Positions 1 to 35,886 of a stretch of DNA of 35,886 bases are shown one piece after another; within the stretch, counting starts at the first letter, position 1, and each line of letters starts with the position of its first letter. Location: positions 1 through 35,886 of the forward strand of contig JAEOTN010000056.1 of NCBI GenBank assembly GCA_016839865.1. Reading direction: 5' to 3'. The stretch is from Promethearchaeota archaeon. GTDB taxonomy: Archaea > Asgardarchaeota > Lokiarchaeia > Sigynarchaeales > MK-D1. Below the pieces are notes generated by a model that saw only the letters and a list, made by a program, of their open reading frames with translations, made no database searches and had not been told where the DNA came from. The position numbers and the translations under genes were made by a program.

Positions 1-374
1 ACTTGATTGTTGATGGAGGTTTAGGAAACAACTTTCCTCTTCATGTGTTTGATGAATCTCGTTCTCGTGTTTCTAAGTTAAATCCACATATTTTGGGAAT
101 TCGCTTTAAGAAAGAGTTGAGACCACCAGATGAGGAATTAACTGTTGGCAGTTATGCTGGAACAATTTTTTCTGCACTACTTGGTCAAACTTCAGAATTA
201 CAGATAAGATCACATGAAGAGCAAGAACAAGTAATTGATTTAGAGCACGAGGAAGTGGATACTTTGGACTTCTTATTTACAGAAAAAACTCAAAAATATG
301 TTGATAAAGCGTATAAGGCTACAATGAAATATTTTGGAAAAGAAAAAAAAGAAAATTACGATTCTAATTTGTAA
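1..374 (+). CDS. Patatin-like phospholipase, C-terminal fragment (cut by window edge)
   Basis: The reading frame is open from the first bases; the TTG at position 3 is an internal codon, so the true start lies outside the window. The visible peptide opens with IVDGGLGNNFPL. This matches the DGG/DGA block of patatin-family lipid hydrolases, whose Asp pairs with a Ser in a GxSxG motif to make the catalytic dyad. The Ser part is upstream and cannot be checked. About 120 residues follow, ending in a Lys- and Glu-rich tail with no membrane segment. The family cleaves acyl chains from phospholipids or other lipid esters. Its end overlaps the convergent transporter gene by 19 bp. The family call rests on one motif and its context, so the substrate is unknown. 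Confidence 0.7.
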   Translation, partial: LIVDGGLGNNFPLHVFDESRSRVSKLNPHILGIRFKKELRPPDEELTVGSYAGTIFSALLGQTSELQIRSHEEQEQVIDLEHEEVDTLDFLFTEKTQKYVDKAYKATMKYFGKEKKENYDSNL

Positions 375-1567
375 TGGTTAATATCTTTCATAAATAACGT
401 AAGAATCGTTGCTATGAAGAACATAGCAGCCATCGCAATCATAATCCAGTCAGCTGGAATCAAAACAAACAATATTCCACTAATTTGGCCAGATAGCATT
501 AAAACTCCCGTAGAAGTTTCTTCAGGCACTGGATATGTGATCTCCGCACCATAGGTGAGTCCTATTGGTAGAGATGAAATTAATAAGAATCCTGTTAACC
601 CACTTAGTGAAAATAGTACTACGAGATTTTGCATGTATTCTAGTAAAAGCAATAATGGTATTGCACTCACAAAGGCAAGAATCAAAAAAGGCTTACGTTT
701 CTTTACTTTATCAGATATACCCGCTACTATAACCGCGCCTAAAATTCCTCCAAAAATCAAAACTCCGGCAATCAATCCTGCAGTATCTGAACCTGCTGCT
801 ATAACTGCTGGTTGGTCAAAAATTCCATCAATCAAAGTACTTAATGCATTGAATGCACCTAGTGCGATAAATATACTTGCTGTAAGAAAAACGAAATCTC
901 GGGATTTAAACAGTTTTGCTACTCCTTTCCACATCATTACTTTTGTTTTCTCTGCATAAGCATTCGGTGGTGTTGGGGGCTTAGTTTTGACGAAAATTAG
1001 GTATAGTGTTGCTATTACAAGACCTAAAATTCCGTAACTGTACAACAACCAGGTCATTCCTATAGCTTCATATAAAATAGGAGATACTACAAAACCTACA
1101 ATGGACCCTAAAAACACTGCCATAGTGCCCAAACCAGTTGCCATAGCTTTTTCCTCTTCTTTAAACCATTCAGCTGCCAATTTTACACTCGCATTTAGAA
1201 CAAATGGTTGACCAACTGCAATTCCAATTTGCATACCTAAAACCCACCAGTAATTTGTGTTATTGAATGCCCTTAAAAATCCAAATACACCTGTTAATAC
1301 GACGCCTACGCCTACTCCCCATTTTAACCCCCATTTATCTATAAGATAACTTGCGAGAAAATTAACGGGAATGTATGCATACATGAAAGTTGCTGTTAGT
1401 TGTACCATAGCATTTTCTGTTACTCCCATATGTGCTGCAGCGAGAGCATTTATTGGGGAAAAAGTAAGCCAAAATATTTGGGTTACCATCCCAATCAGAA
1501 TATACATTATCAATACAATCCATCGATAACGATATGCTTTGAATTTTGGTGATTCTATTTCACTCAT
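356..1567 (-). CDS. Major facilitator superfamily transporter, FLVCR-like
   Basis: The product is a 403-residue integral membrane protein with about 12 hydrophobic segments and a cytoplasmic loop rich in Lys near the middle, as in the MFS. The first helix is preceded by YRYRWIVLIMY. The early helices (FMYAYIPVNFLASYLIDKWGLKWG) and the block QIGIAVGQPFVLNASVKLAAEWF resemble eukaryotic FLVCR/DIRC2 transporters (heme or choline export and import) more than drug or sugar MFS. I chose the ATG at 1567, not the in-frame ATG at 1612, because GGAGTGAT lies 4 nt upstream of it. The gene diverges from arsM across a shared promoter region, so an arsenic-linked role is possible, but the resemblance to arsenite pumps is weak. 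The substrate is unknown. Confidence 0.8.
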   Translation of the reverse strand: MSEIESPKFKAYRYRWIVLIMYILIGMVTQIFWLTFSPINALAAAHMGVTENAMVQLTATFMYAYIPVNFLASYLIDKWGLKWGVGVGVVLTGVFGFLRAFNNTNYWWVLGMQIGIAVGQPFVLNASVKLAAEWFKEEEKAMATGLGTMAVFLGSIVGFVVSPILYEAIGMTWLLYSYGILGLVIATLYLIFVKTKPPTPPNAYAEKTKVMMWKGVAKLFKSRDFVFLTASIFIALGAFNALSTLIDGIFDQPAVIAAGSDTAGLIAGVLIFGGILGAVIVAGISDKVKKRKPFLILAFVSAIPLLLLLEYMQNLVVLFSLSGLTGFLLISSLPIGLTYGAEITYPVPEETSTGVLMLSGQISGILFVLIPADWIMIAMAAMFFIATILTLFMKDINHYKLES

Positions 1568-1571
1568 ATCA

Positions 1572-1579
1572 ATCACTCC
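1572..1579 (-). promoter_or_regulatory. Ribosome binding site of the MFS transporter
   Basis: On the minus strand GGAGTGAT sits 4 nt before the ATG at 1567 and closely matches the complement of the archaeal 16S rRNA 3' end (GGAGGTGAT). It decides the start, ruling out the 15-codon longer reading. Confidence 0.7.
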
Positions 1580-1654
1580 ATTCTCGTTTCTAACATTAAA
1601 AAATCTAGGCATTAATCGATCTTCATTTTTTTTTGTGTGTAATTCTGATGATAA

Positions 1655-1664
1655 TTTTTAAAAG
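1655..1664 (+). promoter_or_regulatory. Candidate TATA box for arsM-arsR
   Basis: TTTTTAAAAG resembles an archaeal TATA element. Transcription would begin roughly 25 nt downstream, near 1685-1690, inside the decamer repeats at 1672-1715 and about 50 nt before the arsM ATG at 1738. A second TATA-like run (ATATATA) lies inside the repeats themselves, so the exact element is uncertain. Confidence 0.45.
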
Positions 1665-1671
1665 CACAAAC

Positions 1672-1715
1672 TCATATATACATACAAGAGTATATATGAA
1701 AAATAGTATATATGA
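1672..1715 (+). promoter_or_regulatory. Candidate ArsR operator: decamer in one inverted and two direct copies
   Basis: TCATATATAC at 1672-1681 is followed after 8 nt by its exact reverse complement GTATATATGA at 1690-1699, forming a 28-bp inverted repeat. The same GTATATATGA recurs at 1706-1715, inside a 14-bp direct repeat (AGTATATATGAAAA) with a 16-nt period. The repeats lie between the TATA-like element and the arsM start, where a bound dimer would block transcription. ArsR-family repressors bind inverted repeats near promoters, so this is a good autoregulatory site. Binding is inferred. Confidence 0.55.
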
Positions 1716-1737
1716 AAATAATGATGATGAGAATAAA

Positions 1738-2451
1738 ATGTCAAATTTAAAGGAAACTATAAGAAAATCTTATGCTAAATTACTGGAAAAAACCAAAAAG
1801 GGAGAATCTGGTTGTTGCGAAAGTCAATCAGAATCTTGCTGTGGGAGTCAAAACCAAGAGATTAGTTTTGGATGCTATTTGATGGATGAAGAATTGAATC
1901 ATTTTCTTAGAAAAGATATGACGGTTGTAGATTTTGGTTCAGGACCAGGTAGAGACTTATTACTTGCTGCAGAAATTATTGGACCAAACGGTAATGCAAT
2001 TGGAGTTGACATGACAGATGAAATGCTCGACGAGCTCAAGCAAAATGCTGAGAAACGAAATTTAAGCAATGTTAGAGCTGTTAAAGCAGATATTGAAAAT
2101 ATCCCTTTAGAACCAAATTCGGTAGATGTGATCATTAGTAATTGTGTGATTAATCTAGCTAGTGATAAGCAAAAAGTATTCTCTGAAGCATTTCGTTTAT
2201 TGAAATCTGGAGGAATTTTATTAGATGCAGATGTAATTGCAGAAGAACCGCTAGAGGAAAATTTGCAAAATGATGAAAAATTATGGTGCTCTTGCATTGG
2301 AGGTGCATTAACTGCACAAAAATATACAGAACTATTACAAAAAGCAGGATTTGTTGATGTTTCGATTAAACTGGCTGAAAAACAAGAAATCCTTTTCGAG
2401 AGTAAATCCCTGGGAATCTCCTCCGGATTAATTTATGCTCGTAAACCATAG
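1738..2451 (+). CDS. arsM: Arsenite S-adenosylmethionine methyltransferase
   Basis: ArsM transfers methyl groups from S-adenosylmethionine to As(III), giving methylated arsenicals; it is a soluble cytoplasmic enzyme. The 237-residue product has the SAM-binding motif VVDFGSGPGRD (63-73), the acidic ribose-binding strand GVDMTDEML (89-97) and the ArsM signature ISNCVINL with Cys136. Cys186 in WCSCIGGAL fits the second arsenic-binding Cys, and Cys46 (FGC before motif I) fits the third. Extra Cys pairs (26-27 and 34-35) lie in the N-terminal tail. I chose the ATG at 1738 because in-frame starts at 1633 and 1696 fall in or before the likely promoter and operator and add residues not typical of the family. 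arsR follows after 9 nt, in a two-gene operon. Confidence 0.9.
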   Translation: MSNLKETIRKSYAKLLEKTKKGESGCCESQSESCCGSQNQEISFGCYLMDEELNHFLRKDMTVVDFGSGPGRDLLLAAEIIGPNGNAIGVDMTDEMLDELKQNAEKRNLSNVRAVKADIENIPLEPNSVDVIISNCVINLASDKQKVFSEAFRLLKSGGILLDADVIAEEPLEENLQNDEKLWCSCIGGALTAQKYTELLQKAGFVDVSIKLAEKQEILFESKSLGISSGLIYARKP

Positions 2452-2460
2452 GTGCCGTCT

Positions 2461-2844
2461 ATGAGTAAAAAAACGAAATTTGTTTGCTGTGATGTCGATC
2501 CAAAGAACTTACAAAATCTAGGAAATGTTAAAATTCCTGATGATGCGGCAATTGATATATTAAAAAAAATAGCCCACCCTATTCGTTTAGAAATTCTGAG
2601 AATTCTTTTGATTAATCCCGACTTTTGTACTTGTGACTTAGAGAAATTCTTTGATGAGTCCCAACCTATTATCTCTCGTCAATTGTCAATATTGACAAGT
2701 GCTGAGATTCTTGAACGTCAAACCCTAACCCAAAAAGGAGTTTCAGGAAGATGGCATGTCTTTAGAATTAATCCAAAGATGCTTGAACTTATTACACATA
2801 TAACATTTCCCTTTACGCGGGAATGGGAAAATAGAAAAAAGTAG
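2461..2844 (+). CDS. arsR: ArsR-family arsenic-responsive repressor
   Basis: The 127-residue product is a small winged-helix repressor. Residues 30-100 follow the ArsR pattern: a helix IDILKKIAHPIRLEILRIL, the metal-site helix DFCTCDLEKFF, a recognition helix QPIISRQLSILTSAEIL, then a wing with GRWHVFRI. Cys56 and Cys58 match the ELCVCDL arsenite site of classical ArsR proteins. An additional Cys9-Cys10 pair near the N-terminus could add a ligand. Binding of As(III) should release DNA. The ATG at 2461 is preferred over the GTG at 2452 because AGGTG at 2451-2455 sits just upstream as ribosome binding site. It is co-transcribed with arsM and is the obvious candidate to bind the decamers upstream of arsM. 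Confidence 0.9.
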   Translation: MSKKTKFVCCDVDPKNLQNLGNVKIPDDAAIDILKKIAHPIRLEILRILLINPDFCTCDLEKFFDESQPIISRQLSILTSAEILERQTLTQKGVSGRWHVFRINPKMLELITHITFPFTREWENRKK

Positions 2845-2934
2845 AATTTTAACTAGTGCTATTCTCCCCAATAGGATGGTAATTTTCATTTTCATAACAA
2901 AAACCATAAAAAAACCAGCGACCTATTGACTTAT

Positions 2935-4368
2935 ATGAAGCAGTTTCGGCAAAAAAATAACACTTCTGTAAAAAAAATATGTATAGCGGTTTTTTGTATT
3001 TTTCAGGTGCTACTTATTCCTACATTCTTTATCTCATCAATATCTGGTCAAGAAGAATCGGATTTACTATTTGGAAGTAATATTCAAGTAAATGATGATA
3101 GATATAGTCCTTATTCAAACCAAGTAGAACCAACCATGACAATTTTGAGCACCGGTAAAATTTTGGTCGGATGGAAAGAAGCAGATTCACATACTGGAGG
3201 TGGAAGAAGAGTCGGATATGCATACTCAATTGATAATGGGACTTCTTTCAGCAGAAATATCCTAATGACTCGAATATCTCAGAATAATTTCCAATCTGAT
3301 CCATGGTTAATTTCCGATTCAGATGATAATGCCTATTTTGTTTGGATAGAATTTAACGATATCAGTGAAAACTATCCACCTGAAGGAATAGGAGTTGCTA
3401 GAACCACTGATGGAGGAAACACATGGGGGACACCTATAAATGCGGCTGATACTCCTTATTTCGATGATAAAGAAACAGCATGCATTGATTCGAATGGAAG
3501 CATCTACATGGTTTGGGATAACCTAGATGTCAATACTGGTGGAGCAGTAGTAGATTGGGATATGAGATTCACGAAATCGACTAATTATGGTACCTCATTT
3601 AGTCCAACAACACCTCTAGCTACAAAAACTTACATCCCTTATATCCATTGTAGCCCGAATGATACTCTATATATCTCATCTATAAATAGTTCAGGAACTG
3701 GAGAAAATGATCCTAATAACCAGATTTTTTTCATGCGATCTCACGATTTAGGAGCGAATTGGAGTGATCCTTTACTATTACCTACTGTATTGTCAGAAGT
3801 AGATATCATAACTGTAGTTGATACGGATTCTGATGAAAATGTATATGTGGCATATTCTGCTGGAACTTCTAACTCAAAGAATATCTTTGTAATAAAATCA
3901 GAAGATGGTGGTTTCACATGGAATACTCCTGTCCAAGTAAATGATGCGTCTAGTAGTCTTGCATATCATCGAATGGTTGAAATGTTTATCGGAACAAATG
4001 ATACAATTCATGTTGCATGGTTAGATTCCAGGCATGGAGAATATAATATATATTATAGTTATTCAAATGATGGAGGTCAAAATTTCTCCGCAGACGAAAG
4101 AGTAAGCGAAGAAGGATTCCATTTTAACTTTGAGAGACCTGGTGATTATTTCTGTATGCGTGAAGACCCAGTTACAAGTGATATATGCCTAGTTTGGACA
4201 GATGGACGCAATGGGGAAGATCATGATATTTATTTTGCACGTCAAGGATTGCATATACCACCACCACCACCCTTGTGGATCAGAATTGTTATAGTAGCGA
4301 GTATTGTCGGGGTCACCATCATCGTTTTATCAATTGTCGCAGGAGTTAGCAAAAAACGATTGGGGTGA
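2935..4368 (+). CDS. Asp-box (BNR repeat, sialidase-fold) surface protein, membrane anchored
   Basis: The product is a 477-residue protein with a basic N-terminus and hydrophobic segment (about 15-38, ending near SSISGQ) that looks like a secretion signal or N-terminal anchor. A beta-propeller-like body follows with repeated Asp-boxes of the SxDxGxxW/F type (SIDNGTSF, TTDGGNTW, SEDGGFTW, SNDGGQNF). A short polyproline linker leads to one C-terminal transmembrane helix and a basic KKRLG tail. The body would face outside the cell. Asp-box propellers occur in sialidases and other glycan-binding or glycan-cleaving proteins; I cannot identify a complete sialidase active site, so catalysis is unproven. 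The ATG at 2935 was preferred over the TTG at 2926; neither has a clear ribosome binding site. The next gene is a paralogue. Confidence 0.75.
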   Translation: MKQFRQKNNTSVKKICIAVFCIFQVLLIPTFFISSISGQEESDLLFGSNIQVNDDRYSPYSNQVEPTMTILSTGKILVGWKEADSHTGGGRRVGYAYSIDNGTSFSRNILMTRISQNNFQSDPWLISDSDDNAYFVWIEFNDISENYPPEGIGVARTTDGGNTWGTPINAADTPYFDDKETACIDSNGSIYMVWDNLDVNTGGAVVDWDMRFTKSTNYGTSFSPTTPLATKTYIPYIHCSPNDTLYISSINSSGTGENDPNNQIFFMRSHDLGANWSDPLLLPTVLSEVDIITVVDTDSDENVYVAYSAGTSNSKNIFVIKSEDGGFTWNTPVQVNDASSSLAYHRMVEMFIGTNDTIHVAWLDSRHGEYNIYYSYSNDGGQNFSADERVSEEGFHFNFERPGDYFCMREDPVTSDICLVWTDGRNGEDHDIYFARQGLHIPPPPPLWIRIVIVASIVGVTIIVLSIVAGVSKKRLG

Positions 4369-4387
4369 TTTTAACCCCTTTTTATTT
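4362..4387 (+). terminator. Hairpin plus T-run after the first Asp-box gene
   Basis: GGGGT (4362-4366) can pair with ACCCC (4374-4378) across a 7-nt loop and is followed by TTTTTATTT. The hairpin starts at the very end of the coding region, overlapping the stop codon. It may separate transcription of the two paralogues or attenuate it. Confidence 0.4.
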
Positions 4388-4434
4388 ACTAAAAAGCCAA
4401 AAGTATAATTAATAGATACATCCAAACTATTGGT

Positions 4435-5808
4435 ATGCGAAAACAGCAGAATAATGTCACGACAAAATCTATGTTAACTTTGATCATGATCGTTGTGTTT
4501 GTTCTTCAGATAGTTTTGTTACCTATAGCTCTACCTTACGTTTCTGCTCAAACGAATAGCAAATCATTTGGAACGAATATCAGGGTTAATCGACGATCAA
4601 AAGAATTTTCAGATCAAGTAGAACCCACAATGACGATTTTGAGTGATGGTAGAATCTTAGCAGGCTGGAAGGAGGCGGAAGAGCATCGAGGTCCAGGAAA
4701 AGCGGTGAGTTTTGCATATTCAGATAATGGTGGCTCTAGTTTTTCAAAATATACCATAATGGATAATCTCGTTCCAGGCAGCACGCAAAGTGATCCATGG
4801 TTAATTAAAGATTCAGACGACAATGCATACTTTGTTAGGCTAGAAGCTAGAGGATCTGTAGTACGTGTGGGAGAGATAGTGATATCCAAGACTTCGGATG
4901 GTGGAGAAACGTGGGGTTCTGTTATAAATGCATCTACAACAATAGGTTTTGACGATAAAGAAACTGCATGCGTTGATAGCGATGGGAACATATACATTGC
5001 ATGGACACACACTTCACCTTACGAGCATGTGTTTACACGATCAACAGATGGTGGACAAAATTTTATCCCAACAAAAAAACTTACTACAGGTCCATTCCAT
5101 GGATATATTCATGCTTCACCAAATAATACAATATATTTAACAACTGCTAAGCGACAATCAGCTACCTATTTTAACCAGATATGGCTAACAAAATCGGTGG
5201 ATCAAGGTGATAATTGGACAACTGAAGTAATGCCTATGCCCCAGTCTGGAGAAATTTCTCGAATCACAGTAACAGATACAGATTCGCAAGAAAATGTCTA
5301 TATTGTATTTGCCCAAGGTGCAGAAGAGGACAAAGAAATTTATTTGATAAAAAGCGAGGATGCTGGAGCCACTTGGAGTACTCCTGTTCAAGTGAATGAC
5401 AATAGTGCCGGTGACCAACGAATGCCTGAGATGTATATCGGACAGGATGATATAATTCACATAGCATGGTTGGATGCGAGTATGGGAGTACAACACTACT
5501 ACTATAGTTATTCTACAGATGGTGGGTTAACGTTTTCAGATGATGAATGTGTAACCGAAGAAGGATTTGATCGTAAATTTACTCGTCCGGGTGATTATTT
5601 CTGCATGCGGCAAGCACCTAATGGTGATATGTGCATGGTGTTTACTGCCCCTAGTTCTTCGAAATCCAATGAACATGATATCTATTTTGCACGTCAAGGC
5701 TTGAATAAGTTCCCAGTTTGGGCAATTGCTACAATTTCTGGAGGAAGCGTATTGGTTATTGCAGCAGTTGTAACAGTTCTTTTGTTAAAACGGAAACGTC
5801 AAGCCTAA
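4435..5808 (+). CDS. Second Asp-box (sialidase-fold) surface protein, paralogue of the upstream gene
   Basis: This 457-residue protein has the same plan as its upstream neighbour: hydrophobic N-terminal segment (about 13-38, ending SAQT), Asp-box propeller (SDNGGSSF, TSDGGETW, STDGGQNF, SEDAGATW, STDGGLTF) and a C-terminal transmembrane helix with a KRKRQA tail. The two share blocks such as QVEPTMTILS, DKETAC and RPGDYFCMR, so they arose by tandem duplication. They have diverged a great deal and the polyproline linker of the first copy is missing here. The function is likely binding or processing of an extracellular glycan or protein, with the active site unverified. A hairpin terminator follows at 5832. 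Confidence 0.75.
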   Translation: MRKQQNNVTTKSMLTLIMIVVFVLQIVLLPIALPYVSAQTNSKSFGTNIRVNRRSKEFSDQVEPTMTILSDGRILAGWKEAEEHRGPGKAVSFAYSDNGGSSFSKYTIMDNLVPGSTQSDPWLIKDSDDNAYFVRLEARGSVVRVGEIVISKTSDGGETWGSVINASTTIGFDDKETACVDSDGNIYIAWTHTSPYEHVFTRSTDGGQNFIPTKKLTTGPFHGYIHASPNNTIYLTTAKRQSATYFNQIWLTKSVDQGDNWTTEVMPMPQSGEISRITVTDTDSQENVYIVFAQGAEEDKEIYLIKSEDAGATWSTPVQVNDNSAGDQRMPEMYIGQDDIIHIAWLDASMGVQHYYYSYSTDGGLTFSDDECVTEEGFDRKFTRPGDYFCMRQAPNGDMCMVFTAPSSSKSNEHDIYFARQGLNKFPVWAIATISGGSVLVIAAVVTVLLLKRKRQA

Positions 5809-5831
5809 ATAAAAATAGATATATCTTTTTT

Positions 5832-5868
5832 TTGCGGATCTGAGCCGCAATAATTTTTAATTTTTTTT
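5832..5868 (+). terminator. GC-rich hairpin with T-runs ending the Asp-box gene pair
   Basis: TTGCGG (5832-5837) pairs with CCGCAA (5845-5850) around a 7-nt loop, followed by TTTTT and an 8-T run up to 5868. It lies just after the second Asp-box gene and before the convergent nadE. On the minus strand the hairpin is followed by A rather than T, so it serves mainly the plus strand. Confidence 0.5.
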
Positions 5869-5912
5869 AAAAAATCTCGTTCTCTATTTTTCTAGTCTGT
5901 TTATCAGCAGAT

Positions 5913-6752
5913 TTACAGATGGAGAGACTTTATTGAGCGATATCGCGCCGCTTTTATAATTTTCTTCACTCGTTCAACAATACTTGGGTCTTCATCATCC
6001 AATAGATCATCACGTTCAATTTTTTGAAGAATTCTGTCAAGATCTACATATTTCATCGCTATTGCATATTCATCTGTGACTCCAGGCATTAAGTCTGGTG
6101 AGGGAGGTTTATTGATTATTATTTCTGGTATATTCAACTCTCTGGCAATCTGATATATCTCAGTTTTATACAAATGTGCAATCGGTGCAATATCTGAAGA
6201 ATCATCACCGTACTTAACATAGAAACCTGATACTACTTCTGTTTTATTTGCACATCCTATCACTGCATATTGTAAGCGCTCTGCGTAAAAGTATTCCAAA
6301 ATCGTGCGAATTCTGTGTTTGATACGATAGAAAGCGAATCCTTTACGCATCTTTTCAGGCCCTCTATTCATCAAATCGTCAATGAAGGGATCCTCACTTA
6401 CCGTTTTCATGGTTTTTCTAGTCCACCTCTCTTGCAAACTACGTGGAAACAACCACGTTGGTGGAAATAATTTATAAACACCGATTCTGCGTAAAATACT
6501 TGTCAATTTTATAGTTTTGTGTTTAATACTAAGAAATTCTGCCATTAGCTTAGAATGTTTTAAGGTTGTTGGTGCAGAATCCCTATCAGGCATTAATAAT
6601 CCTAATACATTTTCAGATCCTAATGCAAGAACTGTTAAGGTTGCAGTAACTGCAGAATCAATTCCTCCTGAGATTCCTATAACAGCACCTTTATAACCGT
6701 ATTTTTCAATGTTCTCCCGAATGAAGCGCTTTACATTCTCAATTTCATCCAT
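5913..6752 (-). CDS. nadE: Ammonia-dependent NAD+ synthetase
   Basis: NadE amidates nicotinic acid adenine dinucleotide to NAD+ with ATP and ammonia, the last step of NAD synthesis, in the cytoplasm. The 279-residue product has the pyrophosphatase P-loop SGGIDSA (28-34) and the family block GCANKTEVVSGFYVKYGDDSSDIAPIA with the substrate and ATP contacts. The later stretch KPPSPDLMPGVTDE is also conserved in the family. There is no N-terminal nitrilase-like glutaminase domain, so ammonia must be free or supplied by another protein. A longer-than-usual insert (LFPRSLQERWTRKTMKTV, then RGPEKMRKGFAFYRIKHRIR) lies between P-loop and catalytic block. The start is an ATG without an obvious ribosome binding site. 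It is transcribed away from the Dna2-like gene across a 122-bp divergent region. Confidence 0.93.
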   Translation of the reverse strand: MDEIENVKRFIRENIEKYGYKGAVIGISGGIDSAVTATLTVLALGSENVLGLLMPDRDSAPTTLKHSKLMAEFLSIKHKTIKLTSILRRIGVYKLFPPTWLFPRSLQERWTRKTMKTVSEDPFIDDLMNRGPEKMRKGFAFYRIKHRIRTILEYFYAERLQYAVIGCANKTEVVSGFYVKYGDDSSDIAPIAHLYKTEIYQIARELNIPEIIINKPPSPDLMPGVTDEYAIAMKYVDLDRILQKIERDDLLDDEDPSIVERVKKIIKAARYRSIKSLHL

Positions 6753-6827
6753 AATCTATAAGTCTCAAGAGAGTTTATTAATCCATCTCTGTAATTTTAA
6801 GAAATTAATTGTCTAATACTAAGTACG

Positions 6828-6835
6828 TTTATAAC
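6828..6835 (+). promoter_or_regulatory. Candidate TATA box of the Dna2-like gene
   Basis: TTTATAAC is a good archaeal TATA match. It would start transcription near 6855, leaving a leader of about 20 nt before the ATG at 6875. Confidence 0.4.
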
Positions 6836-6874
6836 AACCTCATTTGCATGTTAATTTAATAAAAGTGGTAATTG

Positions 6875-9800
6875 ATGTATACATTCGTAAAATATCATGA
6901 AAAACTTATTTCCATTCAAGGACCATTTGTATGCGAATTATTAGGCCTAATTAATTACCAAGCTAAAACGAAAATCGCTACTTGTTCAGTAAAGGATGAT
7001 TCGGGCGCTATAATTATCGGATTTGTATATAATAAATTTGCGGAATTACTTAATGATCATCATGTTCAAAATCGTATGCCCTTCAAAATCAGCGTCATAT
7101 CTGGTAAGATTATGAAGAAAGGAAACGACTTTACATTTGAAATTTATCAATGCATTTATGAGAAGGACTTTCTCATTAATTCAAGTTCATTAGCAGGACA
7201 TTCTTATTGTGAAATGTCAACCTACTTGAATACTCATGTAAATGCTTTTTCACCATTTAATTCTGCACAAATTTTTGGTATTATTTATCATGATTATCTA
7301 ATGTACGTATTTGAGGATTCAGAGTTGCTAAAACTGCCAATAGGAGATCCTCAGATCAAAAAAAAGGTTAAAACTGCGTTTCAAAGAGCGATTTATCAAA
7401 ATTGGAAATCCCTTGTAGCTTTCAATATCAATGAGGATGCATATCTAGAGTATTTTTTGTCTTACTATGTCAAAAGAGAAGTTGAATTCATTAATTTTGA
7501 ATTAACTAAACTAAGAAACTATGGGGATGATTACTCTTTCCAAGCTGAAGTTATGACACGATCTCGTATAATAGGTTTACAAGGAAGAGTAGATCGCATT
7601 CTATGGAATCAATCAAGACATCGGTTTACAATATACGAGACAAAAACGGGTCGTTCTTCTTATTCAGCCGAAAATACTGCGAAATATCAGCTCATGGCGT
7701 ATTCTCTTATCCTACAAGAATACTATACAAATGAGCTAGAAGAACTGTTACTAGAATATCCTCGACTGGATATCGAAGATAGATTGAAGATTATCGAGTT
7801 TGATGAACGAGAATTAATCCGTTTGGTCAATATGCGTAACCAGATTTGGGCAATTAGCATAGGCAGACGTCCTGGTGAAGGTCCGTTCAAACAATGTTCT
7901 ACAAAATGCTTCCAAAAATCAGCTTGTTCATTTTATTGTCTAAGATCATTTTTGACGAATCACTGTATGGATTGCGAACGCTGTAATTATCATCCTATTT
8001 TATTTGATAAAACAGAATTCGAGGAATTTCGACGGATTAATGTGTATTATGACTGGTATTACCAATTCTTAGAGATGGAGTATTTAAATAATCAGGATCT
8101 TCTCTTGGAATTAGGAATACCAGCTAAAGAACGTGAAGCGCTAGGAAATTGTTTTAGTGATGTGATCATATCTTCTATTGAAAAAAAACTTGAGAATCAA
8201 GATAACACAAAATTAGCAAGTTCAGCCCGGTTTTGGATTAAATTCACTCATAAAGATGATCTCAACTCATTATCATTTGAAAACACACGTATAAATTCCT
8301 CTGATTATGTTTTAATCACACCTCAAAATTATCGTCCCTTAACGTTACAGTCAATACCTGGAACAATCTATGAAATTCAAAGTAAATATGTTGTTGTTGA
8401 GGTATCTAGCGCTTATCATTCTGTGGTATCTGATTTTATTCAGCAAGAGAGCTTTCGTATTGATATTTTCACTTCTAATCAGATAATCAATAGAGAAAAA
8501 TCTGCATTGGATGCCTTTATGAGAAAGCCCTATTTTCTTGGAAATACAAATTTGAAAAGAATTCGCAAGTATTTACTTAAATTGAATAATGAAGATACTC
8601 CATTAAAGATTTCTACCCCAAACTCGATAGAAAAAAAACTTGTACAAAAGGGATACAATCCAAATCAAATTAAGGCTATTATCAGTGCATTATCATTTGA
8701 GGGATTATTGCTGATTCAAGGTCCTCCAGGATCTGGAAAAACAACGGTAGTTACAGAAATTGTCCACCAATTAGTGAAGAAACTGAATAATAAACCTAAC
8801 TCAACAAAACGTCATCCAGTTGAAGATAAACCAAAAACTGTAGGCAAAAAGAACGAAAAAGATATTCCAGAATTTGATTTTGAAAATCTGATTAGCACGA
8901 AGAAAATTCTTTTAACTGCGTATACTAATCGAGCAGTTGACACACTAGTTGAAATGCTAATAACGAAATATCCAAACATCAATATATTGCGTATTGGTTC
9001 TAAATTGTCAATCTCAGAACCTGTACAGCTTCATACATTGGATCATCAATCGAAAAAGAACGTGAAATTTAGTGACGGGCATTCTCGTGAGATTAATTCA
9101 TCCAAGCTTGCTCACCAATTGATACAAGATGCTACTGTTATTGCAACGACGTGTTTGGGAGCAGAATCTGTTTTATTGCAAAACGCTGAATTTGAGTACG
9201 TGGTTATCGATGAAGCTGGGCAAGTTGTAGAGCCTGCAGCTCTTATTCCTTTATTGAAAGCAAAAAATATTATTTTAGTAGGAGATGATGCTCAATTACC
9301 TCCTATCTCCGTTAAAGAACAAAATCCTCTACTTAACTCCGATTATTTTTCCGATAAGAATTATTTGCGAGGATTCAAAGGTACGATTCTTCAATATCAA
9401 CGAGATAAGGATAATACTGAAGATTTTCTGGATACACGAAAAGAAATATTCTTCAAGGAATTAAGAGAACTAGGCATTTTTCCTTCCGATACACTTAGCA
9501 CATCCTTATTTCAAAGATTAAAACGTGTACAAAGGGATAAAAATCGTTTCATTCTACTTACAGAGCAATATAGAATGCACAAATCAATCAATGATTTTAT
9601 TTCTAAGCAATTTTATGAATCTAAACTTATACCAGGAATAGTTGATGATGAAAGTATTGGAAACCGTCTTCTAGTGGAGTTTTATAATACTTATTCCATT
9701 GAAATTCCTTTAGCTCCTAGCCAACCAAAGTCGATGAATGATCTTTGTACTTATGCTTTACATCCTGAAACCCCCATGATTTTCTTAGATACCCATAAAT

Positions 9801-10465
9801 TAGGTTCGTATGATTCAAAACTAGATGAAAATTTTGACGAAATGACGTCTAAATTCAATCTCATTGAAGCTAAAATTATTGCGAAAATCATTCACCACCT
9901 TATTGGATTGAAATCTAAACAATCTCCAAACGAGAATGAAATACAGCATTTCCTCTCAAATATTGGAGTAATTACTCCTTATCGAGCTCAAGTGCGTCAG
10001 ATTAGGAGTAAAATACGTGAAGTTATGTTAAAAGATGAAAAATGGAACAATTTGATTTCAAAATACCTTTTAGTTGATACGGTTGATAAATTCCAGGGAA
10101 AAGAATCCGAAATTATCTTAATTAGCTTGGTTGATTCTACTCCCAGTGGAAAATTAGGCACATTATATTCAGAACTCAGAAGAATGAATGTATCTATTAC
10201 TCGAGCTAAAACTAAATTAATACTTATCGGTGATTCGGATATGTTTACCAGACAAGAGAAAGACACATCGGAAGGATCGAAAACAATTCTGGATTTCTTC
10301 ACGGGGAACGAGACTGAACTATCAAATGATAGTAATTTTAAAGGAACTACTTTAAAAAAGACTGAAAAAATTTACCGATTTTTTACCGATCTTGTCAATT
10401 ACATTCGAAACCAACAAGGCTTAGTGATTTTGGATGAAAACATGATAAAAAGTGAGGAACAATAA
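6875..10465 (+). CDS. Dna2-like nuclease-helicase (RecB/Cas4-type nuclease fused to SF1 helicase)
   Basis: The 1,196-residue product has the eukaryotic Dna2 order. Residues 1-105 look like a small beta-rich, OB-like domain. A RecB/Cas4-type PD-(D/E)xK nuclease follows, with GRVD (Asp240), YETK (Glu255, Lys257) and QLMAY (Gln272, Tyr276). Cys112 with Cys341, Cys345 and Cys351 fits the Fe-S cluster seen in Dna2 and Cas4; further Cys follow at 355, 364, 367 and 370. The C-terminal half is a UPF1/Dna2-class SF1 helicase: GPPGSGKT (616-623), DEAG (779-782), VGDDAQLPP, EQYRMHKSI, DKFQGKESE and VSITRAK. A charged insert of about 45 residues splits motif I from motif Ia. Dna2 cuts and unwinds flaps in Okazaki-fragment maturation and end resection. 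The next two genes may be co-transcribed. Confidence 0.88.
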   Translation: MYTFVKYHEKLISIQGPFVCELLGLINYQAKTKIATCSVKDDSGAIIIGFVYNKFAELLNDHHVQNRMPFKISVISGKIMKKGNDFTFEIYQCIYEKDFLINSSSLAGHSYCEMSTYLNTHVNAFSPFNSAQIFGIIYHDYLMYVFEDSELLKLPIGDPQIKKKVKTAFQRAIYQNWKSLVAFNINEDAYLEYFLSYYVKREVEFINFELTKLRNYGDDYSFQAEVMTRSRIIGLQGRVDRILWNQSRHRFTIYETKTGRSSYSAENTAKYQLMAYSLILQEYYTNELEELLLEYPRLDIEDRLKIIEFDERELIRLVNMRNQIWAISIGRRPGEGPFKQCSTKCFQKSACSFYCLRSFLTNHCMDCERCNYHPILFDKTEFEEFRRINVYYDWYYQFLEMEYLNNQDLLLELGIPAKEREALGNCFSDVIISSIEKKLENQDNTKLASSARFWIKFTHKDDLNSLSFENTRINSSDYVLITPQNYRPLTLQSIPGTIYEIQSKYVVVEVSSAYHSVVSDFIQQESFRIDIFTSNQIINREKSALDAFMRKPYFLGNTNLKRIRKYLLKLNNEDTPLKISTPNSIEKKLVQKGYNPNQIKAIISALSFEGLLLIQGPPGSGKTTVVTEIVHQLVKKLNNKPNSTKRHPVEDKPKTVGKKNEKDIPEFDFENLISTKKILLTAYTNRAVDTLVEMLITKYPNINILRIGSKLSISEPVQLHTLDHQSKKNVKFSDGHSREINSSKLAHQLIQDATVIATTCLGAESVLLQNAEFEYVVIDEAGQVVEPAALIPLLKAKNIILVGDDAQLPPISVKEQNPLLNSDYFSDKNYLRGFKGTILQYQRDKDNTEDFLDTRKEIFFKELRELGIFPSDTLSTSLFQRLKRVQRDKNRFILLTEQYRMHKSINDFISKQFYESKLIPGIVDDESIGNRLLVEFYNTYSIEIPLAPSQPKSMNDLCTYALHPETPMIFLDTHKLGSYDSKLDENFDEMTSKFNLIEAKIIAKIIHHLIGLKSKQSPNENEIQHFLSNIGVITPYRAQVRQIRSKIREVMLKDEKWNNLISKYLLVDTVDKFQGKESEIILISLVDSTPSGKLGTLYSELRRMNVSITRAKTKLILIGDSDMFTRQEKDTSEGSKTILDFFTGNETELSNDSNFKGTTLKKTEKIYRFFTDLVNYIRNQQGLVILDENMIKSEEQ

Positions 10466-10548
10466 TATATATCCTCGTATTACGTCACTTCTTTTGCCAT
10501 ATTTTAGCGAAAACATAAAAGTTGGGATTTACATTAGTATTTAAAGAA

Positions 10549-11202
10549 ATGGTGATCGAAGGTACCCGAGAACCTGATATGCCGTCCAATATACAGAAAA
10601 ATCTGTTATTAGATTCAGAGAATAAAATCCTTCAAAAAGGATTTCATAAAGGTTCAATTATAACAAAATTAAAGGATGGCAATAATTCCATTATATTCTC
10701 TGATGCCATTGAGATATCGGAAGATATATCAAAAATTGATGGTTTACGGGTAGGTGTAGACGGAGAATTGGCTATTGCTGAAAAAGGGGAATTCGAGGTC
10801 CATAAATCAACGATCTTATACTCCGTGAAAATGGATAGTGATATCGTTAAAACTTTTGATAAAGCTCGTTTTAATACCAGTTTTCCATATATAACAGCTT
10901 TCTTACACACCAGTTGTCTCTATAATTATTCCTTAAAATATGCTGTGAATCACCTAGATTTCGTACGTGGGGAAATTTTGAGCCATCCAGTTGCTCTACT
11001 TCATCGTGATGGAATCTTAGTCGGTGATCGAGCAGTGATTGATGATCAAGGCTATCCTGTATTTTATAATGCGTTTCTTATACAAAGAACTGGCACAACA
11101 AATCCTGAAGATTTAGTAACATTTGCATATGAACCCATTATTCGAATGAACATTCATTTTATTAAATGGATAATCATTTTGGGAGTCGAAATGCTAAAGT
11201 GA
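10549..11202 (+). CDS. Protein of unknown function between the helicase and ATPase genes
   Basis: I do not recognise this 217-residue protein. It begins with an acidic, mixed helix/strand region and has a hydrophobic-aromatic middle (FNTSFPYITAFLHTSCLYNYSLKYAV). Late in the protein are the strand-rich block RDGILVGDRAVIDDQGYPVFYNAF and a hydrophobic C-terminus (FIKWIIILGVEML), which is probably not a true membrane helix. It starts 83 nt after the helicase gene and its end overlaps the following ATPase gene, which argues for a shared transcript and possibly a complex. Starts are uncertain: the TTG at 10522 and the ATG at 10579 are also in frame, and none has a clear ribosome binding site. It could be a nuclease partner or adaptor; I see no diagnostic catalytic motif. 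Confidence 0.55.
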   Translation: MVIEGTREPDMPSNIQKNLLLDSENKILQKGFHKGSIITKLKDGNNSIIFSDAIEISEDISKIDGLRVGVDGELAIAEKGEFEVHKSTILYSVKMDSDIVKTFDKARFNTSFPYITAFLHTSCLYNYSLKYAVNHLDFVRGEILSHPVALLHRDGILVGDRAVIDDQGYPVFYNAFLIQRTGTTNPEDLVTFAYEPIIRMNIHFIKWIIILGVEMLK

Positions 11203-12491
11203 ATCTAGATGCTTCATATAAAGAAAAATTTGTAAAGAAATTGGCATATTTGCTTCCCCCCTTTGATAAATTTGTGGCCAAAGCTGATTTACCCGAGCAA
11301 GAACCTGTGTTTCCATCACGTAAAAAATACATAAAACACATTTCTGATATCATAAAACACGAAGGATCAATGATAATCCCTGTTATTTCAGAAGTTGGAG
11401 GAGGTAAGACTCACTTCTTATGGGGTATCTATAATAGTTTTGACATCGATGCAGTTACAGCATTTTTGACATTTCCTCGCTCAAAAGAAAAATTTCTATA
11501 TTATTTATATTCAAATTTCATCAAACAGTTTGGTCAAAATAACCTACGGGATTTCTCGCAAAATTTTGGAGAGAAGTTTGGTGCGGCAGAACGTTTATAT
11601 GGCTTATTCCGGACACAAAACTCGGAAAGAATAGCATTATCAGCAATTGAGCAACTAGAGCAAAATTATGAACGAGAACCATTAGAACAGTGTGTCAATG
11701 TTACGATACAACATTTAATGAATAGTGATAAATCCCAAATCGCTGAACGTTGGTTGTTAGGTCAACTCATGGATGTCGAGGACCTCTTTCTCATCAATGC
11801 AACTGAAGATCTTTCGAAGGAAGTCATGGCTAAAACTATGTTTAAACTAATCGCAGAACACCATACTCAGGATATAGTATTGTTATTTGACGATTTAGAC
11901 AAAGCCGCAGATGAGTTTGATAGTCTTGAGGAATATTATGAACCTGGAGACGAAGTGAATTGGGCAGGAGACTTAGGTGAAGGTGTAGAGGAAGATGAGG
12001 AACAAAATCTCGGCAACTTCGCACTTGTCGAAGAACTAATGAATCTGCTGAAAGAAATTAAGAATTTGAAAATCATCGTTACATTGGAGCGGCAAGAATC
12101 TAAAAGATTTATCGATTGGTTTCAATCAAAGAAGCGTGATCCATCAATTCGTATTTCAGATCCGATTGAATTAGCCCCAATAACGCTAAAAGATGCTTAT
12201 CATTTGTATTTTTCTAGATTAAAAAACTTCTGTTTGAAATATAATGTTCCTCATCCCACAGCAGATCGTACATTCAAACCGGAGAAAGATATGGAGGAAT
12301 TTCTTCACATATATGAAGATGATTTGTATTTTCCGTTAAATCAAGAGATTTTGGAAGTCATATATGGTATTAAATTTGGTAATCCGAGGGAAATTTTACG
12401 TAATTTCAAAAGTATTTTTGATGCTATTATCTTTGAAGAAGTAGGAATTGACAAAGTCCAAACCGAATATAAACGCTTTTTGCGGAAATAA
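11166..12491 (+). CDS. P-loop ATPase (AAA+/STAND-like) paired with the Dna2-like gene
   Basis: The product is a 441-residue soluble ATPase. Walker A is SEVGGGKTH (75-83), unusual in lacking the first Gly. Walker B is DIVLLFDDLDKA (236-247). A very acidic insert (YEPGDEVNWAGDLGEGVEEDEEQN) follows, then a sensor-1-like strand KIIVTLER and GNPREILR (405-412), a sensor-2-like motif seen in ORC/Cdc6-type and BREX-associated ATPases. The substrate is unknown; a role in loading or remodelling on DNA with the neighbouring nuclease-helicase is inferred. The ATG at 11166 overlaps the previous gene by 37 bp. A GTG at 11199 would instead make a 4-bp GTGA stop/start overlap and is a good alternative start. 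The gene ends 3 bp from the convergent topoisomerase gene. Confidence 0.7.
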   Translation: MDNHFGSRNAKVNLDASYKEKFVKKLAYLLPPFDKFVAKADLPEQEPVFPSRKKYIKHISDIIKHEGSMIIPVISEVGGGKTHFLWGIYNSFDIDAVTAFLTFPRSKEKFLYYLYSNFIKQFGQNNLRDFSQNFGEKFGAAERLYGLFRTQNSERIALSAIEQLEQNYEREPLEQCVNVTIQHLMNSDKSQIAERWLLGQLMDVEDLFLINATEDLSKEVMAKTMFKLIAEHHTQDIVLLFDDLDKAADEFDSLEEYYEPGDEVNWAGDLGEGVEEDEEQNLGNFALVEELMNLLKEIKNLKIIVTLERQESKRFIDWFQSKKRDPSIRISDPIELAPITLKDAYHLYFSRLKNFCLKYNVPHPTADRTFKPEKDMEEFLHIYEDDLYFPLNQEILEVIYGIKFGNPREILRNFKSIFDAIIFEEVGIDKVQTEYKRFLRK

Positions 12492-12494
12492 GAG

Positions 12495-14732
12495 TCATCT
12501 CTTTTTACATTTACCATTGATAGTATGATAGTCCTTACAAGAGGAGCAAAATCCTTTTGCACTTTTATCAGAGCTATCCAATCCTCGTTTCCAGCATACA
12601 GGGCACATATAATATTGTAATTTCTTCCCATTCTTTTTTCCACTAACTTTTGTAATATTGAATCCACATAAGGAACAAGTTCCTTTCAGAATTCGTGGAT
12701 TGCCATTACGAGGGAGTGGGATAACATATTTACAGCTCGAATTAATGCATTTTAATAGTTTTTTCCGATCTTTAGTGATAATTAATTGCATTTTGGAGGT
12801 TTTACATCTTGGGCAATTTGCTGTGGATAAATTTGTTCCTGATGTGATTGAAGTAGATGCATATTGTTGAGATTTCGACGATGATGAGCTAGAAAATCGA
12901 GGTTTTCCTTTAACAATATTTCCAGATTGCTCTAAACTCTTCATTTGAGTAAGGAATTGAGTTTTTTGTGCTCTGAAATTATCAAATAACTTAAGAAATT
13001 CCTCTCGTATGGTGTCTACCGCCTTTTGCATAGTCATTTTGCCTTCTTTTACTGCAGTGAGATGAGTTTCTACCCACTCTGTGAATTTAGGCTCTAGAAA
13101 TGATGACCAAACTCCCTTTAACGAATCAATGAGTGTGTATCCTAATTCCATTACAAAAAAGGTTCTTTGTACGCGTTTGATATATGTTCTTTCTTCTAAG
13201 GTGTCAATATGAGCTGGTCGAGTTGATTTTGTTCCTAAATTATGCTTCTCCATGAGTTTCAATAGACTTGTGTCCGTGTATCGAGGAGGAGGTTGAGTCA
13301 TTTTTTCTTCAAGCTCAATTTTTTTTACCGGGACAATTCCTTGAGATAATTTAATATCAATATCATATTTTGGTTTAAGAAAGGGCGCAATTTCGTAAAA
13401 TCCTGGTTTTATAAGAACCAAAATACGACCTACAAAAATCTCATTCATTATTTCAATTTCAATTTTTGTTTGAACTTCCTCTGCGTCCTCTCCAAAAAGT
13501 GCTAGATAGTGACGAGCTATGATGTTATATACTTTTTCTTGAAGATTAGTTTTGAACTTGGCTGATTTTGGATTCACAGATTCTATAGGTGTTATAGGAG
13601 GATGGTCACCAGCGTCCTTCGTTCCATTTCTAGGCTTTAATCGGTTATTTTGAAATAGTATTTGTACCCATTTACCATAGGCAGTATTTTTGACCATTTT
13701 CTTTAGATATTGGACGTGATCAAAATTCGAGTTGTATTTGTTACTATCCGTTCGAGGATAACTAATTAGTTTGTTTAAATAGAGGTCTTCCATTGTTTTT
13801 AATGCAACTTTTGCTGAAATACCTAAACGTTTGGTCAGAAGCATCAAAGCCTTCGAAGTATTAAGGGGGATAGGGGGTTTTATTTTTCGGGGTTTATCTA
13901 TTACTTTTGTTATATTTCCATTAGTCGCGATTTGGATACGATTAAAGATCCCATTTGCGATTTTTTGGTCTTTAAATGGGTTGTTTATATGTTGAACTTT
14001 GAGTAAAGAAGGTATTCCTGAAGTAATTGGTTGGATTATGGCATTTATAGCCCAATATTTATCTGGTTTAAAGTCACGAATTTCTTTCTCACGTAAATAA
14101 AGAAGATATAAGAGAGAACTTTGCACTCGTCCAATAGAAGCAAACCTCGCTTGTAGCTTAGTCAGAACGGGTTTTAAGGTTAATGATACTTCTCGAGTAG
14201 CACTAAATCCGATAATTGCATCAATTATGGCTCTGGCTTCACCCGAATTTGCCCACTCATATTTCGGTGGTATTAGATTGCCAAAAGCTTGGATAACATC
14301 TTGTTTTTGAAGTGTATTTAGCCACAATTGTTGCACTTTGATCCCCCGGTTTACGGGTAAAATATTAGTTAGCGCGTCAATTAAACCAATATTACATCCT
14401 TCCACATCGGCGTCTGTCGCTATGATACAATCGTTACAAATTCTCGCATATTTCTTAAGTGCTGCGATGTAAGAATATGCATACGATGTTGGAGTTTTCG
14501 CAATAGCATTTTTATCAGTGATAATATCTCGGGGATCTTCTGCAGTCCAGCTTTTATATTTCGGAGTATTAATATAGCGCAATATATGCCCGCGTAACGG
14601 AATAATATAGATATCACGGGAATGATTGTGAAAAATGGAGACATCTTTTAGTTTAATTACTTGATAAGGACCTAAAGCATCCGCAATCGCTTGTGCTGCT
14701 TTATATTTTTCACTAATCATCATTGTTGGCAT
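12495..14732 (-). CDS. topA: DNA topoisomerase IA (archaeal TopA) with C-terminal zinc ribbons
   Basis: Type IA topoisomerases relax or decatenate DNA by cutting one strand through a tyrosine. The 745-residue product starts with a TOPRIM domain (MISEK with the catalytic Glu, then DADVEG with Asp107, Asp109 and Glu111). Tyr325 in LISYPRTDS is the active-site residue. The metal-binding DxDxE is intact, but the usual Arg and second Glu of DREGE are Val and Cys, as in some archaeal enzymes. The C-terminal 120 residues hold three Cys-rich zinc modules (CPRC-CINSSC, CSLC-CPVC, CSSC-C) after a Ser-rich linker. TTG and GTG starts at 14750 and 14747 are possible; I took the ATG at 14732, with GGTGG 11 nt upstream. 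No reverse-gyrase helicase domain is present, fitting a non-hyperthermophile. Confidence 0.93.
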   Translation of the reverse strand: MPTMMISEKYKAAQAIADALGPYQVIKLKDVSIFHNHSRDIYIIPLRGHILRYINTPKYKSWTAEDPRDIITDKNAIAKTPTSYAYSYIAALKKYARICNDCIIATDADVEGCNIGLIDALTNILPVNRGIKVQQLWLNTLQKQDVIQAFGNLIPPKYEWANSGEARAIIDAIIGFSATREVSLTLKPVLTKLQARFASIGRVQSSLLYLLYLREKEIRDFKPDKYWAINAIIQPITSGIPSLLKVQHINNPFKDQKIANGIFNRIQIATNGNITKVIDKPRKIKPPIPLNTSKALMLLTKRLGISAKVALKTMEDLYLNKLISYPRTDSNKYNSNFDHVQYLKKMVKNTAYGKWVQILFQNNRLKPRNGTKDAGDHPPITPIESVNPKSAKFKTNLQEKVYNIIARHYLALFGEDAEEVQTKIEIEIMNEIFVGRILVLIKPGFYEIAPFLKPKYDIDIKLSQGIVPVKKIELEEKMTQPPPRYTDTSLLKLMEKHNLGTKSTRPAHIDTLEERTYIKRVQRTFFVMELGYTLIDSLKGVWSSFLEPKFTEWVETHLTAVKEGKMTMQKAVDTIREEFLKLFDNFRAQKTQFLTQMKSLEQSGNIVKGKPRFSSSSSSKSQQYASTSITSGTNLSTANCPRCKTSKMQLIITKDRKKLLKCINSSCKYVIPLPRNGNPRILKGTCSLCGFNITKVSGKKNGKKLQYYMCPVCWKRGLDSSDKSAKGFCSSCKDYHTINGKCKKR

Positions 14733-14861
14733 GCTTGAGTTTTCCACCAAATCTATCGTAATTTTAAGAAATATATGAAACGGCTTTTATTTAATTAAGA
14801 TTAGTATACAGTTAACCATTAACTTATATCAATTAATTATCCTAGGAATCATGACCTCACC

Positions 14862-16211
14862 ATGAAAGATCTTTCACCCTTTTTTACACCCGATAGTGTC
14901 TTGATCATCGGAGCTTCTCGTAATGAGTTCACGTTTAACTGGCAAATCGTGAAGAATCTTCGAGAATTAATGTTTAAGGGAGAGATTTTTGTAATAAATC
15001 CGAATGCGGATGATATTTTGGGAGTCAAATGCTATTCTACCCTTGGAGAATTACCAAAAATCCCCGAATTGTGTATCGTGTTATTAACCAAACATATTGG
15101 AGAAACAATGCAAGAATTAGCCACATTTGGAATTAAGCACTGTATAATTCAATCTGATCTAAACGTATCGAACAATCATGAGGAAATTTCGCAGATTTTA
15201 CACCAAATCTCTAAAGACCATGACATGATGATCGTTGGACCTGGTAGCATCGGATTGATAAACACATCAAATTTTTTTACATCTTCCATCATACCCGTTA
15301 GAAGACATGTTATCCAAAATCATCGTAGAAATCGAAAAAATGGATCTCTCAGCTTCTTTGCACAATCAGGTGGTTTATCAGGAGCTCTTGGGTGGTGGAA
15401 TCCAATTCAAGAGTTCCCTATATCTAAAGTCATCCACATAGGGGAATCTATGAATGTAACTGCAGCTGACATGATTCAATACCTATTTGATGATTTAGAA
15501 ACGCAAGTTATTAGTTTGTATCTGCGTACTCTCACCAAAGAATTGGTAGATGTCATCCGGGAAAATTCTTCAAGAAAACCCGTCCTATACAAATATGTGG
15601 GTGATAAAAATCAGCTATTGGATGATCTACATAATACTTTAGCAATTGAAGTAAAAAACTATATTGAGTTATTTGAATTTGCCAAAGTATTTTTATGGAG
15701 CCCACCTCCTAAAGGAAGTTCAATTGGCATCATTGGTCCTTCCAGTGGAGCCATTCATTTAGTAATTTCTGAGATGCAGAATACTGAGCTGAATTTAGCA
15801 ACTGAATTAAATCCGCAGACACGGAAACTCATACTAGAACGTGTTGGAGGATCGACAAGTATTGAAGGAAATCCGGTTGATTATTGGCCCCCGAAAAAGT
15901 TCATAGGAACTGATGTTTGTAACGTATACTATGTTTCTGGGAACGCTTTGCTAGAAGACAGCAAAGTAGATGCTTTATTTCTTGCACTTGAATTTTTTTC
16001 TGAAATCGAGTTCGATTTTGCAATTTTTGCATCAATCCAAAAACGATTTCCACATAAACCTATTATCGCAGTGTTAATTATGGCAGAAAAAGAGGGTAGA
16101 GAACGTATAATTTCTTGTGCAAACAAGCTTCATATTCCTGTTTTTGTTGATGAAGTGGAACGAGCTATACGAGCATATGCATCATTTGTACAATATCATC
16201 TTAGAAAATAA
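14862..16211 (+). CDS. ADP-forming acyl-CoA synthetase alpha-subunit-like protein, atypical
   Basis: The 449-residue protein matches the alpha part of ADP-forming acetyl-CoA synthetases, which make ATP from acyl-CoA: a CoA-binding Rossmann domain (SVLIIGASRNEFTFNW, later IINPNADDILGVKCY-like) and succinyl-CoA-ligase-like domains (FFAQSGGLSGALGWW, GIIGPSSGAIH, EGNPVDYWPP). The catalytic His of this family lies in a SHTGSLAG-like loop. Here the matching place reads DDLHNTLA, with His257 kept but the surrounding motif degraded. No ATP-grasp beta domain is fused or encoded nearby. It may use a beta subunit elsewhere, or be a divergent paralogue with another acyl substrate or a binding role. The ATG at 14862 has no clear ribosome binding site. 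It diverges from topA and is convergent with the next gene. Confidence 0.72.
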   Translation: MKDLSPFFTPDSVLIIGASRNEFTFNWQIVKNLRELMFKGEIFVINPNADDILGVKCYSTLGELPKIPELCIVLLTKHIGETMQELATFGIKHCIIQSDLNVSNNHEEISQILHQISKDHDMMIVGPGSIGLINTSNFFTSSIIPVRRHVIQNHRRNRKNGSLSFFAQSGGLSGALGWWNPIQEFPISKVIHIGESMNVTAADMIQYLFDDLETQVISLYLRTLTKELVDVIRENSSRKPVLYKYVGDKNQLLDDLHNTLAIEVKNYIELFEFAKVFLWSPPPKGSSIGIIGPSSGAIHLVISEMQNTELNLATELNPQTRKLILERVGGSTSIEGNPVDYWPPKKFIGTDVCNVYYVSGNALLEDSKVDALFLALEFFSEIEFDFAIFASIQKRFPHKPIIAVLIMAEKEGRERIISCANKLHIPVFVDEVERAIRAYASFVQYHLRK

Positions 16212-16235
16212 GAAAAAGTTAGAAATAAAAAAAAA

Positions 16236-17894
16236 TTAGAATATTTCTTTTAGTGGTTCTGGAATTTCTTGATCAGGAGCTTGAATTAACAGAAATGGTT
16301 CAACATTGCATTTTAAGCATTTTTCCCCCATTAAGAGATAATATTTGAATTCATGCTCTTTAGCGGTCACTAATTGAACACTTACTAATTTTGCTGTATC
16401 TTCACACCCACAAGGGATTTGAAATTCATCAAAATCACTAAATCGTTTGGTAGGATCTTTTAATTTCTTAAAAGTCGAATTTCCAAGTAGATCTTGAACA
16501 ACCTCACTATCATCAAGAACATTGGGTGAATAATCACCTAATTTCAAAACTTTCTGTTCGTCATAAGTTGCTTCTTTTATAACACTGAATAGATCCACAG
16601 CTTCTACTGTTCTTTCGGCTTCCATTGGGATAGGATCAACGAAAATATCCGCTAGTTCCTCAGGAATGGTCATATCGGGTAATGGTACTAAGATGAACGG
16701 ATTAGAACTACATTTCTCGCATTTTTCTCCAATCATCATGTAGAACTTGAAATCCTTATGAGCCCTTGGTCTTATTTTTTGAATTTCACCAATGCTAACT
16801 GGTTCACCACATGTACAAGGAATTCCTTTGAAATCATCGAAATCTGGTATAATTTTCTCAGGTTCTTTAAGTTTATCAAATTCTGAATTTTCTAGAAGGG
16901 TTTCTGCAATGGGTTTGTAACCAAGCTCCACTATATCTAAATTATTTGTATCTAATATACCATCTTCATTATATTGTGGATTTTTAACGATTAGAAATAA
17001 ATCATTTTCATCATCTTCTGAAAGATTCATACTAGATACTGCTGTAGCGGTTCCAACTCCACCTGATCGCATTGTATTTGGAGCATCGAAAGGTTCCATT
17101 CCTTCAGGATATTCAAATTGAAAAACATATTGAACTTGTTCATCCTGAATGTTTTCACGAATTAGATTAAGACTAGTATAATCATTCGACATCAATGGAA
17201 ATTCTAATACTTGGAGAGGAAACTGTTCTTCTAGCATATATTCTCGTGCATCATCTAAAAGAATCTGGATGAATATCTTGATTTTCGATATTTCATCATA
17301 AATTTCTGCTTGTAATTCCTCTCTATGCATGTACTTAAATTCATTCCATTTCTTTTTCATTTGTTTTTTGATGAGATTCGGTAAGAAACAAACAGGCAAG
17401 ATAAGTAAAAACGAGTACATTTGGTACGGTCTTAGTGCGGGAATGTAAAATATGAATATTGTCCCGATCAATGCGCCCATAATTATCAAATTGATTCGAT
17501 TAAAACGCTTTAGATATGGTCCACGAATCTTATTTCGTTTGGCTACTTCTTCCGATCGTTCTTTTATCCCAAATGCGGCACTTTCGATTTGAAGACGATC
17601 ATATTCTTCCTTTAATTTACTTACACGTTCTTTTTCTTCTGAATGCGCTTTCTCAACATCCAAAAAATCTTTTGTATGAGTAGATATGTAATTATCATAG
17701 ATTTTTTTCTGGAAAATAAAATCAAAGCTTTCTTCGGAAATCCAATCTAAAAATCTCACCACCAATAGCTCTTTTTCGAGATAACTACGAATTTTTGAGC
17801 TAATTTGACCCGGTGCAGAACTAGTGGATTCTTGTGCTTTTTCCTCTTCTTCTGGTTTCTTTTTACGAAACCGGTCTCTTAGTCGTTTGAACAT
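16236..17894 (-). CDS. Membrane-anchored protein with duplicated zinc-ribbon-like domain, function unknown
   Basis: This 552-residue protein starts with a strongly basic tail, then a long helical, coiled-coil-like region (about 60-125). Two adjacent transmembrane helices follow (about 134-154 and 157-176) with a Lys-rich border (KKQMKKKW). The C-terminal half holds two related units of about 110-130 residues: an acidic helix, a D-x-D-F-D-[DE]-F block, then IPCxC and GEKCxKC. The cysteines are 360/362 with 392/395, and 495/497 with 526/529, which should bind one zinc each. Each unit ends in PF(I/L)L...P(D)...IPE. I know no function; metal-binding domains held at the membrane suggest a scaffold or sensor. 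A promoter-like AT run lies just upstream. The pseudo-symmetric duplication is clear by eye. Confidence 0.65.
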   Translation of the reverse strand: MFKRLRDRFRKKKPEEEEKAQESTSSAPGQISSKIRSYLEKELLVVRFLDWISEESFDFIFQKKIYDNYISTHTKDFLDVEKAHSEEKERVSKLKEEYDRLQIESAAFGIKERSEEVAKRNKIRGPYLKRFNRINLIIMGALIGTIFIFYIPALRPYQMYSFLLILPVCFLPNLIKKQMKKKWNEFKYMHREELQAEIYDEISKIKIFIQILLDDAREYMLEEQFPLQVLEFPLMSNDYTSLNLIRENIQDEQVQYVFQFEYPEGMEPFDAPNTMRSGGVGTATAVSSMNLSEDDENDLFLIVKNPQYNEDGILDTNNLDIVELGYKPIAETLLENSEFDKLKEPEKIIPDFDDFKGIPCTCGEPVSIGEIQKIRPRAHKDFKFYMMIGEKCEKCSSNPFILVPLPDMTIPEELADIFVDPIPMEAERTVEAVDLFSVIKEATYDEQKVLKLGDYSPNVLDDSEVVQDLLGNSTFKKLKDPTKRFSDFDEFQIPCGCEDTAKLVSVQLVTAKEHEFKYYLLMGEKCLKCNVEPFLLIQAPDQEIPEPLKEIF

Positions 17895-17973
17895 ATCGAG
17901 TGAGCTATATTAATGGGACTATATTATCTTTTTCGTACAAAATTTTACATTCTAACAATCGATGATGATGTAT

Positions 17974-18408
17974 CTATAGAAAGAGTCCTCTAAACCAGCT
18001 AAAGAACATAAAAATTCCCCAAACAGATAAAAGAACTCCCGCAATAAACATCATATAAACGGTACTAGCTTGTTCAGGGGATGTAAGATAGTCGGCGAAT
18101 CTTCCACCTACTTGACCTACGGCTCCATCCTCAACAATATCTTCTTCCCCAAGATATTCATCCGTTTGTTTAAGTTTTTTCCTCATTTGTCTCTTACTGG
18201 TTACAATTAAGCCAGTTAATCCTATAATGAGTAAACCCAATCCAAAAGGTACTATCCATTCAACTAGTCCTTGTAAAATCTCTAAAATCTCAGGAAAACG
18301 CACAATTAAAAATTGGTAAATGAAGCCATAAGCGAGTCCTACAGCTCCAATACTAAAAAGAGTCCAGAAGAAAATTCGATGAGTTATATGTGCCATGTTA
18401 TCGACCAT
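17974..18408 (-). CDS. Small membrane protein of unknown function
   Basis: This is a 144-residue integral membrane protein with three hydrophobic helices (IFFWTLFSIGAVGLAYGFIYQFLI, IVPFGLGLLIIGLTGLIV and VYMMFIAGVLLSVWGIFMFFSWF). A basic, then acidic hydrophilic loop (SKRQMRKKLKQ then GEEDIVEDGA) joins the second and third. I chose the ATG at 18408 because a TATA-like run lies about 35 nt upstream of it. In-frame ATGs at 18456 (17 nt after the kbl stop) and 18396 are also possible, and with 18456 the gene would look like a direct operon partner of kbl. No family is recognised. It may be co-transcribed with the zinc-ribbon membrane protein downstream. Confidence 0.55.
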   Translation of the reverse strand: MVDNMAHITHRIFFWTLFSIGAVGLAYGFIYQFLIVRFPEILEILQGLVEWIVPFGLGLLIIGLTGLIVTSKRQMRKKLKQTDEYLGEEDIVEDGAVGQVGGRFADYLTSPEQASTVYMMFIAGVLLSVWGIFMFFSWFRGLFL

Positions 18409-18440
18409 GGTTAAGAATGATTTACAAAATTGATGGCAGT

Positions 18441-18452
18441 TTATTAATATAG
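18441..18452 (-). promoter_or_regulatory. Candidate TATA box of the small membrane protein gene
   Basis: Read on the minus strand the bases are CTATATTAATAA. Transcription would begin near 18420, leaving a leader of about 12 nt before the ATG at 18408. This overlaps the alternative longer reading that begins at 18456. Confidence 0.35.
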
Positions 18453-18473
18453 TCATTAAAAAAAGTAGAGAGA

Positions 18474-19661
18474 TTAGATAATTTCTAATTCATTTCCAAT
18501 CTTTTTCAAGGCGGAAATTGCATAATCTAAGTCATCTTTTGTCAATAATGCATTCATTTGTACCCTAATACGAGAAAGTTCACGCGCAACCATAGGAAAC
18601 ACAATAGGAGTGGCAAAGATATTTTCTTGAGTAAACAATTTTTCAGCTAATTTTTGAGCTTTACCAGGGTCTCCAACGATTAGAGGAATGATAGGAGTAG
18701 CACTTGCACCTGTGTTGTATCCCATATTTTGAACTTCTTTCTTGAAATAGTTGGTATTATCCCAAAGTTTCTTATTATGTTCAGGTTCAGTTGCTGCTAC
18801 TTCTACAGCAGCTATGCATGCAGCGACCATTGCAGGGGGATGAGCTGTGCTTAACAGATAAGAACGACTCTTGTTCGTTACGAATGAGCACAAGTCTTTG
18901 GATCCGGCAACAGTTCCACCAAACACTCCAAATCCTTTTGACATGGATCCTCCTTCCACATGGACTTTATGTTGAAGATCAAAATGAGCGACAATTCCTC
19001 GCCCTCCTCCTAGAACACCTTCACCATGACAATCGTCCACAAACACCATAGCTCCATACGGTTCACACGCTTTCACAATTTCGGGCATTGGAGCAATATC
19101 TCCATCCATTGAAAACACACCGTCAGTGATAACTAAAATTCTACGTGCTCCACCATCATCAGCTTCTTTTAGAGCTTTTTCCAATCCACCAACATCATTA
19201 TGAGGATATACTCCACGTTTTGCTTTGGTTAAACGAACTCCATCAATTATTGAACCATGGTTTAACTCATCAGAAATAACATAATCATCTTTACCAATTA
19301 ATGTGGGAATAACTCCTTGGTTCACTGCAAAACCCGTTTGGCAGAGTAAAGATGCTTCCACACCTTTATATTTTGCAAATTTCTCTTGGAATTGTTTAGT
19401 AAGGTCAAAAGTTCCGGCGATTACAGGAACTGCTCCTGCACCAGCGCCGTATTTTTTTGCAGCATCAATCGTTGCTTGAACAATCTTCGGATGAGTAGCA
19501 AGACCAAGGTAATTATTTGTGTTAAGCATCAACACTTCTCGACCATCAACTACTGCATGAGGTTTGGATCCAGTCTCAAGATGCCGTATTATCCATTCTA
19601 GATTGGAATCGACCAATATATCATATTCTTCTTTAAGAAAACTAGTTGGATTGCGTTTCAT
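18474..19661 (-). CDS. kbl: 2-amino-3-ketobutyrate coenzyme A ligase (glycine C-acetyltransferase)
   Basis: Kbl is a PLP enzyme that cleaves 2-amino-3-ketobutyrate with CoA into glycine and acetyl-CoA, the second step of threonine breakdown. The 395-residue protein shows the alpha-oxoamine synthase pattern: NTNNYLGLATHP near the N-terminus, GAGAVPVIAGT, NHGSIIDG, the PLP-binding Asp in VFVDDCHGEGVLG and the Schiff-base Lys242 in GGSMSKGFGVFGG. The length matches bacterial Kbl. A TTG at 19685 would add 8 residues, but a TATA-like CCAAATATAA at 19701-19710 would start transcription near 19678, past that TTG, so I prefer the ATG at 19661. The partner enzyme, threonine dehydrogenase, is encoded at 22270 on the other strand. 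Confidence 0.9.
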   Translation of the reverse strand: MKRNPTSFLKEEYDILVDSNLEWIIRHLETGSKPHAVVDGREVLMLNTNNYLGLATHPKIVQATIDAAKKYGAGAGAVPVIAGTFDLTKQFQEKFAKYKGVEASLLCQTGFAVNQGVIPTLIGKDDYVISDELNHGSIIDGVRLTKAKRGVYPHNDVGGLEKALKEADDGGARRILVITDGVFSMDGDIAPMPEIVKACEPYGAMVFVDDCHGEGVLGGGRGIVAHFDLQHKVHVEGGSMSKGFGVFGGTVAGSKDLCSFVTNKSRSYLLSTAHPPAMVAACIAAVEVAATEPEHNKKLWDNTNYFKKEVQNMGYNTGASATPIIPLIVGDPGKAQKLAEKLFTQENIFATPIVFPMVARELSRIRVQMNALLTKDDLDYAISALKKIGNELEII

Positions 19662-19700
19662 GGAGATGTATTCATTAAAATCCAAATTAAATTTTTGGTG

Positions 19701-19710
19701 TTATATTTGG
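19701..19710 (-). promoter_or_regulatory. Candidate TATA box of kbl
   Basis: CCAAATATAA on the minus strand lies about 40 nt upstream of the ATG at 19661. The expected transcription start (near 19678) falls downstream of the TTG at 19685, which supports the shorter protein. Confidence 0.4.
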
Positions 19711-19800
19711 GATCGTTGGATGTCACGAAAAAAGTTGAAAACGCTACTGTAATAAAGAAAAGATTCACTTACACAAATATTGAATGACATTCAGAAATTA

Positions 19801-20325
19801 ATGAACGCACATAGAATAGCTATAGTAGGTTCTCCTGGTTCGGGGAAATCCACTCTAAGTAGAAAACTAGCGAAAATCCTTAAGCTTCCCTTACATCATC
19901 TTGATTGCTTGTTCTGGCTCCCAGGATGGGTACAAAAACCCAGGTCGGAATTCAATGCTCTTCATGACGAATTACTAGATGAAGAGCAATGGATTATAGA
20001 TGGTAACTATGGTCGCACACAAGAAAAACGATTTGAGAAAGCAGATACTATTATATTTTTTGACTTTCCTACATTATTTTGCCTATTTCGTATCATTAAA
20101 AGGCAAGTATTCCAACGAAACAAACCCCGACCTGATATCACGGTAGGATGTGAGGAAAAGCTAGAAATCGAATTTCTAAAATACATAATACAATTTCGTA
20201 AAACACGACGACTGGATACACTAATAAGGTTAAAAAATTTACCCAAAATGAACATATTTCGTCTAATATCTCCTCGATCTGTAACCCGCTTTTTAGATAA
20301 CCTTCTTGTAGAGATAAAATTATGA
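19801..20325 (+). CDS. FlaR-like P-loop nucleotide kinase
   Basis: The 174-residue protein is an adenylate-kinase-like P-loop NTPase of the type called DNA topology modulation protein FlaR in bacteria. It has Walker A GSPGSGKST at 10-18. After this come LPLHHLDCLFWLPGW, a helical lid part (DEEQWIIDGNYG), a hydrophobic strand TIIFFDFP and a basic C-terminal half (RIIKRQVFQRNKPRPD). FlaR-like proteins are poorly understood kinases and the phosphate acceptor is unknown. I took the ATG at 19801 because family members begin just before the P-loop; the TTG at 19780 would add 7 residues. The gene is divergent from kbl and lies 33 bp before the GH2 gene, so the two may share a transcript. Confidence 0.8.
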   Translation: MNAHRIAIVGSPGSGKSTLSRKLAKILKLPLHHLDCLFWLPGWVQKPRSEFNALHDELLDEEQWIIDGNYGRTQEKRFEKADTIIFFDFPTLFCLFRIIKRQVFQRNKPRPDITVGCEEKLEIEFLKYIIQFRKTRRLDTLIRLKNLPKMNIFRLISPRSVTRFLDNLLVEIKL

Positions 20326-20358
20326 AACTTTTTATTTTCTCTTTAAGAACGTTATTTT

Positions 20359-22176
20359 ATGACTGATCCATCCCAATGGAACAAGAAAAAAGGAAGAATG
20401 CAAACTCATTGGTTTGAAGATGTTGATTCAAACAATCCATTTCCTGAATACCCTCGTCCCCAAATGGTTCGGGAAGAATGGTTGAACTTGAATGGATTAT
20501 GGGACTATGCAATAAGATCTGCAGACATTAATACGGTGAAAGCGTATGATGGAAAAATATTAGTTCCTTTTCCTGTTGAGTCTTCTCTGTCAGGAGTGAA
20601 GAGACCACTTTTACTAAAAGAAAGATTATGGTATCATCGGGTGTTTAAAATCCCGGAAAATTGGAAGGATAAGAGAATTTTATTACATTTTGGTGCTATA
20701 GACTGGGAATGCACAATTTGGATAAATGACAGGGAAATTGGAATTCATAAAGGTGGATATTCCCCATTCTCATTAGATATTACTGATTACGTGTGTATGG
20801 AGGAAGAGAATGAAATTGTCATAAAAGTGTTCGATCCAACAGACAAAGGCCGGCAACCATTTGGTAAACAAACATTGAAACCGAAACTCGTTTTTTATAC
20901 TTCGACTTCTGGTATTTGGCAAACTGCATGGTTAGAAATGGTTCCAACGACCTACATTGATTCTTTCAAACTCACACCAGATATAAACAACTCAACCCTC
21001 ACAATTGAAGCGAAAGTAAAAGGAGAACCTTTAGTAAATACAGAAATAAAAGTCAAAATCTCTAAGGACGGTAATGAAATTACAACCGTTCAAGCTTCTT
21101 CAAGTGAACCAGTAATAATAGATATTGAAAATCCAATTTTATGGAGTCCAGAATCTCCAGAATTATACGATGTGCAATTAACATTGATTTTTCATGAGAA
21201 TCCATTAGATGCTGTCGATTCCTATTTTGCAATGCGTAAATTTTCCCTTCAAGCTGGTCCAAGTGGCATACCACAATTTTTCTTAAACAATAATCCGTAT
21301 TTTATGATCGGTCCATTAGATCAAGGTTTTTGGCCTGATGGACTCTACACTGCACCATCAGATGCTGCACTGTTATGGGATGTTGAAATGACAAAGAATT
21401 TTGGCTTCAATATGATTCGTAAACATATTAAAACTGAACCAGCTCGTTGGTATCATTATTGTGATAAATTAGGTATAATAGTTTGGCAAGATATGCCAAA
21501 TGGTGGCAAGATGAATATAATCCCTCCTGGATATTTTGCCTATTTTTTGGGAAAAACTTATGATGATACAAAGAGTTACCGCAAATTTGGATTTAAGAAT
21601 CCCAAAGATAGGATGCAATTTGAAAAAGAACTGAAAGAAATGCTGGATTCACTATATAACGTTCCATCGATAGCAATCTGGGTACCATTTAACGAAGCTT
21701 GGGGTCAATTTGACGCGAAACGGATATCTGAATGGATAATGGAGTATGATCCAACTCGACTTGTGGACAATGCAAGTGGTTGGTTTGATCAAGGCTCAGG
21801 ACACTTTGTAAGTATACACAATTATAACGATACTTTTAAGATGCCTAATGATTCTAAGGAACGTGGAGTTTTATTATCTGAGACTGGTGGCTATACAAAT
21901 TCAATAAATGGTCATAAGTGGGATCCTAAAAAGAAATTTGGGTATAAATTTTACCAGAACAAAGAAGAACTACATGATGCATACCGAAATATGGTAGAAA
22001 ATGTTCTTAAACCTGCCATAAAAAAGGGGCTTAGCGGTGCCGTATATACGCAGACTAGTGACGTTGAAATTGAACTCAATGGGTTAGCAACCTATGATCG
22101 GCAAGTACTGAAATTCGACCAGAAGCTTGTAAAAGAGTTGAATATGTCATTACGGGAACTTAACCCCAAAACTTAA
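20359..22176 (+). CDS. Glycoside hydrolase family 2 (beta-galactosidase/glucuronidase-like)
   Basis: GH2 enzymes hydrolyse terminal beta-galactosides, beta-mannosides or beta-glucuronides with retention. The 605-residue protein has the usual layout: an N-terminal jelly-roll sugar-binding domain (LNLNGLWDYAI, ILVPFPVESSLSG, LWYHRVFKIPENW), an immunoglobulin-like middle and a TIM barrel. The acid/base Glu446 sits in VPFNEAW and the nucleophile Glu508 in LLSETGGYT. It is shorter than E. coli LacZ (about 1,020 residues) and closer to minimal GH2 proteins. There is no signal peptide, so it acts in the cytoplasm on imported oligosaccharides or glycosides. The exact sugar cannot be told from sequence. 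It sits between the FlaR-like gene and tdh. Confidence 0.88.
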   Translation: MTDPSQWNKKKGRMQTHWFEDVDSNNPFPEYPRPQMVREEWLNLNGLWDYAIRSADINTVKAYDGKILVPFPVESSLSGVKRPLLLKERLWYHRVFKIPENWKDKRILLHFGAIDWECTIWINDREIGIHKGGYSPFSLDITDYVCMEEENEIVIKVFDPTDKGRQPFGKQTLKPKLVFYTSTSGIWQTAWLEMVPTTYIDSFKLTPDINNSTLTIEAKVKGEPLVNTEIKVKISKDGNEITTVQASSSEPVIIDIENPILWSPESPELYDVQLTLIFHENPLDAVDSYFAMRKFSLQAGPSGIPQFFLNNNPYFMIGPLDQGFWPDGLYTAPSDAALLWDVEMTKNFGFNMIRKHIKTEPARWYHYCDKLGIIVWQDMPNGGKMNIIPPGYFAYFLGKTYDDTKSYRKFGFKNPKDRMQFEKELKEMLDSLYNVPSIAIWVPFNEAWGQFDAKRISEWIMEYDPTRLVDNASGWFDQGSGHFVSIHNYNDTFKMPNDSKERGVLLSETGGYTNSINGHKWDPKKKFGYKFYQNKEELHDAYRNMVENVLKPAIKKGLSGAVYTQTSDVEIELNGLATYDRQVLKFDQKLVKELNMSLRELNPKT

Positions 22177-22269
22177 CATTTTTAATACAAGACGTAGAAA
22201 ATAAAATACAACTATCCAGTCTTATTTCTATCTCCCAAAACCCATTAAAACTATGTAGTTGAATCTATA

Positions 22270-23217
22270 ATGAAGAGAATCCTTGTAATCGGTGCATGCG
22301 GTCAAATCGGTAGTGAACTAGTGCCAGAACTCCAAAAATTGGACTGCGCAGAAATCATAATCGCAACAGACAAAAAGAATCCTCCAGAAGAGCTACTTGG
22401 AAAATTCAAGTCATTCTTGCATTTAGATGTACTCGATTATGAGGCTGTCGAAAATATCGTTAAACAATATCGAATTGATACCATTTATCATTTAGCTTCA
22501 TTACTGTCTGCAAAAGGGGAGAAAAACCCACAATTTGCATGGAATCTTAATATAAACGGTTTATTGAATGTCTTGGAAGTATCCAGGAAATTTAATGTTA
22601 AGCAAATAATGTGGCCAAGTAGCATCGCTGTTTTTGGACCCACAACTCCAAGAGAGAATACTCCAAATGATACAAATTTGATACCTTCGACAATGTATGG
22701 TATAACAAAAGTGACAGGAGAATTACTTGTCAGATATTACAGCGATAAATATGGGATCGATATTCGTTCTGTAAGATTACCTGGCATAATAAGTAGTGAG
22801 ACACTTCCAGGTGGTGGAACTACTGATTACGCTGTAGAAATCTTTTATGAGGCAATTAAAAACAAGTACTATGAATGCTTTCTGGAGAAATCAACCATTC
22901 TCCCCATGCTATATATGAGTGATTGTGTTAAAGCTTTAATCCAACTTATGGAGGCAGATTCTGCGCGCATGGCACATCGCGTTTTCAATTTAACCGGGAT
23001 GAGTTTTTCCTGTGCGGAACTTGCACATGAGATAAGAAAACACATACCAGAGTTTGTCATTGAATACAAACCAGATTCAAGACAACAAATTGCAGATTCA
23101 TGGCCGAAGACTATTGATGATTCTCTCGCTCGTATCGAATGGGGTTGGGAACCGGCTTATTCTATTGAGACAATGGCCCTGGATATGGTCCAAAAGTTGC
23201 GTAAACGTTTACTCTAA
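22270..23217 (+). CDS. tdh: L-threonine 3-dehydrogenase, short-chain (epimerase-like) type
   Basis: Tdh oxidises L-threonine to 2-amino-3-ketobutyrate with NAD+; Kbl (18474-19661) then forms glycine and acetyl-CoA. The 315-residue protein is an extended SDR with the NAD motif GACGQIG (8-14), HLASLLSAKGE, the Ser-containing strand MWPSSIAVFG and Tyr143-x3-Lys147. The later signature ADSWPKTIDDSLARIEWGW is characteristic of SDR-type threonine dehydrogenases rather than sugar epimerases. The more usual archaeal threonine dehydrogenase is a zinc-dependent medium-chain enzyme, so this is the alternative type. The ATG at 22270 is taken. The Gfo/Idh/MocA gene that follows has its own promoter. Confidence 0.9.
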   Translation: MKRILVIGACGQIGSELVPELQKLDCAEIIIATDKKNPPEELLGKFKSFLHLDVLDYEAVENIVKQYRIDTIYHLASLLSAKGEKNPQFAWNLNINGLLNVLEVSRKFNVKQIMWPSSIAVFGPTTPRENTPNDTNLIPSTMYGITKVTGELLVRYYSDKYGIDIRSVRLPGIISSETLPGGGTTDYAVEIFYEAIKNKYYECFLEKSTILPMLYMSDCVKALIQLMEADSARMAHRVFNLTGMSFSCAELAHEIRKHIPEFVIEYKPDSRQQIADSWPKTIDDSLARIEWGWEPAYSIETMALDMVQKLRKRLL

Positions 23218-23239
23218 TCTTTTTCTTATCCATTAATCG

Positions 23240-23248
23240 TTTATAAAA
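23240..23248 (+). promoter_or_regulatory. Candidate TATA box of the Gfo/Idh/MocA oxidoreductase gene
   Basis: TTTATAAAA, preceded by AATCG, is a strong archaeal TATA match. Transcription would start near 23267, giving a short leader of about 18 nt before the ATG at 23285, which has no ribosome binding site. Confidence 0.5.
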
Positions 23249-23284
23249 CAAAATTTTTGAGTAGGGAAATATTCGCTCATCCAT

Positions 23285-24208
23285 ATGTCTAAAAAGCAAA
23301 CTGCATTAATCGGTGCTGGATCCTTTGGTCGTGCCCATGCGCGTAACTATAATAATATTTCAGATTTTGTTGCTATTTGCGACACAAACTTAGAAACCGC
23401 TAAAAATGCTGCGCTGGCATTTGAAGATGTGCGTGTATACAACGATGTAGATAAAATGCTTAAAGAAGAAAAAATCGATGCATTGAGCATTGTTACTCCA
23501 CCCTCTGTTATTCCAGACTTAACTAAAAAATGTGCTTCTAAAGGAATTAACATCCTAATGGAAAAACCAATGGGATTGAAATATGAAGATGTAGAAGCAT
23601 TAACTGCATTTGAATCGGTGAGAATCCAACCAGGATTTATTGAATTATATAATCCGGTAGTAGAGGAAGCAAAAAAATACCTTCCACGTATCGGAAATAT
23701 ATTAACCATTAGCTCTAAACGGGTAGGATTATTCCCACGAAGATATTGGGGAATGGGAGTGGTGCTCGATTTAACCGTTCATGATGTGTATTTGCAACGT
23801 GAATTTTTAGGAGAAGTGAAATCCGTGAAAAGCATGGTTCGTTATTATCATGATGACAAATTTGAAGATGCAGCTTATGTATTGCTTAATTTCGGAGAAG
23901 CAAAAGGATTAATCGAATCAAACTGGATTACACCAACAAAATATCGGAAAATGTTTATATCAGGTGAGAAAGGAACTATTGAAATAGATTTTATAGATAA
24001 ATATATTAAATTCCTTGAAGGAAAAGAACTATCTAAACCAAAACCTGAGATTTGGGAAACCAAGATCAACTATTTAAGACCCAAAGAACCCTTGCGAGAA
24101 GAACTGATGGATTTTCTCTATGCTGATAAACCTAAAGTAACATTAAAAGAACATGGATTGAAAGCACTAAAAGTTGTATTAAATGTCTTAAAGCAAGCAA
24201 AAAAGTAA
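23285..24208 (+). CDS. Gfo/Idh/MocA-family NAD(P)-dependent oxidoreductase
   Basis: The 307-residue protein is a typical Gfo/Idh/MocA oxidoreductase. The N-terminal Rossmann fold begins ALIGAGSFGRAHARNY, followed by the acidic AICDTNLE and the conserved EKPMG (93-97) with its structural/catalytic Lys94. The C-terminal half is the mixed alpha-beta substrate domain, with the family His region LDLTVHDVYLQREFLG. Members act on sugars, inositols or sugar nucleotides (for example UDP-sugar 3-dehydrogenation). The neighbouring GH2 and epimerase-like genes fit sugar metabolism, but the substrate is not determinable. It is shorter than many relatives (about 340). The ATG at 23285 follows a good TATA box. 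Confidence 0.88.
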   Translation: MSKKQTALIGAGSFGRAHARNYNNISDFVAICDTNLETAKNAALAFEDVRVYNDVDKMLKEEKIDALSIVTPPSVIPDLTKKCASKGINILMEKPMGLKYEDVEALTAFESVRIQPGFIELYNPVVEEAKKYLPRIGNILTISSKRVGLFPRRYWGMGVVLDLTVHDVYLQREFLGEVKSVKSMVRYYHDDKFEDAAYVLLNFGEAKGLIESNWITPTKYRKMFISGEKGTIEIDFIDKYIKFLEGKELSKPKPEIWETKINYLRPKEPLREELMDFLYADKPKVTLKEHGLKALKVVLNVLKQAKK

Positions 24209-24235
24209 CAAATAATAGTAAATTTCAATATGTGT

Positions 24236-24241
24236 GGGTGA
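24236..24241 (+). promoter_or_regulatory. Ribosome binding site supporting a TTG start for metG
   Basis: GGGTGA lies 7 nt before the TTG at 24249. The nearby ATG at 24242 is out of frame and runs into a stop after four codons, so this site decides that translation begins at the TTG. Confidence 0.6.
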
Positions 24242-24248
24242 ATGAAAA

Positions 24249-26426
24249 TTGTCTAAAGAAAAATGGGTTGTTACCTCTGCATGGCCATATGTAAATGCAA
24301 TACCGCATTTGGGGAATTTCTTACAAGTTCTTTCTGGTGATGTCTTTGCTCGATATCTACGATTAAGAAAGAATACAGAGGTAATTTATGTATCAGGCTC
24401 TGATATGCATGGTACACCAATCGCTGTAGATGCAATCAAGCTAGGGATTACTTCTGAGGAGTTAGCACACGCTAAACATCAAGAAATTGTCAAAATCTTT
24501 AGTGATTGGGATCTGCGATATGATAACTATACTCAAACGCACAATCCGACTCATATTAAATTCGTTCAAAATTTATATTTGGAAATACAGAAGAATGGTT
24601 ATATTGTTGAAGAGGATAACGAAGGATATTACTGCCCAGAAGATGAATTTTTCTTACCAGACCGATTCATTGAAGGAACTTGTCCTCATTGTGGAGAACC
24701 CGGAGCACGCGGAGATCAGTGTGATAATCCAAAATGCGGACGAGTATTGGAAGCAGATGAGTTAATAGACCCACAATGTAAAATTTGTCTAATCAAAAAT
24801 AAACATACTACTCCAATTCGTAAGAAAACAAAACATTGGTATTTAGATTTACCCCAACTTGAAGATCAATTGCGGAATTTCATAAAAAATAACAAATATA
24901 TTAATCCGAATGCAAAAACTTTGGTTCTCAACTCTATTAAGGAAGGATTACCAAAACGAGCAATTACACGTGATCTAAAATGGGGTATACCTGCTCCATT
25001 CAAAGGCGCAGAAAAGAAAACAATCTATGTGTGGTTCGAAGCTGTTTTAGGATATATATCTGCAGTTATGGAATGGGCTGAGATTAAGGAACAACCGGAA
25101 TTATTTGAATATTACTGGAAAGACCCCAAAACCAAATCTGTATATTTTATAGGAAAGGATAATATAATTTTCCATTGGATCATTTTTCCTGCATTAATTT
25201 TTGCATATAATAAAGGAAAACCAAAAGAGCAGCAACTAACAATCCCTTATAATATCAGCAGCACCGAATTTCTCATGTATGAGAATGACAAATTCTCAAA
25301 AAGTAGAGGTGTTGGAGTTTGGTCGGATGAAGCATTGGAACTACTTCCTAGGGATTATTGGAGATATGCACTTATTCGGAACCGACCAGAAGGAAGGGAT
25401 GTTTCATTCATTTGGAGTGAGTTCGAAAATTCTATTAACGAGTTAAACGATAAAATTGGAAATTTTATTCATCGCACATTTACCTTTATCTACAATAAAT
25501 TTGACGCTAAAATCCCCAAGATCACGGAACTAGATGATCTAGATAAACAAATATTGGAAGAGATTAAGAATGCTCCAAAAGTTGTAGGTGATCTATTCCA
25601 AAACTACCGATTGAAAGATGCTGTATCAAAAATTGTGGATATTGCTACAAAAGGAAATGTATATTTGAATACAAAGAAACCTTGGAGTTTAATAAAAACG
25701 GATAAAGCTCAAGCAGGCCAAGTATTCAACATATGCGCACAATTAAGCAAGACTTTAGGGATTATCATTGCACCTATTTGTACAGATGGATCAAAGAAGA
25801 TAATGGATATTGTGAAAATTAAAAAACCATATGATGAGATAACATGGGATGATGCATCCGATCTTGAAATACCATCAGGCACGAAAATTGAGAAACCTGT
25901 TCCTGTATTTAAGAAATTCAGACTAAAAGATATGGTGAATGATTTCAAAGCTCTTAGGGATTCTAAAGGTCTGACATTCGACATTCCGGATTCCGTAGCT
26001 GGAGTAATGGGTGAGGATTCGAAACTTGCACAAAAGAAGAAAAAGAAGAAAGAACAAGATGGAATTTTCATCTCTTACAAATTCTTCCAGAAATTCAAAT
26101 TTAGAACCGCACGCATTTCTGATGTAGTAGAAGTTTCAGTTGATGAAAAAGAGAAAGAAATTTGTACACTTTTCAAATTTATATTGAGTCTTGGAAGAGG
26201 AATTCCTAAGAATGAGTACTATATTTATTCCACTAAATCTCTTGAGCACTTTCAAGAGTTGATTGGTAAAGATATTGTGTTTCTAGCTAATCTTCAAGAT
26301 CTCCCAAAATCAGCTAAGACATTCAAAGACCAAAAATATCTAGTATTACATGCAAAGGATAAAACACAATCGACCGCATTGATTATTGTCGATAAGAAAG
26401 TGCGTCTTGGAAGTATTATTCGTTGA
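24249..26426 (+). CDS. metG: Methionyl-tRNA synthetase with fused C-terminal tRNA-binding OB domain
   Basis: MetRS charges tRNA-Met with methionine. The 725-residue protein has the class I motif HLGN at 20-23 and KFSKS at 348-352 (variant of KMSKS). The zinc-binding insert shows CPHC, CDNPKC and CKIC knuckles. A helical anticodon-binding domain follows. After a six-Lys linker near 595-600, residues about 610-725 form a fused OB-fold related to EMAPII/Trbp (FRTARISDVVEV, IVFLANLQDLPKSAKTF). The OB domain is divergent: the stretch at LFKFILSLGRGIPKNEY departs from the usual pattern. Translation starts at a TTG with GGGTGA before it; residues SKEKWVVTSAWPYVNAIPHLGN match family N-termini. The gene follows the Gfo/Idh/MocA gene by 40 bp. 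Confidence 0.96.
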   Translation: MSKEKWVVTSAWPYVNAIPHLGNFLQVLSGDVFARYLRLRKNTEVIYVSGSDMHGTPIAVDAIKLGITSEELAHAKHQEIVKIFSDWDLRYDNYTQTHNPTHIKFVQNLYLEIQKNGYIVEEDNEGYYCPEDEFFLPDRFIEGTCPHCGEPGARGDQCDNPKCGRVLEADELIDPQCKICLIKNKHTTPIRKKTKHWYLDLPQLEDQLRNFIKNNKYINPNAKTLVLNSIKEGLPKRAITRDLKWGIPAPFKGAEKKTIYVWFEAVLGYISAVMEWAEIKEQPELFEYYWKDPKTKSVYFIGKDNIIFHWIIFPALIFAYNKGKPKEQQLTIPYNISSTEFLMYENDKFSKSRGVGVWSDEALELLPRDYWRYALIRNRPEGRDVSFIWSEFENSINELNDKIGNFIHRTFTFIYNKFDAKIPKITELDDLDKQILEEIKNAPKVVGDLFQNYRLKDAVSKIVDIATKGNVYLNTKKPWSLIKTDKAQAGQVFNICAQLSKTLGIIIAPICTDGSKKIMDIVKIKKPYDEITWDDASDLEIPSGTKIEKPVPVFKKFRLKDMVNDFKALRDSKGLTFDIPDSVAGVMGEDSKLAQKKKKKKEQDGIFISYKFFQKFKFRTARISDVVEVSVDEKEKEICTLFKFILSLGRGIPKNEYYIYSTKSLEHFQELIGKDIVFLANLQDLPKSAKTFKDQKYLVLHAKDKTQSTALIIVDKKVRLGSIIR

Positions 26427-26440
26427 AAATCCAAAAAAAT

Positions 26441-26450
26441 TAAATTATAT
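26441..26450 (+). promoter_or_regulatory. Candidate TATA box of the uL16 gene
   Basis: TAAATTATAT lies between metG and the uL16 gene. Transcription would start near 26470, about 20 nt before the ATG at 26491. Confidence 0.4.
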
Positions 26451-26490
26451 GGAGTTTTTTCCTACTAAATTAGAAACATTGTGATTGATC

Positions 26491-27078
26491 ATGGCCCGGA
26501 GACCCTGGAGCTGTTACAAGCAAATCAAACGACCTAGCTACCAAAAAAAGCGTAGCAGAAGCCACCGCAAAGAATTTGTCCGCGGTGGTCCTGATTCAGT
26601 GCTAAGAATGTATGACACTGGAAATCGAAAGAAGCCAATTGGTGATTGGGATTTATCATTAGGAATTAGGATTTTGAGAGATTGCCAACTAAGTCATCGA
26701 ACCCTAGAAGCGATCCGTACCTCTTTGAATCGAAACTTACAGAAATATCTCGGCCGAGAAGCGTTTTTGATTAGAATACGACCTCATCCATGGCAAATGA
26801 TCCGGGAGAACAAGATGATGGCATTCGCTGGAGCCGATAGGCTTCAATCAGGCATGCGGAACTCATTCGGACGAGTTATCGGACGAGCAGCTCGTGTGTC
26901 TGCAAATCAAGTCGTAACCGAAGTTTACTGTAATTTCAAGAATAAAGATGTTGTTATTAAAGCACTGAAAACTGCTGCTTACAAACTTGGAGCCAAAAAT
27001 CGTCTTACAGTGCTTAAGATGAAGAACGAAGAGGAATATTCTTCAAAAGTAGGGCTTCCAATCGCATTGGAAAAATAA
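26491..27078 (+). CDS. rpl10e: Large-subunit ribosomal protein uL16 (archaeal L10e)
   Basis: uL16 sits near the peptidyl-transferase centre of the large ribosomal subunit. The 195-residue product is a standard archaeal/eukaryotic RPL10-type protein: MARRPWSCYKQIKRPSY at the start, then RSRSHRKEFVRGGPDS, RIRPHPWQMIRENKMMAFAGADRLQSGMRNSFG and a C-terminal KAAYKLGAKNRL-like stretch. I used the ATG at 26491, not the TTG at 26485, because GTGAT at 26481-26485 serves as ribosome binding site and the protein begins as its relatives do. It is a stable chromosomal marker and confirms an archaeal host. It stands apart from the usual ribosomal clusters, next to metG. Confidence 0.97.
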   Translation: MARRPWSCYKQIKRPSYQKKRSRSHRKEFVRGGPDSVLRMYDTGNRKKPIGDWDLSLGIRILRDCQLSHRTLEAIRTSLNRNLQKYLGREAFLIRIRPHPWQMIRENKMMAFAGADRLQSGMRNSFGRVIGRAARVSANQVVTEVYCNFKNKDVVIKALKTAAYKLGAKNRLTVLKMKNEEEYSSKVGLPIALEK

Positions 27079-27152
27079 TTCATCTCTACCATCCATTTAT
27101 TTTTATTATAATCCTAATATATTAATTCACAAGCCCAATTCTTTGATTGGTT

Positions 27153-28343
27153 ATGTTCTCAGAAGCAGACCTAAGAAAAATATATCACTGGAAAATTGTT
27201 TTGTTGTTGAATGGATTACGGATAACACAGAAATTTTTAGATAAAATCCAGCAATATGAATCCGATTTTAATAAAGGAAGAAAGGGAGGTGCTGGACCTG
27301 CCGGGGGTCGTTATTTTATGTTTGAAAACGGTTCTTTAGCCAATGTTGCGCTCTGGGGACCTCAATCCGAACAATCACATTTGTTGCTCCAAGATATATC
27401 GGGATATAATGAATCTAATCCTCAGAACTTAAAATGCACAATACTTAACACCGAAACGCAAGGTAAATTTATCTTAGATTTAATCCCTGTTCCAATAAAA
27501 TACAACACTTCTGAGAATCTAAATGGTACAACAAATAAACAAATTGCCTTGGTTCATGGTGATAATTGTTTGGCTAGTACCGTCGTACAAAAATGCCGAT
27601 ACTGGGAAGAAAACAATGCTTGTGCTTTCTGCGGTATAGAATTCAGTTTACAAGACGGATCTACAATAGAAAAAAAGACTCCTGAACAATTAATTCATGC
27701 TATAAATAGTGCTTCTGAGCAGAATTTATGCTCACATATGACGTTAACGATGGGAACTTTATCCAAATCCGATAAAGGTGCCGAAGATTATTTTGAAATT
27801 GTATCAAAAATAAAACAACAGTATCCTGAACTGCCAATTCATATACAGATAGAGCCTTTTGATGATATTTCGAAATTAAATGCCTTAAAAAATGCAGGTG
27901 TGGATACCATTGGAGTTCATTTGGAAATACCAGATGATGCTATAAGAAAAAAATATTGCCCAGGTAAATTTGCTACACCTAGGGAAGTATATGAGAAATT
28001 TTGGTTAGAAGCAGTGGAAGTGTTTGGAAAGGGACAAGTAAGTACTTTCATTATCCTAGGATTTGGTGAATCTGTTGAAGATACAATCAGTTATATGGAT
28101 TATTTAGTCAAATTGGGAGTAATTCCTAACATTATGCCCGTTCGGTACATTCTAGGTACAGAATTGGATTACAAACCTATCAATTTGCACGATTTAGTTC
28201 GCGTTTATGATTCGGTTGCTGAAGCATTTTTGCGCTATGGTCTTGATCCACATAACAATAAAGCGGGATGCATAAAATGTAGGGGCTGTTCCGCAATTAT
28301 GGATGCTTATGATTATCATAAAAAAACCCATCCAATTAGTTAA
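27153..28343 (+). CDS. Radical SAM protein resembling the MSMEG_0568 family
   Basis: The 396-residue protein has a radical SAM cluster motif C148-x8-C157-x2-C160 (CRYWEENNACAFC). That spacing departs from CxxxCxxC but fits the MSMEG_0568 family as I recall it. Other matching blocks are RKGGAGPAGG, ALVHGDNCLASTVVQKC, GSTIEKKTPEQL, GVDTIGVHLEIPDD and FGKGQVSTFIILGFGES. In bacteria that family sits in the Nit1 nitrilase cluster and its reaction is not known. None of the partner genes (nitrilase, GNAT protein, flavoprotein) is near this one. C-terminal Cys (CIKCRGCSA) may hold a second metal site. The ATG at 27153 is preferred over the TTG at 27147; a TATA-like TAATATATTAAT lies about 35 nt upstream. 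Confidence 0.75.
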   Translation: MFSEADLRKIYHWKIVLLLNGLRITQKFLDKIQQYESDFNKGRKGGAGPAGGRYFMFENGSLANVALWGPQSEQSHLLLQDISGYNESNPQNLKCTILNTETQGKFILDLIPVPIKYNTSENLNGTTNKQIALVHGDNCLASTVVQKCRYWEENNACAFCGIEFSLQDGSTIEKKTPEQLIHAINSASEQNLCSHMTLTMGTLSKSDKGAEDYFEIVSKIKQQYPELPIHIQIEPFDDISKLNALKNAGVDTIGVHLEIPDDAIRKKYCPGKFATPREVYEKFWLEAVEVFGKGQVSTFIILGFGESVEDTISYMDYLVKLGVIPNIMPVRYILGTELDYKPINLHDLVRVYDSVAEAFLRYGLDPHNNKAGCIKCRGCSAIMDAYDYHKKTHPIS

Positions 28344-28391
28344 AATACTCATTCACCCTCATTAACACTATAATTGTAACATGGGAAAATT

Positions 28392-28976
28392 ATGTCAACT
28401 CAAAAAAACGCTGTTGAGGATATTCCCGAAAGTTATCAGGAATATCTTGTAGCGATTTATCGTCTGTCTTCAAAATTAGGTAGAGTTACAAATAAGGATA
28501 TTTCCGAATTCATGGAAATAGCACCCCCTTCTGTGTACAATATGTTAAAAAAATTAGCTAGTCGAGAGTTAATTGATTGGCGACCTAAAAGTAAAGAGAT
28601 TTTATTATCCCCTGGAGGGAAATTATATGGAAAAAAACTCATTTTGGGTCACTTAATCATGGAACTTTTTTTACGAGAGTATCTAGGAATAACGGATGAT
28701 AAAGAAATACATTCTCTTGCATGTAAACTGGAACATCACGTAACAGACATCGTCAAAGAAGGATTTCGTAAAAAAATTGGAGAGGTTGAATATAAGAAGC
28801 TTGAAAAAATTGTTGAAAAAGAACCTGATCCAGAGGAGGCAATTAAAAAGATTCATGAAGTATTCCCCACTCCCAATCGAATTGTTGACCAATTTTCTGA
28901 AAAATTGATTAAATTATTACCAAACTCGAAAGAACAAATAAAATCTGCGAAAGAAGAATTTATAAAGGATAATTAA
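28392..28976 (+). CDS. DtxR/MntR-family metal-dependent transcriptional regulator
   Basis: The 194-residue protein carries the DtxR pattern: an N-terminal winged helix (YQEYLVAIYRLSSKLGRVTNKDISEFMEIAPPSVYNMLKKLASRELIDW) and the metal-binding/dimerisation helices (GHLIMELFLREYLGI...ACKLEHHVTDIV). Glu and His ligands of the metal site are visible there. A Lys- and Glu-rich helical tail replaces the SH3-like third domain, as in MntR. Such proteins repress metal uptake genes when iron or manganese is plentiful. I see no metal transporter in this window, so its targets are elsewhere. It lies 48 bp after the radical SAM gene and its end overlaps the convergent membrane-protein gene by 4 bp. Confidence 0.85.
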   Translation: MSTQKNAVEDIPESYQEYLVAIYRLSSKLGRVTNKDISEFMEIAPPSVYNMLKKLASRELIDWRPKSKEILLSPGGKLYGKKLILGHLIMELFLREYLGITDDKEIHSLACKLEHHVTDIVKEGFRKKIGEVEYKKLEKIVEKEPDPEEAIKKIHEVFPTPNRIVDQFSEKLIKLLPNSKEQIKSAKEEFIKDN

Positions 28977-29872
28977 TCACGTAGAAATTTTCCCATTACA
29001 AAATCTTTCCAATCTCTTCCTATCATGAAAACTCCTAATAATAATAAAAAAAGACCAGTTGCTTTGTCAAGATAGGACCACGTTCCATCCGCAAATAACA
29101 CCATCAAAATCCCGCCTATTGTTAGCAAGATTCCAATAAAAGTTTCGTGTAGATGAGCTTTCCTTACATAAATTCTCTTGAATCCTGTTGCTGCAAGTGA
29201 TTTCACGAAATCGGGACATCTAAGTAGAAAATAAACCAGTAGAAAGGTTAGACTTGCAGTTATTAGGATGTATGATTCATCCGTGCTCAAGTAATTATCA
29301 TAATATAAAGCACTAAAAGCCCAATTGGAACCTCTATAAAATACGAACAATATTGCTAGGATTGCCAAGATTGCGAGAATATTTGCAACCATTAGAAGAA
29401 TTCTAAAAAAGCCTTTACGCCGATAAAGTTCATCCATTGTATAATATCCATCTTTTTTCACAAATTTTTCAGGATAATAAACATCATTTCCTTCTGCATC
29501 TTCTTCGGGAACTACGTGAATTATATCATCATGAATAACTACAATACGAGTTTTATCCTTAGAATCCTTATTTTTCACAAAACGATTATGGATAAGCATA
29601 GATACAAGAGATAAAATGAAGAATCCAACTATAATGAGAATGAAGATGGTACGAAAAATTTCATCATAGCCTATTCGATTATAATAATCTTCAATCCGTT
29701 CATGATTTAGCCAATTTCCAGGACCTAATGAATAATCAGTCCAATTACTCACAATACGTAAACCAGAGTATACATAAACCAGTGCAATTGCTACGAATAA
29801 GAATGTTAAGCCAAGTATAATGAAGAAACGGGATAAAAAATTCTTTGGTTTTGCCTTCATTGAGTGTTCCAT
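28973..29872 (-). CDS. Six-helix membrane protein in the small-GTPase operon
   Basis: The 299-residue protein has about six hydrophobic helices: FFIILGLTFLFVAIALVYVYSGL, IFILIIVGFFILSLVSMLI, ILLMVANILAILAILAILFVFY, YILITASLTFLLVYFLL, FIGILLTIGGILMVLFA and GLFLLLLGVFMIG. A hydrophilic loop of about 60 residues between helices 2 and 3 (KDKTRIVVIHDDIIHVVPEEDAEGND) is the only sizeable soluble part. No transporter or enzyme motif is visible. The ATG at 29872 has a strong GGGGATC ribosome binding site and lies 9 nt after the stop of the KaiC/V4R-like gene, so it is the third gene of the GTPase operon. It may be the membrane receptor or anchor for that system; this is inferred from position only. 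Confidence 0.65.
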   Translation of the reverse strand: MEHSMKAKPKNFLSRFFIILGLTFLFVAIALVYVYSGLRIVSNWTDYSLGPGNWLNHERIEDYYNRIGYDEIFRTIFILIIVGFFILSLVSMLIHNRFVKNKDSKDKTRIVVIHDDIIHVVPEEDAEGNDVYYPEKFVKKDGYYTMDELYRRKGFFRILLMVANILAILAILAILFVFYRGSNWAFSALYYDNYLSTDESYILITASLTFLLVYFLLRCPDFVKSLAATGFKRIYVRKAHLHETFIGILLTIGGILMVLFADGTWSYLDKATGLFLLLLGVFMIGRDWKDFVMGKFLRD

Positions 29873-29881
29873 GTGATCCCC

Positions 29882-31156
29882 TTATCCTAAAACTATGATT
29901 AAATTTGCGATTATATTTGTATCTGTTGTTTTTAACTTCAAATCAATCTGAGATACTGTTAATTTCAAACTTTGAGAAATAATTCCTGAGTACAATCCCT
30001 TCAATATCGATTTAAAGACATTTTCTTGGATTTTTGAATGAAAAGTATGATTATATTCTACAAGTTTATGTGAAAGATCTCTTTTTACCTGAATGCTTTC
30101 TCCCCATCCGAGTAATGACCAGATTCTAAGAGTAGTTTTCACTGTTTCCCATCGTTCAATCATATATAAATTCTGCACAAAACCGCTAAGATCGGATCCA
30201 ATTTTATACGCTACATCTTCAAGCACAGTCGGATCTTCAATCTTAGTTAAGAATCGCATCCAGCTACGAGTAGGTAATAATAAGAATGGAATCCTAGAAA
30301 ATTCAAGAGTTCCCTTATCCCAATCCATTAAATTGCGGAAAGCTTCGAAAGTGTTCAAGAATGCAGATTTTATTATGATTGAAAAATTCTCTGTTTTCTC
30401 ATCAAAATGAATTTTATAGGGCTCAATTCGATTATCATGCATATAATGACCAACCATCTTCAAAATACGAATATATTGCTGTTTTGAAATGCCTTCAAAT
30501 GTTGAGGTTAAATCCACCACATTGTGACATAAAGTCTGTATTTGGGATAACATTTCATTGGATACAATGTCTTTATTCATGAGAATCAAATCGCAAGTAT
30601 GAGAGTCACAGCACAGATTTAGATTATCTTGAATGAGCTGAATCACATTCAGGGGTGAAAGATTGAGAATAAAAGGATTGATACTTATGATAAACGTAAA
30701 ACACTGAATCGAAGAATCGTTCTCTTCAGATCTTCGTTTGTTGACATATTCTAATGCTCTTTCGCGAGCACTTCGTATTTGGAGCGAAATTTCATGTTTA
30801 TTCGTATATAAATTAACATTTTTGACTCCTTTTTCCACCAAATCTAGAATAATGAAATTAGAGTTATTTGTAACGCTAGGAATTGAATATATCAATGAAC
30901 GAGAGACTGCATCTGTCAGGATAACCAAAACAACATTAGCAACTGATAATTGGTTTTCAATAATCTGCTTTAGAATAACTTCTCCGCCACTACCAATATC
31001 TTGTTGGATTAAAGTTAAACTATCGCTTTGGAAACCTCCACCTAACATTTCATCCAATTCTCGTATACCGCTAGAGTTAAACTTCTTTTTTTCCAATATT
31101 TCTCTTTTCTTAAGTGTTGAATCAGCTAATTTCTTTTGTATATCTTTACTCATCAT
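29882..31156 (-). CDS. KaiC-like protein with lost P-loop and V4R/Bet3-like C-terminal region
   Basis: The 424-residue protein begins with a RecA/KaiC-like region: FNSSGIRELDEMLGGGF is the typical lead-in, but the P-loop reads QQDIGSGGEV (51-60), without the Lys-Thr/Ser of Walker A, so it probably cannot hydrolyse ATP. Residues about 286-424 resemble V4R domains: IGSDLSGFVQNLY, LGWGES (349-354), KSILKGLYSGIIS (382-394) and a final strand NLIIVLG. V4R is the prokaryotic relative of the TRAPP subunit Bet3, which helps activate Rab GTPases. The start overlaps the Rab-like gene by ATGA; a second ATG follows at once (31153). The longer frame from 31276 lies inside the GTPase gene and is spurious. 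Translational coupling suggests a physical partner of the GTPase. Confidence 0.6.
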   Translation of the reverse strand: MMSKDIQKKLADSTLKKREILEKKKFNSSGIRELDEMLGGGFQSDSLTLIQQDIGSGGEVILKQIIENQLSVANVVLVILTDAVSRSLIYSIPSVTNNSNFIILDLVEKGVKNVNLYTNKHEISLQIRSARERALEYVNKRRSEENDSSIQCFTFIISINPFILNLSPLNVIQLIQDNLNLCCDSHTCDLILMNKDIVSNEMLSQIQTLCHNVVDLTSTFEGISKQQYIRILKMVGHYMHDNRIEPYKIHFDEKTENFSIIIKSAFLNTFEAFRNLMDWDKGTLEFSRIPFLLLPTRSWMRFLTKIEDPTVLEDVAYKIGSDLSGFVQNLYMIERWETVKTTLRIWSLLGWGESIQVKRDLSHKLVEYNHTFHSKIQENVFKSILKGLYSGIISQSLKLTVSQIDLKLKTTDTNIIANLIIVLG

Positions 31157-31677
31157 TTGTCCCCCATAGCTTGAGATAAAATAACTGTGGCAATATCTTC
31201 GAATACTTCTTCCATATGAGTTCCTTCTTTTGCAGAAGTTGTATAAAATCGAATGTCTTTTCGTAATTGAACACATAATTCTTTTGCAATACTCTCTATA
31301 TTCGGATTATATTCCAAATCGCTTTTATTTCCTATAATTGAAAGTGGGACAGAATCACCCAAAACGTTTGTAACATCCATATACCAATCCCGAATATGAG
31401 ATAAAGAGGGCTTATTTGTAAGATCAAATAGTAGCAATATTCCTTGTGCGCCTTTTAAATAATTCCCACGCACAGCTGCCCACAAAGTCTGTCCTCCTAT
31501 ATCCCAGATGGTCATATTTACAGTCTTTTCATCTGTTTCTATTGTCTTACGGTTGAATTGGACTCCAATTGTCGACATATAATTCTCTTTGAAGAATCCT
31601 TCGGTGTAATGCCGAATTAGGCTGGTCTTTCCAACAGAACTATCTCCAAGAACGCAGAGCTTTACTTTTATTGGCAT
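31153..31677 (-). CDS. Rab-like small GTPase (Ras superfamily)
   Basis: The 174-residue protein has all five G motifs: G1 GDSSVGKTS (11-19), switch I Thr36 in STIGVQF (Rab-like), G3 WDIGGQ (58-63) with Gln63 matching catalytic Gln61 of Ras, G4 NKSD (117-120) and G5 TSAK (147-150). WDIGGQ differs from the eukaryotic WDTAGQ. The C-terminus (SQAMGDK) lacks Cys, so it is not prenylated; membrane attachment would need a partner. Such Ras/Rab-like GTPases are abundant in Asgard archaea and bind GTP as molecular switches. The ATG at 31677 has a good AGAGGA ribosome binding site. It is the first gene of an operon with the KaiC/V4R-like protein (4-bp overlap) and a membrane protein. Confidence 0.93.
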   Translation of the reverse strand: MPIKVKLCVLGDSSVGKTSLIRHYTEGFFKENYMSTIGVQFNRKTIETDEKTVNMTIWDIGGQTLWAAVRGNYLKGAQGILLLFDLTNKPSLSHIRDWYMDVTNVLGDSVPLSIIGNKSDLEYNPNIESIAKELCVQLRKDIRFYTTSAKEGTHMEEVFEDIATVILSQAMGDK

Positions 31678-31711
31678 AAAATTCCTCTAAAATGACTGTT
31701 TTTCCGTATTA

Positions 31712-31755
31712 CTTAGTGATTGAAGAATACTTAGGGTTTTTTATCGATCTTAGTG
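31712..31755 (-). repeat. Three phased CACTAAG-type repeats in the GTPase leader
   Basis: On the minus strand the heptamer CACTAAG occurs at 31749-31755 and 31712-31718, with the variant CCCTAAG at 31730-31736 between them. The spacings are 18 and 19 nt, so the three copies are roughly phased. They lie between the TATA-like palindrome and the ribosome binding site of the GTPase. A related CTTAGTA lies at 31832-31838 within the palindrome before the polyproline gene. This could be an array for a regulator that binds cooperatively. Confidence 0.4.
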
Positions 31756-31770
31756 TTTTTAGGATCGCTT

Positions 31771-31803
31771 TCACTATATATAGCAATAGGAAATTTATAG
31801 TGA
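31771..31803. promoter_or_regulatory. Divergent promoter with TATA boxes and 8-bp inverted repeat
   Basis: TCACTATA (31771-31778) and its exact reverse complement TATAGTGA (31796-31803) flank 17 bp. The left arm overlaps CTATATATAG (31774-31783), a TATA-like palindrome placed to drive the GTPase operon with a leader of about 70 nt. The right arm overlaps AAATTTATAG (31791-31800), suited to drive the polyproline gene in the other direction. A protein bound to the repeat could control both. Confidence 0.5.
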
Positions 31804-31832
31804 GATTTAAATTTCAATAATTTGATTTAGAC

Positions 31833-31846
31833 TTAGTAATTACTAA
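31833..31846. promoter_or_regulatory. Perfect 14-bp palindrome upstream of the polyproline gene
   Basis: TTAGTAATTACTAA is identical to its own reverse complement and lies 17 nt before the ATG at 31864, just after the expected transcription start. Its position and symmetry fit an operator for a dimeric winged-helix repressor. Confidence 0.5.
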
Positions 31847-31863
31847 AAACGGGGCAATAATCC

Positions 31864-32550
31864 ATGCCAAAAAGTGCAAAGGACAAGCTTGAGAATATAA
31901 TAACCTCTTTACGTGATGGTCTTAGTGAATTTGCTTCATTGATTGAAGATATTAACAAATCTAGTTCCATGCTACTGAAATTGTTTAGTAAAACCCAAAA
32001 AGAGCTCAAAGGTATAAAAATTGGGAAACACGCCGTAGTATCAGATAGAACACCCGCACCAGCAAAACCAATTGTAGGAATCAAATCTGGTCAGAATGCC
32101 CGAGAAAAAGCAGCTAATTTGTTATTTAATATGTTATCTACTGGACAAACTGGAGGAGGAGCACCCGCAACTGCTTCAGCGGCACCTTCGACACCACCTT
32201 CTGGTCCTCCAGGACGTGGCCCTCCAAGTGCACCAAAATCTGGACCTCGGGGTAGACCCCCAAGTGCACCACCAGGAAAGTCTCCATCAGGATTACCTCC
32301 ACCACCAAAATTACCTCCAAAATCTCCAGGTGCAGCACCACCAGGTGTCACAGCTCAACCTTCATTTATGAAAGCACCACCAGGAATGAGTCCACCCCCA
32401 TCAAAACCGGGAGTTTCACCAATGGGAGCTGGTGGTCCACCTGCAGCACCTGTTGCAGCGGGAGGGGGCGGAGGAGCCGGATTATCATCGCTACGTGATG
32501 AAATGTTGAAAGAATTAGATCGTCTTAAGAAGATCATGCGTGGCGGCTAA
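31864..32550 (+). CDS. Polyproline linker protein with N- and C-terminal helices, divergent from the GTPase operon
   Basis: The 228-residue protein is in three parts. Residues 1-50 form an amphipathic helix or coiled coil (SAKDKLENIITSLRDGLSEF). A second short helix (REKAANLLFNMLS) is near 80-93. Residues about 100-205 are low complexity, rich in Pro, Ser, Gly and Ala, with runs such as GLPPPPKLPPKSP and SPPPSKPG. The C-terminus is again helical (SSLRDEMLKELDRLKKIM). No enzyme motif or membrane helix is present. In eukaryotes polyproline stretches bind profilin, SH3 or WW proteins, and Asgard archaea have actin and profilin homologues. A cytoskeletal scaffold is therefore possible, but only from composition. 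It shares a divergent promoter with the Rab-like GTPase. The in-frame ATG at 31864 is taken. Confidence 0.75.
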   Translation: MPKSAKDKLENIITSLRDGLSEFASLIEDINKSSSMLLKLFSKTQKELKGIKIGKHAVVSDRTPAPAKPIVGIKSGQNAREKAANLLFNMLSTGQTGGGAPATASAAPSTPPSGPPGRGPPSAPKSGPRGRPPSAPPGKSPSGLPPPPKLPPKSPGAAPPGVTAQPSFMKAPPGMSPPPSKPGVSPMGAGGPPAAPVAAGGGGGAGLSSLRDEMLKELDRLKKIMRGG

Positions 32551-32662
32551 AACACAATTTCTTTTTATTATTCATCTCAATATTCAGATTGTGTAGATTT
32601 AAAGCGACAAAAATCAGATGCAATTTCCTACTATATATTTTTACAAATTAAATTACTTCTTA

Positions 32663-32911
32663 ATGAAACCATCCCCACTCATTCAAAGAGTCCTTTTATT
32701 ATGGGAGAAATTAAGCACAACAACTCATCTTAGTCCTGTAGAAATATCTCATAAATTGTCAATTCATTTTAGAATTAATCCCATTCCCATTACTTTGATC
32801 GGTCAACAATCCTTAAATGATACTATTCGGGAGGACGCAATAGAGGCATATTATTTACTGATGGAAGAAGATATGGTTCGTAAGTGCGTTGAATTGAGTA
32901 TTTCTGGTTGA
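32663..32911 (+). CDS. Small hypothetical protein
   Basis: This is an 82-residue protein of mixed helix/strand composition (KPSPLIQRVLLLWEKLSTTT, then ITLIGQQSLNDTIREDAIEAYYLLMEEDMV). No family is recognised. A TATA-like GATTTAAAG near 32596-32604 would start transcription near 32625, which excludes the in-frame ATG at 32618 and favours 32663. Its composition looks coding, but it is short and could be spurious. It follows the polyproline gene on the same strand. Confidence 0.45.
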   Translation: MKPSPLIQRVLLLWEKLSTTTHLSPVEISHKLSIHFRINPIPITLIGQQSLNDTIREDAIEAYYLLMEEDMVRKCVELSISG

Positions 32912-32970
32912 TTTCCATTTTTGAAAATATTTATAGAACAAACCGTTATTTCCTAAAAATAAACAAAAAA

Positions 32971-35037
32971 TTAAAAAGAATTTGGAATAGGAATCTTTTC
33001 TAATAGGGATTTATCAATTTGAAGCATATCACCTTTGTACTTAGCATAATATGTGATCCACTCTGTGACTGCTGGTGATATAAGATATTCATATAATTTC
33101 CTGCAATTTTTGGGATTCTTTGGGATGATTATATTAGTCGCTAAATCCGTGACAAAAGGAACTTCTGTGTAGATAAATCGGGGTATTGGGGTTCTTCTGA
33201 TGGCTAATATTCGTGGAACGGTGAAAATTTTAATCGTACGCGGCCAATGTAACTCAAACCATTTCCTTTTATTCATTTGATTTTCCCTCCTAGAATCCAT
33301 TATTGGTTTGAATTGGATAAGATATTTGAGTAAATTCGGACAATCACTTTCTCTGAAAGATTGCTGGTTTAGATAAATAATTTTGTTTAGCGGTTGGAAT
33401 GATCGCTCCTTATTGTAAGAATTAGTTTTTAGATCACGAACATAGCAAAATGGCAACAAGAATTTGGACTCCTTATTATTCAGATGTAAATCCTTTACTT
33501 CTTGGTTGGTGAGAACAAACACTCCTTTATTGGGGGTAATTTTACCACTATCTAATAAGTTTAAATGTCTGCTTCTTATCCTATCCGGACCTGAAACAAT
33601 GCCTTGACGTATATTGGATATTCCCCCTAAGCTTTTGGTATTATTACTAGGAAGAAGATTTGCGGGTTTCGGAATAAATTTCATCATGTAATCGAAATCA
33701 ACCAAAAAAAGATCTAAATAAGGAATATTCTTAGTATCTGTTTGTCGAGATTGATCATAGTAACGAAGAAATTTTGATTGGGTCTGTTTATCCGAATCCA
33801 TATGACATACAAGGACACAGCTATGAAATTCAGGAGCGCTAGAAAAAAGCACTTCATCACGGAAATTATAATAATCTATAGATGAAGAATGATCACACAA
33901 ATATTTCCGAATAAAAGTTGCACTTTTGGTGTCTGTAAAATAAGAGGGGACTATTAGACCTATTCTCCCATCAGAATTCACGTTTTCTAATGCGTAAGCA
34001 AAGAAATGCAAATAATAATCTAATCGAGGTTTATAAAATTGGGAATTTCGTTTTTTTACAATCAAGTCAATATATCGCTTATTTGACTTCTCAGAAACAT
34101 AAGGAGGATTAGAGATTATCACATCAAATTTGGTTTGAAAATAGTTCTCACTATCAAGAATATTACCAATTTTTGTATTTTGAATTAAATTTTGAATAAT
34201 TGAATCGAATTGAGACGAAGTGGGATGATAATAAAGAGACCAGAGAATAATCCGCATCCTGAGGATATAAGTTGCAATGGGATCAACATCTATTGTTCTT
34301 AGATTATTACTTATGATATTGTTTATTAGCTTAAGTGAGATTTCTGATGGTTTGGATTGTAAACCGTCCGAAAGCAATCGAGAGCAAATCTCCAACGTAA
34401 ATGAACCAGTTCCTGAGCATAAATCTAGTATTTTTAAAGACGAATCATTTCGTAGAGTCTCAAGAGTTTTCTCTACAATAAAACCGGCTAATTTAGAAGG
34501 TGTATAATATCTTCCTTTTAGTTGTATATTATGCGTTTTGCGATAATTCGTTACGTTCTGATGAAATTGAGTAAGTGAGGTGCTTGATTTAAAAGCATAT
34601 AACACTTGATTGTAGGGTAAAATAAGCAGGTAGTTAAGAAATTCTTCATATACTGCTGCAATAAATGCATCAAATCGATAATGAGAATCAGTTTTTCTGT
34701 AATTTTCAAGAAGATGAAGAATATTTTCAGAAATTTGTTGTTCTTTTTTCGATTCGGATAAGAATGTATAAGTGTTTTCAGTGATCCTATCAAAATTTAT
34801 GAAGGTTTTATGAAATATTTTCTCAGATTTCCATATTATTTTTAAAATCTTCAGTGTGAAAGTTATGACACTCTGAGAAATGTAGGGATTTAATTGTTTA
34901 TAGATGTCGATAATTTTTAAGATACTTGGAGTATTTTCTGACGAATCTGGAATTGTATTTACTTCATTTAGGAACAAATTTCGAAATAGATCCCATATTT
35001 CTGGATTATGAAAAAAATCAAAAATCTCTGGAAGCAT
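32971..35037 (-). CDS. Class I N6-adenine DNA methyltransferase, Eco57I/TaqI type
   Basis: The 688-residue protein methylates adenine in DNA by family. After a helical N-terminal region (about 1-165) it shows KGRYYTPSKLA (motif X, 174-184), SAM-binding ILDLCSGTGSF (203-213) and the catalytic NPPY (310-313) of N6-adenine enzymes. The C-terminal half matches a TaqI-type target-recognition domain (GGISNIRQGIVSGPDRI, then RRTPIPRFIYTEVPFVTDLATNIII). The N-terminal region shows no obvious PD-(D/E)xK nuclease, so it may be a modification enzyme without a fused endonuclease. No restriction partner is visible in the window; one could lie beyond the edge. The ATG at 35037 has no clear ribosome binding site. 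The recognition site cannot be read from sequence. Confidence 0.88.
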   Translation of the reverse strand: MLPEIFDFFHNPEIWDLFRNLFLNEVNTIPDSSENTPSILKIIDIYKQLNPYISQSVITFTLKILKIIWKSEKIFHKTFINFDRITENTYTFLSESKKEQQISENILHLLENYRKTDSHYRFDAFIAAVYEEFLNYLLILPYNQVLYAFKSSTSLTQFHQNVTNYRKTHNIQLKGRYYTPSKLAGFIVEKTLETLRNDSSLKILDLCSGTGSFTLEICSRLLSDGLQSKPSEISLKLINNIISNNLRTIDVDPIATYILRMRIILWSLYYHPTSSQFDSIIQNLIQNTKIGNILDSENYFQTKFDVIISNPPYVSEKSNKRYIDLIVKKRNSQFYKPRLDYYLHFFAYALENVNSDGRIGLIVPSYFTDTKSATFIRKYLCDHSSSIDYYNFRDEVLFSSAPEFHSCVLVCHMDSDKQTQSKFLRYYDQSRQTDTKNIPYLDLFLVDFDYMMKFIPKPANLLPSNNTKSLGGISNIRQGIVSGPDRIRSRHLNLLDSGKITPNKGVFVLTNQEVKDLHLNNKESKFLLPFCYVRDLKTNSYNKERSFQPLNKIIYLNQQSFRESDCPNLLKYLIQFKPIMDSRRENQMNKRKWFELHWPRTIKIFTVPRILAIRRTPIPRFIYTEVPFVTDLATNIIIPKNPKNCRKLYEYLISPAVTEWITYYAKYKGDMLQIDKSLLEKIPIPNSF

Positions 35038-35120
35038 ATACTATCAAATTCTCAAATTATACTTAAGATGGTAATTACGTAGGTTTTGATCTTAGTATAC
35101 TTTTGTTCCAGATGTTCTAG

Positions 35121-35886
35121 TTATTTTGTTTTATTGCGTTTCCATGCTATCAATAGTATTGATGATGCAATCATAGCTAAAATTATGAAGAGATTATATC
35201 CTGGAATCTTTTGTGGTTCAACAGCTTCAAGTAGCTCGTAATTCTGAATCGGTTCCATTAACTGATATTCATCAACAACCCAAGTATGGGAATTTGTAAA
35301 TTGAACAGAAATATCAGAGACACCATCTCCATCCTCATCTATATGAGTCTGATCATTCCAATAATTCCCTATATAGCTTGTATGATTCTCATTCTCGTAT
35401 GTATATAGATACATGGTTTCAGAACGATAGCTTGTTGAATTATAATCAGTAAAGAATAACGAGGATAATGAGCTCAACAAATTATTGTAATACATAGCAA
35501 TATTGCTGCAACCTGTATCATGAAATACACCCCATTGGTTTCTCATAGTATTATGGGTGAAGTTTATGTTGTTCGTATATTCCATATAAGCGCAATTTGA
35601 ACTCTCTGGCCTTCCCCTGAAAGTGTTGTTGAAAATGAATCCATTGCTGACATTGTACATGTAAATCCCACTATCTTTTGCTTCATCTCCGGAATCATTA
35701 AGAAAACAGCTCGAAATTTTGAAAAACTCAATGGTGTCTTTAATCCAGATTACACTCCCAACTCCTCCTGCATTAATTTCCTTGTTGTGGATTAAATAGG
35801 GATTTTCAAGAGTACCTGCTCCAGTGCAAATTCCCGCTGATTCCGTTTCTGTCCAATTGTTATCAATGATAATTTTCGGAGCTGAT
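35121..35886 (-). CDS. Parallel beta-helix (NosD-like) surface protein, C-terminal part (cut by window edge)
   Basis: An ATG occurs at 35660, but the frame stays open to the window edge, so this is the last 254 codons of a longer gene. The upstream part reads KIIIDNNWTETESAGICTG and ENPYLIHNKEINAGG, a common entry motif of archaeal right-handed parallel beta-helix proteins. Short repeated turns of the NNxF/NTF type follow (FIFNNTFRG, NFTHNTMRN). The motif YIGNYWNDQTHIDEDGDGVSD is typical of the last rung and may bind calcium. A C-terminal transmembrane helix (NLFIILAMIASSILLIAW) with KRNKTK anchors it, leaving the beta-helix outside the cell. The family includes carbohydrate-binding or -cleaving surface proteins; the target is unknown. 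Confidence 0.75.
   Translation of the reverse strand, partial: SAPKIIIDNNWTETESAGICTGAGTLENPYLIHNKEINAGGVGSVIWIKDTIEFFKISSCFLNDSGDEAKDSGIYMYNVSNGFIFNNTFRGRPESSNCAYMEYTNNINFTHNTMRNQWGVFHDTGCSNIAMYYNNLLSSLSSLFFTDYNSTSYRSETMYLYTYENENHTSYIGNYWNDQTHIDEDGDGVSDISVQFTNSHTWVVDEYQLMEPIQNYELLEAVEPQKIPGYNLFIILAMIASSILLIAWKRNKTK

Follow-up and report, generated by a model that had tools for sequence, protein, structure and literature searches.

Asgard genomes encode many Rab-like GTPases. According to the accessible text of a study on MK-D1 (PMC10933270), 74 sequences related to Rab-like GTPases are reported for this organism, the small GTPase genes generally lie outside operons with roadblock, longin or TRAPPC3 (V4R genes are not named in that statement), and the genome layout makes Asgard GTPases hard to match with their regulators. 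In human cells, Rab proteins are the switches that steer membrane traffic, and a Bet3-fold protein is a core component of the eukaryotic machine by which Rab is activated. The locus described here, in which a relative of Rab and a predicted Bet3-fold partner are the products of directly adjoining genes, raises the question whether the two form a dedicated module; such a pair would offer a handle on how the Rab-TRAPP partnership began. The window, i.e., the whole stretch of Lokiarchaeon DNA that was analysed, comprises 35,886 nucleotides.

As determined by sequence and ORF analysis, the minus strand of the window carries the genes for a GTPase, its partner and a membrane protein in that order, and these genes constitute an operon (Table 1). 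A second in-frame ATG at 31153 in the partner gene yields the 423-aa form analysed here; this start is in line with the closer relatives, in which the equivalent MSKR/MSRR is the start. The membrane-protein gene begins 9 nt past the partner stop (29882 to 29872), and its ATG is preceded by AAGGGGATCAC, a candidate ribosome binding site. The preliminary description had reported the ATGA coupling of the GTPase stop with the partner start, the 9-nt distance to the third gene, a partner P-loop devoid of lysine, and LGWGES and KSILKGLYSGIIS toward the partner C terminus; the coordinates agree with the first two, and the P-loop and both C-terminal motifs were located in the partner.

Table 1. Coordinates of the three-gene operon and of features within it
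Feature	Position	Strand	Basis
Ras/Rab-type small GTPase, 174 aa	31153..31677	-	Pfam Ras family, E 1e-42; top match among solved structures Rab-1B, E 4.1e-32
Overlap (ATGA) between the GTPase stop codon and the start codon of the partner	31153..31156	-	sequence: TGA 31155-31153, ATG 31156-31154
Partner, KaiC-like plus predicted V4R/Bet3-fold domains	29882..31153	-	423 aa; 424 aa with the upstream ATG
KaiC/FlaH-like RecA-fold domain (predicted), partner residues about 23-237	30443..31087	-	
Degenerate P-loop QQDIGSGGEV, partner residues 50-59	30977..31006	-	lysine position non-Lys in aligned members
V4R/Bet3-fold domain (predicted), partner residues about 286-423	29885..30298	-	model with mean pLDDT 80.2, pTM 0.76
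Membrane protein, 299 aa, no known family	28973..29872	-	hydropathy; Pfam without match above cut-off

Judged by its sequence, the first protein is a Ras-fold GTPase with five intact motifs, which we take to be G1 to G5, and these are kept across a seven-row alignment, the glutamine of DxxGQ included. Its likeness to Rab is a matter of best matches, the tree described below having no eukaryotic rows. As stated earlier for this locus, there is no cysteine for prenylation near the C terminus, which ends in SQAMGDK, and in this respect the protein departs from Rab.

The N-terminal domain of the partner has a RecA/KaiC fold in the predicted model. At the position of the Walker A lysine, the 22 aligned members have G (20 members) or C (two members) and in no case lysine. 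The regions that separate the two domains (residues 235-252 and 255-294) are poorly modelled in the full-length prediction. Regarding the C-terminal domain, comparison of its predicted model with V4R/Bet3 structures had been proposed as a check, and the outcome was positive: the model has the V4R/Bet3 fold and shares it with Bet3 and TPC6, the broad fold being common also to H-NOX and BcsD structures. The V4R-fold assignment is therefore supported at the level of the model.

Comparison of profiles points in the same direction. Using hhalign, the partner domain scored 93% against an Asgard V4R profile (E 3.6e-7, 119 columns), with reversed controls at 5.6% and 12.9% and lower values (52% and 9%) for narrower, Loki-only V4R sets, and 1% (E 0.054) against an Asgard TRAPPC3 profile. 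In V4R scoring, 16 of the 22 aligned members scored higher than any of 2200 shuffled and 22 reversed versions of the C-terminal part, the window partner itself barely so (8.9 vs 8.7 bits); in TRAPPC3 scoring none of the 22 rose above the shuffles. By sequence, the domain thus resembles Asgard V4R and not Asgard TRAPPC3. Because none of the 22 aligned members matched the Pfam V4R model (PF02830) at E up to 10, in a search whose HMMER filters discard most weak matches, the partner is not counted as belonging to the Pfam V4R family. Residues 286-423 contain no cysteine, the conserved columns of alignment A1 are likewise free of it, and the Zn-binding cysteine cluster of typical V4R domains is missing. 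In the accessible text of PMC10933270, the Zn-binding cysteines are reported to be missing in mouse TRAPPC3 as well.

The third protein of the operon has five hydrophobic segments over the cut-off used in the hydropathy analysis, and a Pfam scan gave nothing over the cut-off. Strong relatives (E 7.3e-60 or better) were found in three genomes of the phylum, designated G001, G002 and G003, and weak matches in nine further genomes (best E 2.4e-8). Adjoining the three genes on the plus strand (31864-32550) is a divergent gene for a 228-aa protein with a proline/glycine-rich stretch; it retains its place next to the module in both G001 and G002 (about 71% identity) and had no match in the Pfam scan.

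A search of 227 genomes of the phylum for orthologues of the partner yielded some match in 22 and a full-length copy in four (G001, G002, G003 and G087). In all four, a GTPase gene lies immediately upstream of the partner orthologue and the gene ends overlap, by 4 nt at loci L050 and L051 and by a longer stretch at L052 and L053, where the extent varies with the start codon assumed; in G003 the GTPase gene is interrupted by the contig end. Of the three-gene order put forward in the preliminary description, the GTPase-partner part holds in 4/4 genomes, whereas the membrane-protein gene is adjacent in two (G001 and G002), separated from the pair by one opposite-strand gene in G003, and absent from the locus in G087. 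G001 and G002 share most neighbours with the window and are not independent, because the whole neighbourhood is common to both; G087 keeps the pair though the other neighbours differ.

The adjacent GTPase is also the closest counterpart of the window GTPase in the genomes concerned: it is the best of 38 matches in G001 (E 9.6e-85, next 4.1e-36), of 36 in G002 (2.2e-76, next 9.0e-36) and of 52 in G087 (3.5e-41, next 2.8e-32). Among the 29 matches in G003, the GTPase cut by the contig end ranks low by E-value, with an identity of 49% over 86 residues that is the highest among the matches listed. A quick tree built from 82 dereplicated rows, none of them eukaryotic, unites the window GTPase with its partner-adjacent counterparts from G001, G002 and G087 in a single clade (SH-aLRT 97). 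On these sequence comparisons, the pairing in G001, G002 and G087 is more than chance, and the GTPase-partner link is conserved.

The most consequential result is that V4R genes are frequently linked to GTPase genes in the class. A sample of 60 mutually related genomes from the class to which G001 belongs contained 58 with a V4R match at E ≤ 0.001 and 35 with one above Pfam's own cut-off, many V4R genes of the class lying below it. A total of 125 V4R places were examined (second matches within one ORF were merged; one place had no ORF), the linked places being surveyed in L204-L297, L056, L171-L174 and L178-L203. A GTPase ORF was present within the fetched flank (1.5-2 kb) at 90 of these places, and at 84, distributed over 53 of the 58 genomes, a same-strand GTPase was found no more than 500 bp from the V4R gene. 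In a control on a DNA-binding family in the same genome draw, none of 30 loci had any GTPase; at V4R loci with flanks equal to the control the count was 20/31 vs 0/30 (Fisher p 1.8e-8, indicative only because the genomes are related). The class V4R sets scored 99.4% and 99.7% against the Asgard V4R profile, which is the profile that was used to pick them. Such gene pairs provide specific, testable matches of GTPases with partners and bear on the rise of the Rab-TRAPP partnership, whether this preceded eukaryogenesis or took place in the course of it.

The linkage is concentrated in a few of the 21 groups into which the 124 V4R ORFs were clustered. A same-strand GTPase occurs within 600 bp at 47/50 genes of a 159-aa group, at 34/36 of a 198-aa group, whose members come after an ORF of about 340 aa bearing an Arf/Ras-type GTPase domain, and at 4/5 of a 190-aa group; a single such case occurs in each of three further groups, and the remaining 15 of the 21 groups of the class have none within this distance. 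In the quick tree, the GTPases of the 159-aa and 198-aa groups fall into supported clades other than that of the window GTPase, the first of which contains two rows without a close V4R gene. A search across the phylum found a GTPase in the flank of 2/30 V4R loci and 0/30 TRAPP loci, the V4R sample being biased to strong Pfam matches, which are mostly unlinked even within the class.

Some ORFs in these surroundings have additional domains. In the ORFs of about 340 aa beside the V4R genes of L284 (2695-3732) and L277 (437-1441), the Arf/Ras-type GTPase domain comes after some 165 aa of N-terminal domain without an assigned family; the next ORF in L277 matches the Prismane/CO dehydrogenase family. 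Near the V4R-GTPase pairs of L182 (2276-3178) and L206 (3100-4056), ORFs with a GTPase domain are extended at the N terminus by about 150 aa.

As to the interpretation, the preliminary description had proposed a primitive module of GTPase, regulator and membrane receptor, a simple counterpart of TRAPP and Rab. A GTPase with a conserved, V4R-fold partner is the part that stands and is well supported; the membrane-protein gene is variable, and the C-terminal domain of the partner resembles Asgard V4R rather than Asgard TRAPPC3 in sequence. The full reading, a dedicated and membrane-linked module in which the partner is cognate to the Rab-type GTPase, is the account that we favour, with some reserve. 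The Rab-type protein would then be a working GDP/GTP switch, to which the partner would bind. By analogy with its relatives, the V4R/Bet3-fold domain is likely to form a dimer and may accommodate a hydrophobic ligand, and the KaiC-like domain, with its P-loop lysine lost, may be a protein-binding scaffold and not an ATPase. Since a cysteine for lipid attachment is missing from the GTPase, the membrane protein probably recruits the complex of GTPase and partner and carries it to the membrane. Most likely, the partner would tie the nucleotide state of the GTPase to a signal from a ligand or from the membrane. The pair MglA-MglB, as described in the accessible literature, is similar in that a prokaryotic small GTPase (MglA, Ras-like) has a dedicated regulator, but MglB contains a roadblock domain and not V4R.

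Within such a module the partner could be an effector, recruited by the GTP-bound GTPase and acting through V4R on a ligand, redox or metabolic state while the GTPase is regulated elsewhere; we regard this version as possible, but hold it tentatively. The solved V4R relatives among the structural matches are the ligand sensors MopR, PoxR and DmpR, bacterial phenol-responsive activators that, like the partner, join a V4R-type sensor to a P-loop NTPase-fold domain. In these activators, transcription is driven by an ATPase of the AAA+ type, whereas the window partner has a KaiC-like domain without the P-loop lysine and is encoded beside a GTPase. An effector would also fit the 159-aa V4R type, to which 8 of the 18 printed loci belong (seven group members and one from G087): a small ORF lies between the GTPase and V4R genes in 7 of these 8, with a thioredoxin match in the single ORF tested, while in L140 the two genes overlap by 4 nt without an intervening ORF. 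No thioredoxin-like gene occurs within the three window genes, however, and the present data separate an effector from a regulator in no respect. KaiC-like proteins in general have been proposed as archaeal signalling hubs (cited in the accessible text of PMC5847659).

The other special case, in which the V4R-fold partner is the exchange factor of the GTPase and a precursor of TRAPP in its action on Rab, is unlikely. The fold that the partner model shares with Bet3 and TPC6, the top match of the GTPase to Rab-1B and the recurrence of V4R-GTPase gene pairs in the class are consistent with it, and the TRAPP core with its Rab (Bet3/TRAPPC3, TRAPPC5/C6; Rab1 or Rab11) likewise combines a Rab-type GTPase with a Bet3-fold protein. 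In the accessible text of PMC10152722, however, the longin subunits C1 and C4 make up most of the TRAPP active site, with C3 at its flank, and no longin was matched among the five window ORFs scanned. In contrast to TRAPP and Rab, the window GTPase has no prenyl cysteine, and the partner is fused to a KaiC-like domain and is closer in sequence to V4R than to TRAPPC3, to the Asgard profile of which it showed no similarity. Asgard TRAPPC3 and V4R proteins (Thor-TRAPPC3, PDB 7yh3), as presented in the accessible part of PMC10933270, are one-domain, Zn-binding proteins, unlike the partner. That the gene order is a functionless leftover of synteny, as the many window neighbours common to G001 and G002 might suggest, is highly improbable given that G087 keeps the pair among differing genes, that the gene ends overlap in all four genomes and that further V4R-GTPase pairings exist in the class.

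The favoured reading of a cognate GTPase-partner module invites a wider proposal, which we consider doubtful at present: V4R-fold proteins might be widespread cognate GTPase regulators in Lokiarchaeia, serving several GTPase lineages; the Bet3-Rab relation of TRAPP would descend from such pairs, with longins coming later, and the window module would be a variant in which V4R is borne by a KaiC-like pseudo-ATPase. V4R has been proposed as the ancestor of Bet3 in PMC2253512, the main text of which does not contain the words GTPase and operon. In the titles and abstract openings within reach (many journals were not), no account of a GTPase/V4R-fold pair or of a KaiC-V4R fusion was found.

Proteins of about 420 aa that are matched by both KaiC-domain and V4R profiles also occur in other Asgard genomes (13 in the loci surveyed: L116-L122 and L124), in some loci as tandem arrays. 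The P-loop lysine is missing from all 14 printed N-termini of these fusions, several of which have GSMGE, near the GSGGE of the window partner. None of the 13 proteins adjoins a GTPase gene in the loci surveyed; in L124 a GTPase gene lies about 3 kb away. In L208, a 589-aa V4R ORF with a KaiC-like start (969-2738), belonging to an orthologue group of 3, has a divergent, GTPase-like 301-aa ORF (2922-3827) 183 bp downstream of it.
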